Translations under genes and position numbers: made by a program | Notes under the pieces: generated by a model | Told to the model about the DNA's origin: nothing | The model's input: the letters and a program-made list of their open reading frames with translations, nothing else | Databases searched by the model: none | DNA from: Cyanobium sp. Morenito 9A2 | GTDB lineage: Bacteria > Cyanobacteriota > Cyanobacteriia > PCC-6307 > Cyanobiaceae | Direction: 5' to 3' | Assembly: GCF_024345575.1 (NCBI RefSeq) | Contig: NZ_JAGQBJ010000001.1 | Coordinates: 186,001-250,000 of the forward strand | DNA length: 64,000 nucleotides | Shown: piece after piece, positions 1 to 64,000 of the stretch | Numbering within the stretch: position 1 is the stretch's first letter | Layout: the number at the start of each line of letters is the position of its first letter

Positions 1-291
1 ACCGAGCACCCGGTCGGTTTCACTGTCCCGGGCGCTCACCACCAGAATCGGGGTGCGGTCGTTGCGTTGGCGCAGCTGGCGGCAGAGCTCCAAGCCGCCA
101 AGACCCGGAAGCATCAGATCAAGCACGATCAGATCAAAGCGGGGGGCGCCAGTGGGCGCTTGGATCTGCTCGAGGGCCTGGCGGCCGTTGGCACAGACCG
201 CCACATCGAAGCCCTCCAGCTCCAGGGCCTCAGCGATGGTTTCACGGATGGTGTCGTCGTCCTCGACCACCATCAGTCGCGGAGCGCTCAC
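1..291 (-). CDS. Response regulator, receiver domain (partial, 3' end outside window)
   Basis: Two-component signalling protein; only about 97 N-terminal residues are in the window. The translation shows a receiver fold: an acidic pocket E10-D11-D12-D13, the phospho-acceptor Asp58 in the motif VLDLMLPGLGG, and the switch Ser86 in LVVSARD. The tail DRVLG is where OmpR-type regulators continue into the LGADDY segment, so an OmpR/PhoB-type DNA-binding output is likely, but that half lies off the window. The start is taken as GTG at 291 because no in-frame ATG lies upstream; an internal ATG at residue 7 is an alternative. It is divergent from the sigma factor gene across about 136 bases. I cannot tell which cyanobacterial regulator this is. 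Confidence 0.88.
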   Translation of the reverse strand, partial: MSAPRLMVVEDDDTIRETIAEALELEGFDVAVCANGRQALEQIQAPTGAPRFDLIVLDLMLPGLGGLELCRQLRQRNDRTPILVVSARDSETDRVLG

Positions 292-427
292 GGCAAGGGG
301 GCTGGCTGTTTGGAGCCATTCTCCTGGCTGATGACGGTGATGACCGACACCAATGGAACCGGGCTTGGAGTCAGCCCTTTGTTTGGTGGTAATTTACGAA
401 ACCTAAAGGGTTCCTTATTCCCCGCCC

Positions 428-1417
428 ATGCCCTCCGTCCCGATCGCTTCGGCCGATGGCGCTGCCTACCTGGGCGGTTGCACTGATCTGGTCCGTTCCT
501 ACCTGCGCGACATCGGCCGGGTGCCGTTGCTCAGCCACGAGCAGGAGATCACCCTGGGCCGTCAGGTCCAGGACCTGATGGCCCTCGAGGAGCTGGCGGA
601 AGAATTCGAGATGCGCCATGGCGCCAAGCCGACGGAGGCGGAATGGGCCGCCCTCGCCAGCTTGGAGCCCCCGGCGCTCAAGCGCAAGCTCGCCAGCGGT
701 CGCCGCGCCAAGGAGCGGATGGTGGCCGCCAACCTGCGCCTGGTGGTGAGCGTCGCCAAGAAGTACACCAAGCGGAACATGGAGCTGCTGGACCTGATCC
801 AGGAGGGCACCATCGGCCTGGTGCGGGGCGTGGAGAAGTTCGATCCCACCCGCGGCTACAAGTTCTCCACCTACGCCTACTGGTGGATCCGCCAGGGCAT
901 CACCCGTGCCATTGCTGAGAAAAGCCGCACGATCCGGCTGCCGATCCACATCACCGAAACCCTCAACAAGCTCAAGAAGGGCCAGCGGGAACTCAGTCAG
1001 GAGCTGGGCCGCACCCCCACCGTCAGTGAACTGGCCGTGGCCGTCGAGCTGCCGGAGGAGGAGGTGAAGGATCTGCTCTGCCGGGCCCGGGCGCCGGTGA
1101 GTCTGGAGATGAAGGTGGGCGATGGCGATGACACCGAGCTGCTTGATCTGCTCCAGGGCGACGCCCAGCTGCCCGAGGAGGCCGTGGATGGGGAGTGCCT
1201 GCGGGGGGACATGCGGGCGCTGCTGGAGCAGCTGCCGGAGATCCAGGGGCGGGTGCTCAAGATGCGCTACGGCATCGATGTGGAAGAACCCATGAGCCTC
1301 ACCTCGATCGCGCGCACCCTGGGCATGAGCCGCGACAAGACCCGCAACCTGGAGCGTCGTGGGTTGGAGGCGATTCGCTCGCGTTCGCGCCAGCTGGAGG
1401 GCTACCTGGTGGTTTGA
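428..1417 (+). CDS. RNA polymerase sigma factor, sigma-70 group 2 (RpoD-like)
   Basis: Directs RNA polymerase to promoters. The 329-residue protein has region 1.2 ([16 protein letters not shown], near residue 20), the core-binding region 2 ([12 protein letters not shown]) followed by the -10 recognition segment [12 protein letters not shown] at about 151-163, a region 3 helix with the RLPIHI motif, and a region 4 helix-turn-helix ([20 protein letters not shown], about 289-308) for the -35 element. It lacks the long region 1.1 of the primary sigma factor, which fits the non-essential group 2 sigmas (SigB/C/D/E) that cyanobacteria use for stress and light responses. Which paralog this is cannot be decided here. 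Its 3' end overlaps the convergent M48 gene by 16 bases. Confidence 0.95.
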
Positions 1418-2358
1418 GGGGCTGGCGGTGTCAACCGCGCTCCGTGCCATTCCGCCCCCAGATCAAGGGCGCTCAAGGCCCGTCGCCCGCGCAGGTTTCG
1501 GCGACCCCAGTAGCGACGTTCTGCAGGATGGCCCCGCCACCAGGCCTCGGCAGCCTGGCTGAACTCCGCTTGGCGGATCGCCAGGGGCGGATGGGAGCTG
1601 ATGTAATCGCGCAGCAGATCAGCGTGGTCGTCGGCACGGCTGGATTGTGAGCCCTCGGAGCGTTCGAGGGAAGCGAAGCTGGCGCCGCTGCCCCGGGGGT
1701 CGTAGGGGCTGTAGCGGAGCAGGGTGAAGGCGTAGACGTCGGCTTCGTGCTCGGCGGCCTTGCTGTAGTTGTGCTGGACGAGGATTCGAAGGGCCAGATC
1801 AGCCAGTTGCCCCAGCGTTTCACTGCCCCGCTTGCGGGCCAGCAACTGGAAGCGCACGGTGTCAAAACAGTGGCCCAGTTCGATGTGGCCGGCCTCGTGG
1901 GCCAACACGCTCACCAGCTCCGCCTCGGAACCAAGGGTGTTCAGCAACCCTCTGTTGACCAGGATCACACCGCCCGGAAGCGCCATGGCGTTGGCGGACT
2001 CCGACGGAATCACATAGGCGCGGTAGGGGAAGGGCTTCCTGGCATGGGCCCGGATCAGCGGCATCAGGGCATCCAGGTAGGCCTGGTCTGGATCGGAGAC
2101 CTTGACCTGGTAGGCATAGCGCTCCCGGAAGGTGTCCCCCAGATCCCGTTCCTCCAACGAGCCGATCGGCATCCCCCGGCTGGCCAGCCGGTCGGCCAGC
2201 TTCAGCGGTGTGCCCAGCAACTGGAATGGGGTGGCCAGGGAGGAGGTCAAGGGGCTGCCGGGACGCGCCTGCATCAACAGCGCGATCAGTCCAGCACCGC
2301 CGGCGAGCAGCAACACCAGCAGGACGGTGCGCAGGGGAACGTGGCGCTCGGATGTCAT
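1402..2358 (-). CDS. M48-family metallopeptidase, membrane-anchored
   Basis: Predicted zinc metalloprotease of 318 residues. It starts with a hydrophobic helix (residues about 9-29) that should act as a signal anchor, placing the catalytic part outside the cytoplasm. The zinc site is the HEAGH motif at 154-158, and EHEAD near residue 203 supplies the third ligand typical of M48. The family includes BepA/YfgC and HtpX-type quality-control proteases of the envelope. It lies immediately downstream of the DUF2339 gene with a 4-base overlap (2355-2358), so the two are probably translationally coupled and may share a role at the membrane. The substrate is unknown. Confidence 0.9.
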   Translation of the reverse strand: MTSERHVPLRTVLLVLLLAGGAGLIALLMQARPGSPLTSSLATPFQLLGTPLKLADRLASRGMPIGSLEERDLGDTFRERYAYQVKVSDPDQAYLDALMPLIRAHARKPFPYRAYVIPSESANAMALPGGVILVNRGLLNTLGSEAELVSVLAHEAGHIELGHCFDTVRFQLLARKRGSETLGQLADLALRILVQHNYSKAAEHEADVYAFTLLRYSPYDPRGSGASFASLERSEGSQSSRADDHADLLRDYISSHPPLAIRQAEFSQAAEAWWRGHPAERRYWGRRNLRGRRALSALDLGAEWHGARLTPPAPQTTR

Positions 2359-5300
2359 TCGAAGCGGGCGCGAAAGCGGTTGTAGATCGCATTCATCGCC
2401 AGCATCAGCAGGCCCACGCCGATGAACACGATCCCCCGCAGGCCCAGATCCACCTGGGCCAGATCGATCGACATCAGGCGCAACAGGCAGATCCCCAGCC
2501 CCACCAGGGCGATGGTGCGAAAGCTGTTCTCCTGCAGCAGGGCACTGAGCACGTAGAGCGCGAACGCCTCAACGGCCCAGAGCAGGGTGTGCAGGGAGGG
2601 GTCGTAGCGCAGGTAGAGGTAGTAGGCCACGGCGGCGAACATCGGGTAGTAGAGCCAGTGGTTGCGGTGGGCCGCCACCCGGCGACCCACCCAAGCCAGC
2701 AGCGGGCCCCCGCCGGGTTGTCGCAACTCCTGGAGGTCCAGGTTGCGGTGGGAGACGACGATGAACGTCATCTGCAGGCCAATGGCGACCAGGGCGAGCT
2801 GATGGGGTTGCTCGTACCAGAGCGGCGAGGGGGTCTCCAGGCTGCTGAGCATGGCCACCACCGTGGCGACCGCCACCCAGTAGAGGATCACCGCATAGAC
2901 CTTCACCCGCGTGGCGAACAGGCGCCGGCAGGGATCACTCACCAGCACCAGGGCCAGCAACGACCAGGCCACCGGCCGCCACAGCGCCTCCACCTGGCCC
3001 AGGATCGTGACCACGACCCCCACCAGGACCACCTCCAGAAACCAGGGGTGCACCGCCTGCCAGAGCGGTTGCTCCCGCAGGCGCTCCCTGGGCGAGAAGA
3101 ACCACCAGTAAAGGGCCACCGCCAGGGCCAACAGCTCGATCAGCAGCCGGATCGGCAGGGTGAAGGGCCCGGCGCTCACCAGGGCCGGGCTCTGGCTGAT
3201 CACCAGCAGGTAGGACCCGGCGAAGGCCAGCAGGTAGAGCAGGCCCAGCACCAAGGCATGGTTGGCCATGGAGCGCCTCAGCCGATCGGAGCTCTCCAGG
3301 GCCACCAGGGAGAGCAGAAGCCAGACCACACCAGGAATCAACGGAGAGATCGGCTCAAACAACAGATAAGCCGCCAGGCCCAGGTCGAGACCGAGCAGGT
3401 CGAGGCCCAGCAGGCGCACCGCCCCGGGACCGCCGCTGCCGATGGTGACGAGTGCCAGGGCGGTGAGTGGCAGCAGGTGCCCCAGCAGAGGGGCCGTGGC
3501 CCAGGGTTGCTCAGGCAGCAGCGCGCCCAAGGCGACGGCATGGGTGAGGGCAACGGCAACGGCGGTGCCCACCAGCAACCCATCCGGCCGCAGGCAGCGG
3601 GCGATCAGCAACAGGGCGCCCAGGGCCAGCAGTGCCTCCAGCTCACGGCCAGCGGCGGGGGTGCCGACCACCACGGCGGTCAGCACCAGGGCCGGGCTGA
3701 TCCAGCCCATCAAGGCCGTCAAGGGTTGGCGAAGGTCGAATCGAGGCATCAACACCTGCACCAGGGTGGTGAAGCCGGCCCAGGCCACCAGCAGTCCCGC
3801 CAGGGCTGGTCCTGAGGCGGTTTCAGGCCAGCTTGCGGTTTTCTCCAGTGCGGCGCCCACCAGGGCGCCGAGGATCAGGACCACCGCCGTGCCATTGAGC
3901 AGAGCCCAACCGACAGCACTGACCAGCGGCTCCCGTTTCATTGCCAGCAGCAGCAGGGCCAGGGTGGTGAGCGGCAGCAGGTGGCCCAGCAGCGGCAGGG
4001 GCGACCAGGGCAGCTGCTGCAGCTGAGCACCCCAACTGAGCACATGGAGGGCGACGGCCGCCGCGGCGAGGCTGCCCATCAGGGCCTCCGGCCGCCAGCG
4101 GCGGGCAATCAGCAGCAGACCACCGATCGCCAGCAGGCCCTCCAGTTCACGGCCCCCTTCGGGGGTGCAGAGGCCGGCGGCCACGAACACCAGCACCGCG
4201 CTCAGGCCACCCATCAACGGGGGCAAGGGCTGACGAACGGCAAAGCGACGCATCAACAACTGCACCAGGGTGGTGAAGGCGGCCCAGGCCACGAGGACAC
4301 CCCCGTTGAGCGCCAGGCCTCCAGGACCGCCCTGGGTGGCGGTGCTCAACACGGTGCCGATGATCAGCACCACGCCGGTGCCGTTGAACAGAGCCCAGCC
4401 GATGCCGCTGACCACGGTCTCCCGGCGCATCGCCAGGGCGAGCAGGGCCAGGCCGGTGAGGGGCAGGAGGTGGGGCAGGTACGTCGGCGCTGACCACCCC
4501 TGGGCATACAGGGTCACACCCCCATGGCTGCTGGGAGCCAACAGCTGCAGCCGATGGCTCCAGCCGACGCCATGGGCGGCGACCGCGGCCGCCGTGGCTC
4601 CTGCCAGCACTCCGGCGGGTCGCCAGCAGCGGCCCGCCAGCAGCAGAGCTCCGACCACCACCAGGGCCAGCAGCTCCCGGCTGGGCTCCGGCGGGCAGAC
4701 CATGGCGCCCACGAAGGCCAATGCTCCGGCAAGCCAACCCAGCAGCGCTGGCAGGGGGAGCGTCACGCGCCGGAGGCTGAGCTGCCGTTGCACCGCAGTG
4801 AGCAGGGCGCTAGCACCGATCAGCACACCGCCGTTCTGCCAGAGCAGGGCCGGCGCTCCACCGGACGCACCCGCCTCCACCCCGGCCAGCACCAGCAGCA
4901 GGGCGATCAGGTTCACGAGCCCCCAGCCGAGGCGCCGGATCGTGGTGTCCTTCTCCGCGATACCCAGGCGCAGGAACAGGAGGGTCTCCACCAGCAGGAC
5001 CATCAGCAGCAAAGGGCCGTTGGCGATCAGGGGGTGGAGGCTGATCACCGCCCCCATGGCCAAGGACTGGGCGATCAGGGTTTCGTTCAGCTGCAGCCAG
5101 CCCAGCTGGCCCTGGCGCGCCCGCCGGGCCAGCAGTGCCGCCACCAGCGCCGCCAGGGCCAGGGCCCCAGCGCGGCTGACGGCCTGCTGGGGGTAGATCA
5201 GCAGGGCCAGGGCCAGGGCGCCCCAGTTGCTGAGCTGCAGGGCCAGGGGCAACGGCGCCAGCGACGCGGCGCTCCCCTCACTCCGGCTGAGCAACCGGCG

Positions 5301-6473
5301 GTGCTGCAGCAGCGCCCCGCCCCCGAACACCAGCAGGGCCGCCAGGGCTGCGCGCAGGCGCAGGTCGCCGCTCGCCTGGAGCGCCTCGGCGCAGCGCAGG
5401 AACCAGGCGCCGTGGAAGGCGGCATAGGCCAGGGTGACCACCAGGAGATGGGGATCCCAGGGGCGGCGCAGGGGCAGGATCAAGCCCACCACGGCCACCA
5501 GGCTGGCGATCACCAGCGTTTCAGCGGCCAGTGCCGGCTGGTTGTCCAGCACGATCATCAACGGCACCAGGCCCAGCACCACGTGCAATGAAGCGATCGT
5601 CTGGGTGCGGGCGACACCGGCCAGGGCGAGGTTGACCACCACCCCCAGGCTCAGCAGCGCCAGCCCCCGGCGGGGATCCTGCAGCCATTGCAGACCGAGG
5701 CCCGGCAGCCCTCCACCCGCCGCACAGGCGAACAGGAACAGGGCGGCCCCGCCACTGCGCATCCAGTGGGTGAGGTTGCGCCAGGGGAGCCGATCCCCAA
5801 GGACAAAGGAAGGAGCCGCCAGGGCGGCCGCTGCCGCCACGGTCATCCAGAAGCGCTGGAAGGGGCCCAGTCGCAGGGCGACGTTGATGACCACGAAGGT
5901 GACCCCGGCCACCACCACCAGCACACCGAGGATGCCGGTCCAGTTCTCGATGAACAGGCGCTCGATCCGGCGCCAGAGCAGTTGCAGGGCGCTGGGTTCC
6001 GCCGGCGCCGGCGGAGGCGGGGCTAGTGGCAGCGGAGCTGGGGGAAGCGGTGGACGCCTGACGGCAGGGCGGCGGGACGGGGAGCGCTCCGGTTCGGGCG
6101 CCTGGGGGGCACGAACCGAACCCTGCTGATGGGGGGGCCTGGGGCTGGACGGCGGCGGCGGGGTACTGCCCAGCCGCTCGGCGCTCCCATGCAAGGAATC
6201 CGATCGAACCTCCCGTGGTTCGGCTGTCGGGGAGGGCGGCGTCGGCTCGGGGAGGGGGGACGGGGATCGCCGCTCTGCCCGCTCGTCTTGGCGGCGCTCC
6301 AGGTCGATCAAGCGCAGGTCGATGCCCTGCAACTGAAGGGCCAGCTCCGCCAGCCGGACTTCCAGGTGCTTGAAGTGGTGCAACAGCTCCCGGGTGCGCC
6401 GGCGTCCCTCTGACGCGCCACTCACCAGAACGATGGCCACGACGATCACCAGCAGAATCAGGACTCCGCCCAT
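2355..6473 (-). CDS. Giant DUF2339 polytopic membrane protein with tandem internal repeats
   Basis: A 1372-residue membrane protein. Residues 4-20 form a first membrane helix. A charged helical stretch to about residue 65 could be a coiled coil, and residues about 66-150 are rich in Pro and Ser. From about residue 165 to the end there are many hydrophobic helices. This layout is that of DUF2339 proteins, whose function is unknown. Residues about 505-1014 consist of three successive, clearly related modules of 163-175 residues, each opening with a GWxLxNG-like motif, passing through RELxxLLxxGALLLxxRxxRP and ending with a GHLLPLT-like motif. That makes it longer than typical members. The start ATG at 6473 follows a divergent intergenic region with an inverted repeat. 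It overlaps the M48 protease gene by 4 bases. Confidence 0.88.
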   Translation of the reverse strand: MGGVLILLVIVVAIVLVSGASEGRRRTRELLHHFKHLEVRLAELALQLQGIDLRLIDLERRQDERAERRSPSPLPEPTPPSPTAEPREVRSDSLHGSAERLGSTPPPPSSPRPPHQQGSVRAPQAPEPERSPSRRPAVRRPPLPPAPLPLAPPPPAPAEPSALQLLWRRIERLFIENWTGILGVLVVVAGVTFVVINVALRLGPFQRFWMTVAAAAALAAPSFVLGDRLPWRNLTHWMRSGGAALFLFACAAGGGLPGLGLQWLQDPRRGLALLSLGVVVNLALAGVARTQTIASLHVVLGLVPLMIVLDNQPALAAETLVIASLVAVVGLILPLRRPWDPHLLVVTLAYAAFHGAWFLRCAEALQASGDLRLRAALAALLVFGGGALLQHRRLLSRSEGSAASLAPLPLALQLSNWGALALALLIYPQQAVSRAGALALAALVAALLARRARQGQLGWLQLNETLIAQSLAMGAVISLHPLIANGPLLLMVLLVETLLFLRLGIAEKDTTIRRLGWGLVNLIALLLVLAGVEAGASGGAPALLWQNGGVLIGASALLTAVQRQLSLRRVTLPLPALLGWLAGALAFVGAMVCPPEPSRELLALVVVGALLLAGRCWRPAGVLAGATAAAVAAHGVGWSHRLQLLAPSSHGGVTLYAQGWSAPTYLPHLLPLTGLALLALAMRRETVVSGIGWALFNGTGVVLIIGTVLSTATQGGPGGLALNGGVLVAWAAFTTLVQLLMRRFAVRQPLPPLMGGLSAVLVFVAAGLCTPEGGRELEGLLAIGGLLLIARRWRPEALMGSLAAAAVALHVLSWGAQLQQLPWSPLPLLGHLLPLTTLALLLLAMKREPLVSAVGWALLNGTAVVLILGALVGAALEKTASWPETASGPALAGLLVAWAGFTTLVQVLMPRFDLRQPLTALMGWISPALVLTAVVVGTPAAGRELEALLALGALLLIARCLRPDGLLVGTAVAVALTHAVALGALLPEQPWATAPLLGHLLPLTALALVTIGSGGPGAVRLLGLDLLGLDLGLAAYLLFEPISPLIPGVVWLLLSLVALESSDRLRRSMANHALVLGLLYLLAFAGSYLLVISQSPALVSAGPFTLPIRLLIELLALAVALYWWFFSPRERLREQPLWQAVHPWFLEVVLVGVVVTILGQVEALWRPVAWSLLALVLVSDPCRRLFATRVKVYAVILYWVAVATVVAMLSSLETPSPLWYEQPHQLALVAIGLQMTFIVVSHRNLDLQELRQPGGGPLLAWVGRRVAAHRNHWLYYPMFAAVAYYLYLRYDPSLHTLLWAVEAFALYVLSALLQENSFRTIALVGLGICLLRLMSIDLAQVDLGLRGIVFIGVGLLMLAMNAIYNRFRARFE

Positions 6474-6480
6474 GGAGACC

Positions 6481-6534
6481 AGTCAGTGGAACTGCCTTCT
6501 TCCTAGTCAGCGGCCCATGGAGCCTCCGCTGACT
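6481..6534. promoter_or_regulatory. Three copies of AGTCAGYGG, two forming an inverted repeat
   Basis: The 103-base region between the divergent DUF2339 gene and a 90-residue gene has AGTCAGTGG at 6481-6489, AGTCAGCGG at 6505-6513 and the exact inverse CCGCTGACT at 6526-6534. The last two form a perfect 9-bp inverted repeat around a 12-base centre. The first two copies are 24 bases apart. This arrangement suits an operator for one or both divergent genes; a hairpin in the 5' leader of either transcript is the alternative. The protein that would bind is unknown. Confidence 0.45.
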
Positions 6535-6576
6535 GTCATGGTTCGTCGCCGGGGCTAGATCTGAGGCGTTCGAGCG

Positions 6577-6849
6577 ATGGCGATGACCTTCTTCGAGGTG
6601 CTCTGGGAGGGCGACAGCTTCAGCGATGCGTCGGATCTTGAGGAGGCCCTGGCCTGCTATCTGATGGTGAAACCCGAGGGGCTGGAGTGGAGCGAGGTCT
6701 GCGGCAACCCCACCTATGCCCCGAGCATCCGGCGCTACAGCTCCTTCGATTCCTACCTCGACAACGACGACGCCCTTGAGGTGATCGAGGTCACGGCCGC
6801 CATGCTCGAAGCGGCAGAGGCTCAGGCGGTCCAGGCGCCGCCGGAGTGA
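6577..6849 (+). CDS. Hypothetical acidic protein, 90 residues
   Basis: Small protein without a recognised family. It is acidic, has no signal peptide or membrane segment, and shows a compact aromatic-rich core (EVLWEGDSFSDASDLEEAL, then a YAPSIRRYSSFDSYL segment) followed by a helical Ala/Glu tail. Codon use matches the neighbours, so it reads as a real cytoplasmic protein, not a chance frame. It is divergent from the DUF2339 gene and shares the repeat-bearing intergenic region. Function not known. Confidence 0.7.
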   Translation: MAMTFFEVLWEGDSFSDASDLEEALACYLMVKPEGLEWSEVCGNPTYAPSIRRYSSFDSYLDNDDALEVIEVTAAMLEAAEAQAVQAPPE

Positions 6850-6906
6850 GCGGCCCCTGTTGTTCAGCTGGTCAGGGTTCTGGTGGCCTTGATCGGAAGG
6901 TCGTGC

Positions 6907-7311
6907 TCAATCCAGCTGCAAGGGGCTTGGCACCACCATTCCATTTCGCTTCACCCCCAGGCGGATCGGGCGGGGAGGCCCCTTTCGAGGCAGCGTCACT
7001 TCGACCCAGAGCTCTTCGCCAGGGGCCCGCCTGGATGGATCGTCGATAGGATCGGGAATGAAGAATGCCACGGTGCTCGAAGACACCGCGCAATCGGGTG
7101 ACCCCTCCAGGCGCAGACTCACATAGCGCGCTCGGATCGGCAGATTCGGATCCACCGGTAGGGCCCGCGTCCAGCAGCGGACCGAGGTGGCCCGGTCGAA
7201 CAGCAGCTGGGCCCCGAGGCTGAGCATCAGGATCACCTGAACGCCCCCCACCAGCAGGCCGCGTTGGAGCGATGGGGTGCCATGAAACCTTCTCAGCCAG
7301 GGAGGGGTCAT
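6907..7311 (-). CDS. GDYXXLXY-domain-like membrane-anchored protein
   Basis: A 134-residue protein with one N-terminal hydrophobic helix (about residues 17-38) and an exported domain. The segment DPNLPIRARYVSLRLE resembles the signature of GDYXXLXY proteins, with RARYVSLRLE in place of GDYxxLxY. Such proteins usually sit beside DUF2157/DUF4401 membrane proteins, and here the gene follows a DUF2157 gene with a 4-base overlap (7308-7311), which supports the call. Function is unknown for the family; the pair probably forms a small membrane complex. The degenerate signature is the main reason for caution. Confidence 0.65.
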   Translation of the reverse strand: MTPPWLRRFHGTPSLQRGLLVGGVQVILMLSLGAQLLFDRATSVRCWTRALPVDPNLPIRARYVSLRLEGSPDCAVSSSTVAFFIPDPIDDPSRRAPGEELWVEVTLPRKGPPRPIRLGVKRNGMVVPSPLQLD

Positions 7312-8477
7312 GGCCGACCTTCAAGGGCGCGGGCGATCAGGCGACGGCGCGTGGTCTCCAGCAACCAGCCACCCAACAGAAACAGAGCACCGAGCCCCAC
7401 CAAGCTGGCGGAGCGGCCAAGCTTGTCCATCACCTCCGAGAAGTAGAAGGCCACGAGAGTGACGGCAAAGAACACCGCGCCCAGGTTGATGCGCTCCAGG
7501 CGGGCCTCACGCAGGCCCCAGCCCACCATCAACAGGGAACCGATCACCCACCAGATGTAGGGAAACAAGCGACCCGCCGGATGGATGAAGAAGGTGGGCG
7601 TGAGCACCCAGGCCGTAGCCAGACCCATGGGCCAGGCCGCCCGGCGGGACAGGCCAAACGCCAGCAGAAGAGGTGCACCGATGGCCACGAGCCATGCCAG
7701 GCTGAACAATGGCAAATCTTGCGCCGAGAGAGGATCTTGAAAGCGCAAGTTAGTGGCGGTGTAGTAAAAGTCCCAAACGTGAGGCATGAGCACAATGAAC
7801 GTCCAATAAATCGCCAGCGGAATCAACACCAGCCGGCCTATCCCCGCCAAAACCAGACGCGATGTGCCTGCCCGAGCGTCGATTTGGGCGCTGCAATAGG
7901 CGAGTGCAAACAGCAGCAGTCCGCAGGCGGTGACCCCTTGGCGGTGCAACGAGGGAATCAACGAAACGTCGTTCCACCAGACACTGCACAACCAGGCCGG
8001 CAGCAGCAGGGCCACCAGCACCAGTTGGGGCCACTGCCCCAGCACCAGCCAGCCCGCCAGCGCCCCGAGCGCCCACAGCAGCAGACCCAACGACCATTCG
8101 GCCTCCAGGTGAAAAATCTGAGCCGCCAGGAAGATCCCTGCCCCCAGGGCGATGGAGCCCAGGGCATGGAAAGCATCAGCCATGGCGGCGTAGCGGCCTG
8201 AGGTCAGCGCGCCCGCCCCGTGAAATCCACCCACCAGCACCAGGGCGAGGCTGAAGCGGAACGGGGGAGAAAGGTTCTCCCAATGGGCGGCGACGAACAG
8301 CAGCACCCCCGCCCCCATCAGCAGCGTCCCGAAGATCAGCAGCACCCGTATCGGCCAGTGCAGGCCGCCCGGACCAGCCCGCGTCCGCTCCCAGCCCTCG
8401 ATCCGCGCCACCGTCTCGGCATCGATCAGGCCGGCCTCATACCAGCGCTTCCACGGCTCGTGCGGCTTCTTGCCCAT
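7308..8477 (-). CDS. DUF2157 polytopic membrane protein
   Basis: About 389 residues. The N-terminal cytoplasmic segment (WKRWYEAGLIDAETVARIEGWE) is the DUF2157 hallmark and precedes roughly eleven hydrophobic helices. I chose ATG at 8477 because a strong AAGGAGAGGAAGG ribosome-binding stretch lies just upstream; a frame extension to 8519 is open but less convincing. The gene runs into the GDYXXLXY-like gene with a 4-base overlap. The two families co-occur widely, but no biochemical role is established. Confidence 0.82.
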   Translation of the reverse strand: MGKKPHEPWKRWYEAGLIDAETVARIEGWERTRAGPGGLHWPIRVLLIFGTLLMGAGVLLFVAAHWENLSPPFRFSLALVLVGGFHGAGALTSGRYAAMADAFHALGSIALGAGIFLAAQIFHLEAEWSLGLLLWALGALAGWLVLGQWPQLVLVALLLPAWLCSVWWNDVSLIPSLHRQGVTACGLLLFALAYCSAQIDARAGTSRLVLAGIGRLVLIPLAIYWTFIVLMPHVWDFYYTATNLRFQDPLSAQDLPLFSLAWLVAIGAPLLLAFGLSRRAAWPMGLATAWVLTPTFFIHPAGRLFPYIWWVIGSLLMVGWGLREARLERINLGAVFFAVTLVAFYFSEVMDKLGRSASLVGLGALFLLGGWLLETTRRRLIARALEGRP

Positions 8478-8582
8478 GCCCTTCCTCTCCTTGAACGCCC
8501 GTGGGTGGGCCATCACCATGGGTGAGCCGACCCCGCTGCTGGCCAGTCTGATTTGGACTGGTCCGACGGCAGGCTCAACCGC

Positions 8583-9203
8583 TCAACCGCTCACCACCCG
8601 AAAGGTGAGATTGATCCGCTCCTCCTTCACCTTCAGGCGGGCCGGCAGGGCGTGCAGCCAGTGGCGCTGGGTGGGGGGATCCATCACCAGCAGATCGCCA
8701 TGGCCCAGCTCCAGGCTGATCGGGGCCTGGGCTATCCGTTCGGGGCGTTTCGGTTTGAGCCGGAAGCTGCGGGTGGCCCCCAGGCTCAGCGAGGCGATCG
8801 GCGCGCTGGCCTCCAGCTCCGGTTCATCGTCGGCGTGCCAGCCCATGCGCTCGCCCCCATGGCGGTAGCGGTTGAGCAGCAGGGAATTGAAGCGCCACCC
8901 CAGCAGCGCCCCGAGCTGCTCTCGTAAGGCCTCCAGGGCCGGAGTCCAGGGCTCGGGCTGATTGAGCAGGCCGCTGTAGGTGTAGAGGCAACCGGCATCG
9001 GCCACCCAGCAGGTGAGGCGGGGCAGGGGATGGGTGCGACCAAACAGGGTGATGGACTCCTGGCGCCAGGGCACCTCCGCCTGCAGCTGGACCAGCAACT
9101 GGTCGGCCCTTGAAGGCACCTCGGGAGAACCGCTATCGAGCCAGCCTGGCCCCCAGCGCAGGGCCAGCCCCTCGGCGCAGGTCCGCTGGGGTAAGCCGGC
9201 CAA
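8583..9203 (-). CDS. AlkB-like 2-oxoglutarate/Fe(II)-dependent dioxygenase
   Basis: Likely repairs alkylated bases by oxidative demethylation. The C-terminal two thirds show the AlkB core: the iron ligands in GWHADDE (His and Asp) and the distal His in HWLHALP, with the 2-oxoglutarate-binding Arg in RINLTFR close to the end. A nucleotide-lid-like segment with YTYSG lies upstream. The reading frame stays open far upstream, but that part overlaps the next gene in another frame and does not look like AlkB. The best start is TTG at 9203, just past the stop of that gene, giving about 206 residues, normal for the family. Confidence 0.85.
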   Translation of the reverse strand: MAGLPQRTCAEGLALRWGPGWLDSGSPEVPSRADQLLVQLQAEVPWRQESITLFGRTHPLPRLTCWVADAGCLYTYSGLLNQPEPWTPALEALREQLGALLGWRFNSLLLNRYRHGGERMGWHADDEPELEASAPIASLSLGATRSFRLKPKRPERIAQAPISLELGHGDLLVMDPPTQRHWLHALPARLKVKEERINLTFRVVSG

Positions 9204-9208
9204 GGGTC

Positions 9209-9691
9209 TTAAAAGAACTGATCGAAGTTGTCGAAATCCACGGCCTTGAAGGTGCCGGCGTCCACCTGGCCCATCAAGCGGGCGAGCTGCACCCAGAGGG
9301 CCCCGGCGGTAAGCAACGACAGCAGCAGAGCCACCAGAAGCGCCGTGCCGCCCCCGAAGCCGAACACCTGCAACGAACCCCCGATGAACAGGGTGATCCC
9401 CAGCACGATGCCGATCGCCGGGGCCACGGTTTCGAGGCGGGCCAGGGGCAGCAGCGGCAAGCGGTCCTGTTTCCAGCCCTCCAGCCGGTTCTGGATCACC
9501 TTCGCGAAGGTCAACCCGCACACCATCCCAATCACCAGGCCCAGGATCGCCACCGCGTAGGGAGGCTCGCCGGTGAAGGGCACGTACTCCAGAAGGAACT
9601 CCTGGGCATCGAGATCGCCGAAGCCCCCCCTGGCTCCATCGCTGGCCGCGTCGCTCAGGGTGATCGGGTCGGGAAACACGGGTGGGGGCAA
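9209..9691 (-). CDS. Hypothetical membrane protein with three transmembrane helices
   Basis: About 160 residues. An N-terminal acidic segment (EFLLEYVPFTGEPPY) is followed by three hydrophobic helices, the last rich in Leu and Ala, and a tail ending DNFDQFF. There is no known catalytic motif. The start is uncertain: TTG at 9691 and GTG at 9679 are both possible, and no ATG is available between the ABC1 kinase stop and the first helix. It lies 19 bases downstream of the ABC1 kinase gene on the same strand and is probably co-transcribed. The family is not recognised beyond its membrane nature. Confidence 0.6.
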   Translation of the reverse strand: MPPPVFPDPITLSDAASDGARGGFGDLDAQEFLLEYVPFTGEPPYAVAILGLVIGMVCGLTFAKVIQNRLEGWKQDRLPLLPLARLETVAPAIGIVLGITLFIGGSLQVFGFGGGTALLVALLLSLLTAGALWVQLARLMGQVDAGTFKAVDFDNFDQFF

Positions 9692-9710
9692 GGGTATCGG
9701 GGCTGTGACC

Positions 9711-11342
9711 TTAGGCGGCCGCCTCCAGGGCAGCGGTGAGGGGATTGAGGCGGGAGAGCACACCGCTGGCCAGTTTCCGCACCGAGAAGGTGCGTCGCAG
9801 CAGACCCAGCAGCGCCTGGAGATCGTCGGTCTGGAGCCGGTTATCGCGCACCAGGTTGAGCAGCAGCCGCTGGCGCAGGCTGCTCCCCTGGGGTCCCAAC
9901 AGCAGCCGCAGGCCGGCGCCGGCCACGGGCAACAGATCACCGTTGCCCTCTCCATCGTTGGACTCCACGACCGCCAGCAGGCTTTCGAGCCGCTGGATCT
10001 GCAGGCGGCCGTGGCGATCGAAGAGCACCTCCATCAATTTCTCGCGCAGCTCGGCGGTGTCCCCCGCCAGCAGGCGCCGGGCCACGTAGGGATAGGCCAC
10101 TCCGATGATCCGGAAGGCCGGATCCAGCCGCAGGGCGAGGCCCTCCTGGCTCACCACCGCCCGGATGATCAAGGCGAAGCGCGCCGGCACCCGGAAGGGG
10201 TAATCGAACATCAACTCAGAGAAGCGATCGGTGATCGCCTTGAAGTTGAAGCTGCCCACGTTTTCGCCCAGCTGCCCCCCCAGCACGGCCTCAAGGGCGG
10301 GCACGATCGGCGTGAGATCGGTGGCGGGGTTGAGAAACCCTAGATCAATGAAATCCTTCGCCAGGGCGTGGAAATCCCTGTTGATGAGATGGACCACCGC
10401 CCCGGTGAGGGTGAGGCGGTCGGCGTTGCTGATCGAATCCATCATCCCGAAATCCACGTAGGCGAGATGGCCCAGGTTTCCGGTCTTGCCCGGCAGGGCA
10501 AACAGGTTGCCGGGGTGGGGATCGGCGTGGAAGTAGCCGAACTCCAGCAATTGCTGGAGCCCCGCCATCACGCCCGTGCGGATCAAGGCGGTGGGGTCGA
10601 GGTGTTCGGCTTCGAGGGTGAGGCGCTCCTGGAGCTTGGTGCCGTTGATCCACTGGGTGGTGAGCACCCGGCGGGCGGAGAGCAACCGCTCCACCCGGGG
10701 CACGAACACCGTGGGGTTGCGCGCGAACAGAGCGGCAAAACGCTCGGCATTGTCGGCCTCGCAGCGGTAGTCGATCTCCTCGAAGAGGGTGCGACCGAAC
10801 TCGTCGATGATCTCCCCTAGCCCGAAACCGAGGTTCAGGGGCAGCAGCGGCGCGCTGATCACTCCCAGCAGACGAATGATCGCCAGATCCCGTCGCAGGA
10901 TCTCCGGCAGGTTCGGCCGCTGCACCTTCACCGCCACCCAGTGGCCGCCACCCATGTGCGCTTTGTAGACCTGTCCGAGGCTGGCGGCCGCCACCGGGGC
11001 GCCAGGGAACACATCGAAGAGCTGATCCGCCGGGGCCCCCAGCTCCTCCTGGATCACCGCCAGGGCGATGGCATGGTCGAAGGGGGGCAGGTTGTCCTGG
11101 AGCTGGGTGAGTTGGTCCAGCCAGTCGCGGCGCACCAGGTCGGGGCGCGTGGAGAGGGCCTGGCCGACCTTGATGAAACAGGGGCCCAGGGTGGTGAGGG
11201 TGGTCAGGATCTTCTGGCCCAGCCGGCGCTGCACGGCCGGGTCAGGGCTGGAGCCCTGAAACAGCAGCGCCAACGCCAGGGCAACAAGCTGGGCGATCAC
11301 CTCGCACAGGCGCCCCACAAGCACCCAGGGGCGGAGCAGCAA
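9711..11342 (-). CDS. ABC1/UbiB-family atypical protein kinase-like protein
   Basis: UbiB/COQ8 relatives support quinone metabolism and, in cyanobacteria and plastids, prenyl-lipid homeostasis. The 543-residue frame contains the ABC1 signature segment (LGPCFIKVGQALSTRPDL), the nucleotide-binding Lys in VAVKVQRPN, the catalytic-loop equivalent HADPHPGNLF and the metal-binding YVDFGMMD. A hydrophobic helix lies at the N-terminus. The first usual start is TTG at 11342, but the same frame continues upstream without a stop to 11435 and encodes a sensible lead-in (ADAALPLRYDPKADLHW) preceded only by a CTG at 11432. The true N-terminus may therefore be 30 residues longer. Confidence 0.92.
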   Translation of the reverse strand: MLLRPWVLVGRLCEVIAQLVALALALLFQGSSPDPAVQRRLGQKILTTLTTLGPCFIKVGQALSTRPDLVRRDWLDQLTQLQDNLPPFDHAIALAVIQEELGAPADQLFDVFPGAPVAAASLGQVYKAHMGGGHWVAVKVQRPNLPEILRRDLAIIRLLGVISAPLLPLNLGFGLGEIIDEFGRTLFEEIDYRCEADNAERFAALFARNPTVFVPRVERLLSARRVLTTQWINGTKLQERLTLEAEHLDPTALIRTGVMAGLQQLLEFGYFHADPHPGNLFALPGKTGNLGHLAYVDFGMMDSISNADRLTLTGAVVHLINRDFHALAKDFIDLGFLNPATDLTPIVPALEAVLGGQLGENVGSFNFKAITDRFSELMFDYPFRVPARFALIIRAVVSQEGLALRLDPAFRIIGVAYPYVARRLLAGDTAELREKLMEVLFDRHGRLQIQRLESLLAVVESNDGEGNGDLLPVAGAGLRLLLGPQGSSLRQRLLLNLVRDNRLQTDDLQALLGLLRRTFSVRKLASGVLSRLNPLTAALEAAA

Positions 11343-11458
11343 CCAGTGCAGGTCGGCCTTGGGGTCGTAGCGCAGGGGAAGGGCGGCGTCGGCGATGGCG
11401 TGGGTCTCCCGGGGCCTGAGGCGGCGCTGCAGACTCTAGGAACACCTCCCGGGCGGCC

Positions 11459-12850
11459 ATGGGACTCCTCGCCGCCCTGCGCCGCGACCGGGCCGATTTG
11501 GCCCTGCACCTGCCTGCCCACGGCCGGGGCCGGGGCCTGGCCCCCGACCTCAGGCGGTTGCTGCGCCGGCCCCCCGGCTCCTGGGACTTGCCGGAATTGC
11601 CCAGCATCGGTGGCCCCCTGGAGCGCGATGGAGCCGTCGCCGCCAGCCAGGCCGCCGCCGCCGGCGCGCTGGGGGCCGCCCGTTGCTGGTACGGGGTCAA
11701 TGGCGCCAGCGGGCTCCTGCAGGCCGCCCTGCTGGGGCTCTGCCCGCCCGGCTCGCGCGTGCTTCTGCCCCGCAACCTGCACCGCTCGTTGCTGCACGGC
11801 TGCGTGCTCGGTCAGCTCCGCCCGGTGCTCTTCGATCTGCCCTTCGATCCGGCCACCGGCCTCTGGCTTCCCCCCGACGCCGCCCACCTGGAGAGGGTGC
11901 TGGCGGCGGCGGGCGCCCTGGCGGCCGTGGTGCTGGTGAACCCCAGCTACCAGGGGTTGGCGGCCGACCTGCCGCCCCTGGTGGAGCTGGTGCACCGGCG
12001 CGGTCTGCCGCTGCTGCTGGATGAGGCCCACGGGGCCCACTTCGGTCTCGATCTGCGGCTGCCGGCAGGGGGCCTGGCCAGCGGCGCCGATCTGGTGGTG
12101 CAATCGCTGCAGAAGGCTGCCGGCGGCCTGGCCCAGAGCGCCGTGCTCCTGTTGGGCCCCGGCGGCTCCGCCAGGGTGAATCCCGACGCCCTGGAGCGCG
12201 CCCTGCTCTGGCTGCAGACCTCCAGCCCCAGCGCCCTGCTGCTGGCCTCCTGCGAAGCGGCCCTGGCGCATTTGCACGGCCCCTTAGGCCGCCGGCGCCT
12301 GGGGCAAAGCCTGGGGTTGGGCCTGCGGCTGCGCACGGCCCTGGAAGCCGAGGGGCTGCCCGTTGTCGCTAACGACGATCCCCTGCGGCTGGTGCTGCCC
12401 ACGGCCGCCCTTGGGATCCACGGCCTCGACGCCGACCAGTGGCTGCTGGAACGCGGCGTGATCGCCGAACTGCCCGAACCGGGCTGCCTCACCTTCTGCC
12501 TGGGGCTGCGCCCCCCGAGCCGGCTGATCCCCCGCTTGGGGAAGCAGCTCAAGCGCTTGGAGCGGCAGCTGGGGGGCAGCCCCCTGGCCGCCTTTTCGGC
12601 TCCACCGCTGCCCCTGGTGGCCGAACCGGAGCTGGCACCCGCCCTGGCCTGGCGGGCGCCAGCTGAGCGGGTGCTCCTGGCCCAGGCCGCAGGACGGCTC
12701 GCGGCCGAACCGCTCTGCCCCTACCCCCCCGGCATTCCCCTGCTGATTCCGGGCGAGCGCATCGATGCCCAACGCGTGGCCTGGCTGCGGTGTCAGCAGG
12801 CTCAATGGCCCGGTCAGATCGCTGATACGGTGGCCGTCCTGGCGGAATGA
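11459..12850 (+). CDS. Orn/Lys/Arg decarboxylase-family PLP enzyme
   Basis: PLP-dependent fold-type I enzyme of 463 residues, related to arginine/lysine decarboxylases. Key features are the PLP-Asp segment LLLDEAHGAHFG and the Schiff-base Lys in VVQSLQKAAGG; the N-terminal HLPAHGRGRG region matches the HxPGHxxG motif of the family. The C-terminal part (PYPPGIPLLIPGE) is the conserved substrate-side motif of this family. It would act in the cytoplasm on a basic amino acid, giving a polyamine precursor; the exact substrate cannot be read from the sequence. It overlaps cbiT by 4 bases. Confidence 0.88.
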   Translation: MGLLAALRRDRADLALHLPAHGRGRGLAPDLRRLLRRPPGSWDLPELPSIGGPLERDGAVAASQAAAAGALGAARCWYGVNGASGLLQAALLGLCPPGSRVLLPRNLHRSLLHGCVLGQLRPVLFDLPFDPATGLWLPPDAAHLERVLAAAGALAAVVLVNPSYQGLAADLPPLVELVHRRGLPLLLDEAHGAHFGLDLRLPAGGLASGADLVVQSLQKAAGGLAQSAVLLLGPGGSARVNPDALERALLWLQTSSPSALLLASCEAALAHLHGPLGRRRLGQSLGLGLRLRTALEAEGLPVVANDDPLRLVLPTAALGIHGLDADQWLLERGVIAELPEPGCLTFCLGLRPPSRLIPRLGKQLKRLERQLGGSPLAAFSAPPLPLVAEPELAPALAWRAPAERVLLAQAAGRLAAEPLCPYPPGIPLLIPGERIDAQRVAWLRCQQAQWPGQIADTVAVLAE

Positions 12851-13488
12851 GCACCCCCATGCACGCAGCGGGTGGCGGTGCGCCCGTCGAGCCCTTTCAA
12901 TGGGATTTCGTCACCCCCGGGGTGCCGGACAGCAGCTTCGAGGACGCCCCCGGCTTCAGCCCCACACCGCTCGAACTGCGGGTGATGCTGCTGGCCCACC
13001 TCCGGCCCCGGGCCCAGTCGCTGGTGTGGGACGTGGGTGGCGGCACCGGTGCCCTGGCCCTGGAGATCGCCCGGCTGATGCCCGCCGGTGCCGTGCACAC
13101 CCTGGAACGGGACCCCGAAGCGATCGAGTTGCTGGAGCGCAACCGCCGTCGTTTCGGCATCAGCAACCTCCACATCCACAAAGGTCAGGCCCCGGGCGAT
13201 CTTCACCGGCTGCCCGCCAACCCCGACCGCGTGCTGCTGGAGGTGGGGCGTCCCCTGGCGGACGTGCTGAGCGCTGTCTGGCGGGCGCTGCAGCCGGGGG
13301 GGCGGCTGGTGATCAGCACCACCAGCCTGGAGGGGTTGGTGGATGCCACCGACACCCTCAGCCAGTTGCAGGCCCTTGACGTTCAAGTGGTGCAGGCCAC
13401 CGTGCACCGCATGCAGCGGCGCGGAAGCCAGGCACGGCTGGCGGCGGCCGAACCGCTGTTCCTGATCGCCGCCGAACGCCCGAGTTGA
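12847..13488 (+). CDS. cbiT: Precorrin-6Y C15-methyltransferase (decarboxylating), CbiT type
   Basis: SAM-dependent enzyme of the cobalamin pathway that methylates C15 of the corrin precursor and decarboxylates the acetate side chain. The 213-residue protein has the class I SAM-binding glycine motif VWDVGGGTGALALEIA, an acidic ribose contact in LERDPEAIELLERN, and the typical N-terminal stretch FVTPGVPDSSFEDAPG with TPLELRVMLLA. The length fits a stand-alone CbiT and not the fused CobL. It sits between a decarboxylase gene (4-base overlap) and cdsA (TTG start overlapping the stop), so it is in an operon with functionally unrelated genes. Confidence 0.9.
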   Translation: MSTPMHAAGGGAPVEPFQWDFVTPGVPDSSFEDAPGFSPTPLELRVMLLAHLRPRAQSLVWDVGGGTGALALEIARLMPAGAVHTLERDPEAIELLERNRRRFGISNLHIHKGQAPGDLHRLPANPDRVLLEVGRPLADVLSAVWRALQPGGRLVISTTSLEGLVDATDTLSQLQALDVQVVQATVHRMQRRGSQARLAAAEPLFLIAAERPS

Positions 13489-14405
13489 GCCCACCCCTCA
13501 CCACCGACCCGCCCCTGCCGCCAGGAGGGCGCCAGCGCACCTCCCTGCCGCGGGTGCTGAGCGGCCTCGCCGCCGGCAGTTTCGGACTGGTGGCGGTGAG
13601 CTTGGGGGGATGGTGGTTCACCCTGGCGGTCTGCGTGATCGTGCACCTGGGCTTGCTGGAGTTTTTCCGCCTGGCCCAGTTCAAGGGCATCCGGCCCGCC
13701 ACCAAGACCACCCTGGTGGTCTGCCAGTTGCTGCTCTTGGCCACCCAGGCCGCCAGCGGCGGCGGGGAGCGCGCCACCGATCTGGCGGCAGCGGTGTTGC
13801 CGGTGTCGGGGGCGGCCATCTGCGGCTGGCTGTTGCTGCAGCCGGTGACCGGCACGATCGCCGACATCGCCGCCTCGATTTTCGGGCTGTTCTACCTGGG
13901 CTTTCTGCCCAGCCACTGGCTCAAGTTGCGCGACCTCACGGACGGCGCCCTCACCCCCCATCTGATCGGAGCCCCCTGGCCACTCAGCCCCGGCATGGCC
14001 TTCACCCTGCTGGCCTTCCTTTTGATCGTCGCCACTGACATCGGCTCCTATGTGATCGGGCGCCGGCTCGGACGCCATCCGCTCTCACCGATCTCACCGG
14101 GCAAAACCGTGGAGGGGGCCCTCGGCGGGGTGGGCTGCTCGGTGCTGACCGGGGCGATCGGCGGTCTGCTGCTGGGTTGGCCCTGGGGCGGCTGGCCCCT
14201 GGGGGGCCTGCTGGGGGGGGTGGTGGCGGTGTTCGCCCTCGTCGGCGACCTGACCGAATCGATGATGAAACGGGATGCCGGGGTCAAGGATTCCGGCGAC
14301 GCCATCCCCGGCCATGGGGGCATCCTCGATCGCATCGATAGCTACCTGTTCACCCCGGCGGTGGTCTTCTATTTCGTCACGCTGCTGGTGCCCTTGGTCT
14401 CTTGA
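13485..14405 (+). CDS. cdsA: Phosphatidate cytidylyltransferase
   Basis: Makes CDP-diacylglycerol from phosphatidate and CTP, the branch point of phospholipid synthesis, in the inner membrane. The 306-residue protein has about eight hydrophobic helices and ends with the CdsA signature (MKRDAGVKDSGDAIPGHGG, then LDRIDS), which carries the catalytic acidic residues. An earlier DIGSYVIGRRLGRHP segment with PGKTVEG is also typical. The start is a TTG at 13485 that overlaps the cbiT stop codon, so coupling to cbiT is likely. The gene ends the core-like block; the next 250 bases are poorer in GC and start the accessory island. Confidence 0.93.
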   Translation: MSPPLTTDPPLPPGGRQRTSLPRVLSGLAAGSFGLVAVSLGGWWFTLAVCVIVHLGLLEFFRLAQFKGIRPATKTTLVVCQLLLLATQAASGGGERATDLAAAVLPVSGAAICGWLLLQPVTGTIADIAASIFGLFYLGFLPSHWLKLRDLTDGALTPHLIGAPWPLSPGMAFTLLAFLLIVATDIGSYVIGRRLGRHPLSPISPGKTVEGALGGVGCSVLTGAIGGLLLGWPWGGWPLGGLLGGVVAVFALVGDLTESMMKRDAGVKDSGDAIPGHGGILDRIDSYLFTPAVVFYFVTLLVPLVS

Positions 14406-14652
14406 AGAAGACTGTCCTGAGTAGAACGTTTCTGGGCGAAGCTGAGGGAGCAAACCTTTTCGATGAGGGCTCCCTGAAAACGTGACACAGGAGTCAGACC
14501 AGCGAAACGAAGTAACTCAATAAACCCAACAATTGATCGGCAGGGTGAAGGTTGCCACAAACTTTCTCATCTCAAGGCACCTTTCCTCGATCGCAAGTCG
14601 CAACGAAATGGCTGTCACAGGCCCATCCAGCGATTAACAGCCACAATGGCAA

Positions 14653-15123
14653 TCAGGTTGTTTCCGCAGTCATTGGATTGATGGTCCGGCAGCCGCCATC
14701 ACGCAGCACCAACAGGTCGGCGATGAACAGGAACCCGCCAAGGTCGGTGCCGCGTCCATCCACATCACCGCTCACCGCCTGCAGGGAGTGAGGCAGCGCG
14801 TCACGGAAAAAGCCAGTGGGCCAGGCATTCTCAATCCGGTTGCAATAGGAGCTTTCGGGATCCTTGACGCCAGGGGGCAGGTCGACCGAGCGGCGGCTGG
14901 TGCCCTGCGGGGTATCGAGCATGTTCCAGCAGTCGAAGGTGAGCTGCAGCCGATCCCGCAGGCCACGCAGGGTGTTGTGCTCGCGCCAGGGCTCCAGCAG
15001 CGGGGCGCCCTTGGCGGTAGCGCGTGCCCGCTGCTCGTTCGGAAAGAGCGGCATCCACTTGTTGCGAGATCGACTGCGACTCCAGGAGGCCAAGGGCTTA
15101 GTGCTGCTGTGGGCTATGGCCAC
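14653..15123 (-). CDS. Hypothetical protein divergent from toxin-antitoxin pair
   Basis: Not recognised. About 156 residues from a GTG at 15123, chosen because a very strong ribosome-binding run (GGAGGGAGGAGG) ends 10 bases upstream; the frame itself extends to 15165. The N-terminal 30 residues are Ser/Arg rich. The rest looks like a folded domain with aromatic and Cys residues (LTFDCWNMLDTP, SSYCNRIENAWPTGFF, GFLFIADLLVLRDGG). It is divergent from the antitoxin gene across 72 bases that contain a palindrome. It could be the truncated C-terminal end of a larger defence protein or a stand-alone accessory protein; neither can be shown here. Confidence 0.55.
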   Translation of the reverse strand: MAIAHSSTKPLASWSRSRSRNKWMPLFPNEQRARATAKGAPLLEPWREHNTLRGLRDRLQLTFDCWNMLDTPQGTSRRSVDLPPGVKDPESSYCNRIENAWPTGFFRDALPHSLQAVSGDVDGRGTDLGGFLFIADLLVLRDGGCRTINPMTAETT

Positions 15124-15175
15124 GAGGGTCAGACCTCCTCCCTCCACAATCACCCTTAGAGTCATCCCATCAGAT

Positions 15176-15191
15176 CATCCCTGGAGGGATG
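15176..15191. promoter_or_regulatory. Perfect palindrome upstream of antitoxin gene (putative operator)
   Basis: CATCCCT, GG, AGGGATG forms a 7+2+7 palindrome ending 4 bases before the antitoxin ATG at 15196, and it includes the likely ribosome-binding GGAGGG. Antitoxins with a Phd-like N-terminus commonly repress their own operon through such a site, so this is a good candidate operator. Because it overlaps the ribosome-binding site, an RNA hairpin acting on translation is also possible. Confidence 0.5.
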
Positions 15192-15195
15192 GGCC

Positions 15196-15558
15196 ATGCA
15201 TGCCGTCAGCGTCAGCGGCCTCAAGAACAATCCGGCTGAGGCCCTGCGCCAGTCCAAGCAGGGCTTGGTCGTCGTGCTCAACAGGGACCATCCCGATGCG
15301 GTGTTGATGGGCCTCGATCAGGACGGACTGCTGCAGGCACCGGGCGTGCGGCCCGCGCTGGCCACGGCCCTGTTCCGCGATGGTGAGCTGTCCCTGGCCC
15401 GCGCCGCCCGGGTCGCCGAGATGGACACTGCCGCCTTCATCTCCCACCTCTCACGGCTGGGGATTCCGGTGATCCGGCTGACGGAAGCCGAAACCAACGC
15501 CGACCTTGACACCCTGGAGCAATGGCTGCAGTCGTCATCAGCGACGCCAGCCCTCTGA
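15196..15558 (+). CDS. Antitoxin, Phd-like N-terminus fused to UPF0175-like helix-turn-helix
   Basis: The 120-residue protein has two parts. Residues 1-50 resemble Phd/YefM antitoxins (VSGLKNNPAEALRQ, then VVVLNRDHPDAVLMGL). Residues about 53-105 resemble UPF0175 proteins (ALATALFRDGELSLARAARV, then FISHLSRLGIPVI). The C-terminal acidic helix would wrap the toxin. The gene overlaps the downstream DUF3368 PIN-domain toxin by 37 bases, the standard UPF0175/DUF3368 arrangement. It probably neutralises the toxin and represses its own promoter through the palindrome directly upstream. The fusion of the two antitoxin types is worth noting. Confidence 0.82.
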   Translation: MHAVSVSGLKNNPAEALRQSKQGLVVVLNRDHPDAVLMGLDQDGLLQAPGVRPALATALFRDGELSLARAARVAEMDTAAFISHLSRLGIPVIRLTEAETNADLDTLEQWLQSSSATPAL

Positions 15559-16037
15559 TTGGCCTCGCCCGTGTGAACGGGATCGGCTGGCTGAAGGAGC
15601 TGTTCGGGGAGGTCCTCATCCCAGAAGTGGTCGCCGCTGAGGTCATCACCGGAGGCTTCCCTGCGGAAGAAGCGCGCATCACCGCAGCGCTGGAGGCAGG
15701 CTGGCTGCAGATCGCTGCTGCCATCCCAGCCGGGCCTGAACTGCCGGATCTCGATGAGGGAGAAGCGTCCAGCATCCGCCTGGCCCTGGCGCATCCGGGC
15801 CCGGCGCTGCTGCTGATCGACGAGCGCCCAGGGCGGGCCGTCGCCCAGGGCTTGGGGCTGTCGATGGCAGGTACAGCCGCGGTCATCGGCATGGCCCGAG
15901 CGCACCATTTGATCCCGTCGGCTCGGGCCGTGTTGTCCCAACTGCATGGCAGTGATTTCAGGATCGCTCCTGAAGTGATTCATGCCGTGCTGAAACGCTG
16001 CGGCGAGAGCAGCCCTGAAACTGCACAGGAGACCTGA
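15522..16037 (+). CDS. DUF3368 PIN-like toxin
   Basis: Probable ribonuclease toxin of a type II toxin-antitoxin system. The 171-residue protein starts with the PIN strand and first acidic residue (VVISDASPLIGLARV), has the second region VIPEVVAAEV-like (LIPEVVAAEVI), and the catalytic acidic cluster LDEGEASSIRLA and LLIDERPGRAVA. This matches DUF3368, a PIN-fold family usually paired with UPF0175 antitoxins. Translation should be coupled to the antitoxin because of the 37-base overlap. All acidic positions expected for the active site appear to be present, so it may be functional. Confidence 0.85.
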   Translation: MAAVVISDASPLIGLARVNGIGWLKELFGEVLIPEVVAAEVITGGFPAEEARITAALEAGWLQIAAAIPAGPELPDLDEGEASSIRLALAHPGPALLLIDERPGRAVAQGLGLSMAGTAAVIGMARAHHLIPSARAVLSQLHGSDFRIAPEVIHAVLKRCGESSPETAQET

Positions 16038-16150
16038 GGGAGGCCTGGGCTACAGCGCTCAGGCCAGCACAGGGGAATGGATTGACAACGCCACGGGATG
16101 CCTCAAGGCTGTTCTCCAATGACTTGAAGTGGCGCTACCCGCTTTCCCCT

Positions 16151-16255
16151 CGTCAACTGCAGGGCAGCCAGGACATCCACACGATCAGGGAACTTCTGCA
16201 CCATCAAAACGTGAGCACGACCATGATCTATATCAATGTTCTCAATTGTGGGCCG
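16151..16255 (+). pseudogene. Integron-integrase-like tyrosine recombinase, C-terminal remnant
   Basis: A 35-residue stretch reads SQDIHTIRELLHHQ followed by NVSTTMIYINVLN. This closely matches the end of tyrosine recombinases, above all integron integrases, whose usual form is DIRTVQELLGH then VSTTMIYTHVL. The nucleophilic Tyr is present, but the HxxR box and everything upstream are gone, and the GH motif is altered to HH. The frame opens at 16082 and continues to 16396 with unrelated sequence. It is a decayed fragment, marking past recombination beside the toxin-antitoxin pair and the restriction operon. Confidence 0.7.
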
Positions 16256-16300
16256 TTTGTGTCCGCAACCCGGCAGACATTGTGTGGCGTCATGAACAAG

Positions 16301-16446
16301 TGGTTCTCGCACCCGAGAATCACGGCCAAGCCTATGGAAATAGATCTGAAACCCATTGCCGCAACTGGGTTTGTGCCTCGAACCCGATGTCCTTGAGCCG
16401 TGGTTCTCGGAAAGGGGTGAGCTCTCGGCGATGGTTCTCGGAACCA
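16301..16446. repeat. TGGTTCTCG short repeats with small inverted repeats
   Basis: The nonamer TGGTTCTCG occurs at 16301, 16401 and 16432. At the last copy it forms a perfect TGGTTC-TCG-GAACCA hairpin (16432-16446). Near the first copy TTCTCG-CACC-CGAGAA forms another (16304-16319). The stretch lies between the recombinase remnant and the start of the restriction operon and carries no supportable gene. It may be debris of a mobile element or recombination sites. Confidence 0.4.
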
Positions 16447-16544
16447 GCTAATAACAAGTTGGGCTCAGCACCCATGCCCCGCACTCAGAGGGCAGCTCAG
16501 ATCAATGACAAGACTGGCCGCTTCCGAGTACACTTCTGAGCAGA

Positions 16545-17909
16545 ATGGACCTGCTCGACCTGCTCAAGCGCCCTGAGGGCAAAACGCTTGAGTTCAAGCG
16601 TGATCTTTCCTCGCCGGATGGGGCGTTGAAAACGATCGTGGCCTTTGCCAACACGGCCGGCGGCACGCTCCTGATCGGGGTGGAGGATCACAGCCGCAAC
16701 GTGCGCGGCGTGGCTGAGCCGCTGGATGAGGAGGAGCGCCTCGCCAACCTGATCAGCGACCGGATCAGCCCTCGGCTGGTGCCGGAGCTCGAGATCCTGC
16801 CCTGGCGGCAGACGCAGGTGCTGGCCCTGCAGGTGTACCCCAGCCCAAGCCGTCCCCATCACCTGATCCGGGAGGGGCCTGCAGCAGGCGTGTATGTGCG
16901 GGTGGGCTCCACCAACCGCCGCGCCGATGCCGAGCTGATCGAGGAGCTGCGGCGTTTCTCCCGGGGCGAGGGCTTCGACGAGCAGCCCTTTCCGGCGCTC
17001 GGCTCGGAAGCCCTCGACTTCCGAGCGGCTTCCGAGTCATTCGCACCGTTACGCGACCTCCGCCGCCGCGATCTGGAGACCCTGCGGCTCGTGGGCGACC
17101 ACCAGGGGAAGACCGTGCCGACCGTGGGCGGCATGATCCTCTTCGGCCATGACCGCGAGCGGCACTTTCCCGATGCCTGGATCCAGGCCGGGCGCTTCGC
17201 TGGCAGCGACAAGAGTCGCATCCTCGATCGGATCGAGATCCACTCCTTCCCCGTGCAGGCCGTGGTGCAAGCGATCGCCTTCGTGCAGAAGCATTCCTGG
17301 CATGGCGCCACCATCGGCGCGGTACGCCGCAGCGACCGCTGGAGCCTGCCGCCCGAGGCCGTGCGTGAGGCCCTGATCAATGCGGTGGTCCACACCGACT
17401 ATTCCCAGCGGGGTGCACCGATCCGGCTGTCGATCTTCGATGACCGGCTGGAGATCGAAAATCCCGGCCTGCTGCCCTTCGGCCTCACCGTGGAAGATCT
17501 GCCCCATGGGGTGTCCAGGCTGCGCAACCGCGTGATCGGCCGGGTCTTCCAGGCGCTGGGGCTGATCGAGCAATGGGGCAGCGGCATCCAGCGGATGACG
17601 GCCGTCTGCCGAGACGCGGGCCTGCCGCCACCGATCTTCGAGGAGATCGCCACTCGCTTTCGCGTCACCATTTCCACCGTCCCCGTGGGCCCAACGGTGG
17701 TGGACGCCACCGAGCAGGCGATCCTCGCCAGCCTGAAGGAAGGCCAGGGGTTGGCCACCCGTGAGATTGCGGCCATCATCGGCCTGTCGGCCCGGGCCAC
17801 GCGCACGCGGCTGGCCCGTCTGATCGATCGCGGACTGGTGCGCGAGATCGGCACCAGCGCCAAGGATCCGCAGCGAAAGTACTTCCTGGCCGAGGGTGGT
17901 CCCCCATGA
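16545..17909 (+). CDS. AlbA_2/Schlafen-type putative DNA-binding protein with divergent ATPase-like region
   Basis: 454 residues, first gene of the type I restriction operon. Residues 10-130 fit the AlbA_2 (Schlafen-like) domain: LEFKRDLS, then TIVAFANTAGGTLLIGVED. The middle contains REALINAVVHTDYS followed by LEIENPGLLP, the signature of the ATP-binding HATPase_c_4 region common in these proteins. A winged-helix segment closes the protein (TREIAAIIGLSARATRTRLARL). Such proteins often accompany type I restriction loci, but their role is not settled; regulation or an added anti-phage activity are both possible. It overlaps hsdR by 4 bases, so expression is coupled. Confidence 0.82.
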   Translation: MDLLDLLKRPEGKTLEFKRDLSSPDGALKTIVAFANTAGGTLLIGVEDHSRNVRGVAEPLDEEERLANLISDRISPRLVPELEILPWRQTQVLALQVYPSPSRPHHLIREGPAAGVYVRVGSTNRRADAELIEELRRFSRGEGFDEQPFPALGSEALDFRAASESFAPLRDLRRRDLETLRLVGDHQGKTVPTVGGMILFGHDRERHFPDAWIQAGRFAGSDKSRILDRIEIHSFPVQAVVQAIAFVQKHSWHGATIGAVRRSDRWSLPPEAVREALINAVVHTDYSQRGAPIRLSIFDDRLEIENPGLLPFGLTVEDLPHGVSRLRNRVIGRVFQALGLIEQWGSGIQRMTAVCRDAGLPPPIFEEIATRFRVTISTVPVGPTVVDATEQAILASLKEGQGLATREIAAIIGLSARATRTRLARLIDRGLVREIGTSAKDPQRKYFLAEGGPP

Positions 17910-20779
17910 ACCTGACGCCCGAACAGAAGGCCCGTGTCGACATCGACGCTGCTCTCGTTGATGCGGGCTGGATCCTGCAGAACCGCGACGCCATCAACCT
18001 GGCCGCCGGGCCAGGTGTGGCCGTGCGCGAGGCCAAAATGGCCAGTGGCCATGGCTTCGCCGACTATCTGCTGTTCGTGAATGGCAAGGCGGTGGGAGCG
18101 ATCGAAGCCAAGCCGGCGGGCCACACCCTCAGCGGCGTGGAGCTCCAGTCCGGCAAGTACGCCGCCGGGCTACCGGCAAGCCTGAATCCGCCAGTGCGGC
18201 CGCTGCCGTTCGTGTACATGAGCACGGGCGTGGAGACCCGCTTCATCAACGGCCTCGACCCCGACCCCAGGACCCGCGCGATTTCCGCCAACCTGCCCCA
18301 CATCCATCGGCCGGAAACGCTGGCCGAATGGATCGGGGCGGAAACGCTCGATGCCTGGGTGAAGCGCCTGCACACGGAAGGCACCGGCCTGTACACCGCC
18401 GCCGAAGACACGAAGCCGTCGTCGCTGCGGGGGCGGATCACCACCATGCCGCCCGTTGACCCCGGCACCCTTTACGGCAACCAGATCGAAGCCGTCACCA
18501 ACCTGGAGCACTCACTCAAGTGCAACCGCCCGCGGGCGCTGATCCAGATGGCCACCGGCTCCGGCAAGACGATCGCCGCCATCACCGCCATCTACCGCCT
18601 GATCAAGTACGGCGGCGCCAGGCGGGTGCTCTTCCTGGTGGACCGCAGCAACCTGGCCAAGCAGGCCGAGAAGGAGTTCCAGGGCTACTGGGCGCCGGAG
18701 GTGAACCGCAAGTTCACCGAGCTCTACAACGTGCAGCGCCTCAGCTCGAACACGATCATGGACTCGAGCAAGGTGGTGATCGCCACGATCCAGCGGGTGT
18801 ATTCGATGCTCAAGGGCGAACCTGAGCTCGATCCCACCCTGGAGGAAGGCTCCCAGTTCGAGAGCGGCGCCGAGGCCATCCTGGAGCCGCTGTCGGTGGT
18901 GTACAACCCGGCCCTGCCGCTGGAGTTCTTCGATGTGGTGGTGATCGATGAGGTGCATCGCTCGATCTACACCCTGTGGCGGCAAGTGGTGGAGTACTTC
19001 GATGCCTTCCTGATCGGCCTCACCGCCACCCCCTCGAAGCAGACCTTCGGCTTCTTCAACAAGAACCTGGTGATGGAGTACGACCACGAGCGGGCCGTGG
19101 CCGATGGCGTGAATGTGGACTTCGAGATCTACAAGATCCGCACCCGCATCACCGAGGGTGGCTCCACGGTGGAAGCAGGACCCGACACCATGCTCGGCTT
19201 CCGCAACCGCCGCACGCGGGCCCTGCGCTGGCAATCCGCCGAGGACGACCTCACCTACGACCCCAACGAGCTCGACCGCCGCGTGGTGGCGAAGGACCAG
19301 ATCCGCACGATCATCCGCACCTTCCGCGACCGGTTGCCGGTGGACCTCTTCCCGGGACGCAAGGAGGTGCCGAAAACCCTGATCTTCGCCAAGGATGACA
19401 GCCACGCCGAAGACATTGTGGAGATCATCCGCGACGAATTCGGCCGCGGCAATTCCTTCTGCCAGAAGATCACCTACCGCGTGACGGACGCCAAACCCGA
19501 GGATCTGATCCAGGCCTTCCGCAACCAATACGAGCCCCGCATCGCCGTGACGGTGGACATGGTGGCCACGGGCACGGACATCAAGCCGATCGAGATCGTG
19601 ATGTTCCTGCGGGCGGTCAAGAGCCGGCTGCTGTTCGAGCAGATGAAGGGGCGCGGCGTGCGCATCATCGATCCCAACGACCTGCGCGCCGTGAGCGGCG
19701 AAGAAGCCATCGCCAAAACCCACTTCGTGATCGTGGATTGCGTGGGCATCACCGAAACACCGCTCACCGACAGCCAGCCGCTGGAGCGCAAGCGCACGGT
19801 GAGTCTCCAGACGCTGCTGGAGCACGTGGCCATGGGCGGCACCGATGAGGCGGTGCTCTCCTCGCTGGCCAGTCGTCTGGCCCGATTGGACCGGCAGTGC
19901 GGCCCCGAAGAACAGGCCCGGGTGGCGGAAGCATCTGGCGGGCCGCGTCTCCACGACCTCTGCCGCGCGATCGTTTCCGGGCTTGACCCCGACCGCCAGA
20001 TCGCAGAGGCCCGCAGCGTTTTCGAGGTTCCCGAGGGCTCCGAGCCGATGGAACAACAGGTGGGCCACGCTGCCGAGGCTTTGCTGAAGCGTGCCGTCGA
20101 GCCCCTGGCCACGAAGCCGGAGCTGCGCACCCTGCTGGTGGAGCTCAAGCGGGAGCTGGAGCAGGTGATCGATGAGGTGTCGGTGGATGAGCTGCTGGAG
20201 GCCGGTGCCAGCGTGGAGGCACGGGAGAAGGCCCGTGCGCTCGTGACCGATTTCGAGCAGTTCATCGCGGCCAACAAAGACGAGATCGATGCCCTGCAGT
20301 TCTTCTACGCCCAGCCCTACGGCAAGCGGCTGTCGTTCAACGACATCAAGGCCCTGGCCGAGGCGATCAAGGCACCGCCCCGCTCCTGGACGCCCGAGCG
20401 GCTCTGGCGGGCCTACGAACTGCTGGAACGCGACAAGGTTCGAGGTGCTTCCGGCCAGCGGCTGCTCACGGATATGGTGTCGCTGCTTCGCTTCGCCACC
20501 CACAAGGATGGGGAGCTGGTGCCCTATGGAGTGCAGGTGCGCGAGCGTTTTGAGAATTGGCTGGCCCAGCAAGGCAACCGGGGGCGACCGTTCAGCCTGG
20601 AGCAAGTCAACTGGCTGGAGATGATGCGCGACCACATCGCCACCAGCCTGGAAATCCAGCTCGATGATCTCGACTATGCGCCGTTTGCGGAAGCCGGAGG
20701 TCTGGGCAAAGCAGTGCAGGTGTTTGGATCGGGGTTGCGTGAGGTGATCGGAGAGCTGAATGAGGTGTTGGCAGCGTGA
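17906..20779 (+). CDS. hsdR: Type I restriction enzyme, R (endonuclease/translocase) subunit
   Basis: 957 residues. The N-terminal nuclease shows the PD-(D/E)xK-like pattern FADYLLFV then AIEAKPAG (about residues 50-73). The motor has Walker A QMATGSGKTIAA (about 213-224), the VVIDEVHRS box, the TATPSKQ motif and late helicase motifs (TVDMVATGTD, QMKGRGVR). The C-terminal region matches EcoEI-type R subunits, which bind the HsdM-HsdS core. It would translocate DNA and cut it far from the recognition site when the site is unmethylated. Gene order is AlbA-R-S-M with 4-base overlaps on both sides (start ATGA at 17906, hsdS start GTGA at 20776). Confidence 0.95.
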   Translation: MNLTPEQKARVDIDAALVDAGWILQNRDAINLAAGPGVAVREAKMASGHGFADYLLFVNGKAVGAIEAKPAGHTLSGVELQSGKYAAGLPASLNPPVRPLPFVYMSTGVETRFINGLDPDPRTRAISANLPHIHRPETLAEWIGAETLDAWVKRLHTEGTGLYTAAEDTKPSSLRGRITTMPPVDPGTLYGNQIEAVTNLEHSLKCNRPRALIQMATGSGKTIAAITAIYRLIKYGGARRVLFLVDRSNLAKQAEKEFQGYWAPEVNRKFTELYNVQRLSSNTIMDSSKVVIATIQRVYSMLKGEPELDPTLEEGSQFESGAEAILEPLSVVYNPALPLEFFDVVVIDEVHRSIYTLWRQVVEYFDAFLIGLTATPSKQTFGFFNKNLVMEYDHERAVADGVNVDFEIYKIRTRITEGGSTVEAGPDTMLGFRNRRTRALRWQSAEDDLTYDPNELDRRVVAKDQIRTIIRTFRDRLPVDLFPGRKEVPKTLIFAKDDSHAEDIVEIIRDEFGRGNSFCQKITYRVTDAKPEDLIQAFRNQYEPRIAVTVDMVATGTDIKPIEIVMFLRAVKSRLLFEQMKGRGVRIIDPNDLRAVSGEEAIAKTHFVIVDCVGITETPLTDSQPLERKRTVSLQTLLEHVAMGGTDEAVLSSLASRLARLDRQCGPEEQARVAEASGGPRLHDLCRAIVSGLDPDRQIAEARSVFEVPEGSEPMEQQVGHAAEALLKRAVEPLATKPELRTLLVELKRELEQVIDEVSVDELLEAGASVEAREKARALVTDFEQFIAANKDEIDALQFFYAQPYGKRLSFNDIKALAEAIKAPPRSWTPERLWRAYELLERDKVRGASGQRLLTDMVSLLRFATHKDGELVPYGVQVRERFENWLAQQGNRGRPFSLEQVNWLEMMRDHIATSLEIQLDDLDYAPFAEAGGLGKAVQVFGSGLREVIGELNEVLAA

Positions 20780-22269
20780 GTGCTTATCCATCAATTTCCA
20801 TGCCTTTGCACTGGGCCGAAGCCGCCTTTGATGATCTATTCAGGAATGTGACAAGCTCTTCCCGGAAACTACCTGCTGGCAGTTATCTGACCTCTGGAAC
20901 TTTCCCGGTTATTGACCAAGGAGAGCGTTACATCGGAGGCTTCACAAACGACGCAGGCCTTGTTCACGAAGGGGCTTTACCTGCGATCGTGTTTGGCGAC
21001 CACACACGTTGCATCAAGTATGTGAGCCGGCCATTTGTGCAAGGCGCAGATGGCGTAAAAGTACTTTGCCCATCAACAAGTATTAATCCAAGATTCTGCT
21101 ATTGGGCACTAATTCAAGCTGATATCCCAAGCAAGGGATACGCACGGCACTTCGCTATTCTCCGAGCTTTGCGCCTGCCACTAGCCCCTCTGCGTGAGCA
21201 GAACCGCATCGTCGAAGCCATTGAGAGCTGCCTCACCCGGCTCGACGACGCCATGGCGACCTTGGAGCGGGTGCAACGCAACCTGAAGCGTTACCGCGCC
21301 TCGGTGCTCAAGGCCGCCGTCGAAGGGCGACTGGTGCCCACCGAGGCCGAACTGGCCCGCGCGGAGGGCCGTGAGTACGAACCCGCCTCGGTGCTGCTGG
21401 AGCGCATCCGCGCCGAGCGCCGCCGCCGCTGGGAAGAAGCCGAGCTGGCGAAGCTGAAGGCCAAAGGGAAGGTGCCCAAGAACGACACGTGGAAGGCAAA
21501 GTACGTGGAGCCGGCCGGGCCGGATACGAGCGAGCTGCCTGAGTTGCCGGAGGGGTGGTGTTGGAGCAGTTTGGGAGAACTCTTTGACATCCGGGTTGGA
21601 GCGACACCCTCGCGCGCCAAGCCTGAATTCTGGAACGGGGGTATCCCATGGGTAAGCAGCAGTGAGGTGTCCTTCTGTCGAATTACTTGTACACGTGAGA
21701 CCATCTCTGAAGAGGGGCTTCGGCATTCATCAACCCAGCTGAACCCACCTGGTTCAGTGCTATTGGGCATGATTGGGGAGGGGAAGACGCGCGGGCAGGC
21801 TGCAATTCTGAATATTCCTGCTTGCAATAATCAGAATTCGGCTGCCATCTGGGTCAGCACATCAGGCCTTCCTCCTGAATATGTCTACTACTTCCTCGTT
21901 GGGGAATACGAAGTAACTCGCGGGCGAGGATCGGGTAACAACCAGCCAGCGCTGAATAAGAGCCGAGTCCAGGCAATCCCAATTCCACTTCCGCCACTCG
22001 CGGAGTCTCACCGAATTGTCCGGGAAATTGATAGGCACGAATCAGTCATCAATTCTCTTGAAGAGTCTTCTCAGCTGTCTCATGCCCGCTGCATCCGCCT
22101 CCGCCAATCCATCCTCAAGTGGGCCTTCGAAGGCCGCCTCGTCGACCAGGACCCCAGTGACGAACCCGCCCAGGTTCTGCTGGAGCGCATCCGGGCCAAA
22201 AGCGCAGCAGGCAATGGCAGGAAGCAACCTCGCCCCCGCCGTGTGAACACCAGGACTGCAAACGCATGA
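20776..22269 (+). CDS. hsdS: Type I restriction enzyme, S (specificity) subunit
   Basis: 497 residues with two target-recognition domains. TRD1 covers about 1-134; a conserved helical spacer follows (NRIVEAIESCLTRLDDA, then ASVLKAAVEGRLVP, about 136-250); TRD2 covers about 254-403 (from PEGWCWSSLG); a second helical element ends the protein (ILKWAFEGRLVDQ, then AQVLLERIRA). The two helical elements repeat each other. Both TRD coding segments are visibly poorer in GC than the spacer and the flanking genes, as expected if they were exchanged by recombination. The start is GTG at 20776, overlapping the hsdR stop. The recognition sequence cannot be predicted by eye. Confidence 0.93.
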   Translation: MSAYPSISMPLHWAEAAFDDLFRNVTSSSRKLPAGSYLTSGTFPVIDQGERYIGGFTNDAGLVHEGALPAIVFGDHTRCIKYVSRPFVQGADGVKVLCPSTSINPRFCYWALIQADIPSKGYARHFAILRALRLPLAPLREQNRIVEAIESCLTRLDDAMATLERVQRNLKRYRASVLKAAVEGRLVPTEAELARAEGREYEPASVLLERIRAERRRRWEEAELAKLKAKGKVPKNDTWKAKYVEPAGPDTSELPELPEGWCWSSLGELFDIRVGATPSRAKPEFWNGGIPWVSSSEVSFCRITCTRETISEEGLRHSSTQLNPPGSVLLGMIGEGKTRGQAAILNIPACNNQNSAAIWVSTSGLPPEYVYYFLVGEYEVTRGRGSGNNQPALNKSRVQAIPIPLPPLAESHRIVREIDRHESVINSLEESSQLSHARCIRLRQSILKWAFEGRLVDQDPSDEPAQVLLERIRAKSAAGNGRKQPRPRRVNTRTANA

Positions 22270-23792
22270 CCGACGCCGCCAATCGCATCGTCCAGAAACT
22301 CTGGTCCTACTGCCACGTCCTTCGCGATGACGGACTTTCGTATCAGGACTACCTGGAGCAGCTCACCTTCCTGCTGTTCCTCAAGATGGCCGATGAGCGC
22401 GCTCAGCTCACCGGCGAGGAGCAGCCGATCCCCGAAGGCCACCGCTGGGCGGACCTGGCTGCGCCGCAGATGGAGGGCGTGGAACTGGAGCAGCTCTACC
22501 GCCGCACCCTCAGCGTTCTTGGCAAGGAGGGCGGGATGCTCGGCCTGATCTTCGAGAAGGCCCAGAACAAGATCCAGGATCCGGCTCGCCTTCGCCAGCT
22601 GGTGGTGGAGCTGATCGGCAAGGAGAACTGGTCGGCGATGTCGGCCGATGTGAAGGGCGACGCCTACGAAGGTCTGCTGGAGCGCAACGCCCAGGACACC
22701 AAGAGCGGCGCCGGCCAGTACTTCACGCCCCGGCCCCTGATCGATGGCATCGTCGCCTGCGTGCGCCCCCAGCCCGGCGAGGTGATCGCCGATCCCGCCT
22801 GCGGCACCGGCGGCTTCCTGCTTTCCGCCTACGAGTTCGTGCAGCACAACCACCAGCTCGATCGCGACCAGAAGCGCCACCTGCGCTTCGAGGCGCTGCG
22901 CGGCACCGAGCTGGTGCCCAACGTGGCCCGCCTTTGCGGCATGAACCTCTACCTGCACGGCATCGGCCCCGACGGCGATCACCAGCATGCTGTGCCGATC
23001 CGCACCGACGACGCCCTCCGCGATGAGCCGAGCAGCCGCGTCGATGTGGTGATCACCAACCCGCCCTTCGGCAAGAAGTCGTCGATCACGATCGTCAACG
23101 ACGACGGCGAATCCGATCGCCAGTCGCTCACTTACAACCGACCGGACTTCTGGACCACCACCTCCAACAAGCAGCTCAACTTCGTACAGCACATCAAGTC
23201 GCTGCTCAGGATCCACGGCCGCGCTGCCGTGGTGCTGCCCGACAACGTGCTGTTCGAGGGGGGCGCCGGCGAAACTGTGCGCCGCAACCTGCTCAAGGAG
23301 TGCGAGGTGCACACTCTGCTGCGCCTGCCCACCGGCATCTTCTACGCCCAGGGCGTGAAGGCCAACGTGCTGTTCTTCGATCGCCGGCCCGGTGCCGATA
23401 CTGCCTGGACCAAGACGCTGTGGGTGTACGACCTGCGCACCAACAAGCACTTCACCCTCAAGACCAAGCGCATGGTCCGCGCCGATCTCGATGAGTTCGT
23501 GGCCTGCTACATGCCAGGCGATCGCCACAACCGCGAAGCCACCTGGAGTGAAGCCAACCCCGAAGGCCGCTGGCGTTCCTTCAGCTACGAGGAGATCCTC
23601 GCCCGCGACAAAGTCAGCCTCGATCTCTTCTGGCTCCGCGACGAGAGCCTGGAGGATTCGGCCAACCTCCCAGAGCCCCATGTGCTGGCCCAGGAAATCG
23701 CCGACGATCTTCGTTCGGCTCTGGCACAAATTGAAGATGTACTTGGTGACCTGGAGCAGCGGGTGGAGGTCAGCGAACTGGAGGAGGTGTAA
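22266..23792 (+). CDS. hsdM: Type I restriction enzyme, M (N6-adenine methyltransferase) subunit
   Basis: 508 residues. The N-terminal helical domain is HsdM_N-like (LTFLLFLKMADE). The SAM-binding motif is DPACGTGGFLLSAY, and the catalytic adenine-methylase motif is TNPPFGKKS. AGQYFTPRPLIDGIV is the usual lead-in. With HsdS it would form the methyltransferase that protects host DNA, and with HsdR the restriction complex. The ATGA overlap with hsdS at 22266 indicates coupled translation. All catalytic motifs are intact, so the system may be active. Confidence 0.95.
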   Translation: MTDAANRIVQKLWSYCHVLRDDGLSYQDYLEQLTFLLFLKMADERAQLTGEEQPIPEGHRWADLAAPQMEGVELEQLYRRTLSVLGKEGGMLGLIFEKAQNKIQDPARLRQLVVELIGKENWSAMSADVKGDAYEGLLERNAQDTKSGAGQYFTPRPLIDGIVACVRPQPGEVIADPACGTGGFLLSAYEFVQHNHQLDRDQKRHLRFEALRGTELVPNVARLCGMNLYLHGIGPDGDHQHAVPIRTDDALRDEPSSRVDVVITNPPFGKKSSITIVNDDGESDRQSLTYNRPDFWTTTSNKQLNFVQHIKSLLRIHGRAAVVLPDNVLFEGGAGETVRRNLLKECEVHTLLRLPTGIFYAQGVKANVLFFDRRPGADTAWTKTLWVYDLRTNKHFTLKTKRMVRADLDEFVACYMPGDRHNREATWSEANPEGRWRSFSYEEILARDKVSLDLFWLRDESLEDSANLPEPHVLAQEIADDLRSALAQIEDVLGDLEQRVEVSELEEV

Positions 23793-23970
23793 GCGAGGGT
23801 TGGGAGCCCAACCTCCAGATGCAGAAGCCGGGAGCAACGGTTAGTTCACCCGTACAGGATTACCTCCCGCTTCTGATCTGGAGCGTTCACAAGTCATGAG
23901 CCACCCGTTCAAATGTCTGGCTGTAGCGCAATCACCGTGATCGAGCAGGCATCTTGAATCTCCCGCCAGC

Positions 23971-23995
23971 GCGCGGCTGCAATCCCCAGCCGCGC
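23971..23995 (+). terminator. GC-rich hairpin downstream of the restriction operon
   Basis: GCGCGGCTG and CAGCCGCGC form a perfect 9-bp stem around a 7-base loop (CAATCCC), about 180 bases after the hsdM stop. No T-run follows, so it is a weak candidate for intrinsic termination; it lies between convergent genes, where a terminator is expected. The rest of the 270-base gap (23793-24061) shows no gene. Confidence 0.4.
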
Positions 23996-24061
23996 TGCGG
24001 AACCGGATGGTGGAGCTGTCGCGCTTGGAACAAAGATCTAGAACCGGCTCTCCTCATTCCT

Positions 24062-24718
24062 TCAGGGCAACACCCTCGCCTCGCCCTCCAGCTCGAGGTT
24101 GCCCTTGCTCAAGCGGGCTTCATCGATGCGAATCGATGGATCCATGGGCAGGCGGGCCACCGCACTCCCCTCGATCGCTCTGATCTCGACACTGCCGTTC
24201 ACCGCTTCCGGCCGGGCCTGGAGCTCCAGGGGCTCCTGACCCGAAGCCTCCCGGGCGTCAGAGCGGGCCACCATCAACACGAATACATCGTCGGCGATGC
24301 GCAGGCTCCCCAGGGGCGAGCGCCCCAGCAACTGCTCCGCCAGCAGGTCCCCCAGCCACCCCCAGGGGGGGCTGGTGAGCGAGCGGTTCAGACCTTCGCC
24401 GCTGAAGGCCACAACGCCCCTGATCTGAAAGGGCTCATGGAGCTGCAGGCCCTGGCCCTTGAGCAGGCCGCCCATCTGCACGCGGATCGGGGTGCTGGTG
24501 AGCTCCACCCGCTCGAACACCAACTGCTGATAGACGACCCCCTGGGCCACCAGGCTCACCCCCTCCAGGCGACCGCGCAGGAGTTGGAAGGCGCTGCCGT
24601 GGAGCTGCAGCTCGAGCCCATCGACGGCCTGGCATTGCTGGCGGATCCAGAGCTGCAGGCCGCTGGCCAGCAGCTGCAACACGGGGCTGGAGCGGAAGTT
24701 GTCATGGCCTGTGCTCAT
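24062..24718 (-). CDS. DUF2993 domain protein
   Basis: 218 residues. The pattern of alternating polar and hydrophobic strands (GSAFQLLRGRLEGVSLVAQGVVYQ, shown in part) with LELQLHGS fits DUF2993 (LmeA-like, lipid-associated) proteins, which are abundant in cyanobacteria. There is no signal peptide and no catalytic motif. It is the last gene of a three-gene minus-strand operon and overlaps the hydrolase gene by 4 bases. A role in binding lipid at a membrane is plausible from the family but unproven. Confidence 0.8.
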   Translation of the reverse strand: MSTGHDNFRSSPVLQLLASGLQLWIRQQCQAVDGLELQLHGSAFQLLRGRLEGVSLVAQGVVYQQLVFERVELTSTPIRVQMGGLLKGQGLQLHEPFQIRGVVAFSGEGLNRSLTSPPWGWLGDLLAEQLLGRSPLGSLRIADDVFVLMVARSDAREASGQEPLELQARPEAVNGSVEIRAIEGSAVARLPMDPSIRIDEARLSKGNLELEGEARVLP

Positions 24719-25593
24719 CGCTGTTCAGCAGCCCCCGCCCAGGTCTCGGCCACCCGCTGGGGCTGATCGAGGTGGGGCAGGTGGCCGCAATCCTCCAACT
24801 CCCGCAGGCGCTCCCCCAGCAACGCCTGGGCGGCGCGCTTCTGGGCCGGCCGCAGGATGCGGTCGTTGGCGCCCCAGAGCACCTGCAGCGGCTGGGGGGG
24901 CAGGGGATCGCCGCAACCGGCGAAGCCGCCGCTGCGGGCAAAGCGGCCCAGGGCCATCCCCCAGCCGGGCACCGCGAGGGGCAACGAGGCGATCTGCTCC
25001 TCGGCGGGCCCCACACTGCTGGCGGGGTCGGCGAAGGCGGTGCGCACCAGGCCCCGGCGCACGCCGGGAAGGGCGAGAAAGCGCACCCCCAACAGATCCA
25101 GCAAGGGCGGCAGCGGCTTCGGCCGGCCGGTGAGCCCGGCGGGGGCCAGCAGCAGCAGGCGTTCGATGCGCTCGGGTTGTCGTCGGGCCAGCTCCACCGC
25201 CACCGATCCGCCCATGGAGGCGCCGATCAGACCCATTGGGTCCGGGGAGATCCGCTCGGCGATGGCCGCCAGCAGGGCCTCCAGGTGGGCCAGCACCCCG
25301 GCCGGGTTGTAGGAGCCCTCGCTGGGCCGGGGGCAGAAACCGAAGCCGTAGAGGTCGGGGATCACCAGGGTGGAACGGGCCGCCAGCAGGGGCGCCAGGC
25401 GCCGGAACTCCAGCAGCGAGCTGTCGAAGCCATGGAGCAGCAGCAGGGGCGGCCCCTGCCCCAGCAGCGCCACCGGCCAGCGACCCTCCAGCCCCGCCAG
25501 CTCCCACCACTGCACCGCGGCGGCCAGGGCCCGCCCCTGGGGGTCGATCAGGCTGCGGGCAGCCTCGGCCAGCAGCGCCTCTCCAGCGCTCAA
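24715..25593 (-). CDS. Alpha/beta-fold hydrolase
   Basis: 292 residues with an intact catalytic triad pattern: the oxyanion HGF motif (LLLLHGFDSSLLEF), the nucleophile elbow GASMGGS, a later Asp in WGANDRIL and the His in CGHLPHLDQP. The substrate is unknown; proteins of this type in cyanobacteria are often annotated as esterases or lipid hydrolases. The start is a TTG at 25593 overlapping the stop of the upstream dehydrogenase gene, and the end overlaps the DUF2993 gene by 4 bases, so the three form one operon. Confidence 0.88.
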   Translation of the reverse strand: MSAGEALLAEAARSLIDPQGRALAAAVQWWELAGLEGRWPVALLGQGPPLLLLHGFDSSLLEFRRLAPLLAARSTLVIPDLYGFGFCPRPSEGSYNPAGVLAHLEALLAAIAERISPDPMGLIGASMGGSVAVELARRQPERIERLLLLAPAGLTGRPKPLPPLLDLLGVRFLALPGVRRGLVRTAFADPASSVGPAEEQIASLPLAVPGWGMALGRFARSGGFAGCGDPLPPQPLQVLWGANDRILRPAQKRAAQALLGERLRELEDCGHLPHLDQPQRVAETWAGAAEQR

Positions 25594-26723
25594 GTCGCGA
25601 GCTCGCGCTGGTGCGTGGGGCAGGCGTCGGCGCTCACCAGGGCCCCGAGCAGATCAGCTGGGGTGACCGGGAAGGGCAGGTGGTGGAGGTCGGAGTGGGG
25701 CAGGCAGGCGAAGGCGCAGACCGCCTGCAGATCACTCAAGGGGGCCGAGGCGAGGCCCAGATCGGCGAGGGTCACGGGCAGGCCGAGGGTGCGGAAGAAG
25801 CCCAGCAGCTGACGGCGGGCCTGGGCCGCCAGCTGGTTGCCGGCGAGCTGCTCCTCCAGGCGCAGCTGCACGAGGATCCCGAAGCCCACCTTTTCGCCGT
25901 GGAGCCGGCCGTGGGTGGCCTCCAGCTGGGTGAGGCCGTTGTGGACCGCATGGGCGGCCACCGTGCGGCAACGGGCGCCACCGAGGCCGCCGATCAGACC
26001 CGCGGTGAGGCCACTGGCCTCCGCCACCCGGACCCAGGCCTCACCGCCGGGTTCCGCCAGGGCCGCCTCCCCTTCAAGCAGGAGCTGATCGCGCAGCACC
26101 CGCGCCATCTGCACCGCCTGCTGGATCAGGCCGTCGCCGCTGTTGCCGCTGCTCACCTGGGCCTCGTACCACTTGGCCATCGCATCGGCCAGGCCGCTGG
26201 CCAGGGTGCGCACGGGCGCCTGGCGCACCAGGCCGTGGTCGAACACCAGCAGCTCCGGGCAGCGATCAAGGGCCACATCGCCCTCGAAGGCACCGGCTGG
26301 GGAATAGAGGTTGGCCAGGGCCGTCCAACCGGCGCAGGTGGCGGCGCTGGTGGGCACGGTGAGGCAGGGGAGGCCCAGCCGCTGGGCCAGCAACTTGCCG
26401 GCATCGAGCACCTTGCCGCCACCGGCGGCCAGCACCGCATCCACGGCGCGGCCAGCGCGGGCTGCAGCGGTGAGCTCCGCCTGCAGTCGCCCCAGATCCT
26501 GCTCGCAGCAGTCGAACTGCAGCTCACCATCAATCGGATCGAGGCCCTGATCGCGCAGATCGGACGCCAACCGCTGGCGCAGTTCGGCGGTGGCGGCGCT
26601 GCGACCGAGCAGCAACGGACGGCGGCAAAGGCCGGCGATCAGCGGCAGGGCCTCGGCCCAGGCCCCCTCCCCCCGCAGCACCCGGGCCGGGGCGATCTGG
26701 TGCTGGCTGACGGGGCTGGTCAT
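25590..26723 (-). CDS. Iron-containing alcohol dehydrogenase family, glycerol-dehydrogenase-like
   Basis: 377 residues. The nucleotide-binding motif AAGGGKVLDAGK and the TVPTSAATCAGW segment match GldA/EgsA-type enzymes. Metal ligands are expected at the Asp in SGLADAMAKWYEA and at His residues in AAHAVHNGL and HGRLHGEKVG. The reaction would be NAD-linked oxidation or reduction of glycerol, dihydroxyacetone phosphate or a similar polyol; the choice cannot be made from the motifs. It is the first gene of the operon with the hydrolase and DUF2993 genes, hinting at a lipid or glycerol link. Confidence 0.88.
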   Translation of the reverse strand: MTSPVSQHQIAPARVLRGEGAWAEALPLIAGLCRRPLLLGRSAATAELRQRLASDLRDQGLDPIDGELQFDCCEQDLGRLQAELTAAARAGRAVDAVLAAGGGKVLDAGKLLAQRLGLPCLTVPTSAATCAGWTALANLYSPAGAFEGDVALDRCPELLVFDHGLVRQAPVRTLASGLADAMAKWYEAQVSSGNSGDGLIQQAVQMARVLRDQLLLEGEAALAEPGGEAWVRVAEASGLTAGLIGGLGGARCRTVAAHAVHNGLTQLEATHGRLHGEKVGFGILVQLRLEEQLAGNQLAAQARRQLLGFFRTLGLPVTLADLGLASAPLSDLQAVCAFACLPHSDLHHLPFPVTPADLLGALVSADACPTHQRELAT

Positions 26724-26925
26724 GCCTTGAGTTTAAAAGTCGCGCCCCTTCCCTCGCTTGGCCGTCCTGGGGGGAACCTTGAGCCCGCGTTGATCAGGAA
26801 GCCATTGAGGGTCACCGTGAAGGCTGGGGAGAGCGGTTCGGCGCGCCGCCAAGGAGGGCTTGGAGACAGGTCCCATGCGGTGCCGATCTCTAGCCTGAAA
26901 ACAAGGCACGGCCAGGCTTGTTCGC

Positions 26926-27765
26926 ATGAACGACGCTGATCTCAAGCAGTCCATCGCGTCCTACGGGGCCCGTGATCTTGGGGAACGAAAATCGTGGTAC
27001 TCGGCAGCGGCCCAGGTGTACGAACGTGCACGTCCGGCCTATCCCCAGGAGCTGATCGAGCAGGTCATCAAGGTCGCCGGACTGACCCGCTACTCCAGAA
27101 TCCTTGAGGTGGGATGTGGACCGGCAACCGCCACCCTTGGCTTGGCTCCCTTGGGGTGCCCGATGGTGTGCCTGGAGCCCAACCCAAACTTTGCTGCGGC
27201 AGCCCGTCGACGTTGTGAGGCCTACCCCTCGATCGAAATCGTCGAGTCGGCCTTTGAGGAATGGACCCTGGATGGACAAGCCTTCGATGCTGTGCTGGCG
27301 GCCAGTTCATTTCATTGGGTGACGCTAGAGGTGGCCTACCGCAAGGCCTCTTCAGCACTGAACGAACGCGGACATCTGATCTTGTTGTGGAACATGGAAC
27401 TTCAGCCCTCAAAGGCCACCCATGAACTCCTGCTGGAGGCCTACGAGCTGCATGCTCCCGAGCTGATCCGCCATGAAACCAGGGCTGAGCAGCAGCAGGT
27501 TCTCAGCGTGCTGGCGCAACTCGCCCTGGAATCGGACCTGTTCGGCAACCTGCAGGAGGGGTCGGTTGAAACCCAGCTCACCTGCTCGGCGGATCAGTAC
27601 CTGGATTCCTTGGCCACCTACTCCCCCTATCTCCGGTTGGACCCCGAGCGTCGATCAGCGCTGTTCGCGGAGTTACACAGGATCATCGACAAGCTGCCTG
27701 GGGGGCAGATCGCCTTGTCGTACCTCTCGGCGTTTCAGATCACCCAGAAACGGCCATCGACCTGA
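26926..27765 (+). CDS. Class I SAM-dependent methyltransferase
   Basis: 279 residues. The SAM motif is ILEVGCGPATATLGLA (around residue 61), followed by an acidic residue in VCLEPNPNFAAAARRRC and the DAVLAASSFHWV strand typical of UbiE/COQ5-like methyltransferases. The C-terminal half supplies the substrate cap and is not diagnostic. A tyrosine-rich N-terminus (WYSAAAQVYERARPAYP) is a common form in this group. Substrate unknown. It is preceded by about 200 bases of non-coding sequence divergent from the dehydrogenase gene, and a 157-base gap follows. Confidence 0.85.
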   Translation: MNDADLKQSIASYGARDLGERKSWYSAAAQVYERARPAYPQELIEQVIKVAGLTRYSRILEVGCGPATATLGLAPLGCPMVCLEPNPNFAAAARRRCEAYPSIEIVESAFEEWTLDGQAFDAVLAASSFHWVTLEVAYRKASSALNERGHLILLWNMELQPSKATHELLLEAYELHAPELIRHETRAEQQQVLSVLAQLALESDLFGNLQEGSVETQLTCSADQYLDSLATYSPYLRLDPERRSALFAELHRIIDKLPGGQIALSYLSAFQITQKRPST

Positions 27766-27922
27766 TCATCGCCCCGCCGGCGCGCCGGTTCATGACCAGA
27801 TCAGACCGGAGGCCTGCCTGGAAAGATCCGGTCACCGTTTGGGGGCAGCGCCCCGCCGACAGGAGCAAAGCCAAGCCATAGAAAGGATCCAGGCCAGCTT
27901 CCCTTCCCGGCCCCCCAGGACC

Positions 27923-29053
27923 ATGCCCCCCTCCCCGTTGGCCTCCCGCCCCCGCTGGCGCGCCAGCCTCGCCCTCTCCGGTGTGGCCCTGGCCCTGGGC
28001 GGCTGCGGCATGGTGCAGGCCACCGCCCTGGCGCCCAGGTTGCAGCCGCCCCTGGCGGTGGGCGCCGCCGGCCGCTGCACCAACGGCAACCGCAACGCCG
28101 AGCAGATCTTCAGCGCTTCCAAAAATGGCGTCGCCGTGGTGCGCACCGAACGGGGCCTCGGCAGCGCCTTCGTGGTCGCCCAGCAGAACAGCACCACCTA
28201 CCTGGTCACCAACGCCCACGTGGTGGAAGGCAGCGACGGGGTGAACCTCAAGTGGGTGGACGGCCGCAGCGACGGAGCCCAGGTGGTGGCCCGGGGTGGC
28301 GGTGGCTCCCCCACCAACGACCTGGCCCTGCTGGCGGTGCAGGGCACCCGCGGCCAGGTGCTCAAGCTGAACGATCGGCCCTCCGCCGTGGGCCAGGAGG
28401 TGTTCGTGATCGGGGCGCCCAAGGGGCTGGAGTTCAGCCTCAGCCGCGGCGTCGTCAGCAGCCTGCGGGATCGCGACGGCATCCTGCAGATCGATGCCGC
28501 GATCAACCCGGGCAATTCCGGCGGCCCGGTGCTCGACGCCCGCAACTGCGTCGCCGGCATCGCCACGTTCAAATACAACGACAGTGAGGGGCTCAACTTC
28601 GCCGTCTCCGCGGCGGCGGTGCGCGATTTCCTCAGGCGTTTGCCCGCCGCTGGCGAAGGGCCAGCGGGAGGCAGTGACGACACGGCCCGGGTTCCCTATC
28701 CAGAAGCGCGCCCCAGCGGCCCCCCCAGCGCTCCGGAGGGTGAAGCACCTGGCGGCACCAACCTCTGTGTGTACCGCCGCAGCGACCAATCTGAACCCGA
28801 GCGCATCCCCTGCCGTCTCAGCCGCCTGCAGAACGACAACGGCCAGACCATCTATGACCTCGCCTGGGCCGACGGCTCCCGGAACGCCTATGCCTTCTTT
28901 GCGAGTGGCAAGGTGCTGATCCAGGCCAACGACGGCCAGGGCGGTGCCGGCAGCGACGAGGGCCGCTTCCAGGTGGGGGCCTCCGGGGTGGCGATCCGCA
29001 GCAGCCCCGGCAACCTTGCCTTCATCCCCGGCCTGAACCCTGTCCTCAACTGA
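27923..29053 (+). CDS. Secreted trypsin-like serine protease, probable lipoprotein
   Basis: 376 residues from ATG at 27923. An N-terminal signal ends with LALGGCGM, a plausible lipobox with Cys about residue 30. The S1C catalytic triad is visible: His in VTNAHVVEG, Asp in TNDLALLAV and Ser in NPGNSGGPV. No PDZ domain follows; instead there is a linker and a C-terminal beta-rich domain of about 100 residues (LCVYRRS, CRLSRLQNDNGQTIYDLAWADG). It differs from DegP/HhoA in lacking PDZ. It probably acts in the periplasm or on the cell surface. A longer open frame upstream to 27473 overlaps the methyltransferase gene and is not used. Confidence 0.9.
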   Translation: MPPSPLASRPRWRASLALSGVALALGGCGMVQATALAPRLQPPLAVGAAGRCTNGNRNAEQIFSASKNGVAVVRTERGLGSAFVVAQQNSTTYLVTNAHVVEGSDGVNLKWVDGRSDGAQVVARGGGGSPTNDLALLAVQGTRGQVLKLNDRPSAVGQEVFVIGAPKGLEFSLSRGVVSSLRDRDGILQIDAAINPGNSGGPVLDARNCVAGIATFKYNDSEGLNFAVSAAAVRDFLRRLPAAGEGPAGGSDDTARVPYPEARPSGPPSAPEGEAPGGTNLCVYRRSDQSEPERIPCRLSRLQNDNGQTIYDLAWADGSRNAYAFFASGKVLIQANDGQGGAGSDEGRFQVGASGVAIRSSPGNLAFIPGLNPVLN

Positions 29054-29125
29054 ACGGGATCCCGCCCCCGGTGGGGGCGCCATGGGCTCCCGCAGGGGCC
29101 GCCCACTACGCTGCCCTCGACACAG

Positions 29126-29821
29126 TTGGGCCACAGGGTGCTGAAGGGCGAAGTGAACCGGGCAGAGGAACTCAAGGAACTGGGCTGGCCGGTCGAAGAG
29201 GTGCGGCGCTACGCGGAGCTTTGGGAGTACCGCCAGCGCTGGGGGGCGATCAATCTCGAGCCGGAAGACCGGGTTTTCCTGCGCCAGGCGGAAGCCGCCC
29301 TGCCGAAGCTGGCCACGGGGAAGGGCTCGGCCCGCAAGAGCTTCCGAGATAAATCGCACGTGCGCTGGCTTGCTTTCCATCTGGAGGCCTTCAAGGCCGC
29401 CGAAGCGGAGCTGGGCTTGGCCAGTGGTGAGCTGGGCGCCTGGCGGATCGTGCTCGAAGAGGAGCTCCGGGCCCTGGCCTACGACCAACCGGTGCTGGGG
29501 CTCCCCGACACCCTCAAGGCCAAGGCGCTCATTCCCTTGCGCAACACCTGGGCAGCGGAAGCCGCCGCCAGCGGTCGGGTGCTCAGCATCGATTTCAACG
29601 CCCCCTTGGAGGCCCTCAGGGCCAGGGAGAAGACCAGCTGGAAGCCCCTGCGCGGCGAAGAAGCCGCCAGTGCCAGCGATTACCCCGTGCTGGAGGGCGA
29701 GGCCGCCGCCATCTTCCGCGCCCAGGTGCGCCAGGCGGTGATCGCCCAGATCCGCAGCACCTTCCCGTCCTTGAAGGACACTGACAAGCCCCTGCCCCCC
29801 GACGACTGGCAGCCGGCCTGA
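29126..29821 (+). CDS. Hypothetical protein, 231 residues
   Basis: Family not recognised. The protein is mainly helical and charged (ELGWPVEEVRRYAELWEYRQRW at the start, shown in part), without signal or membrane segments. A conserved-looking core has SFRDKSHVRWLAFHLE and later ALIPLRNTWAAEAAA. The start may be TTG at 29126 or GTG at 29138. Codon use is like that of the flanking genes. It lies 72 bases after the protease gene and just before a DUF938 gene, probably in the same transcript as the latter. No function can be proposed. Confidence 0.65.
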   Translation: MGHRVLKGEVNRAEELKELGWPVEEVRRYAELWEYRQRWGAINLEPEDRVFLRQAEAALPKLATGKGSARKSFRDKSHVRWLAFHLEAFKAAEAELGLASGELGAWRIVLEEELRALAYDQPVLGLPDTLKAKALIPLRNTWAAEAAASGRVLSIDFNAPLEALRAREKTSWKPLRGEEAASASDYPVLEGEAAAIFRAQVRQAVIAQIRSTFPSLKDTDKPLPPDDWQPA

Positions 29822-29828
29822 AGTAGCG

Positions 29829-30434
29829 GTGTTCTCGCCCGCCTGTGAGCGCAACAAGGGGCCCATCCTTGGGATGTTGAGCCGTTGGCTGCCGCCCCAG
29901 GCCTCGGTGCTCGAAGTGGGCTCGGGCACGGGCCAGCACGCCCAGCATTTCTGCGCCTCAATCGACGGCCTGCGTTGGCAACCGACGGAATTGCCGTCCA
30001 ACATCGAGTTGCTGCGCTTTTTGCTGCTACAGGCCCCCCAGCCGGAAGGATTGCTGGAGCCCCTCGCCCTGGACGTGCGCGTGCAGCCCTGGCCGAAGGG
30101 TCCCTTCGAAGCGGTGTTCTCAGCCAACACGGCGCACATCATGCCCTGGGAGGCGGTGCTGGCTCTGCTGGCCGGTGCGGCGGGGGTGCTGGCGCCCGAG
30201 GGCCTGTTGTTCCTCTATGGCCCCTTCAGCGAGGGGGGCGTCCACAGCGCTGCCAGCAACGCCGCCTTTGACGCCGAGCTGCGGGCCCGCGATCCGTCCA
30301 TGGGGGTTCGTGATGCCCAGGTGATCCAGGCCGAGGCCGCCCGGGTGGGTCTCAGCCTGAGCGAACGCCTGGATCTGCCCGCCAACAACCAACTGCTGAT
30401 CTTCCGGAACGGCGTGGGCATGCTTGAGCGATGA
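29829..30434 (+). CDS. DUF938 SAM-dependent methyltransferase-like protein
   Basis: 201 residues from a GTG. It has the DUF938 pattern: SPACERNKGPIL at the N-terminus, the SAM-binding VLEVGSGTGQHAQHFC, and ANTAHIMPWEAV, followed by LFLYGPFSEGG and SNAAFDAELRARDPSMGVRD. This family is widespread in bacteria, and its substrate is not known. The stop overlaps the recQ start by 4 bases (ATGA at 30431), so it is co-translated with recQ. Confidence 0.9.
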   Translation: MFSPACERNKGPILGMLSRWLPPQASVLEVGSGTGQHAQHFCASIDGLRWQPTELPSNIELLRFLLLQAPQPEGLLEPLALDVRVQPWPKGPFEAVFSANTAHIMPWEAVLALLAGAAGVLAPEGLLFLYGPFSEGGVHSAASNAAFDAELRARDPSMGVRDAQVIQAEAARVGLSLSERLDLPANNQLLIFRNGVGMLER

Positions 30435-32263
30435 GCGAATCATCCTTGCGCGAGCCGGCGGCTGTGCTGAGGGAGGTGTTCGGCTACGGCGCCTTCCGCG
30501 GCCCCCAGGAAGCGATCGTTGACCATGTGCTGGCAGGGGGCTCGGCCCTCGTGCTGATGCCCACGGGGGGCGGCAAATCCCTCTGTTATCAGATCCCCGC
30601 CCTCTGCCGGGCCGGCACGGGCGTGGTGATCTCGCCCCTGATCGCCCTGATGCAGGACCAGGTGGAGGCGCTGCGCCAGGCCGGGGTGCGCGCCGCCGCC
30701 CTCAACTCCGCCCAGGGCCCCGCCGAGGGCGCCGCCAGCTGGCGGGCCCTGCGCGCCGGCGAGCTGGACCTGCTTTACCTTTCCCCCGAACGCCTGCTTT
30801 CGGGCGACACCCTCGAGCGGCTGGGGGAGCTGCCGATCGCCCTGTTCGCCATCGATGAGGCCCATTGCGTGTCCCAGTGGGGGCACGATTTCCGGCCCGA
30901 ATACCTGCAGCTGGCCCAGCTGGCGGAACGCTTCCCGGCGGTGCCGCGGCTGGCGCTCACCGCCACGGCCGATCCGCGCACCCGCGAGGAGATCCGCCAG
31001 CGGCTGGCGCTGGAGAGCGGCCGGGTGTTCAGCGCCAGCTTCGATCGGCCCAACATCCGCTACCTGCTGCGCGACAAGGACGACCCAAGCCGCCAGTTGC
31101 TGGCCTTCCTTGAGGGTCAAAGGGGCGAGGCGGGGATCGTCTACGCCCGCTCCCGCAGCCGGGTGGAGAGCCTGGCCCAGGCCCTGCGGGCGGCGGGCTT
31201 CGACGCCCTGGCCTATCACGCGGGCCTGGACAACGACGTGCGCGCCCAGGTGCTGCGGCGCTTCCGCCAGGAGAGCGCCGTGGTGGTGGTGGCCACGGTG
31301 GCCTTCGGCATGGGCATCGACAAGCCCGATGTGCGCTTCGTCGCCCATGTGGACCTGCCCAAGAGCCTGGAGGCCTACTACCAGGAGACCGGCCGGGGCG
31401 GGCGCGACGGGCTGGCGGCCACCGCCTGGATGGTGCACGGGGCGGGGGATCTGCCCCAGCTGCGCCGCTTCATCGACGACTCCGCCGCTGAGCCGGAGCA
31501 GAAGCGGATCGAGCACGGCAAGCTCGATGCCCTGGTGGCCTTCACCGAGGCGGCGGGCTGCCGGCGCCAGGTGCTGCTGGCCCACTTCGGTGAGGCGCTG
31601 GCGGAGCCCTGCGGCAACTGTGACCGCTGCCTGGAACCCGACCGCTCCACAGATGGCACCGAGGCCGCCCGCAAGGCACTTTCAGCCGTCTACCGCACGG
31701 GCAGCCGCTTCGGGGCCGCCCATCTGGTGGATGTGCTGCTGGGGGCCGACACCGCCCGCATCCGGGAGCTGGCTCACCAGCAGCTGAGCGTCTATGGGAT
31801 CGGCAAGGAGCTCGACAGGGGCCAGTGGCGCAGCCTGTTTCGGCAGCTGGTGGCCCGGGGGGTGCTGGAGAGCGACCCGGAGGCCCGCGGCGGCCTGCGC
31901 TTCGGCGCCGATGCGCTGGTGCGGCCGCTGCTGCGGGGGGAGAGCCGCTTTGCGGTGCACCTGCCTCCCCCCCGGCAGGAGCAGCGCCGCCAGGGACCCA
32001 GCGGCAGCGAGCGCGCCCGGGCGGGCGACACGGAGCTGGATCGCGAAGGCGAAGCCCTGCTGGCGGCCCTCAAGGAATGGCGGCGGGACCAGGCCCGCAG
32101 CCAGGGGGTGCCCCCCTACGTGGTGTTCCACGACCGCACCCTGGTGGAGGTGGCGGCACTCCGGCCCGCCAGCACCGGCGAACTGGCCCAGGTGAGCGGC
32201 GTGGGGGCCGCCAAACTGGAGCGTTACGGCGAAGCCGTCCTGGCGGTGATCAGCAGGCGCTGA
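30431..32263 (+). CDS. recQ: ATP-dependent DNA helicase RecQ
   Basis: 3'-5' DNA helicase for repair and recombination, 610 residues. It has motif 0 (GYGAFRGPQEAI), Walker A LMPTGGGKSLCYQ, the DEAHC box with the RecQ-specific loop (DEAHCVSQWGHDFRPEY), and motif VI QETGRGGRDG. A zinc-binding Cys set (Cys near residues 376 and 396-402; CGNCDRC) is present, and an RQC winged-helix region follows. The C-terminal HRDC-like domain includes LAQVSGVGAAKLERYG. All key residues are intact, and the length is normal. It overlaps the DUF938 gene by 4 bases. Confidence 0.95.
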   Translation: MSESSLREPAAVLREVFGYGAFRGPQEAIVDHVLAGGSALVLMPTGGGKSLCYQIPALCRAGTGVVISPLIALMQDQVEALRQAGVRAAALNSAQGPAEGAASWRALRAGELDLLYLSPERLLSGDTLERLGELPIALFAIDEAHCVSQWGHDFRPEYLQLAQLAERFPAVPRLALTATADPRTREEIRQRLALESGRVFSASFDRPNIRYLLRDKDDPSRQLLAFLEGQRGEAGIVYARSRSRVESLAQALRAAGFDALAYHAGLDNDVRAQVLRRFRQESAVVVVATVAFGMGIDKPDVRFVAHVDLPKSLEAYYQETGRGGRDGLAATAWMVHGAGDLPQLRRFIDDSAAEPEQKRIEHGKLDALVAFTEAAGCRRQVLLAHFGEALAEPCGNCDRCLEPDRSTDGTEAARKALSAVYRTGSRFGAAHLVDVLLGADTARIRELAHQQLSVYGIGKELDRGQWRSLFRQLVARGVLESDPEARGGLRFGADALVRPLLRGESRFAVHLPPPRQEQRRQGPSGSERARAGDTELDREGEALLAALKEWRRDQARSQGVPPYVVFHDRTLVEVAALRPASTGELAQVSGVGAAKLERYGEAVLAVISRR

Positions 32264-32291
32264 GCCGCCCGAACCACAGGGGCCCAGGCCC

Positions 32292-32672
32292 TCAGAGGGC
32301 GCGGCGGTCGAGGGCCTCGGCCAGGCGCGTGGCGGCGGCCGCCAGGTCGGCCTGGGGATCGGGGGCAGCAACGGCCTCCTCCTTACGGCGCAGGCGCTCG
32401 ATCGAGCGCACGATCAGAAAGACCACGAAGGCGATCACCACGAAGTTGATCAGCGCCACGATCACGGCGCCGGCGGGCCAGGCGGCGATCGAGGCCACGT
32501 TGGCGGCCTTGAGGGCGGGGGCCAGCAGCGAGGTCATCACCAGGCTGACCACCGCATCCACCACCTTGCCGAAGGCTCCGCCGATGACCACGGCCACCGC
32601 CAGGTCGACCACGTTTCCCTGGTTGATGAAGGCCTGGAAATCGCGAAGGAAGGAGCTGCGGCGGGGTGCCAT
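32292..32672 (-). CDS. mscL: Large-conductance mechanosensitive channel MscL
   Basis: 126 residues, a normal MscL length. The N-terminal amphipathic helix (FLRDFQAFINQGNVVDLAVAV, shown in part) and the pore-lining TM1 with VVIGGAFGKVVDAVVSLV are clear. A second membrane helix (VIVALINFVVIAFVVFLIV) is followed by the charged C-terminal bundle. It opens under membrane tension to release solutes during hypo-osmotic shock. It is convergent with recQ and monocistronic. Confidence 0.95.
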   Translation of the reverse strand: MAPRRSSFLRDFQAFINQGNVVDLAVAVVIGGAFGKVVDAVVSLVMTSLLAPALKAANVASIAAWPAGAVIVALINFVVIAFVVFLIVRSIERLRRKEEAVAAPDPQADLAAAATRLAEALDRRAL

Positions 32673-33154
32673 GGATCAAACGAAAGCAATCGAAAACCCT
32701 ATCGCCCCATGAACAGGGTTCAGCCGCTGAAGCAAGGCCTGCCCAGGGCCCCGAGGATCGAATCGACCAGCGAGGTTCGCGGCACCCCTGCGTTCCCTGT
32801 CGAGGCGCTCCGCTGGGCCCTGAGCCTGCTGTCATCTCTGCCGGTGGCCGCACTGCTCCCTGGCGCTGGGATGACGGCGCAGACCCGGCGTGGGCCCACG
32901 GCGCTTCAGATCCTGGCGCCGGTGCTCCCCTGGTCGGTGCGATCCCGCCCGTGGTGCTGGTCCCCGTGGTGGTCGTGCTGATGATCTGCTCGATCGCCAG
33001 CGGGCAGCTGCACATGCTCAGCCCGTTCACCGCCCTGGTCTCTTGCCTGGAGCCGCCGTTGGCAGCCCAGGCCCGTGAGTTCATTCAGCCTGGGGTGGGG
33101 CTGTTGGTGATCGCCCCAGCGCGGCGCTGGCTGCTCGGGCGCAAGGCCCAGTGA

Positions 33155-34254
33155 CGCCGGGACAACCGCGGCCCCATGGGACAAGGTCTGCCAGCGGAAT
33201 CGCAGACGCGAGAAGAACTCCAGCGCAGCTGCCGCCCCGTGGGCCACCCCGGAGACCATCCCCCGCCAGCGTGCCCCGGGCATGGGCCCCGAGACGGGTC
33301 CACCCGCACCGCTGAGTTGCCAGGCTGCGAGGAGGCGCCCTCCCCTTGGCTTGGGCATGCTGCGGCACTCCTTGTGGACCCGCTCCACAGCTTCCATGCG
33401 GTCCACGGCTTGGGACCGTCGTTCGTCGGAGCGTGTGATGGACGTCTCTGTGGCCGATCCCCTGAGCAGGGGGTCTACGGGGTGGATCGGCCACCCGTCA
33501 CCGGAAACGCTGCAGCGCCTGCAAACGTCCTCCCTACGGCGCGGTTCCGGAGATCGTCCCGCAGGCCGAGAGCATCACCTGCCCGGTGCCATCGAGCTGC
33601 AGAACGGCCGCCTCCTTGGGGGCGAGGGGAGGGCCGGGCTGGAGGTCCTGGGTCGCGGGGGGGGGGGGGCCACCCCAGGCCCCGGGCGGCGGACGGCGGC
33701 AGGTGTTGGCGGCTCCAGCGCATGGCCGCCTGGAATCCGGCGCTGCCGGCGATGGGAACCCCCGGATCGCCATCAAGCGCACCACCTGGCGGGCCTCTGC
33801 GGAGAGGCTGCCCGATGCACGGAAGGCCACCGTGCTGGGCGTTGCTGATCCGTGCGCTGGCCTTGTTCAACCAACAGGGCATGAGCTGCCGCCGAGTGTC
33901 CAGCGCTGATGGCTCCGCCCACCGCTCCAAGCCGGGGCGGCAGGCGTGTGGGGGCGTTCAGATCACACCCAGTTCAACCATTCGGGCCCGCTGTGAACCA
34001 ACGGCCAGGCGGAGCGCGAGGGCCTTCAGCTGACTTGATCTCCAGCCCACAATGCTTGCCGAGCGGGCCCAAGCATGGGCACCGCCCTGGCAGGTCGCAC
34101 CCCCTTCCAGCCGCTCAGCCTGCTGTGGGCTACGGAATGGGTGGATGGGACAGCACACCTGGGCCCGCCCAAGCGGTGACGTGATCGAGGTCACAGCTCT
34201 GCGCTTCCCCCTGGGCCGAATCCTGCGCTCAACCGACCTGGATCGCCGAGGTGA
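33155..34254. other. 1.1-kb region without a supportable gene; 13-G run
   Basis: Open frames exist on both strands, but none shows a family, a consistent start or protein-like composition throughout. Just before the stretch, 32985-33154 on the plus strand could encode a short hydrophobic peptide ending RRWLLGRKAQ, which I do not call. Features seen here: a run of 13 G at 33657-33669, and a minus-strand frame (33534-33830) crossing it whose end reads LQLDGTGQVMLSACGT, slightly reminiscent of the CHAT-protease Cys motif. The best reading is decayed coding sequence interrupted at the homopolymer, but this is weakly supported. Confidence 0.4.
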
Positions 34255-35091
34255 TCAGAAGCTCTCGTAACCGCCTTCCTCGTGTTCCTCCTCCTCCGGC
34301 AGCTGCAGATTCACCACCACCGGGGCATGGTCGCTGGGCTTCTCGTTGCCGCGCACCCCCTTGTGGATCACGCAGCCCGTGGCCCACACCAGCAGATCTT
34401 CCGAGAGGTAAATGTGATCGATCCGCCAGCCCCGATCCCGGTCCCAGGCGCCGCTTCGGTAGTCCCACCAGCTCCAGTGGCCGCTCTCAGCCTCGAAGAC
34501 CCGGAACACATCGCTTAGGCGTCCTCCCAAGGCCTTTGTGAGCGCCCCCCGTTCGGCCTCGCTGGCCATGATCCCGCCGGTGAGCCGCTTGGGATCATGG
34601 AGATCGCGCCCTTCGAGGGCAATGTTGAAATCTCCCACCAGGCAGAGGGGATCGCCTTCCTGCTCCTGGGCCTCCAGGTAGCGCTGCAGGCAGCCCAGCC
34701 AGCGCAACTTGTAGGCGTACTTGTCGGAGCTGAGCGACGAGCCGTTGGGCACATAGACGTTGAGTACGCGCACCCCTTCGATGCGGGCGCTGATCACGCG
34801 TTTTTGCTCCCCCAGCTCTTCGGCTTCGGCGTCATCCGGCAACAGGGCGGCCAAGCCGATGCGCACGTCTTCGAGCGGGTGAAGGCTGAGGATGGCCACG
34901 CCGTTGTAGGCCTTCTGGCCGCTGATCACCAACTCGTAGCCCAGTGCCGTGAAGGCGTTGGCCGGGAAGTTGCCGTCCTCCACCTTCGTCTCCTGGAGGC
35001 AGAGCACGTCGGGGCGTTCCTGCCGCAGCCAATCCAATAGCTGGTCGAGGCGGCTGCGCACCGAGTTCACATTCCAGGTGGCGATGCGCAT
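34255..35091 (-). CDS. xth: Exodeoxyribonuclease III / AP endonuclease
   Basis: 278 residues, base-excision-repair nuclease of the Mg-dependent AP endonuclease fold. Motifs are MRIATWNVNSVRSRLDQ with the metal-contacting Asn, LCLQETKV with the catalytic Glu, the catalytic NVYVPNGSS strand, LVGDFNIA with Asp and Asn, and the closing RIDHIYLS and PSDHAPV with the Asp/His pair. All are intact, and the length is normal. It is divergent from a small secreted-protein gene. No operon partner is evident. Confidence 0.95.
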   Translation of the reverse strand: MRIATWNVNSVRSRLDQLLDWLRQERPDVLCLQETKVEDGNFPANAFTALGYELVISGQKAYNGVAILSLHPLEDVRIGLAALLPDDAEAEELGEQKRVISARIEGVRVLNVYVPNGSSLSSDKYAYKLRWLGCLQRYLEAQEQEGDPLCLVGDFNIALEGRDLHDPKRLTGGIMASEAERGALTKALGGRLSDVFRVFEAESGHWSWWDYRSGAWDRDRGWRIDHIYLSEDLLVWATGCVIHKGVRGNEKPSDHAPVVVNLQLPEEEEHEEGGYESF

Positions 35092-35152
35092 GTGGTGCGT
35101 CCACGTCTCGATCGGGGCCCTCTAGCATCGTTCCATCTCGAGGGCAGGGGCG

Positions 35153-35491
35153 ATGGGGCGCAGAGGCATGGGTCGTTGTTCGACTTGGGCCCCCTTGCTG
35201 GGTCTTGGAGCCCTGGGCGCTCTTACCTCCGCTCTGCCGGTGTGGGCCGACAACCCGTACTCCAGCAAGTCAAACCAGGAACAGCAATTCCTCGACTACG
35301 GCCCCACCAACGGCAATTCCAAGGGAATCCTCGATGTCAAGAACCCTGGTGATCTGATCAACACTCTTCGCCGCTCTTCGGCCATGGACAACGCCACACC
35401 CCCCGGCGATGCCGTGGATCAGGCGCTCAGGGCACTGGAACTGCAGAAGACCCCGCCACCGGTTTCGGGGACACAGCTGAAGGGACCCTGA
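35153..35491 (+). CDS. Small secreted hypothetical protein
   Basis: 112 residues. An N-terminal signal peptide (hydrophobic core LLGLGALGALTSAL, cleavage after VWA) is followed by a soluble polar domain with the segments FLDYGPTNGNSKGILDVKNP and DLINTLRRSSAMDN. No known domain was recognised. It should be periplasmic. Its last 65 bases overlap the convergent TPR gene, which weakens confidence in the exact C-terminus. Function unknown. Confidence 0.7.
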   Translation: MGRRGMGRCSTWAPLLGLGALGALTSALPVWADNPYSSKSNQEQQFLDYGPTNGNSKGILDVKNPGDLINTLRRSSAMDNATPPGDAVDQALRALELQKTPPPVSGTQLKGP

Positions 35492-36290
35492 GGACCCGCA
35501 GGGGCGCTAATCCCCAGTCGGTGGCCACCTGATCGAGCCGTGGGTCGTCCTTGTCTGGGCTGCGCTCCCGGGCCTTTGCCAGGGCCGTCTGGGCCGCCTT
35601 GGTGTCACCCGCCTCCTGCTTGAGCAAGGCCAACGCCAGCAGCGGCCGTGGATCCCTGGGATGGTCAATGGCCAGTTTCAGGTAGAGCGCTTCAGCGGGA
35701 CCTGCTTGCTTTTGGCGCTGGAGCAGATCCGCGAGCAGCAGCCCCAGCGGCAGCGCGTTGGCCGAGGGGGGGGCGGTGTTGGCCCTGAGGAAGGCAGCCT
35801 GGAGCTGCGCTTGGGCCTCGCCGCTGCGTCCCTGTTCCATCTGAAGCAAGGTGCGGAGTTGCAGGGCCTCGATTCGATCGGGTGAAAGGTTGAGGATCTG
35901 CCGCACCTCCCGCTCGGCCCCGGTCCGGTCGTTCTGGTCCCGCCGCAGTTCCGCCAGCAGCAGCCGCAGGGGCCAGCGCTCCGGGTTCTGGTCCGCCAGC
36001 CGCTCCAGAAGCTTCGTGGCCTCAGCCTTCTGCTCGAGGGCCAGCAGGAGTTGCAACAGCCGCTCCTTTTCCGCTTCGCTGGCCCGTCCCTGGTCGACGG
36101 AACGCTGAAGCTGCTGGGCCTGGCGCTGCAGGGCGATCTGGTTGGGCAAGGGCCCCCCTGCCCCCGCTGAGCGTTGGCCGAGCCACCATCCCCCGGCCAG
36201 GCATAGCCCCGCCAAGGTCGCGATCAGCAACCCCAACCGCAGGCTGAGGCGCGATCCGGTGCCGGAGCCGGGGGGCGTGCGCGGGGCCAT
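35427..36290 (-). CDS. Tetratricopeptide-repeat protein, membrane-anchored
   Basis: 287 residues. One N-terminal membrane helix (about 18-40, LGLLIATLAGLCLAGGWWLG) anchors a chain of helical repeats. Helix pairs such as AEREVRQILNLSPDRIEALQ, and later AEALYLKLAIDHPRDPRPL, are TPR-like. The protein resembles the TPR domain of CcmH/CycH-type chaperones, but nothing else here points to cytochrome biogenesis. Probably a scaffold for protein interaction on the outer face of the membrane. It is convergent with the secreted-protein gene and divergent from the 36374 gene. Confidence 0.8.
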   Translation of the reverse strand: MAPRTPPGSGTGSRLSLRLGLLIATLAGLCLAGGWWLGQRSAGAGGPLPNQIALQRQAQQLQRSVDQGRASEAEKERLLQLLLALEQKAEATKLLERLADQNPERWPLRLLLAELRRDQNDRTGAEREVRQILNLSPDRIEALQLRTLLQMEQGRSGEAQAQLQAAFLRANTAPPSANALPLGLLLADLLQRQKQAGPAEALYLKLAIDHPRDPRPLLALALLKQEAGDTKAAQTALAKARERSPDKDDPRLDQVATDWGLAPLRVLRVPSAVSPKPVAGSSAVPVP

Positions 36291-36373
36291 GGGAAGGGTG
36301 TGGCTGGGCGCCAGTCTGGGGCAAGGGAGCAGGACTACATTGGCGATTGGGCCAAGGGTTGCCCCCAGAGACC

Positions 36374-37177
36374 ATGCGTCAGCATCCGATTTCCCCGGTC
36401 ACCGAACCGCTTCAATACCGGGCCATCGGCGTGGTGCGGGGACGCTATGTCCCTGACGACGCCGGGCAGCTCACCCGCGGCCACATTCACACCGAGGACG
36501 GCACGGTGATCGAAGCCGTGGTGCTGGGGCGCGTGCTGAACCTGATGCGTCGCCACCTGGATTTGGCCACACCCCATCTGTGGGTCGTCTATCCCCGCTT
36601 CCGCGAAACCGACTTTCTGCACCTGCAGATGGTGGGGGTTTGGGAGCCGAGCACCCTGGCGACGAACTCAGATGGCGCCGAAACCACCGACGGAACTCCC
36701 GCCAGCGCACCCACCGCCAGTGAAGCCTCGGCCGAGGGGGCGACCCCACCGGAGCCCCAGCGCTCCGACGCCCTGCCCGAGGGCGATGACTACTTTTCCG
36801 TGCGCGGCGAGCTGATCTACACCCGTCCGGAAAGCGCCGATCTGGTGATCAAGGTGCGTCAGATGCCCCGCCCCGACGGCAGTCGGCCCACACCGTTCAA
36901 GCTGCAGCTCAAGGGCACGGTGCCCATGGAGCACCTGCGCCATTTCGTCTCCCTCGATGTGCGCCGCACGGGCCAGCAGCTCCACATGGAGCGCTTCGAG
37001 GTGATTGCCCCGATGCCCCAGCGGGGCAACCGCGGCGGCAAGGCCAGGGGCAAGGGCCAGGGCGACCGCGGTCCCTCCCGCGACGGAGCCCGTAAGACCT
37101 CCCCCCGCAGCGGTCCCGCCACGGGTGGTCCCGCCACCGGTCCCCACCGCAACGCGATCATCCGACCGGGCCGCTGA
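36374..37177 (+). CDS. Hypothetical protein with basic Gly/Arg-rich tail
   Basis: 267 residues from ATG at 36374; the frame extends to a TTG at 36347, but ATG fits better. Residues 1-90 form a compact beta domain (YRAIGVVRGRYVP, then LWVVYPRFRET). A low-complexity Ala/Thr/Glu linker follows. A second beta domain (YFSVRGELIYTRPESADLVIK, shown in part) precedes a strongly basic tail (RGNRGGKARGKGQGDRG and on) suited to RNA or DNA contact. I recognise it only as a cyanobacteria-type conserved protein. It is followed one base later by the M41-like gene, the next member of an operon reaching to 40176. Confidence 0.75.
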   Translation: MRQHPISPVTEPLQYRAIGVVRGRYVPDDAGQLTRGHIHTEDGTVIEAVVLGRVLNLMRRHLDLATPHLWVVYPRFRETDFLHLQMVGVWEPSTLATNSDGAETTDGTPASAPTASEASAEGATPPEPQRSDALPEGDDYFSVRGELIYTRPESADLVIKVRQMPRPDGSRPTPFKLQLKGTVPMEHLRHFVSLDVRRTGQQLHMERFEVIAPMPQRGNRGGKARGKGQGDRGPSRDGARKTSPRSGPATGGPATGPHRNAIIRPGR

Positions 37178-37178
37178 G

Positions 37179-37862
37179 ATGGGGCTTCGGCCGACCGGCG
37201 CTCCATCCGTCACCGACGACGGTCCGGCCCTGCGGGCGGGGATGGTGGTGGGGGGCGTCACGGTGGCGGCGTTGCTGGGGCCTTTTGTTGGCCTCGGCGC
37301 GGCACCGGTCGCCCTCGGGACGGCAGCCGCCCTGGGTGCCCTCAGCCTCGATGCCGCCCGCTTCGGCGGCCTGGGCGGCCACCTGTTGGCCGAAGCCCTG
37401 CCCGGCGGTCGGGCCCGCCTGCGGCGCATTGCCCTCCATGAGGCCGCCCATGCCCTGGTGGCCAGCGAAAACGGCCTGACCGTGAAGCAGGTGCTGGTGG
37501 GGAGCCTGGCCTGCCTGCGGGCGGGCCTGCGCTGCAACGGGAGCACCGCCTTCGAACTGCCAGCGGCGGTCAAGCTCCAAGCTGAGGATCTGCGCCGTTG
37601 GAGTCGCATGCTCCAGGCCGGCATGGTCGCCGAAGAGCTGCACTTCGGCCGTGCCCTCGGCGGCGCTGACGACCGGGTCCTGCTCGGGCGGCTGTGGGGA
37701 CTTTCAGGCCACGATGTGGACACCGCCCAGCGGGAGCAGCGGCGCGCCCGCCGCGAGGTGGAACAGTGGCTGCGACGGGAGACCGGCCGCCTGGAGGCCG
37801 AGGCCGAACGGCTGCTGGCGCGTGCCCCCACGCTGCTGCGCCCGATGACCCCAGCCCGATGA
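37179..37862 (+). CDS. Free-standing M41-like (FtsH-type) metallopeptidase domain protein
   Basis: 227 residues. After a hydrophobic N-terminal part (two Gly/Ala-rich segments, about 20-60) comes RIALHEAAHALVASE, the HExxH zinc motif in the M41/FtsH form, followed by helices like those of the FtsH protease domain (GMVAEELHFGRALGGADDR, where FtsH has G..AE). There is no AAA ATPase module, so it cannot unfold substrates like FtsH. Stand-alone proteins of this kind occur in cyanobacteria; their role is not established. Its stop overlaps the larC ATG at 37859. A longer frame from 37005 overlaps the previous gene and is rejected. Confidence 0.8.
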   Translation: MGLRPTGAPSVTDDGPALRAGMVVGGVTVAALLGPFVGLGAAPVALGTAAALGALSLDAARFGGLGGHLLAEALPGGRARLRRIALHEAAHALVASENGLTVKQVLVGSLACLRAGLRCNGSTAFELPAAVKLQAEDLRRWSRMLQAGMVAEELHFGRALGGADDRVLLGRLWGLSGHDVDTAQREQRRARREVEQWLRRETGRLEAEAERLLARAPTLLRPMTPAR

Positions 37863-39076
37863 CCCTGGCCTATGTCGATTGCCCCACCGGCCTGGCGGGG
37901 GACATGCTGCTGGCGGCGCTGTTCGATCTGGGGCTGCCCCGGGAGCGGGTGGAGGAGCCCCTTGCTCAGGTGGGCCTGGCCGGGGGGTACCGCCTGCAGT
38001 GGCAGGAGGGCCGCAGCGGCGGTCTTCGAGGTCTCACGGTGCATGTTGAAGCGCTGGAGCCGCAGCCTCTCCATCGCCCCTGGAGCGCGATCCGGACCTT
38101 GCTGGAAACCAGCCCCCTCGAGGGGGCCCTGCGCGAGCGGGTGGTGGCGGTGTTCCAGTGGCTGGCGGAGGCGGAGGGGGCGGTTCATGGCCTTCCGCCC
38201 GAGCAGGTTCATTTCCATGAGGTGGGCGCCATCGATGCCCTGGTGGATGTGGTCGGGGTCTGCGCCGGTCTGCTCCATTTCGGCGTTGATGAGCTCATCT
38301 GTGCGCCACCGCCCGCTGGCCATGGCACCGTGCGCACGGCCCACGGCCCGCTGCCCCTGCCAGCCCCGGCGGTGCTGGAACTGGCCGTCCGCGCCGCCGT
38401 CCCCCTAGCCAGCAGCGCGGGCTTCCCCCCTGGAGAACTCACCACCCCAACGGGCCTGGCCCTGATGGTCACCTGGGCGAGCCGCTTCGCCCAGGCCCCC
38501 GCCCTGGTGCCCCAGCGGGTGGGCATGGGTCTGGGGACGCGCACCCTCGATCGCCCCAACCTGCTGAGGCTCTGGCTTGCCCCGTCCAGCCCCCAGCAGG
38601 GGGGCCCAGGGCTTGAAGCCGGCGAGATCCTCGAACCCCTGCTCCTGCAGCAGGCCCAGGTGGATGACGCCAGCCCCGAGGACCTGGCCTTCCTGATGGA
38701 GGAGCTGCGCGGGGCGGGGGGCCTGGAGGTGTTCAGCCAGCCGATCGCCATGAAAAAGGGCCGCCCGGCGGCGTTGATCAGCGTGCTCGTGGCCCCTGAG
38801 CGCGCCGGCACCCTGCGACGGGTCTGGTGGACCCACAGCAGCAGCCTGGGGGTGCGCGAGCAGCTCCAGCAGCGCTGGAGCCTGCCCCGGAGCAGCCGCA
38901 GCCTCGCGACGCCTTGGGGCCCCGTGCGCATCAAGGAGGCGCACAGCCCGACAGGCCGTCGAACCATGAAGCCGGAGTACGAGGATCTGGCAGCCCTCGC
39001 CCGCCGCCATGGGCTCCCACTGCACCAGTTGCGCGCGGCGGTTCAGGCGGCCTGGGCCAGCGAGGAGAGGCCATGA
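37859..39076 (+). CDS. larC: Nickel-pincer cofactor biosynthesis protein LarC-like
   Basis: 405 residues. LarC inserts nickel into the pincer cofactor of lactate racemase; many genomes carry it without known racemase. Diagnostic features are YVDCPTGLAGDMLLAALFDLG at the start (YFDCxxGxAGDM type, shown in full here), VHFHEVGAIDALVDVVG, and the TTPTGLALM and KKGRPA segments. Unlike the classic LarC1/LarC2 pair made by frameshift, this is a single uninterrupted frame. The gene lies in an operon with the M41-like gene upstream (overlap at 37859-37862) and a flippase-like membrane gene downstream (ATGA overlap at 39073). No LarB or LarE is in the window. Confidence 0.9.
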   Translation: MTLAYVDCPTGLAGDMLLAALFDLGLPRERVEEPLAQVGLAGGYRLQWQEGRSGGLRGLTVHVEALEPQPLHRPWSAIRTLLETSPLEGALRERVVAVFQWLAEAEGAVHGLPPEQVHFHEVGAIDALVDVVGVCAGLLHFGVDELICAPPPAGHGTVRTAHGPLPLPAPAVLELAVRAAVPLASSAGFPPGELTTPTGLALMVTWASRFAQAPALVPQRVGMGLGTRTLDRPNLLRLWLAPSSPQQGGPGLEAGEILEPLLLQQAQVDDASPEDLAFLMEELRGAGGLEVFSQPIAMKKGRPAALISVLVAPERAGTLRRVWWTHSSSLGVREQLQQRWSLPRSSRSLATPWGPVRIKEAHSPTGRRTMKPEYEDLAALARRHGLPLHQLRAAVQAAWASEERP

Positions 39077-40176
39077 CAGAACCACAAGCCCATCCCCTCC
39101 AGCGGGCGATCGGTGCCATCCGTGGCCGCCTCGCCCACTGGCGGCAGGGGGCGCTCGGACTGGTCGGTCGTCTTCGCTGGCCGAAGCTGCCTCCCCTGCC
39201 CGGCGGCGGCCGGCTCTGGGTGGGTCTGGCCAGCGTCGGCTTCGTGCTCGCTGCGCTGCTCAACAACGGCCGTCAACTGGCCCTGCTCTCCCTCGATGGC
39301 CAGGGCTCGGCCTGGCTGCTGCTTGGTGTGGGGGTGAGCCTGCTGAGCCTGGTGGTCAATGCTCTGGCCTGGGCGACTGGCTTGCGTTGGCTGGGCCTGA
39401 ACCCAGCCTGGGGGGCCACCGTGCTGCTGTTTTTGAGCAGCAACCTGCGCAAGTACCTTCCCGGCGGCATCTGGCACCTGGTGGAGCGCATCCAGGTGTT
39501 GCGCGCTGGAGGTGTCGTCACGGCCAGCCCCCTTTCGGCCCAGCGGGCGGTGCTGGCGGTACTGCTCGATCCCGTTCTGATGGCCGCCGCCGCCCTGGCC
39601 CTGGTGCCCGTGGGTCTGTGGCCCCTGCAGGGAGCGGACCGATGGGCACTGCTGGCCCTGGTGCCGCTGCTGGCCTTGGTGCCGCGCTGGTTCCAGCCCC
39701 TGCTGGGCGTTTTGGAGCGCCGGCGGCTGGCCCAGCTGCGGGCGCGACTCCCCCAGGATGCGGCCCTGGGGGCTGAACAGATCTCGGGTGCCGTCGCACC
39801 CCCGCTTCCGGGCTATCCCCTGGGGCCCCTGCTGGCGGAGTTGCTGTTTGTGCTGCTGCGCTTCGGCGGCTTCGCCTGCTGCGTCGTGGCCTTCGATCAA
39901 CAGCTTTCCCTGGGCTGGGGCCACTGGTTGGCGGGCTTCGCCCTGGCCTGGACCGCTGGCCTGGTGGTGCCCGGGGCGCCGGGGGGGCTGGGGGTGTTCG
40001 AGGCCACCCTGCTGCTGCGCCTGGGGATGGAGCTGCCTGAAGCGCCCCTCTTGGCGGTGGCGCTCAGTTACCGCCTGGTGACGGTGGCTGCGGATCTCCT
40101 GGCGGCGGGTACGGCCCGGCTCGATCAACGCTGGTGGGCGCAGACCCGAGTGCCCCATCGCCAGTCGGGACCCTGA
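39073..40176 (+). CDS. UPF0104/lysylphosphatidylglycerol synthase-type flippase-like membrane protein
   Basis: 367 residues with about eight hydrophobic helices. NLRKYLPGGIWHLVERI is the conserved motif of this family (compare RYxPGxxW), and VVPGAPGGLGVFEA with the flanking helix is the second one. MprF-like flippases and the UPF0104 group share the fold and move lipids or lipid-linked sugars. The substrate is unknown here. The start at ATG 39073 overlaps the larC stop. It is the last gene of the operon that begins at 36374. Confidence 0.82.
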   Translation: MTEPQAHPLQRAIGAIRGRLAHWRQGALGLVGRLRWPKLPPLPGGGRLWVGLASVGFVLAALLNNGRQLALLSLDGQGSAWLLLGVGVSLLSLVVNALAWATGLRWLGLNPAWGATVLLFLSSNLRKYLPGGIWHLVERIQVLRAGGVVTASPLSAQRAVLAVLLDPVLMAAAALALVPVGLWPLQGADRWALLALVPLLALVPRWFQPLLGVLERRRLAQLRARLPQDAALGAEQISGAVAPPLPGYPLGPLLAELLFVLLRFGGFACCVVAFDQQLSLGWGHWLAGFALAWTAGLVVPGAPGGLGVFEATLLLRLGMELPEAPLLAVALSYRLVTVAADLLAAGTARLDQRWWAQTRVPHRQSGP

Positions 40177-40229
40177 CTCCCATGCCCTGGGTCCTGCACC
40201 TTGATCGCAATTAGCCGTACTCTTGAGAA

Positions 40230-40703
40230 ATGCCTGCCATCCCGGGCGCCGGCCCGCCGCCGCCGGACCAAGCCCTGCGCTCCAACCTGCACGACCGCGG
40301 GCAGCGGCTCACCCCCCAGCTGCAGCGCGTGCTGGAGTTGTTCGAACGCATTGGTGAAGGCAGCCATCTGAGCGCCGAAGAGGTGCATCAGCGCTTGATC
40401 CGCTCCGATGGCCGCGTTTCTTTGGCCACCGTCTACCGCACCCTGCGGTTGCTGAGTTCCCTAGGGCTGCTGCAGGAGTTGGAGTTGCCCGAAGGTGGCC
40501 GTCGATTCGAGTTGGCGGGCGACGCCCACCGCGACCACCATCATCTGGTTTGTGTGCGCTGCGGCCGCACCGAGGAATTCGAAAGCACCTCCGTGATCAG
40601 CGCCGGCGAGCAGGCGGCCCTGGCCCATGGTTTCCGGCTGCTTGAGTGCGTGCTCAACGTGCGCGGGCTCTGCCCTTCCTGCGCTGTGGCGGAGCGGGAT
40701 TGA
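40230..40703 (+). CDS. fur: Fur-family metalloregulator, probably ferric uptake regulator
   Basis: 157 residues. The winged-helix domain carries QRLTPQLQRVLELFE and the recognition segment VSLATVYRTLRLLSSLGLLQEL, which is shown in part. The regulatory metal site is DAHRDHHHLVCVRCGRTEEFE, and the structural zinc Cys pairs are CVRC and CPSC. This is the full Fur pattern. Because a second Fur-family gene beside znuA (54119) is better read as Zur, and iron genes cluster around this one, Fur is the likely identity. It would repress iron-uptake genes when iron is sufficient. It is transcribed from its own 53-base upstream region. Confidence 0.9.
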   Translation: MPAIPGAGPPPPDQALRSNLHDRGQRLTPQLQRVLELFERIGEGSHLSAEEVHQRLIRSDGRVSLATVYRTLRLLSSLGLLQELELPEGGRRFELAGDAHRDHHHLVCVRCGRTEEFESTSVISAGEQAALAHGFRLLECVLNVRGLCPSCAVAERD

Positions 40704-40806
40704 GCAGAGGCTTCTGGAGGGTGGCGGGCAGCTGGAGTTGTTGCTCGGCCCAGTGGGCGGCGAGCGCGGTCAGAAGGCTCGAGCGGTCTCCATGCAGACG
40801 AACCAT
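40654..40806 (-). CDS. Possible 50-residue basic protein overlapping the fur end
   Basis: A short frame on the minus strand encodes MVRLHGDRSSLLTALAAHWA, then a helical and basic end. Codon use is sensible, but it overlaps the 3' end of fur by 50 bases and has no clear ribosome-binding site. No family is recognised. Keep only as a candidate. The rest of the gap to 41182 contains no gene that I can support, apart from the operators listed separately. Confidence 0.3.
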   Translation of the reverse strand: MVRLHGDRSSLLTALAAHWAEQQLQLPATLQKPLLNPAPPQRRKGRARAR

Positions 40807-41095
40807 GGCATGTAGGGAAAATACGGTTTCAAGCCTGGGGTGAGTCCTGGCCTGGGTCGCGTCTGATCGCACCGCCCCAGGCCCCCGAGGGCACAACTGC
40901 AGCGCCCGGAGGTTACAGACCTGGCATCGGGTGACCTCGGCTCGGCGGGCTGGCGGCATGGGCGCCTGGAGCGGGTGCGACCAGGGGATGATCCCTGTCG
41001 GCGGCGGCCCCACCTGGCTGGGGCCCAGCGGTCCGGCGACGACTCGGCACCTCAGCCGCCAGGCGAGCGCTGCCTCGCCCCGAAGAACTTGCTAT

Positions 41096-41110
41096 TGAGA
41101 ATCGCTTGCA
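41096..41110. promoter_or_regulatory. Fur-box-like site 1 upstream of Crp/Fnr regulator
   Basis: TGAGAATCGCTTGCA fits the 7-1-7 Fur box (TGATAATNATTATCA) at 10 of 14 defined positions. It lies 73 bases before the regulator start at 41183. Together with site 2 it suggests repression by Fur when iron is sufficient. Confidence 0.45.
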
Positions 41111-41133
41111 ATTTGGAGCGCGCTTGTTTAGGT

Positions 41134-41148
41134 TGAGAGTCATTCGCA
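41134..41148. promoter_or_regulatory. Fur-box-like site 2 upstream of Crp/Fnr regulator
   Basis: TGAGAGTCATTCGCA matches the same 7-1-7 consensus at 10 of 14 positions. It starts 38 bases after site 1, and the two 17-base segments that begin with TTGAGA resemble each other closely, so they read as paired operators. Confidence 0.45.
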
Positions 41149-41162
41149 ACAGCGCCTCCGCG

Positions 41163-41178
41163 GGGGGCGCCTGCCCCC
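41163..41178 (+). promoter_or_regulatory. GC hairpin just upstream of the Crp/Fnr regulator start
   Basis: GGGGGC-GCCT-GCCCCC can form a 6-bp all-GC stem ending four bases before the ATG at 41183, where a ribosome-binding site would normally be. No Shine-Dalgarno sequence is visible. It may limit translation. Confidence 0.35.
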
Positions 41179-41182
41179 GCCG

Positions 41183-41776
41183 ATGAGTTTCCGATTCCTC
41201 CCCGATCAGCCTCTCCATCCCGTGCGCATGCCGGTGGGGCAGACAGTCCTGCTGGATCCCACCCTGCGCCCCGGGGGGCGCTGCATCGAGGTGATCGAGG
41301 GTGTGGCGCGGGTCTACTGCCCCTGCGAAGAGACTGAGGGCATGACGATCGCGTTCCTGCAGAGCGGTGATCAGCTCCGCACCGATCGCCTCTGCAGTGA
41401 GGGCGTCTGCGTCGAGGCGCTCACCCCCCTGGTCTTCCGCAGCGACGCCGAGCCCCTGGCTGTCGGCGGTTTCGACCCGGTCAACGAGTGGACCCTGCAA
41501 CTTCTGCGCATCCGCCACCTGGGTTCGGCCGACCAGCGCCTCCAGGCCCTGCTGGCCCTGCTGGTGAACCGCCTGGGGCGCCGCTGCGGCGCCTGGTGCG
41601 AGCTGCCGTTCCGGCTCACCCACGAGCGCATCGGTGAACTGATCGGCACCACCCGGGTCACCAGCACCCGGCTGATCTCCCGCATACGTCAGGCCCGGTT
41701 GCTGGAGGCCCCCGCCGGAGAATGCGGCCTGCGGCTGGCACCGGCGCTGGTGGACTCCGCCCCCCTGGCGGCCTGA
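41183..41776 (+). CDS. Crp/Fnr-family transcriptional regulator, IdiB-like candidate
   Basis: 197 residues. The N-terminal 110 residues are a cupin-like sensory domain (GGRCIEVIEGVARVYCPCEE) without an obvious cyclic-nucleotide motif. The C-terminal helix-turn-helix is typical of Crp/NtcA: FRLTHERIGELIGTTRVTSTRLISRIRQ, given here as overlapping parts LTHERIGELIGTTRV and TSTRLISRIRQ. In Synechococcus elongatus, IdiB is a Crp-type activator of idiA under iron starvation and is Fur-regulated; two Fur-box-like sites here and the futA/idiA homologue in the same region suggest a similar role. That identity is inference. Its stop overlaps the next gene by one base. Confidence 0.85.
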   Translation: MSFRFLPDQPLHPVRMPVGQTVLLDPTLRPGGRCIEVIEGVARVYCPCEETEGMTIAFLQSGDQLRTDRLCSEGVCVEALTPLVFRSDAEPLAVGGFDPVNEWTLQLLRIRHLGSADQRLQALLALLVNRLGRRCGAWCELPFRLTHERIGELIGTTRVTSTRLISRIRQARLLEAPAGECGLRLAPALVDSAPLAA

Positions 41777-42081
41777 TGACTCCATTGCGGCCCCCATCGG
41801 CGCCTCAGCCGTCACAGAGCCTGGTCGGAAGCCTTTGCGGGGCCATGGGGGCCCTGCGCTGCCGTGGCGGGCAGATCCATGCCCAGCTGCAACGCTGTCA
41901 GGACGCCGGATTGCGGGAGCGCCTCGGTCGGGAGTTCGCCGACCTGCAAGGGCGGCGGCGGGAGCTCCAGGGCCGGGTTCGTGTGCTGCAACGCAGCGGG
42001 CTCAAGGATTCCCTGGCCCTGGCTTTCCTCGCGGAGATCAGCCGCCGACCGCTGATCCCGGCTGGGGCGATTCGTTCCTGA
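41776..42081 (+). CDS. Hypothetical helical protein, 101 residues
   Basis: Small, mainly helical protein with no recognised family: LVGSLCGAMGALRC, then a charged segment rich in Arg and Gln (LGREFADLQGRRRELQGR). There is no signal or membrane segment. The TGATG junction with the Crp/Fnr gene indicates coupled translation and a probable functional link to it. Its 3' end overlaps the convergent ferritin gene by 44 bases. Could be a partner of the regulator or unrelated. Confidence 0.6.
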   Translation: MTPLRPPSAPQPSQSLVGSLCGAMGALRCRGGQIHAQLQRCQDAGLRERLGREFADLQGRRRELQGRVRVLQRSGLKDSLALAFLAEISRRPLIPAGAIRS

Positions 42082-42658
42082 GTTCAGCATCAAGAATCAG
42101 CAGGGGGGCCGGTTGCCCCTGGCTGAAGCGAATCCGCCCGAGCAGATGGGCGGTCTGGTCTTCGGCGGCGATCTGTCGGTGCACGATGGGATCGAGGAAC
42201 ACCGTGGTGCGCACATCCCCGGCCCGCTCGGCCCCTTCGTAGAGCTGCTGCAGGGAGGTGGTCACATCGGTCTCCAGTTGAAAGGCCGTCGCGAAGATGT
42301 CCAGGGGCGATGACCAGTTCTGGCGGGGGGCCGGCAACGGGGCCAGTTGCACGGTCTGCCCCCTGGCCACGAGGTAATCGGCGAACTCGGTGGCGTGTTG
42401 TTGTTCTCCCAGGGATTCCTGGTGCAGGTACTGGGCGAACCCCCGCAGGTCCCGTTCGTCAAACCAGATCGCCATGGCCCAGTAGGTGGCGCTGGCCCGT
42501 CGTTCCAGGTTCATGTGTTCCTGAAGGCCCGCCAGAAGAACGTTGTCGAGGGCCTGCGCCATGGCCCGCCCGGCTGGGCCGGTGGCCACTTGGGCGCTGG
42601 GCTCGCCGCTGATCAGTTCGGCTGCGGTCGCGGCATGGAGCGGGTCGGTGGTCGCCAT
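42038..42658 (-). CDS. Ferritin
   Basis: Iron-storage protein, about 206 residues from ATG at 42658; the frame extends to 42718, but the extra residues do not look like ferritin. The ferroxidase-site residues fit the family: EHMNLERRASATYW (Glu and Glu-Arg), FAQYLHQESLGEQQHATEF (Glu, Glu and His) and a later Glu in HRQIAAEDQT. The long C-terminus beyond helix D is unusual and Pro-rich. It would store iron in a 24-meric shell, near the iron regulators. No clear Fur box was seen in its upstream region. It is convergent with the 41776 gene. Confidence 0.88.
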   Translation of the reverse strand: MATTDPLHAATAAELISGEPSAQVATGPAGRAMAQALDNVLLAGLQEHMNLERRASATYWAMAIWFDERDLRGFAQYLHQESLGEQQHATEFADYLVARGQTVQLAPLPAPRQNWSSPLDIFATAFQLETDVTTSLQQLYEGAERAGDVRTTVFLDPIVHRQIAAEDQTAHLLGRIRFSQGQPAPLLILDAELRNESPQPGSAVGG

Positions 42659-42806
42659 CCGTAGGGGCCCCGGGAGGTTGAAGCCTAGGGGGAAGGCGAG
42701 AGTCCAGTGGTGTGCCATTTGCTACCCGGGCTTGTTCACTGGCGAGGATTCCCTGGTGCGATCCGGATTACGGTGAATCCAGAGAATTCATGTTTCAGGC
42801 TTCGCC

Positions 42807-42950
42807 ATGGGAGTGTTCATGCAGGGTCTTTCGGATGAGACGCAGTCATCGGTCAAGCGACTTTTGAGAGCCTTCAAGAAGAAGGGATGCAAGCGCCAGA
42901 AGTGCTCCAAGTGGAAGGGGGGTCGCTGCTGCTGCGGGAATGAATCGTGA
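42807..42950 (+). CDS. Cys- and Lys-rich micropeptide, 47 residues
   Basis: A frame too short for ordinary gene calling, encoding 47 residues from ATG at 42807, or 43 from ATG at 42819, which has a GGGAG ribosome-binding stretch 5 bases upstream and is preferred. The body is LSDETQSSVKRLLRAFKKKG, and a Cys motif follows: a Cys, a second Cys after four residues, then three adjacent Cys (CKRQKC, GGRCCC) near the end. This resembles small metal-binding peptides in composition only; no family is recognised. It lies just upstream of the divergent ferritin gene. The remaining bases of the gap to 43050 show nothing else. Confidence 0.55.
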   Translation: MGVFMQGLSDETQSSVKRLLRAFKKKGCKRQKCSKWKGGRCCCGNES

Positions 42951-43050
42951 ATTGATCACGACACTGGTTCGGCTTTGTTTTCAGCACGGTTGATCATTTG
43001 AACCCTTGGGCTCATTGCCTGCACCCCAGGGTTCTTCGGCCTTGTCTTGC

Positions 43051-43287
43051 TCAGAACTGCCGCTCTTCTGGAGAGCCACTGGGCGGCAGGTCAAGCCAGA
43101 GCATCGTTGCGGGATTGGTCGCCTCCAGCATCTCGAGGTGCTCGCCCGTGAGGCAGCGAGCATCCTCCATGTTGCTGAGCGAGAGATGGGCCAGACGCTG
43201 CATGCACCAGTCCCGCAGGTCCGTCAGGTGAAGAATGCGCCGTTGGTCCCTCCTCAGGTTCCAGTGCTCTGGAGTTGTCCCATCCAT
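43051..43287 (-). CDS. Hypothetical protein, about 78 residues
   Basis: Not recognised. From ATG at 43287 the protein is a polar helical sequence with LTDLRDWCMQRLAHLSLSNM and the later GEHLEMLEATNPATMLW. It looks protein-like throughout. The frame opens at 43374, so the N-terminus may be longer. There is no good ribosome-binding site at either start. It lies on the same strand as futB, downstream of it, with a gap of about 125 bases. Confidence 0.45.
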   Translation of the reverse strand: MDGTTPEHWNLRRDQRRILHLTDLRDWCMQRLAHLSLSNMEDARCLTGEHLEMLEATNPATMLWLDLPPSGSPEERQF

Positions 43288-43412
43288 GCCGGTGACTTGA
43301 AGACGGTCTTCATCCTCTTGATCCCTCCGCCCGGGTGACGCCCGGGGATCACCAGGCGATGGATGAAAAGGCACATCCTCCGGCGCTCAACAGCCGAGAC
43401 CCCAGCCCCGCC

Positions 43413-44960
43413 TCAGCCCCCATGGCGGCGGTCCGATTCCAGGCTGGGGATCAGGGCCAGCGAAGCCACCAGACCCAGCATCAGGATCAGCAGGGCGGGC
43501 AGCAGCGCCGCCCCCACCCGTTCGTCGCTGGCGTACTGGAAGACCCGCACCGAGAGCGTGTCGAAATCGAAGGGTCGCAGGGCGAAGGTGAGAGGCAGTT
43601 CCTTCACCGTGTCCACGAACACCAGCAAACCCGCCACGAGCAGGGGCTCCCGCAGCAGGGGCAGGTGGACGCGCAGCAGCACCTGGGGCCAGCTGCAACC
43701 CAGGCTGGTGGCGGCCTCATCGACGCTGGGGGGCAGGCGTTCCAGGGCGGCATCGAGGCCCCCCTTGGCCACCGCCAGGAAGCGATCGCCGTAGCCCCAG
43801 AGCAGCAGCAGCAGCGGGCTGAGGGCCAGTGGTCCACCGATCAGCATCAGCGCCAGGGCCAGCACCGTGCCGGGTATGGCGTAGCCCATGCCAGCACTGA
43901 AACTCAGGCGCTGCAGCAGGGGGGAAGGCAACCAGCGCCGGGCGATCGCCAGCACGAGCCCGGTGGCCACGGTGAGGACCGCCGCGGCGAGGGCCAGGAG
44001 TAAGCTACGCCCGGTGAGCGCCAACAGTTCGCTGGCCGATTCCCCCTGCAACTGGTCCCAGCTCAGGGTGGCCCAGAGCAGGGGCAAGCCGAGGGTGGCC
44101 AGGGGCGGCAGCAGGGTCAGGGTCTGGGCGGCCAGGCGGCGCCAGCCCGCCAGGGGCCAGCGTTGGGGGGCGTCACCCCCCTGGTTCTGGACCCAGCGGC
44201 GGCTGCGGCCCCGCAGCTGGCGCTCGGCCCCCACCAGCAGGCTGACGATCAGCAGCGCCATCAGGGCCAGCCCCACGGCGGCCTCGGGGTTGCCCTCCCC
44301 CTGCCAGCGCTGCAGGATCCCGCTTGAGAGGGTCGGCAACCCCAGCAGTTCCACCGCCCCGAGTTCGTTCACCACTTCCATGCCGGAGAGGGCAAGGCCC
44401 GCCCCGACCGCGGGCAGGGCCATCGGCAAAGCCACCCGCGCGAAGCTGCCCCAGGGGCCCACCCCAAGGCTGCGGCAGGCCTCCAATTGGCGCTGGCCGC
44501 TGGCCGAGAAGCTCTCGGTCGCCAGCAGGAAGACGTAGCTGTAGGTGCTCAGGGTCAGCACCAGCACAGTCCAGCCCAGGCCATGGACCCGCAGCTGCCA
44601 GCGGCTGCCCAGGTCGACCAACGTGGCGGCCAGCAGGTAGCTGGGGGTGGCCAGGGGCAGCAGCTGGGCGATACGCAGCCAGCGGCGCCCGGGAAAGTGG
44701 CAGCAGGCGGTCAACCAGCCGGTGGCCGTGCCCAGAGCCGCCCCGAAAACGCCCACCCCCGCCACAAGGGCCACGGTGTTCAGCACCTGCTCCCGGCCAT
44801 CGGGGCCGAGGGCCAGGGCCGCGGGACCCTCGCCCAGGGCGGCGAAGCCAAGGAGTGCGACGATCGGCGCCAGGGCCAGGGCGCAGAGGAGAAGCACACC
44901 CCCGGCCAGGACACCCCGGCTGGGTTGGACCACGGCGATCGCCTTGCCAGCGGCGGTCAT
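43413..44960 (-). CDS. futB: Ferric iron ABC transporter permease, FutB/SfuB type
   Basis: 515 residues, about 12 membrane helices made of two fused permease halves of six, as in FutB/FbpB. Each half carries the EAA-like loop where the ATPase docks (QRQLEACRSLGVGPWGSFARVALPMA in part, and SVDEAATSLGCSWPQVLLRV). It would form the channel for Fe(III) delivered by FutA. The FutC ATPase is not in this window, so it is encoded elsewhere or supplied by another system. It is divergent from a porin gene across only 30 bases, and FutA lies beyond that porin. The start is ATG at 44960. Confidence 0.9.
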   Translation of the reverse strand: MTAAGKAIAVVQPSRGVLAGGVLLLCALALAPIVALLGFAALGEGPAALALGPDGREQVLNTVALVAGVGVFGAALGTATGWLTACCHFPGRRWLRIAQLLPLATPSYLLAATLVDLGSRWQLRVHGLGWTVLVLTLSTYSYVFLLATESFSASGQRQLEACRSLGVGPWGSFARVALPMALPAVGAGLALSGMEVVNELGAVELLGLPTLSSGILQRWQGEGNPEAAVGLALMALLIVSLLVGAERQLRGRSRRWVQNQGGDAPQRWPLAGWRRLAAQTLTLLPPLATLGLPLLWATLSWDQLQGESASELLALTGRSLLLALAAAVLTVATGLVLAIARRWLPSPLLQRLSFSAGMGYAIPGTVLALALMLIGGPLALSPLLLLLWGYGDRFLAVAKGGLDAALERLPPSVDEAATSLGCSWPQVLLRVHLPLLREPLLVAGLLVFVDTVKELPLTFALRPFDFDTLSVRVFQYASDERVGAALLPALLILMLGLVASLALIPSLESDRRHGG

Positions 44961-44990
44961 AGGCAGTGGAGTGAGGGCTCAGCCTAGGAG

Positions 44991-46301
44991 TTGGGTGTGG
45001 CAGGTTGGCGACCGTTGGCGCTTGGGCTGGCGTGGGCAAGCGTTGCCGCTGCCCCGGTGCGCGCCGGGGCCCTGCCGGCGCCGGGTCCAGGGCCTGCCCT
45101 CCCGGGGTCCGCCCCCCCAGGCCCTGCCCTCTCGGGTTCTCCGCTCCCGGGGGCACCCGCCCCAGGGGTGTCGGCGGCGGGGACCGCGGCGGTCGCCGCA
45201 CCACTTGACTCCGCCTGGTGGACGCTGGAGATCCAGGCCACGGCCCAGCCCATGGCCAACCCCGCCGGCGGCGCCGCCGCCAGCGCCGGCTCGGCCCAGG
45301 AACTCGACCTGGCCCTCACCCTGGGCACGGCTCCGGCAACCGGGCAGGTGTTCCGACGGGAGATCGACCGCTGGCAGCTGCAGCTGGGGGCCTCGCTCTA
45401 CGCCGGGGATGCCGATCTGGCCGAGCGGCTGGGGGCGGTCTTTGCCCTCCAGTCCACCGCCCAACCCCAGGGGCTCTGGCTCACGCGTCTGGCGATCGAG
45501 CGGCGGGCGGCGGTGGGGGAGCTGGGGGTGAGCGCGGGCCTGCAGGCCCTTGACCCCACCTTCCTGGCGATGCCGGCCTATGGCCATTTCATCCATTCGG
45601 CCTTTAACCAGACCCTCAACATCGCCATGGCGGGCATGCCCGTGAGCCCCTACGCCGCCCCGGCGCTGGTGCTCACCTACCGGCCCACGTCCCAGTGGTG
45701 CTGGCGCCTCGGGGCCCTGGCGCCCCAGGGGGACAACCCCGGCGGCTACCCGCTCTTCGGGGCCCGAGCGCTGCAGCGCTCGCCCTTGCCGAGTCCGGCG
45801 GGGGGGTGGCTCCAGATCGCCCAGTTGGAACGCAGCTGGCCTGCCGCCGATGGCCGCCTGAAGCGCTCCGGGGCCAGGGCGGCTCTGCCCGATGGGCTGC
45901 TGCAACTGGGGGGCTACGGCGGCCGGGGCTCCGGCAGTTACGCAGCGATCACCCTGCCCGTGGGATTACCCCTGGGGCTGGCCAACCGGCTCTGGGCCGC
46001 CGCCAGCGTGGGCTTTGATCCGGCCACGAATCCGGTGCCCCTCTACGGGCAGATGGGCTGGCTCAGCCAGGGAGTGCTGCCCGGCCGCCCCGCGGATGTG
46101 CTGGCGCTGGCGTTCGGGCGCAGCAGCTTCAGCCCGGCCCTGCGCCAGAGCTATGAGGCGGTGCTGGAGGCCAACTACCACCTGGCGCTCGGCGGTGGCC
46201 TCAGCCTGCAACCCGCCTTGCAATGGATCGCCAACCCCGGCGGCCAGGGGCGCGTTCCCGGCATCCTGGCCGCCACGGTGCAGGTGCAGCTGACCTACTG
46301 A
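44991..46301 (+). CDS. OprB-type carbohydrate-selective porin-like outer-membrane protein
   Basis: 436 residues. A signal peptide lies at the start (TTG at 44991, or GTG at 44997), followed by a Pro/Ala/Gly-rich stretch of about 60 residues that is unusual and probably a flexible linker. The rest is a beta-barrel with alternating patterns and the OprB-like segments ALDPTFLAMPAYGHFIHSAF and RQSYEAVLEANYHLAL. The protein lacks an SLH domain, unlike the iron porin at 49343. Being flanked by futB and futA suggests it could serve iron, but the family also moves sugars. It ends in aromatic QVQLTY, as barrels do. Confidence 0.78.
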   Translation: MGVAGWRPLALGLAWASVAAAPVRAGALPAPGPGPALPGSAPPGPALSGSPLPGAPAPGVSAAGTAAVAAPLDSAWWTLEIQATAQPMANPAGGAAASAGSAQELDLALTLGTAPATGQVFRREIDRWQLQLGASLYAGDADLAERLGAVFALQSTAQPQGLWLTRLAIERRAAVGELGVSAGLQALDPTFLAMPAYGHFIHSAFNQTLNIAMAGMPVSPYAAPALVLTYRPTSQWCWRLGALAPQGDNPGGYPLFGARALQRSPLPSPAGGWLQIAQLERSWPAADGRLKRSGARAALPDGLLQLGGYGGRGSGSYAAITLPVGLPLGLANRLWAAASVGFDPATNPVPLYGQMGWLSQGVLPGRPADVLALAFGRSSFSPALRQSYEAVLEANYHLALGGGLSLQPALQWIANPGGQGRVPGILAATVQVQLTY

Positions 46302-46310
46302 GCTGTGGCC

Positions 46311-47393
46311 CTATTTCCAGCCCCCCGCCTCCATCAGCGCCACGGCGGCGCGGTTCTTGGCCCCGAGCCCCTCCACGGTCACCGCATCGGCCTTGAAGGG
46401 TCCGAAGCGTTTCAAGATGGCGTTGTCGCCGTAGCCCTTGAGCGGGTATTCGTGGTTGGCTTCGGCGTAGCCCCGGCCGCCGCTGGGGGAGGCCAGGAAC
46501 TCGATCAGCCGGATGGCCGCCTTGGGGTTGCGGGAGTGGCGGGTGACGCCGGCGCCACTGATGTTGACGTGGGCGGGGTTGGGGAACACCACCTTGAGGT
46601 TGCGGGCCAGGGCCTGGTCCTGGGCGCCCCCTTCACCGGAGAGCATCCGGGCCACGTAGTAGGTGTTCACCACCCCCACACCGCACTCCCCTGTGGCCAC
46701 GGCCCGGGCCAGGGGTGTGTCGGAGGTGAAGAAGGGTTGGGTGACGTTGGACACCACGCCCTTGATCCACTGCCGGGTGGCGGCCTCACCGCGCTGGAGC
46801 AGTTGATCCGCCACCAGGGACTGGTTGTAGACGCTCTTGCGATCCCGCAGGCAGAGCTTGCCCTTGAGGCCGGGACGCGCCAGATCGGCGTAGGTGCGGA
46901 TCGAGGCGGGATTCACCTGTTTGGGGTTCACCACCACGAAGCGCACCCGCCGCGTGAGCGCGTACCAGCGGCCCTTGGAATCGCGCAGGTTCACGGGCAC
47001 GTCCCGAAGTAGGGCGGCGGAGCGGGCGCTCTGAAAGGCGCCCTGGGCGCTGGCTTTTTCCAGGCGGGCGGCGTCCACGAGCACAAGCACATCGGCGGGG
47101 CTGGCCTTGCCCTCACTGCGGAGGCGCTCGATCAGGGCATCGTCCTTGCCCTCCAGCAGATTCACCTTGATGCCGGTGCGGGCGGTGAACTGGCGGTAGA
47201 GCTCCTTGTCGGTGTTGTAGTGGCGTCCGGAGTAAACCCCGATTTCGGCCGGGGGGGCTTTGCCGCTCCCCTGCTGGGCCAGGGCCGCCGCCGCCAGAGC
47301 GGTGGCCGCGAGGGAGGAGCCGATCAGGCCCAGGGGAACAAGGGTGCGGCGGGTCCTTGCGATGGCTTGAACAGCCACCCAGATCTCAGGCAT
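46311..47393 (-). CDS. futA: Periplasmic ferric-iron-binding protein, FutA/IdiA type
   Basis: About 360 residues from ATG at 47393; the frame extends to 47417. The N-terminus has a twin-arginine-like start (RTRRTLVPLGLIGSS) before a hydrophobic stretch, as in IdiA. The mature part is a transferrin-type Fe(III)-binding protein: IGVYSGRHYNTDKELY, KGKLCLRDRKSVYNQS, GVGVVNTYYVARM with the adjacent Tyr ligands, and PNPAHVNISGAGVTRHS. It would pass iron to FutB. It lies convergent to the OprB-type porin with a 9-base gap. Fur control is likely by analogy, but no clear Fur box was seen upstream. Confidence 0.93.
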   Translation of the reverse strand: MPEIWVAVQAIARTRRTLVPLGLIGSSLAATALAAAALAQQGSGKAPPAEIGVYSGRHYNTDKELYRQFTARTGIKVNLLEGKDDALIERLRSEGKASPADVLVLVDAARLEKASAQGAFQSARSAALLRDVPVNLRDSKGRWYALTRRVRFVVVNPKQVNPASIRTYADLARPGLKGKLCLRDRKSVYNQSLVADQLLQRGEAATRQWIKGVVSNVTQPFFTSDTPLARAVATGECGVGVVNTYYVARMLSGEGGAQDQALARNLKVVFPNPAHVNISGAGVTRHSRNPKAAIRLIEFLASPSGGRGYAEANHEYPLKGYGDNAILKRFGPFKADAVTVEGLGAKNRAAVALMEAGGWK

Positions 47394-47526
47394 TCGGGCA
47401 GGGGTCGGCGGACCCATTCACTGCCAGGAACCTAAAAAACCTTCAGCCGAAAGACCCGGCGCGATGTTGCGGGACAGCGTGACGATTGTTACGCCTGGAG
47501 GGCTGCAGAGAATTAGGAGGCCCCGA

Positions 47527-47679
47527 TCAGCGTCGTGCGCGGCCGGCGCGCACAGGGATGGGCACCAGGGCCGGCTGCATCAGACCACCGCCGCCATTGT
47601 CGTCGTCGGAGTCGATGGTGAGCCAGAAGGCCAGCACGACGAGGGCGATCACGCCGGTGAGGAGCAGCAGTTCGGCCAT
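47527..47679 (-). CDS. Possible 50-residue single-helix membrane protein
   Basis: Short frame encoding one hydrophobic helix (MAELLLLTGVIALVVLAFWL), then DSDDDNGGGG and a basic end. Composition and codon use are convincing for a small membrane protein, but no family is recognised and the flanks are short. It lies between the futA and COG0523 genes. The remaining non-coding bases from 47418 to 47838 contain no other gene I can support. Confidence 0.5.
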   Translation of the reverse strand: MAELLLLTGVIALVVLAFWLTIDSDDDNGGGGLMQPALVPIPVRAGRARR

Positions 47680-47838
47680 GGGCCCCGGCGCGAAGTCCCA
47701 TCAGCGTAGCCAGGATCGCCTGGGCCGTTGTGTCGAGCGTGCCTGTTTTGGGCCCCCGTCGAGGGGGGGTGCGTCGACCCTCGACCCTGGGGGGAAGAGC
47801 GCAGCGGCCATCTGCAGCGGCCTTTCAGTGGAGGGAAC

Positions 47839-48978
47839 TCAGCCGAATCCCTTGCCCGCGTCCTTGGCCACGCAGGCCTGCAGCTGTTGGCGGAGACGGG
47901 CGTGGTCGAGGTCCTTGCCGATCAGCACCAGCTGGTTCTTGCGTGCCCCCGGCCAGTCGGAGTCGTCGATTGAGAAACGCTTGCCGGCCAGGTGGAACAC
48001 ATGGCGCCGCTCGCTTTCGTTGAACCAGAGCACTCCCTTGGCGCGGAAGACCGAGGGCGGCAGTTGGTTATCAAGAAAATTCTGGAACTTGCGCAGGGCG
48101 AAGGGGCCCTCGGCGCTGAACGAGAGGGAGGTGTATCCCTCGATCGCCAGGTGGTCGGCGGAGCCATGGTTCCCTGGGCTGTGGTCATGGCCGTGATCGT
48201 GCCCATGGCCGTGCCCGTGGTTGTGATCGTGGCCGTGGCTGTGATCGTGACCAGCGTGGTCGTGATCAGCGTGATCGTGAGCTGTGGCAGGCGCCTGCTG
48301 CTCGGCCACCACCCGATCCGATTCGAACAGCCCCACGCTGAGCAGCAGCGGCAGGGGCACCTCCCCCTTCACCGCGCGCAGGATGCGGGCATCGGTCTTG
48401 ATGGCGCGCAGCTTGGCCTCCAGCTCCAGCAGCCGCTCCTCGCTCACCAGGTCGCACTTGTTGAGCAGCAGGATGTCGCCGTAGACCACCTGGGCCCGGC
48501 CCACCTCGCCGTCGAGCAGGGTGGCTTCGAAGTTCTCGGCATCGATCAGGGTGATGATCGAATCGAGGCGGGTGGAATCGCGCAGATCGCTGCCCAGGAA
48601 GGTCATCGCCACCGGCAGCGGGTCCGCCAGGCCGGTGGTCTCCACCACCAGGTAGTCCACCGGGTCGGGGCGGTGCAGGATTCGATCAACGGCGCCCAGC
48701 AGTTCGCCGTTGATCGTGCAGCAGATGCAGCCGTTGCTGAGCTCCACCGTGTCTTCGCCCGTGGCGATGATCAATTCGTTGTCGATGCCGATCTCACCGA
48801 ACTCGTTGACGAGCACGGCGGTTTTGACCCCGTCTTGGTTGCTGAGGATGTGGTTGAGCAGGGTGGTCTTACCGGCCCCCAGAAAACCCGTGAGGATTGT
48901 CACCGGCAAAGGGCCAGGGAGTGGCTTCTCGCTCGAAGAAGGGAGGGCGCTGCTCTGGGGGGCGGTGCTGGTGCTCAT
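47839..48978 (-). CDS. COG0523 (CobW-family) G3E GTPase with His-rich loop
   Basis: About 379 residues from ATG at 48978. Features are Walker A TGFLGAGKTTLLNH, the metal-binding CICC motif (LSNGCICCTINGEL), the EFGEIGID switch, VVETTGLADP and the LLLNKCDL guanine motif. A long His/Asp/Gly-rich loop (about 260-300, alternating HDH, HGH and HDHN) would bind zinc or another divalent ion. The family includes ZNG1, CobW and zinc-stress paralogs that load or store metals. Its position beside futA and not far from znu genes supports a metallochaperone role; cobalt for CobW is less likely. Confidence 0.88.
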   Translation of the reverse strand: MSTSTAPQSSALPSSSEKPLPGPLPVTILTGFLGAGKTTLLNHILSNQDGVKTAVLVNEFGEIGIDNELIIATGEDTVELSNGCICCTINGELLGAVDRILHRPDPVDYLVVETTGLADPLPVAMTFLGSDLRDSTRLDSIITLIDAENFEATLLDGEVGRAQVVYGDILLLNKCDLVSEERLLELEAKLRAIKTDARILRAVKGEVPLPLLLSVGLFESDRVVAEQQAPATAHDHADHDHAGHDHSHGHDHNHGHGHGHDHGHDHSPGNHGSADHLAIEGYTSLSFSAEGPFALRKFQNFLDNQLPPSVFRAKGVLWFNESERRHVFHLAGKRFSIDDSDWPGARKNQLVLIGKDLDHARLRQQLQACVAKDAGKGFG

Positions 48979-49062
48979 CGAGGCCGGATCGTTGGCTCCA
49001 GTCTGGCGCCTGGGTGCCACCGAGGACTCGGGTTAGGGTCCGAGCAGCCGACACCGAGTGCC

Positions 49063-49305
49063 ATGGAGATCGACCATCCAGGTGCCAAGCCCCTGGGGCC
49101 CGAACAGCAGGCTTTGCTGGAGCAGTTCCGCGCCCGCCTGCAGGAGCGGGTCGCCAGCGTCGGCCTGACCCCCGACGACGTGCAGCGTCTGGTGAAAGAG
49201 ATCCGCCAGCACCCGGACATCAGTGTCGAGCTGCTGCGGGAGCTACGGGCTGAGAGCGAACAACTGCTGCCCGGCCAGCGCCTTGTGACGTTCGATTGGG
49301 ACTGA
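49063..49305 (+). CDS. Hypothetical helical protein, 80 residues
   Basis: 80 residues from ATG at 49063; charged and helical (LEQFRARLQERVASVGLTPD, then QRLVKEIRQHP), no signal and no membrane segment, no recognised family. It could be a small cytoplasmic protein. It is divergent from the COG0523 gene across 84 bases and followed by the convergent iron porin gene after 37 bases. Function unknown. Confidence 0.6.
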   Translation: MEIDHPGAKPLGPEQQALLEQFRARLQERVASVGLTPDDVQRLVKEIRQHPDISVELLRELRAESEQLLPGQRLVTFDWD

Positions 49306-49342
49306 GCCCTGAGCGATCAGCCCAGGGGGGCGCCGGTGGCGC

Positions 49343-50947
49343 TCAGAAGCTGAAGCTGGTCTTGATCAGCCCCCCCAGTTGGTTCAAGGTCTCTCCCGAT
49401 GGGGTGTTCTGACCGAGCGGCCGGCTCAGATAGAAGAGGGCCGGGGTGATGGAGATGGCGTCCGTGACCTGGAACTCGTACCAAGCCTCCCAGGCGTAAT
49501 TGCCATCGGCTGGGGAGGCGTCACCTGTGAGTGCCGTGGCGAACACCGGCTGGCCCACCGCCAGTCCCAGGGCATTGCCCTTGACGAAGGCATCAGCCCA
49601 TTCCAGGCCCACCATCCATGACTGACTGTTGCTCAAGGCGCCGGGAGCCTGGGCGGTGTCGAAGGAGGTGCTGTTCAGGCCCCAGCCGGCGCTGATCGAG
49701 GGGATCCATCCGCTGGCGCTGGGCTGCCAGTAGCCGCTCAGGCCGAAGGCATTGGTGCGACTGCTCGGGTTCTCGAAGGCGAAGGCCGTGAGCGGCGTGG
49801 TGCCCGGCACCTCCACTCCAGACTGGATGTAGGAGTAGATCGCAGCGATGGCCCATTGTTCCTGCGCGTAGCCGATCTGCACGGTGCCGGTACCGGCGCT
49901 GGCATTGGTGCCGATCCCACCCTCCCCGGGGTTGCCGGAGTTGCCATTGGCGGCCACATAGTTGGCACTCACGCTGAACGGTCCGTTCTGCCACCAGAGG
50001 CCTGCGCCAGGGCCGAGGTTCTTGTTGTAGGCCGCCGGAGCGCCGTTGAGGGTGAGGAGGTTGAGGACCGTGTCGCTGGGGTAGACGCTGGGCCAGAGGG
50101 CGAGCATGTCCTCCTGGCCCACGCGACCCCCCAGGGTGGCGGTGAAGCCGCTGCCGAGCGGGAACTGGTAGTAGAGCTTGTCGATGCCCAGCACGTCCGG
50201 ACCAGCGTCCTCCTCGAAGGCCACCTCCAGGGTGGAAAGGCTGCCGGTGGGTCCGGCCCCACCAAAGGCACTGCCGCCGAAGTTGCCGGCGCGCAGGATC
50301 GTCCGCAGCAGGTCCTTGCCGGTGAAGCTGGTGTCGAAGCTGAGTTGGATGTCGTAGCTGAAGGTGGTGGCTCCCACCTCTTCGCGGATGGCCCGTCGCG
50401 GGGCACTGCCACCGAAGGCATTGGCGCCGAGCACAAAGGTGGCCTGGCCGTTCAGCTTGGTGGTGGTGGAGAACTGGTTGGCTTCCAGCTCGCCCACCTT
50501 GGCTTCAAGGCCGTCCACCCGGCCCTTGAGAACGGCCAGTTCAGCGTTGAACTCCTTCAGCAGGCGGCGCAGCTCATCGGTCACCTCGGTGATGCGATCG
50601 AGGCAGGCGTTGAGCAGAGCGGCAGCCTCCCAGCGGGTCAGGGGCTGGGAGCCCTTGAAGCTGCCGTTGGGGTAGCCGGCGACGCAGCCGTAGCGCTCGA
50701 CCAGGTTGGAGAGGGCCTGGTAGGCCCAGCTGGTGGGCTGCACGTCGGAGAACTGGGTGATGCTGGTGACCTGGTCCCGCGCGGTGACCGGCCCGCTGTA
50801 GCGCTGCACGTCGACGAGGTTCAATTCGGCGGCGCCGGCCGCCAGCGGCGGCAGAGCCATCGCCAGCAGCAACAGGGCCGGTGCGATCGACGGGGAAGGC
50901 GGAGGACCCATGGGGAACGGTCGGCGGGGAGGCTGGCAAGGGGTCAT
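49343..50947 (-). CDS. Iron uptake porin with SLH domain
   Basis: Outer-membrane beta-barrel of about 534 residues. A signal peptide ends near AAGAAEL. An SLH domain follows (ITQFSDVQPTSWAYQALSNL, then RWEAAALLNACLDRI), then a coiled coil (about 125-160, rich in Leu, Glu and Lys) and an OprB barrel ending in the aromatic KTSFSF. This order defines the cyanobacterial SLH porins that take up iron. ATG at 50947 is chosen; 50968 and 50911 are also possible. A Fur-box-like site overlaps the upstream candidate start (50953-50967). It lies beside imelysin and iron genes, which agrees with a role in iron uptake. Confidence 0.9.
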   Translation of the reverse strand: MTPCQPPRRPFPMGPPPSPSIAPALLLLAMALPPLAAGAAELNLVDVQRYSGPVTARDQVTSITQFSDVQPTSWAYQALSNLVERYGCVAGYPNGSFKGSQPLTRWEAAALLNACLDRITEVTDELRRLLKEFNAELAVLKGRVDGLEAKVGELEANQFSTTTKLNGQATFVLGANAFGGSAPRRAIREEVGATTFSYDIQLSFDTSFTGKDLLRTILRAGNFGGSAFGGAGPTGSLSTLEVAFEEDAGPDVLGIDKLYYQFPLGSGFTATLGGRVGQEDMLALWPSVYPSDTVLNLLTLNGAPAAYNKNLGPGAGLWWQNGPFSVSANYVAANGNSGNPGEGGIGTNASAGTGTVQIGYAQEQWAIAAIYSYIQSGVEVPGTTPLTAFAFENPSSRTNAFGLSGYWQPSASGWIPSISAGWGLNSTSFDTAQAPGALSNSQSWMVGLEWADAFVKGNALGLAVGQPVFATALTGDASPADGNYAWEAWYEFQVTDAISITPALFYLSRPLGQNTPSGETLNQLGGLIKTSFSF

Positions 50948-50952
50948 GGTAG

Positions 50953-50967
50953 TGATTCTGATTTTCA
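50953..50967. promoter_or_regulatory. Fur-box-like site at the iron porin start
   Basis: On the minus strand this reads TGAAAATCAGAATCA, matching the 7-1-7 Fur/Zur consensus TGATAATNATTATCA at 11 of 14 positions. It sits six bases upstream of the ATG at 50947 but would fall inside the frame if translation begins at 50968, so it also bears on the start choice. Confidence 0.4.
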
Positions 50968-51006
50968 TTGCAAGGTCACTGGAATTCGACCCGGCTGGAT
51001 CCGGGG

Positions 51007-51204
51007 CTAGCCCTCGCCCCCTTCTCCCCCCTCGCCTCCTTCATCGCTTTTGTTGTGGTAAGGAACAGCGGGGCTGGAACCCGAGCCAGGTTGCACGGAG
51101 GTCGGCGCCGCCGGTGGGCCGGCCTCCGGTGTCCGGGCGCAGCCACTGGCAGCGGCCAGCAGCCCGGCGGTGGCGAGGAACAGGGCGAGGCTGGGACGGG
51201 GCAT
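51007..51204 (-). CDS. Small lipoprotein with EGG-repeat tail
   Basis: 65 residues from ATG at 51204. The signal is PRPSLALFLATAGLLAAASG, followed by the Cys of a lipobox (AASGC). The mature part is a Pro/Ser-rich stretch and ends with EGGEGGEGGEG. It is probably attached to the outer or inner membrane. No family is recognised. It lies upstream of the iron porin gene on the same strand, so it may share the porin's promoter. Confidence 0.6.
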   Translation of the reverse strand: MPRPSLALFLATAGLLAAASGCARTPEAGPPAAPTSVQPGSGSSPAVPYHNKSDEGGEGGEGGEG

Positions 51205-51734
51205 GGCAGGGGTTCGGCTGAGCGGATTGTCCGTGACACCCAGGCCAGCGGGGCCGCGGGAGAAACAACCTCCGGTGACGAATGTGACAACCGGGCGTCC
51301 CATCCCGTTGTCCCGCAGGAGGCAGGGCGCCACCAGGGTGGTTGCCGACAGCGGCAGCCTCGGGGCGCGGCTGCGCGTCCGCCTTGAGCAGGGGCAGGGG
51401 TCCCCTCCGGCGACTCCGTGCTGGGGAGTAGAGGGAGGGATTGGTGGGGGCTGGATCTGGAGCCGCGTCTGCCCTTCCAGGCGGCGCGCAGGACGTTTCG
51501 TACGTGACAGGGCCGGGGGATGGCTGTGGGCCCGCCGGGGGCACGGGGAAGCCTTCGATCGTCTCGGCCCCAGCGAGGCCAACCAGCTGCGGTTGGGGGC
51601 GGATGGCGGGAGGGGAGGGGACGTTCGGATGACCGCCGATCCCGTGCCATTGGTCACGCGCCCCGGTGCCATCGCTCCCGGGCCGGTGACGACGTCAGCG
51701 GACAGTGGGTGGATCCCTCCTCCCGATGCCGGCC
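51205..51734. other. 530-bp region with no supportable gene
   Basis: Lies between the divergent lipoprotein and imelysin genes. Several open frames cross it on both strands, but they have no family, no ribosome-binding site and low-complexity Arg/Pro/Gly composition. No clear Fur or Zur box and no strong hairpin were found. It may carry promoters for the two divergent transcripts or a non-coding RNA. Confidence 0.5.
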
Positions 51735-52760
51735 ATGATCCAGGGACGACGCCGATCCCGTTCGCTGGCCTTGGGCATGCCCTTGGTGCTGGCGGTGGCC
51801 CTCAGCGGCTGCGGCAGGCCTGGCACCCCGTCGGCACCGACCAACCAGGCCGTGGTGAGCTCCTTCGTCGAGCAGGTGGTCCAGCCCAGTTACACCCGGC
51901 TGGTGGCCCACACAGCGGCCCTGCAGGAGGCGATCCAGCGCCTCAGCGACCAGCCCTCCGAGGGGCATCTCGAGGCCACCCGCCAGGCCTGGCTGGCGGC
52001 CCGCCAGACCTGGGAAACCAGCGAGAGCTGGGCCTTCGGGCCCGCCGAAACGGAAGGCTTCGATGGGGCCATGGACGACTGGCCCGTGAACCGCAAGGAC
52101 CTCGCCCAAGCCCTGGACGCCGGTGCCTTCACCCCTGAGCTGTTTGCAGCGCTGGGTGAAACCGCCAAGGGCTTTCACGGCATCGAATGGGTGATCTACG
52201 GCGGGCGCAGCGGCATCCCTCCCACCAGTGCGCAGCTCACTGCCAACGAACTCGCCTATCTGCGCCTGGCGTCCGCTGATCTGCACAGCCAGGCCGAAGG
52301 TCTGCTGGCCAGCTGGTCGGGGCCCCAGGGCTTCGGCGCCCGGATCAGCACCCCCGCCGAAGCAGGCACGGCCGTGCAGGAAATGCTGCAGGGGGTGATC
52401 GGCCTGTTGCAGGAGGAGGGCGACGAGAAGCTCGGCCAACCTCTGAAAACCCGCGATCCCCAGACCCTGGAGAGTGCCGACAGCGGCAACACGCAGGCGG
52501 ATCTGCTCGCCAATGTGGAGGGGGCCCGCCGGGTGCTGATGAGCACCGGGCTGCTGGCGCTGATCACCAGCAGGGATGCCGAGCTGGGCCAGCAGATCGA
52601 CACCCAGACGGCCCAGGCGGTGGCGATGGCCAAGGCCCTGCCCCACCCGATCAAGGGCCACCTGGACCATCCCGTTTCGCGCCGGGCGATGGAAGCGCTG
52701 ATCAACCAGCTGCACAGCACCGCGAAACTGGTCGAACGGTCGGTGCCGCTGCTGTCTTGA
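51735..52760 (+). CDS. Imelysin-family (IrpA-like) iron-regulated lipoprotein
   Basis: 341 residues from ATG at 51735. Signal and lipobox: VLAVALSGCGR. The imelysin fold is helical; its GxHxxE motif is clear in GFHGIEWVIYG, and the helical ends (EAIQRLSDQPS, LLANVEGARRVLMS) are typical. The family is periplasmic and often iron-regulated (IrpA in cyanobacteria, EfeO-like relatives); imelysins bind metal or another ligand rather than clearly acting as peptidases. The next gene, a di-heme protein, starts with an overlap at 52760 (TGATG), the common pairing for this family. Confidence 0.88.
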   Translation: MIQGRRRSRSLALGMPLVLAVALSGCGRPGTPSAPTNQAVVSSFVEQVVQPSYTRLVAHTAALQEAIQRLSDQPSEGHLEATRQAWLAARQTWETSESWAFGPAETEGFDGAMDDWPVNRKDLAQALDAGAFTPELFAALGETAKGFHGIEWVIYGGRSGIPPTSAQLTANELAYLRLASADLHSQAEGLLASWSGPQGFGARISTPAEAGTAVQEMLQGVIGLLQEEGDEKLGQPLKTRDPQTLESADSGNTQADLLANVEGARRVLMSTGLLALITSRDAELGQQIDTQTAQAVAMAKALPHPIKGHLDHPVSRRAMEALINQLHSTAKLVERSVPLLS

Positions 52761-54112
52761 TGGCGCGCCGGAATCATGGCCAGTTGTGGGCGCTGGTGGG
52801 CCTGTTCAGCCTGATGGTGGTGCTGGCGTTCGGGCTCCAGCCCAGCGTGGTGGTCGCCGATCCCCAGCAGGCCGCCGGAGCGATGACGGTGGCCAACCGC
52901 ACCTCGGCCTCCTTCGAGCAGCCGGCCGCTGGGCTCAGCGCCGCTGAACTGGAGCGCCACCAGCTCGCCGATGGGCTGTTCGATCGCACCCATGTGCCCC
53001 TGGCGGGAGCGCCCGGCGCGGGTCTGGGTCCCCGCTTCAACGCCGCCTCCTGCCTCTCCTGCCATGTGCGCAACGGCCGCGGCCGGCCCCTGATGGGCGA
53101 GGCGTTGGTGCGGGTGGCGCTTCCCGATGGAGGGCCCGTGCCCGGGATCGGCCACCAGGTGCGCGACCGGGCGGTGCTGGGGGCCGAGCCGGATGCGGCG
53201 GTCACCGTGGCGTGGGCCGAGGCGAGGGGGCTGCGGCGGCCGGTGGTGCAGCTCGATAGCGAAGCTGCGAACGATCCTTCACTCCGGTCTGTGGCTCGCT
53301 CGCTGCGGGTGGCACCGCCGCTGCTGGGCCTCGGCCTGTTGGAGGCCGTGCCGGAGGCGGAGATCCTTGCCCATGCCGACCCTGACGACCGTGATGGCGA
53401 CGGCATCTCCGGCCGACCCCACTGGCTGGGCGGCACCAATGGCCCGCGGCGGTTGGGGCGCTTTGGTTGGAAGGCGCTCGCCGCTTCGGTGCGCGATCAG
53501 ACCGCCGATGCCTTCTTCAACGACATGGGCCTGACCACGACACTCCACCGGCAGCCGGTGCTGGGGGGAGCGGCTGCGCTCACGGATGCGTCCAAGGGAG
53601 GTCCCAAGGATGGGCCCACGGACATCAGCGACGGGGAGCTGACCCTGGTGGCCTCCTACAGCCAGACCCTGGGGGCGCCGCGCACGGCGCTGCCGGCCTC
53701 CAGCCCGGTGGTGCGCCAGGGCCGGGAGCTGTTCGACGCCCTCCAATGCGCCCGCTGCCACGTGCCGCAGCTGGCCAGCGGCCGTGCCCGCATGGCGGTG
53801 GCGCAGGCGCTGAACGGCCAGACCATCTGGCCCTACACCGATCTGCTGCTCCACGATCTGGGCCCCGGCCTCGATGACGGCGTGGCGGAGCAGGGGGCGG
53901 CGGGGGGCGAATGGCGCACCGCTCCGCTCTGGGGCCTGGGCCTGACCCAGCGGGTGAATGCCTCGGCGGGCTTCCTCCACGACGGGCGGGCCCGCACGAT
54001 CCAGGAGGCGATCCTTTGGCATGGGGGCGAGGCGGCGGAGGCCCGACGCCGCTACCTGCGCTTGCCAGCGACCCGGCGGGAGGCATTGCTGGCCTGGCTG
54101 CACCAGCTCTAG
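52760..54112 (+). CDS. Di-heme oxidoreductase (DUF1111/thiol oxidoreductase family)
   Basis: 450 residues. A membrane helix near the N-terminus (LWALVGLFSLMVVLAFGL) should act as the signal. Two c-type heme sites are visible: ASCLSCHV (CxxCH, about residue 94) and CARCHVPQL (about residue 330). The sequence between matches the DUF1111 di-heme proteins that usually follow imelysin genes (FNAASCLSCHVRNGRGRP, given in part). It may oxidise or reduce iron, or another substrate, in the periplasm during uptake; this is inference from the pairing. It starts one base before the imelysin stop ends. Confidence 0.88.
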   Translation: MARRNHGQLWALVGLFSLMVVLAFGLQPSVVVADPQQAAGAMTVANRTSASFEQPAAGLSAAELERHQLADGLFDRTHVPLAGAPGAGLGPRFNAASCLSCHVRNGRGRPLMGEALVRVALPDGGPVPGIGHQVRDRAVLGAEPDAAVTVAWAEARGLRRPVVQLDSEAANDPSLRSVARSLRVAPPLLGLGLLEAVPEAEILAHADPDDRDGDGISGRPHWLGGTNGPRRLGRFGWKALAASVRDQTADAFFNDMGLTTTLHRQPVLGGAAALTDASKGGPKDGPTDISDGELTLVASYSQTLGAPRTALPASSPVVRQGRELFDALQCARCHVPQLASGRARMAVAQALNGQTIWPYTDLLLHDLGPGLDDGVAEQGAAGGEWRTAPLWGLGLTQRVNASAGFLHDGRARTIQEAILWHGGEAAEARRRYLRLPATRREALLAWLHQL

Positions 54113-54118
54113 GGCTGC

Positions 54119-54523
54119 TCAGCCCTGCTGGCGCTGCTGGCAGAGGGGGCAGAGCCCGAAGAACTCCAGGGTGTGGAACAGCAGTTGGAAGCCGTCCAGC
54201 TGCTGGGGGCTGAGGTCGTCGCCGTGCATCGGGCAGGCAGGCAGGGGCACGGTGCGGCCACAGTCGACACAGGTGAGGTGGTGCTCGTCGCGCTCGGTGG
54301 GGGCGAACAGGGCCTCTCCACTGGGCAGGTGCCGGCAGCGCACCAGCCCCCGCTGCTGCAGTTGGCGCAGGTGGCGGTAGACCGTCGCCAGGCCCATGGC
54401 CTGGGGGGTGTTGCGCAGTTGGGCGTGGAGGTCCTGGCCGGAGAGCTCGTGGGCGGCCCGGCGCAGCTGCTCCAGCAGGTGCTGCTGCTTGCCGTTCGGA
54501 GTGGCGGGTGGGGAAGCCTCCAT
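54119..54523 (-). CDS. zur: Zinc-uptake regulator of the Fur family
   Basis: About 134 residues from ATG at 54523; the frame extends to 54592. The DNA-binding part is TPQAMGLATVYRHLRQLQQRGLV (shown in part). Metal sites are EHHLTCVDCGRT and CPLCQQ (CxxC pairs), and HGDD lies between. It is divergent from znuA, and a palindrome in the gap fits a Zur box, which supports Zur over Fur. It would repress znuA and probably the rest of the zinc genes when zinc is sufficient. The protein is short at the C-terminus compared with Fur, as Zur often is. Confidence 0.87.
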   Translation of the reverse strand: MEASPPATPNGKQQHLLEQLRRAAHELSGQDLHAQLRNTPQAMGLATVYRHLRQLQQRGLVRCRHLPSGEALFAPTERDEHHLTCVDCGRTVPLPACPMHGDDLSPQQLDGFQLLFHTLEFFGLCPLCQQRQQG

Positions 54524-54582
54524 GGGAGGAATCCTATGGAGCGGGGCGAGGGCGCTGGACCGGGGACGTCTTCGGGATAGAG

Positions 54583-54597
54583 TGAGTATCATTCTCA
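54583..54597. promoter_or_regulatory. Zur-box-like palindrome between zur and znuA
   Basis: TGAGTATCATTCTCA, a 7-1-7 palindrome with one mismatch between the arms, matching the Fur/Zur consensus TGATAATNATTATCA at 11 of 14 positions. It lies 60 bases upstream of the zur ATG at 54523 and 50 bases upstream of the znuA ATG at 54647, so one site could serve both divergent promoters. Confidence 0.65.
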
Positions 54598-54646
54598 GTC
54601 AAGGGTGGGCCTCCGGCCGGCGCCCGCTCCTTCGATCCGGCCCCCC

Positions 54647-55651
54647 ATGCCCCACCAGAGCCACAACCCGCCCACGCCGGCACCGGCCGGGATGCGTGGG
54701 CGGACCCGGTGCGCCCTGGGGCTGGTGATCCTGGGCGGCTGGCTGGCGGGATGCCTGCCCAGGCCGATCGCCTCCACCCCCGGCAAGCCCCTGGCCGTGG
54801 TCACCACCTTCCTGCCGATCACCGCGTTCACGCGGGCCGTGGCGGGCGACTGCGCCACGGTCACCGCCCTGATTCCCCCCGGCGTGGGGCCCCATGATTT
54901 CCAGGCCACGCCGAGCGATCTGTCCCGCCTTCGCCAGGCCGACGTGCTCATCAAGAATGGATTGGGGGTCGAGGGTTTCCTTGACAAGCTCATCGCCGGT
55001 GCAGAAAACCCGCGCCTGCGGGTGATCGACACCAGCCAGGGCGTCCCCACGCTGACCCTCCCCGAGGCGGGCGGTGGTGATCAGTCAGGAGCTGAGCAGG
55101 CCGAGCACGGGGGCCATGGCCACGGCCACGGCGAAGTCAACCCCCACATCTGGCTGGATCCGCTGCGGGCGGTGCAGCAGGTGAACACCATCCGCGATGG
55201 CCTGATCGCCGCCAGGCCCGCCTGCAGGGCAGGCTTCACCGCCCGTGCGGCACGCTTCACGGCCGAGCTGCAGGGTCTGAACACTGCCCTGGCGGCCCAG
55301 CTCAAGCCCTACGCCGGCAAGACGTTCGTGGCCTTCCATGACTTCGCCCCCTACTTCGCCGAGCGTTACGGGCTCAAGGCCACCTTTGTGGTCGATGTCC
55401 CTGAGGAGAACCCAACCCCAGCCGATCTCAGGCGGGTGGCGCTCCTGGCCCAGGCCACCCAGCTCAAGGCCCTGCTCAGCGAGCCCCAGGAGGGGAGTGG
55501 TTCCTTCGAGGCCCTGGCAAATGACCTGGGGGTGAAGGTGATTCCGTTCGATTCGCTCGAGACGGGCCCCGACACGGCCGCGACGCCGGGCGCCTACATC
55601 AGCACCTTGCGCCGCAACGCCTCGAACCTGGTCAGGGCTTTCGGGGGCTGA
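54647..55651 (+). CDS. znuA: Zinc ABC transporter substrate-binding lipoprotein
   Basis: 334 residues from ATG at 54647 (a GTG at 54605 is possible). A lipobox (LGGWLAGC) precedes the mature chain. The cluster A-I ligands fit ZnuA: GVGPHDFQATPSD (His), the His/Gly-rich loop HGGHGHGHGE, NPHIWLDP (His), and FVAFHDFAPYFAERYGL (His). It captures zinc in the periplasm and hands it to ZnuB. It starts the operon with znuC, 30 bases before its ATG, and znuB, and is divergent from zur behind a Zur-box-like site. Confidence 0.94.
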   Translation: MPHQSHNPPTPAPAGMRGRTRCALGLVILGGWLAGCLPRPIASTPGKPLAVVTTFLPITAFTRAVAGDCATVTALIPPGVGPHDFQATPSDLSRLRQADVLIKNGLGVEGFLDKLIAGAENPRLRVIDTSQGVPTLTLPEAGGGDQSGAEQAEHGGHGHGHGEVNPHIWLDPLRAVQQVNTIRDGLIAARPACRAGFTARAARFTAELQGLNTALAAQLKPYAGKTFVAFHDFAPYFAERYGLKATFVVDVPEENPTPADLRRVALLAQATQLKALLSEPQEGSGSFEALANDLGVKVIPFDSLETGPDTAATPGAYISTLRRNASNLVRAFGG

Positions 55652-55681
55652 CGACACCGCCCCCGTCGGTAGGCTGGAACG

Positions 55682-56467
55682 ATGCTGGAAATGGTTCTCG
55701 AAGTCAGGAACCTGACGGTGCGGCGCGAGGGTGTCCGCGCCGTCGAGAATGTCAGCTTCGTGCTGGCGCCGGAAACCGACACGGCCCTGGTGGGCCCCAA
55801 CGGTGCCGGCAAGAGTTCCCTGGTGCAGGCCCTGCTCGGGATCCTTCCCCGCCAGGACGGTGAGATTCACGTGCTGGGTCGGCCCATGGGCCGCCAGGGC
55901 CAGCTGCCGGCCTCCGTGCGCGCCCAGGTGGCCTACGTCCCCCAGAACTTCAGCGTGCGCAACCGCTGCCCGCTCACGGTGGCCGAGTTCGTCGGCCTGG
56001 GCTGGGATCCGGCCGGCCTGAGGCTGCCCTGGAGCGGCGGCGGGCGGCGGCGGCAGGCCGTGGCGGCGGCCCTGGAGAAGACGGGTTGCCGGGATCTGGC
56101 TGAGCGGCTGATCAGTGAGCTCTCCGGCGGCCAGACCAAACGGGTGCTGCTGGCCTTCTGCGTGGTGCGCCCCCGGCGGCTGCTGGTGCTCGATGAGGCC
56201 CAGGCCGGCCTCGACAGCCAGGCCGCCGAACAGTTCCACGCTCTGCTTTTTCAGCTGCGCCGCACCGAGGGCTGGACGATCCTCCAGGTCTCCCATGATC
56301 TCGCCATGGTGCGCCGCACCTGCGACCGGGTCCTCTGCCTCAACCGCAGCCTGCGCTGCTTCGGTCCCCCCGACCATGCCCTGAGCCCAGCCCAGCTGGA
56401 GGGGGTCTACGGCCGTGGCTACGTGCCCTATCAACACCACCATCATCAGCCCAGTCCCGGAGCATGA
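55682..56467 (+). CDS. znuC: Zinc ABC transporter ATP-binding protein
   Basis: 261 residues. Walker A GPNGAGKSSL, the Q-loop region YVPQNF, the signature LSGGQTKRV and Walker B LLVLDEAQAG are all intact, with the switch His in QVSHDLAM. The C-terminal end is rich in His (HHHHQPSPGA), which may bind zinc and regulate the pump. It overlaps znuB by 4 bases (ATGA at 56464). It drives import of zinc through ZnuB with ZnuA as donor. Confidence 0.94.
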   Translation: MLEMVLEVRNLTVRREGVRAVENVSFVLAPETDTALVGPNGAGKSSLVQALLGILPRQDGEIHVLGRPMGRQGQLPASVRAQVAYVPQNFSVRNRCPLTVAEFVGLGWDPAGLRLPWSGGGRRRQAVAAALEKTGCRDLAERLISELSGGQTKRVLLAFCVVRPRRLLVLDEAQAGLDSQAAEQFHALLFQLRRTEGWTILQVSHDLAMVRRTCDRVLCLNRSLRCFGPPDHALSPAQLEGVYGRGYVPYQHHHHQPSPGA

Positions 56468-57300
56468 GCGAGGGACTCGCGATCGCTGATCTGCTGCAGG
56501 AGCCGTTCATGCAGCGGGCCCTGCTGGGCGGTCTGCTGACGGGCGCCCTCGGCGGCCTGCTGGGCAGCTTCGCGGTCCTGCGTCAGCTCTCCTTTTTCAG
56601 TGACGCCCTCGGCCACTCCGCCCTCGTCGGCATCACCGTCGGCATCCTGCTGGGCCTCAATCCCACCCTGGTGCTGATTCCCTTTGCGGTGGTCTTCGCC
56701 CTGGTAGTGAATCGCCTGGTGGAGCGCAGTGCCCTGCCCACCGATGCCCTGCTCAACATCGTCTACTCCTCATCGCTGGCCCTGGCGGTGGTGGCCCTGA
56801 GCTTTGTGCGCAGCTACAAAGGCGGCATCCAGCACCTGCTCTTCGGCGACATCCTCGGGGTGTCCTGGCTGGATCTGGGCCTGATCGCCGCACTGCTGGC
56901 CGTAGCCATGGGCTATCTGGCCCTTACCCGCCGCGATCAGATCCTGCTCACCCTTGATGAACCGCTGGCCCTGTCCCGCGGGGTGGTGGTACCCCTGCAC
57001 CGGCTGCTGTTCATCGTCTTGTTGGCGGTGGTGGTGGCGGTCTCGATCAAGGCGGTGGGGGTGCTGCTGATCAGTGCCTTCGTGGTGATCCCGGCCTGCG
57101 CCTCCCGGCTGGTGAGCGATCACTTCAACGGCTATGTGCTGCTCGCCTCAGGCCTGGGGGCCTTGTGTGCCGTGTCCGGCCTGCTCCTCTCCGGGATGTT
57201 CGACCTGCCCTCCGGTCCCTCGGTGGTGATCGTTCAGTTGCTGGCGTTCCTGGGGGGCCTGGGGGTGTCGTCCGTTCGTGTGTCCGTGGCCAGGGGCTGA
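56464..57300 (+). CDS. znuB: Zinc ABC transporter membrane permease
   Basis: 278 residues with about eight membrane helices of the ABC-3 family. The cytoplasmic coupling region is near RQLSFFSDALGHSALVGI, and YKGGIQHLLFGDILGVSW and AVGVLLISAFVVIPACAS are family features. It is the last gene of znuACB and ends only 6 bases before the convergent hypothetical gene at 57307. Confidence 0.95.
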   Translation: MSEGLAIADLLQEPFMQRALLGGLLTGALGGLLGSFAVLRQLSFFSDALGHSALVGITVGILLGLNPTLVLIPFAVVFALVVNRLVERSALPTDALLNIVYSSSLALAVVALSFVRSYKGGIQHLLFGDILGVSWLDLGLIAALLAVAMGYLALTRRDQILLTLDEPLALSRGVVVPLHRLLFIVLLAVVVAVSIKAVGVLLISAFVVIPACASRLVSDHFNGYVLLASGLGALCAVSGLLLSGMFDLPSGPSVVIVQLLAFLGGLGVSSVRVSVARG

Positions 57301-57306
57301 ACCTGC

Positions 57307-58632
57307 TCAGCCCGCCACCAACCAGCGGGCCTGCCGCACTGGATGGTTCAACAGGCGCAGCTCCAGGCTGGTGGCGTCGATCAGGGCCGGCCGGGCCTGG
57401 CTGGGGCGGCCTCCTGCTTGTTGCGGCCTGAGGGTGAGCAGCAGCTGAAGGCGGCTGGGATCCAGTTCCAGGCCCGTGCCGGGCTCCAGCTCCCAGCCCC
57501 TGAGCTCCCGTTGGCCGAGCCGTCTGCCGTTGCGGTCCAGGGCCAGCAGGGTCAGTCGCGGCTGGCCGAGGCCTTCGATCGTCAGCGCCCAGATGCGGGA
57601 GCCGTTGCGCTCGCAGGCGCTGGCCACCAGGGCCTGGGGGCCCGCCCAGAGGGTGCGGGGCGCCTGGCCCGGTTCGACGATCTCCAGGGCGCGGGTGAAG
57701 TCGGGTCGGTGGTGCACCAGCAGGGCGCGGCCCCCCACCGGGCAGAAACTGCTGAGGTCGCGGCTGCCAGGCAAGATCTGGCGCCCGCTCACCGGCCCCC
57801 CCATCCTCATCAGGCTCAGACCATCCACCTCCGGCACCACCAGGGCGCCCCCCTGGGGCACCAGCTGCACAGGGCCGCTGGAGGGCAGTGGGAGCCGGTG
57901 GGAGCCGCCGCCGCGGGGGTGGAGATCCGTGCTGCTCAGCCCCGAGGCCTCAGTGGAGCCCTGCACCACCAGATCCCCCTGGCGATTGCTGCTGAGGTAG
58001 GCGAACAGCAGCGGATCCGTGCCCAGGGGCCTGGGCGCTCCGATAACGGGCCTGGCCAGGCCCCGGGCCCGGGCGGCCAGGTTGCGTTGCTTCACGTCCA
58101 CCCGCCAGACCCGGTGCTGCCCACGGGCATCGGCACTCACCAGGGCCACCCCCGAACCATCACCCAGGGGCTCCAGAGCGGGAATTGAGGACCAGACCGG
58201 GCTGAGGGGGCGCCAGCGGCCGTCGTGGTCCTGGAGCTGGGCCTGCTCCCCGCCGGCCACGCTGGCCACGGCGACGATCCTCGGACGCGGATCCCAGCGC
58301 CAGGCCTGCGGGGCCAAGGCCATGCCCCGCCGGTCCGCACCCGCCACGCTCAGGTCGATCGGTTGGAAGACGCGCACTCCGCTGGCCAGCAGAAGCCGCG
58401 GTCGGTTCCCTTCCCCCAGCCACTGGTGGGCCGCGGTCGGGGTGATTCGGCTGGAGCGGGCCAGGCTGTCCCGGTCCATGGGCCGGCTGAAGCGCAGCTC
58501 CAGGGCCCCGGGGCCAGAACTGGCGGCGGCGGGGCTTAGACCCAGCAGCCGTGGCGCGCGCGATAGCAACAGTTGCTGCTGGACCAGCGCCAGGGCCAGG
58601 CCGCCCCCCAAGGCCAGGGTCCAGGGCTTCAT
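57307..58632 (-). CDS. Exported protein with Ig-like (Big_5) and beta-propeller-like region
   Basis: 441 residues from ATG at 58632. A hydrophobic N-terminus anchors or exports it. Residues about 45-100 have LELRFSRPMDRDSLARSSRI, the Big_5 (SbsA Ig-like) pattern. The rest consists of repeated beta segments such as VWSSIPALEPLGDGSGVALVS and LLVHHRPDFTRALEIVEPG, resembling a six- or seven-bladed propeller. Function not known. It overlaps the TIGR03943 gene (58629) by 4 bases, so it is the third gene of a minus-strand operon with the permease at 59335. Confidence 0.7.
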   Translation of the reverse strand: MKPWTLALGGGLALALVQQQLLLSRAPRLLGLSPAAASSGPGALELRFSRPMDRDSLARSSRITPTAAHQWLGEGNRPRLLLASGVRVFQPIDLSVAGADRRGMALAPQAWRWDPRPRIVAVASVAGGEQAQLQDHDGRWRPLSPVWSSIPALEPLGDGSGVALVSADARGQHRVWRVDVKQRNLAARARGLARPVIGAPRPLGTDPLLFAYLSSNRQGDLVVQGSTEASGLSSTDLHPRGGGSHRLPLPSSGPVQLVPQGGALVVPEVDGLSLMRMGGPVSGRQILPGSRDLSSFCPVGGRALLVHHRPDFTRALEIVEPGQAPRTLWAGPQALVASACERNGSRIWALTIEGLGQPRLTLLALDRNGRRLGQRELRGWELEPGTGLELDPSRLQLLLTLRPQQAGGRPSQARPALIDATSLELRLLNHPVRQARWLVAG

Positions 58633-59330
58633 CCTTCGAACGGCCGCCGGGGCCGCGCGATCGGCGTGATCCGCCTGGGAATCACCTGGCTGCGGGGTGG
58701 CTGAGCTGCGGAGTCGATCGCCATCACCCCTTCGAGCGCCAGCCATTGGTCGGCTTTGGGCAGTGGTTGGCCCGCGGGCCAGCGCACGGGCAGCCCCACG
58801 GGCGTGGCATCGGCCAGGCAGCAACGCACCAGCAGCCGGGCCAGCTCGGGCGGTTGGCCGGGGACCGGCAGCACGAAGCCGCTGATGCGCACGGGATCAC
58901 CGGCATAGAGGGCCGGATCGGGCTGGCTGCGCAGCAGCCGTGCCCAGTCGGAGAGGCTGCGCTGGGCGGGCGGAAGCACGAAGCTCAGCTCCTGCTCCTC
59001 CAGCTGACCGCTGGGGCGGTTGGCGGCCAGATCGGCGAAGGAGGGGACCGGCGGCAGGATCAGCATCGAGAGGGCGAGCAGGGCGCTGAGCAGCAGCGCT
59101 GCCCGCTCCCGCCCCGGTGGGGGCGGTTGGCGCGCTGTTGTCCCTGGGCGGAGGCAGCGTCCCCCCTCGAGCGCCGCCAGGAGGATCAGGGCCAGGCCGC
59201 TGCCCATGATCAGCGGGTGGAAGACTGAGCGCACCAGCAGATCCAGGCGGCCGCTCAGGCCGCTGTAGAGCAGCACCAGGCCCCAGAGCCCCAGGCTGAG
59301 GGGACGCAGCAGCAGGGTGAGAAGCGTCAC
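58629..59330 (-). CDS. TIGR03943-family putative permease subunit
   Basis: 233 residues. Two hydrophobic helices at the N-terminus, a third about residues 78-95, then an exported domain. SFVLPPAQRSL, VRISGFVLPVPG and CCLADATPVGLPVRW are typical of TIGR03943 proteins, which accompany COG0701 permeases. The partner gene lies 4 bases upstream on the same strand. The family's substrate is not established; in several bacteria such pairs lie near or under zinc regulators, which fits the znu genes next to this one, though no Zur site was seen here. Confidence 0.8.
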   Translation of the reverse strand: MTLLTLLLRPLSLGLWGLVLLYSGLSGRLDLLVRSVFHPLIMGSGLALILLAALEGGRCLRPGTTARQPPPPGRERAALLLSALLALSMLILPPVPSFADLAANRPSGQLEEQELSFVLPPAQRSLSDWARLLRSQPDPALYAGDPVRISGFVLPVPGQPPELARLLVRCCLADATPVGLPVRWPAGQPLPKADQWLALEGVMAIDSAAQPPRSQVIPRRITPIARPRRPFEG

Positions 59331-59334
59331 GGAT

Positions 59335-60297
59335 TTACAACTTCCACAGGTTCACCCATTGGCCGATCAACAGGGTGGCCAGGGCGGCCCCGGCGGTGGT
59401 GAGCGCGATCGCCCGGGGGCGCAGCAGCACCCCGAACAGCCCGATCGACTTGAGGTCCACGACGGGCCCGAGGAGCAGGAAGGCCAGCAGTGCGCCCGGG
59501 GTGACCTGGGCGGCGAACCCCAGGGCGAGAAAGGCATCCACGCTGCTGCACACCGACACCACCACCGCCAGCAGCATCAGCGCCAGGATCGAGAGGGTGG
59601 GGGAACTCCCCAGGGCCAGCAGCCAGCTGCGGGGCAGCAGCGTCTGCACCAGGGCGGCAATCCCACTGCCGGCCACCAGCAGCAGGGCCAGGTTGTTGAA
59701 TTCCCGCACCCCGTGGCCCAGGGCCTCCCCCAGCGGCGGCCGTCGGGGCGCCGCTGGAACCGCAGCGCTCGGTGCGGCCCCGATGACGCCGCCCCGGCGC
59801 TCCAGCAGGCCGACGGCCTCCAGGGGTTGGCTGAGCCGGCGCTCCTCAAGCAGGGCAGGGGTGAGCAGCACAGCCTCCGGCAGGAGCCGCAGCAGGCTGG
59901 CCAGCACCAGGGATAGAACCAGGGCCCCGCCCGGACGGGCCAGCAGCAACCAGGGGCGATCGGGAAAGGCGGCCCAGGTGCTGGCCAGCACGATCGGGTT
60001 GAGCACCGGGGCGGCGAACAGGAAGCCCAGGGCCGTGGCCAGGGGCGCCCCCCCCGCCAGCAGCCGCCGGGCCACGGGCACGTTGCCGCACTCGCAGGCG
60101 GGCAGGGCGAAGCCCAGGGCCGCCCCCGTGAGCGGCCCCCCCAACGGGTGGGAGGGGAGGCGCTGCAGCCAGGCCCCACCGGGATTGAGCCAGCGGGCGA
60201 TCGAAGCGATCGCCACCCCGAGCAGCAGGAACGGCATCGCCTCCACCACCAGCCCCTGGAACACCGCCCAGGCCGTCGCCAGCCGTTCGAGCGTCAT
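59335..60297 (-). CDS. COG0701 (DUF318) permease
   Basis: 320 residues with about eight to ten hydrophobic helices. LPACECGNVPVARRLL is the conserved Cys-containing loop of the family, and LGFLFAAPVLNPIVLAST is the second conserved segment. It would form a transporter with the TIGR03943 subunit encoded just downstream. A substrate is not known; metal or thiol-related compounds are proposed for relatives. The gene starts the operon that ends convergent with znuB. Confidence 0.85.
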   Translation of the reverse strand: MTLERLATAWAVFQGLVVEAMPFLLLGVAIASIARWLNPGGAWLQRLPSHPLGGPLTGAALGFALPACECGNVPVARRLLAGGAPLATALGFLFAAPVLNPIVLASTWAAFPDRPWLLLARPGGALVLSLVLASLLRLLPEAVLLTPALLEERRLSQPLEAVGLLERRGGVIGAAPSAAVPAAPRRPPLGEALGHGVREFNNLALLLVAGSGIAALVQTLLPRSWLLALGSSPTLSILALMLLAVVVSVCSSVDAFLALGFAAQVTPGALLAFLLLGPVVDLKSIGLFGVLLRPRAIALTTAGAALATLLIGQWVNLWKL

Positions 60298-60424
60298 CGC
60301 ACCACGGGGGCGTCAGGCCCCCCTTGCGGGGAGCCGAAGCCCTCCAGCGGCTGCATCCAGGGCCGCAGGAGAACCGGAGGCCGTGGCCCGAACCCGCCCA
60401 TGGGCGGCCGCGGATCCAGAGGTG

Positions 60425-60901
60425 TCAATCGGCAACCTCCGCAAGGCCGAACCATGGTGGCAGCGCCTCGAAGCGGGCGGCATTCCTCTCGTTCTCCCGC
60501 GCCTCAACGCGCCAGCAGCAGGCCCGGCCCCCGTCGCGTTCACGCAGCAGTGCGTTGGCCCACCCCCACACCAGCGCGGCGCTGGCCTCCATGCCCACGT
60601 TCTCCATCACCCGCAGGTCCAGGGCCCCCAGCTCGTGCAGGGCCTGCCACTGGCCCAGCAGCGGGTCATCGGCGTTGGCCAGGAAGGTGTGATCGAACTG
60701 GGCCGCCAGCTGGGCCTCGAGATCCCTGAGGCTGGAGAAATCGACCACAAAGCCATTCCTGTCCAGGCGCCGGGCGCGGAACGCGCAGGTGAAACTGCGG
60801 CTGTAGCCGTGCACGAAGCGGCAGTGCCCCTCGTGGCGCCACTGACGGTGGCAGCAGGGGTAGCCACTGAACGTCTTGGAGCAGGTGTAGGCGGCCGTCA
60901 T
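60425..60901 (-). CDS. 6-carboxytetrahydropterin-synthase-like protein (QueD/PTPS fold)
   Basis: 158 residues. CCHRQWRHEGHCRFVHGYSRSF is the zinc site of the family (His residues), FDHTFLAN and ENVGMEASA carry the later His and Glu. The chain length and order of motifs fit QueD/PTPS. The likely reaction is conversion of dihydroneopterin triphosphate to 6-carboxytetrahydropterin on the way to queuosine; relatives of other specificity exist. It has an extra Cys pair before the His motif. It is divergent from hisIE, separated by one base only, so the two promoters must lie inside the coding starts. Confidence 0.82.
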   Translation of the reverse strand: MTAAYTCSKTFSGYPCCHRQWRHEGHCRFVHGYSRSFTCAFRARRLDRNGFVVDFSSLRDLEAQLAAQFDHTFLANADDPLLGQWQALHELGALDLRVMENVGMEASAALVWGWANALLRERDGGRACCWRVEARENERNAARFEALPPWFGLAEVAD

Positions 60902-60902
60902 C

Positions 60903-61634
60903 GTGGTGCGGGAAGATCGGACATCGCCGGATCGGTTCCCTGTGGAGGCATCATTTCAGCCCCCCGACCCCCCGTTCATCGAGGAGCTGATGGGGACGCT
61001 GCGCTTCAACGGGGCCGGCTTGATCCCGGCGGTGGCCCAGGACTGGCTGGATGGCGCCGTGCTGATGGTGGCCTGGATGAATGGTGAGGCGATCGAGCGC
61101 ACCCTGGCCACGGGCGAGGTGCACTACTGGAGCCGCTCCCGCGGTGTGCTCTGGCCCAAGGGGGCGACCAGTGGCCACACCCAGAAGCTCAGGGGCCTGC
61201 GCTACGACTGCGACGCCGATGTGCTGCTGCTCACGATCGAGCAGGCCGGTGAGGTGGCCTGCCACACCGGAGCCCGCAGCTGCTTTTTTGAGCTCGGCCC
61301 CGAGCCCAGCGCCGGCGGCTCCGCCGCCCTGCCCCCCCCCGCCGATGTCTGCACCGAGCTGGCGCGGGTGATCGAGGGGCGCCGCGACCGCCCCGAGCCC
61401 GGCAGCTACACCAACAGGCTCCTGGAGGGCGGCGACAACCGCCTTCTCAAGAAGGTGGGCGAGGAATGCGCTGAGTTCGTGATGGCCTGCAAAGACGACG
61501 ACCCCGACGCCATCGCCGCTGAGGCCGCCGACATCCTTTTCCATGTGCAGGTGGCCCTGGCCCACCACGGCGTCAGCTGGCGCCGGGTGCAGGAGGTGCT
61601 GGCCGCCCGTCGCGGGGCGCCGCGGCGGGAGTGA
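60903..61634 (+). CDS. hisIE: Bifunctional phosphoribosyl-AMP cyclohydrolase / phosphoribosyl-ATP pyrophosphatase
   Basis: 243 residues catalysing steps 2 and 3 of histidine synthesis. HisI domain: LMVAWMNGEAI, HYWSRSRGVLWPKGATSGHTQ and RYDCDADVLLL with the zinc Cys and the later ACHTGARSCFF. HisE domain: SYTNRLLEGGDNRLLKKVGEE, given in part, and AEAADILFHVQVAL. Start possibilities are GTG at 60903 or 60906, or ATG at 60990 (MGTLRFNGAG); the latter loses no conserved residue. Its 3' end overlaps the convergent metalloprotease gene by 62 bases. Confidence 0.93.
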   Translation: MVREDRTSPDRFPVEASFQPPDPPFIEELMGTLRFNGAGLIPAVAQDWLDGAVLMVAWMNGEAIERTLATGEVHYWSRSRGVLWPKGATSGHTQKLRGLRYDCDADVLLLTIEQAGEVACHTGARSCFFELGPEPSAGGSAALPPPADVCTELARVIEGRRDRPEPGSYTNRLLEGGDNRLLKKVGEECAEFVMACKDDDPDAIAAEAADILFHVQVALAHHGVSWRRVQEVLAARRGAPRRE

Positions 61635-62406
61635 GGCCAGGGGCCCTCTCGATCAGGGGGGCGTCGCCGAGGCCAGGTTGCTGCTGGAGCCAGCGCAGGG
61701 TGGCCTGGTCGCGGGGGCTGAGCACCAGCACCGGAGCTGCACCAGGTACGGCGGCCATGGCATCCGCGGGGTCGTTGCTGTGGCCCCAGAGGCCGAAGGC
61801 ATGGCCGAGTTCATGCAGGGCCGTGGCCTGGATCGAGGGCTGTCGTTGGTCGGGGCTGATCAGCACCTCCACCCTTGGCTCGAGCTGGGGCGGGCCCTCG
61901 CTCTGGCGCCGCGTTTCCACCAGCACCAGCACGGCGCGGCCGTGGCTGGCGCGGCGGCGGCGGCCGTCCCCCAGCAGCGGTGGCCGCCGCCGGTACAGCC
62001 GCACCTGGGCCTGCTCGGGGTCGTCCACCCGGCTGATCGGCAACTGCCGCTCCCAGGTGCCCAGGGCGGCGTTGACGGCCCCCAGCCAGCGCCGTTGCCA
62101 GACAAGCGCCGCTTCAGTGCCTTCGATGGGCTCCACCCAGACACACCAGTGGCTACGGCGGGCCCAGCCAGCAGGGGTCGGTCTGATCCTGTCTCGGTAG
62201 TCGTCGGGGCTTGGGGGCGGGAGGTCTGTGGGCCGCCGGGGCACCTGGTCGCTGTCAAGCACCCGCACGGCGCCGGCGGCGGGGCATGGCTCGTGAGCGT
62301 CGTTGGCCTCCGCGACACTGCCCCCAGGTCCGCCAGCCTGCCCACCCCCCTGGAGGAGCAGAACGAGCAGAGAGCCCAGCATCGGCAGCAGCAGAGCTGC
62401 CAGCAC
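61573..62406 (-). CDS. Matrixin-type secreted zinc metalloprotease
   Basis: About 277 residues from GTG at 62406 (ATG at 62382 is possible). A hydrophobic stretch at the start (LAALLLPMLGSLLVLLL) is the signal or anchor. The metzincin zinc motif is ALHELGHAFGLWGHSND, HExxHxxGxxH complete, around residue 190. MAAVPG could be the Met-turn. The middle (WCVWVEPIEGTEAALVWQRR) is a typical N-terminal beta/alpha subdomain. It would act outside the cytoplasm; the substrate is unknown. The frame continues upstream under the DUF2214 gene but is not used there. Confidence 0.8.
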   Translation of the reverse strand: MLAALLLPMLGSLLVLLLQGGGQAGGPGGSVAEANDAHEPCPAAGAVRVLDSDQVPRRPTDLPPPSPDDYRDRIRPTPAGWARRSHWCVWVEPIEGTEAALVWQRRWLGAVNAALGTWERQLPISRVDDPEQAQVRLYRRRPPLLGDGRRRRASHGRAVLVLVETRRQSEGPPQLEPRVEVLISPDQRQPSIQATALHELGHAFGLWGHSNDPADAMAAVPGAAPVLVLSPRDQATLRWLQQQPGLGDAPLIERAPGLTPAAAPRDGRPAPPAPGAS

Positions 62407-62486
62407 CCGGGGGGAGCGCCCACGCCCAGGCGGGCGGGACCCAGGGCTGGAGCGGGGGCCACCAGCGGCCTTCGGTTGCCGGGGTC

Positions 62487-62975
62487 TCAGCCCCCCAGCC
62501 CCACACCCCGGGCCATCAGGGTGGCCAGCAGGGGGATGGCGGCGAAGCCCGCCAGTTCGATGTTCAGGATCCAGGCGAGGCGGTTGGCGAGCGCTTCGCT
62601 CACTTGGGGCAGTTCCCCCTTGCGCAGAGGAAGGGCCCAGAGGATGTAGGTGACCGTGGGATAGAGCGAGAGGGTGCCCACCGCCAGGTAGAGACCCACC
62701 TTCCACCAGAACACGGGGTTGGTGGTGTAGAAGTCGCTCCCCTGGCCGAAATAGAGCACCCGCAGGATGCCGCTCACCAGCAGGGTGAGGGCGGCGATTC
62801 CGTAGACCACATCGGTGATCACCATCAAGGTGGCTTCACTGCGGCTGGGGTTGGCCTTGATCAGGCGCCGCTCCAGCACCAGGGCGCCGAAGCTGAGCAT
62901 CACGCTCAGATAGTGGGCATAGGCCACCCCGGCGCTGGTGAACACATCGCTGGGCAGAACGGCGAGGCCAGGCAT
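62487..62975 (-). CDS. DUF2214 membrane protein
   Basis: 162 residues with four hydrophobic helices. AYAHYLSVMLSFGALVLERR, TDVVYGIAALTLLVSGILRV and YFGQGSDFYTTNPVFWWKVG (each given in part) match the DUF2214 pattern with its conserved charged residues in the membrane. The family is of unknown function and common in proteobacteria and cyanobacteria. The ATG at 62975 follows a non-coding stretch. The downstream metalloprotease gene begins 80 bases later on the same strand. Confidence 0.85.
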   Translation of the reverse strand: MPGLAVLPSDVFTSAGVAYAHYLSVMLSFGALVLERRLIKANPSRSEATLMVITDVVYGIAALTLLVSGILRVLYFGQGSDFYTTNPVFWWKVGLYLAVGTLSLYPTVTYILWALPLRKGELPQVSEALANRLAWILNIELAGFAAIPLLATLMARGVGLGG

Positions 62976-63691
62976 CGGAGCGGAATTCTGAGCCCGCCGA
63001 CCGTAGCGAGGGTCCGGGCGAGGCGCGCGCTGCCCTTTAGTAGCCCGGTCCCCCGGGCGATGGGCCGCTCGAAGGCCCCTCGGCTGGTGATCTGCCCGGG
63101 ATCGGCTCCCAGCGGTAGCCCACCGGTCAGCAGGACCCCACCCCCGGCCGTCAGGGACTTGTTAGGGGGGCCTGCCCGGGCCCCGCGCCAGCGCTCACCG
63201 AGCGGGGGGCCTGGTGCTTCCCCTGGCCAGGCACGACCAGGGCATCAGGCTCGATCTGCTCGATCTGGCCGCAGCGCCGCCGTCTGCCGCGAAGGCCCAG
63301 ATGTTCTCCCTGCCTTGGCAGGAGCTGGAGGAACGGCCGGCCGGCGAGCAACGGCGAGTCGCTCTCGGGCTGCAGGCCCCGCTCCCCAGCGGCTTGGATC
63401 CATCCACAGGGCTTGTCCGGCTCGCGGGTGAGTCCGTGCCGCCTGCTCCGGGGCTTGCTGGTGCAGGACGGCCCCAGTGCCCGGGAGCGCCCGCTGGTGA
63501 CCTTGCCTTGCGGTCACGATGGGAACGGGTAGGGGCGAACGCTCGTGCCATTGGCCCAACGGCCGGGCTGCAGGGCGGTCTGGGGGGGGCTGACGGCGAT
63601 CACCAACGCTTGGGGCGGATGACCCTCACTCGACCAGAGCCCCAGGAGCGACTCACAATGGGGCTGTTCTTTCCTTGGGCGGGGCCGATCC
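62976..63691. other. 716-bp region without a supportable gene
   Basis: One plus-strand frame is open from GTG 63214 through the window end, including the segment MFSLPWQELEERPAGEQRRV, but it runs across the DUF1232 start in another frame and has no recognised family. Minus-strand frames are Arg/Ser/Pro-rich and unlikely. No hairpin or metal-regulator box was noticed. Confidence 0.45.
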
Positions 63692-64000
63692 ATGCCATCA
63701 GCCAACGGCGCTGCGGATGCGGTGGATGCGGAGGTGCTGGAGAGCACCGTCGTCGACGAGGGGGCCCTGCGCGGACTGCTGCGTCGAGCTGGCCGATTGC
63801 TGGCGCGTCCGGCGATCGAGTGCCTGGAGTTGCTGCTCGATGGCGACACCCCTTACCAGGTGCGTTTCACGATGTTGGCGGCGCTCACCTACCTGCTCCT
63901 GCCCCTGGATCTGATCCCCGATTTCATCCCAGCGGCCGGCTTCAGCGACGATCTGGTGGCGCTCACGGCCCTGCTCGGTCTCTGCGGCCGGCACTTGACC
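63692..64000 (+). CDS. DUF1232 membrane protein (partial, 3' end outside window)
   Basis: The first 103 residues are in the window. A polar N-terminus of about 50 residues is followed by a hydrophobic helix with YLLLPLDLIPDFIPAAGFSDD, the hallmark of DUF1232, given in part. The family is a small membrane protein of unknown function. The ATG at 63692 is chosen because the sequence upstream has no better start; a stop is not reached before 64000. Confidence 0.85.
   Translation, partial: MPSANGAADAVDAEVLESTVVDEGALRGLLRRAGRLLARPAIECLELLLDGDTPYQVRFTMLAALTYLLLPLDLIPDFIPAAGFSDDLVALTALLGLCGRHLT

Follow-up and report, generated by a model that had tools for sequence, protein, structure and literature searches.

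The short open reading frame (ORF) that lies in the gap upstream of a ferritin gene belongs to a genuine gene family that is confined to Cyanobiaceae. It is best described as a member of a new, uncharacterized family of ferritin-associated microproteins in these bacteria. In the window (the whole stretch of 64,000 nucleotides analyzed here), the microprotein gene occupies positions 42807-42950 (+), with its stop codon at 42948-42950, and encodes 47 amino acids from ATG 42807 or 43 amino acids from ATG 42819; the assignment is based on its relatives and on purifying selection. The translation of the ORF at 42807-42950 (+) is MGVFMQGLSDETQSSVKRLLRAFKKKGCKRQKCSKWKGGRCCCGNES, which contains five Cys residues and has a computed pI of 9.9 and a computed charge of approximately +8. 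The gene is divergent from the ferritin gene, and the gap is about 100 nt in the window. The pattern C-x4-C-x7-C-x-C occurred once in the six frames of the window, compared with a mean of 0.05 after shuffling.

The start codon was considered from two sides. A preliminary description of this DNA had noted a ribosome-binding stretch before ATG 42819, and a Shine–Dalgarno-like GGAG was indeed read from the sequence at 42810-42813 (+), with a 5-nt spacer to that ATG. The first Cys residue lies 27 codons after ATG 42807 and 23 codons after ATG 42819, and the commonest distance from the start to the first Cys in the relatives is 25–28 codons. Either start may be used: judged by the spacing in the relatives, 42807 is slightly better, and 42819 is favored by its Shine–Dalgarno sequence, which is better than that at 42807.

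Using tblastn with the 47-residue query, relatives at E ≤ 0.01 were found in 277 of 400 genomes of Cyanobiaceae, representing 49 of 59 genera and including Synechococcus, Cyanobium, Prochlorococcus, and Aphanothece. In a class-wide profile search, the matches fell in Cyanobiaceae, and the other cyanobacterial families gave only one marginal match (E = 0.007). No match to the microprotein was found among the viral contigs and phage records searched, and a phage or mobile origin was rejected on this basis. The family signature is KKKxC-x4-CS-x-WKGG-x-C-x-C, and the length of the family members is 38–50 amino acids. In the alignment, the codons of the invariant core, C-x4-C-S-x-W-x-G-x2-C-x-C, correspond to 42888-42935 (+) of the window (C24 to C39 in the numbering of the 43-residue form). 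Seven positions were invariant in 35 relatives (C24, C29, S30, W32, G34, C37, and C39), and Lys or Arg occupies most positions between the invariant residues, making the conserved core very basic. The five Cys residues described previously are thus present in the copy in the window, but they are not conserved as five: four are invariant, within a span of 16 residues, and the fifth, C38 in the middle of CCC, varies among the 35 relatives.

The preliminary description had named a tBLASTn search of relatives as its own test, and the Cys pattern held in it: the four Cys residues were kept in all 29 loci, which were fetched by tblastn with the Cys pattern not used. Across 99 distinct core sequences, third codon positions carried 61% of the differences, and the nonsynonymous/synonymous (omega-like) ratio was 0.036 in the frame of the gene, compared with 2.2 and 2.7 in the other two frames. 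The earlier claim of a Cys-rich ORF of 43–47 residues upstream of ferritin was therefore borne out, in that the ORF is real, widely conserved in the family, and under strong purifying selection. The DNA match across genomes lay largely within 42875-42937, i.e., only in the Cys half of the frame. We also considered an RNA element and rejected it, because there was no Rfam match in the window and the DNA match covers only this half.

Searches of Pfam, NCBIfam, and the PDB identified no relative of the microprotein or of its alignment. Neither the microprotein nor any of its 35 relatives matched Fer2_BFD (PF04324), and no match to the metallothionein domain of Pfam was obtained for the microprotein or its relatives. 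One of the 35 relatives matched DUF1540 (PF07561) weakly, at a level that is not significant (E = 0.03). An AlphaFold2 model gave no confident fold (pLDDT 62, pTM 0.26); at low confidence, it places a helix at the N-terminus and a small hairpin about the Cys core. The motif strings of the microprotein were absent from open-access papers, as were the MED4 and MIT9313 locus tags that were tried. MED4 has been re-examined for missed small ORFs (PMC2518516), and the microprotein may already be annotated as a hypothetical protein in some genomes. The microprotein would also be an example of a functional gene family missing from Pfam and NCBIfam, probably owing to its small size.

In the window, the microprotein gene is part of an iron island that contains a Fur-family regulator, a CRP-family regulator, ferritin, the microprotein, an iron-type ABC permease, a porin, and a substrate-binding protein. 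The Fur-family regulator is at 40230-40703 (+) (Pfam FUR, E = 4.5e-31) and the CRP-family regulator, which is kept in the island, is at 41183-41776 (+) (HTH_Crp_2, E = 3.5e-8). The permease at 43413-44960 (-) (BPD_transp_1) and the substrate-binding protein at 46311-47417 (-) (SBP_bac families) were assigned to the iron type by context and synteny, as FutB-like and FutA/IdiA-like, respectively. Two further ORFs were observed in this region. One, of 119 residues at 41722-42081 (+), overlaps both the CRP-family gene and the ferritin gene at their ends; its tblastn relatives are found at the corresponding position of many island loci (e.g., 53% in L113, 56% in L131, and 40% in L154), and its best Pfam match, to RsiG (E = 0.44), was not significant. 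The other, of 107 residues at 43051-43374 (-), had no Pfam match, and its tblastn relatives (37–70%) lie near the iron island in several genomes (e.g., L191, L217, and L168). A second Fur-family gene at 54119-54592 (-), probably Zur by eye, is divergent from a gene for a ZnuA-like metal-binding protein at 54605-55651 (+), with a Fur/Zur-type box (13/14) at 54583-54597.

The link between the microprotein and ferritin is strong. The divergent neighbor at 42038-42718 (-) is a ferritin (PF00210; Pfam Ferritin, E = 1.6e-28) and, from co-occurrence, the presumed partner. We examined neighborhoods of up to 14 kb in 80 stretches and scored adjacency for 74 microprotein copies. A ferritin gene was located ≤ 600 nt from 55 of the 74 copies, in divergent orientation in 48 and in convergent orientation in seven, and the seven convergent copies adjoin more distant ferritins. 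Another 15 copies were ≤ 600 nt from the CRP, Fur, permease, or substrate-binding genes of the same island. When 101 Cyanobiaceae genomes were compared, 69 had both genes, 27 had neither, two had only the microprotein, and three had only the ferritin (Fisher p = 5.8e-19, in a test that treats related genomes as independent). Both genomes with only the microprotein were about 65% complete, and the three with only the ferritin include one complete genome, G004, which lacks an intact microprotein gene. The class without either gene recurs within genera that have both elsewhere, namely the genus of the window (G000 vs. G001), g25, g35, g46, g48, and g49. Because the two genes are usually adjacent, some of these joint losses may be single deletions.

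The neighboring CRP and transporter genes are often retained where both the microprotein and the ferritin are missing. In a set of 20 genomes without the microprotein, 19 also lacked this ferritin and only G004 retained it, whereas the CRP-family gene was retained in 11 of the 20 and both transporter genes were retained in 8 of 10 examined islands of such genomes. In G046, G048, and G082, the CRP gene directly adjoins the permease gene; in other genomes, the ferritin and the microprotein lie between them. In Cyanobium-type genomes, the microprotein stays between CRP and permease, and the ferritin is off-site, elsewhere in the genome. Another PF00210 protein was present in 16 of the 20 microprotein-less genomes (Dps and bacterioferritin classes not being separated here), so the link holds for this ferritin class only. 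The computed pI values of the two proteins, 9.9 for the microprotein and 4.8–5.1 for the ferritin, correspond to opposite charges. Several marine Synechococcus and Prochlorococcus carry an unusual ferritin, SynFtn, whose homologues occur almost exclusively in these marine groups (PMC8743623). The SynFtn-type ferritins have a phylogenetic range similar to that of the microprotein, which is confined to the same family, and they are its presumed partner, not its relative.

We next consider the promoters, which were scored with a strict cut-off of ≥ 12/14 for a Fur-type box. In many loci of Prochlorococcus and marine Synechococcus, the Fur-family box TATAATGAGAATSAATCTCARTTGC is found about 25–45 nt before the ATG of the microprotein and overlaps the −10 element, as does the consensus of the promoter box, TATAATGAGAATSAATCTCA. 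A Fur-type box was found upstream of 27 of 79 microprotein genes, compared with about two expected from the box density in the same loci. Such a box also precedes the CRP gene in 20 of 64 cases (about a third), and in the window two tandem Fur-family boxes were found by box scoring before the CRP-family gene, at 41096-41110 (+) (11/14) and 41134-41148 (+) (12/14). No significant Fur box was found for the microprotein copy in the window (score 8/14, p = 0.87), and most freshwater relatives likewise lack a significant one. At the place where the relatives have the Fur-type box, the window has an imperfect palindrome, TGAATCC-AGA-GAATTCA (42774-42790), which is not a significant match and was rejected as a Fur box because its 7-3-7 spacing is wrong. 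In Synechococcus WH8102, Zur has been described as repressing from a box that likewise covers the −10 (PMC9337993). The Fur consensus fits most microprotein promoters (12–13 of 14) better than the Zur consensus does. Given an operator of the Fur family over the −10 in many marine lineages, repression with ample iron and induction with scarce iron would be expected. Since the boxes occur in marine relatives and none is significant in the window, we predict low-iron induction of the microprotein for the marine lineages only.

Copies were also observed outside the standard setting. A second version of the microprotein, of only about 28 residues (MPDKKKKKKCKKKKCSNWKGGKCICYGQ), occurs away from ferritin in Prochlorococcus-type genomes (L221:6648-6695 (+) and L207:7007-7054 (-)), and genome G078 holds both this and the standard version. 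In another Prochlorococcus locus (L136:4010-4057 (+)), a Cys core without a standard start codon lies just after two genes that, by eye, are of the chlorophyll-binding Pcb/IsiA type. In G062, the microprotein (L148:7052-7099 (+)) is located outside the iron island, convergent with a gene that is catalase-peroxidase-like by eye, and is preceded by a strong Fur-type box (13/14).

The interpretation in the preliminary description was partly supported. Of the three roles that it had left open (metal binding, secretion, or toxicity), metal binding is the best, the four invariant Cys residues, the iron island, and the tracking of ferritin all pointing in this direction. We infer metal binding, docking, the direction of regulation, and iron release. 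With slightly less than even confidence, we propose that the microprotein is an iron-starvation-induced, metal-binding partner of ferritin that aids the release of iron as Bfd does, while being unrelated to Bfd. According to this proposal, the Fur-family operator over the −10 in many marine lineages would keep the gene off when iron is plentiful and switch it on at shortage; the four invariant Cys residues would hold one metal center (Fe or an Fe–S cluster, or Zn); the Lys-rich basic body would dock on the acidic ferritin (pI about 5); and the microprotein would promote the withdrawal of ferritin iron at starvation, a Bfd-like role for ferritin. More tentatively, the family might represent a kind of factor for ferritin release that has not been described before in picocyanobacteria or elsewhere: a starvation-induced protein of 38–50 residues, with a new four-Cys metal site, that stands in for Bfd in the picocyanobacteria. 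Iron is limiting for marine Synechococcus and Prochlorococcus across large ocean areas, and no partner of SynFtn in iron release was found in the literature. If the proposal is true, the microprotein would give some of the ocean's most abundant phototrophs access to the iron in their ferritin. With a four-Cys microprotein that tracks ferritin and is probably induced at starvation, the question of how these cells recover stored iron becomes directly testable.

Other explanations of the family were weighed against this proposal. The same ferritin link, the four invariant Cys residues, and the basic charge facing an acidic ferritin would suit an iron metallochaperone whose four Cys residues bring Fe(II) to ferritin for loading or hand over iron released from it, with no electron transfer. 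We regard this as unlikely, because a Fur-type box that covers the −10, as in marine relatives, implies that the gene is expressed under iron scarcity and not during storage, and because labile Fe(II) is not usually carried by a site made up of Cys residues alone. The microprotein could instead be a nucleic-acid binder resembling a zinc knuckle, a Lys-rich Cys mini-domain that tunes mRNAs or the CRP-family regulator in an iron-sparing response; the very basic conserved core, the two neighboring regulators, and the shared Fur-type boxes would agree with this. However, the presence of the microprotein follows that of ferritin much more closely than that of CRP, as the 20 microprotein-less genomes show (CRP in 11, ferritin only in G004), and we consider such a role quite unlikely. 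A metallothionein-type metal buffer, or a zinc protein under Zur with a Zur box as its operator and Zn bound in zinc homeostasis, is improbable. Fur and Zur boxes are similar, and several microprotein promoters score 13–14 of 16 against the cyanobacterial Zur consensus (PMC9337993), but the Fur consensus is better in most promoters, the gene neighbors are ferritin and a Fut-like transporter and not znu genes, and there are only four conserved Cys residues and no Pfam metallothionein match.

A secreted or toxic peptide had been suggested earlier, and the product is small, cationic, and Cys-rich; a ribosomally made antimicrobial would be one such peptide. No leader signature of a RiPP or bacteriocin was seen, the neighbors in most loci are Fur, CRP, ferritin, and an iron-type transporter, and no export, modification, or immunity genes were found beside the microprotein gene. 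Together with the strong purifying selection on a housekeeping-like gene (ratio 0.036), the presence and ferritin co-occurrence across the family, and the lack of a match in phage records or viral contigs, this leaves the suggestion unsupported and very improbable. A chance ORF in the intergenic gap was considered because GC-rich DNA contains many short ORFs (85 of ≥ 25 residues in 6.5 kb); it is refuted by the conservation in 277 of 400 genomes and the dominance of silent changes, and its probability is negligible. Conservation and codon-level selection together indicate that the microprotein gene is real and not a chance ORF.

The proposed ferritin partner can be compared with two known kinds of small Cys-rich protein. 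Like the metallothioneins SmtA and BmtA, it is small, Cys-rich, and cyanobacterial, but it has four conserved Cys residues and these proteins have about nine, and its context is ferritin and iron rather than zinc. The metallothionein domain carries numerous Cys residues, in CxC/CxxC pairs. With only four invariant Cys and no Pfam match, the identification as a bacterial metallothionein was rejected. Bfd is a small [2Fe-2S] protein that is encoded next to bacterioferritin (bfr), is expressed differently from it, and reduces the bacterioferritin core at low iron (PMC7762939, PMC12363616). When 19 microprotein-bearing genomes were tested, 18 had no Bfd domain, and the sole match, in the remaining genome, is part of a 928-residue frame. 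The Cys ligands of the [2Fe-2S] cluster of Bfd are arranged as CxC ... CxxC in a protein of about 65 residues, whereas the microprotein, of 38–50 residues, has the order C-x4-C-x7-C-x-C within 16 residues; to our knowledge, this spacing matches no known ferredoxin or rubredoxin. The microprotein also differs from Bfd in having no sequence relationship to it (no PF04324 match), in being confined to Cyanobiaceae, and in having a partner that is no heme bacterioferritin. With neither the domain nor the ligand pattern of Bfd present, the identification as Bfd itself was rejected. Bfd works through the heme of bacterioferritin, and the SynFtn-type partners are presumably not heme ferritins, so the analogy may not extend to the electron path. 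The likeness consists in a small, Cys-rich protein with four Cys residues as presumed ligands, encoded beside a ferritin-class gene (in 55 of 74 copies, as above) and, in marine relatives, expected from its Fur-type operator to be induced at low iron. At best, the microprotein may work like Bfd.
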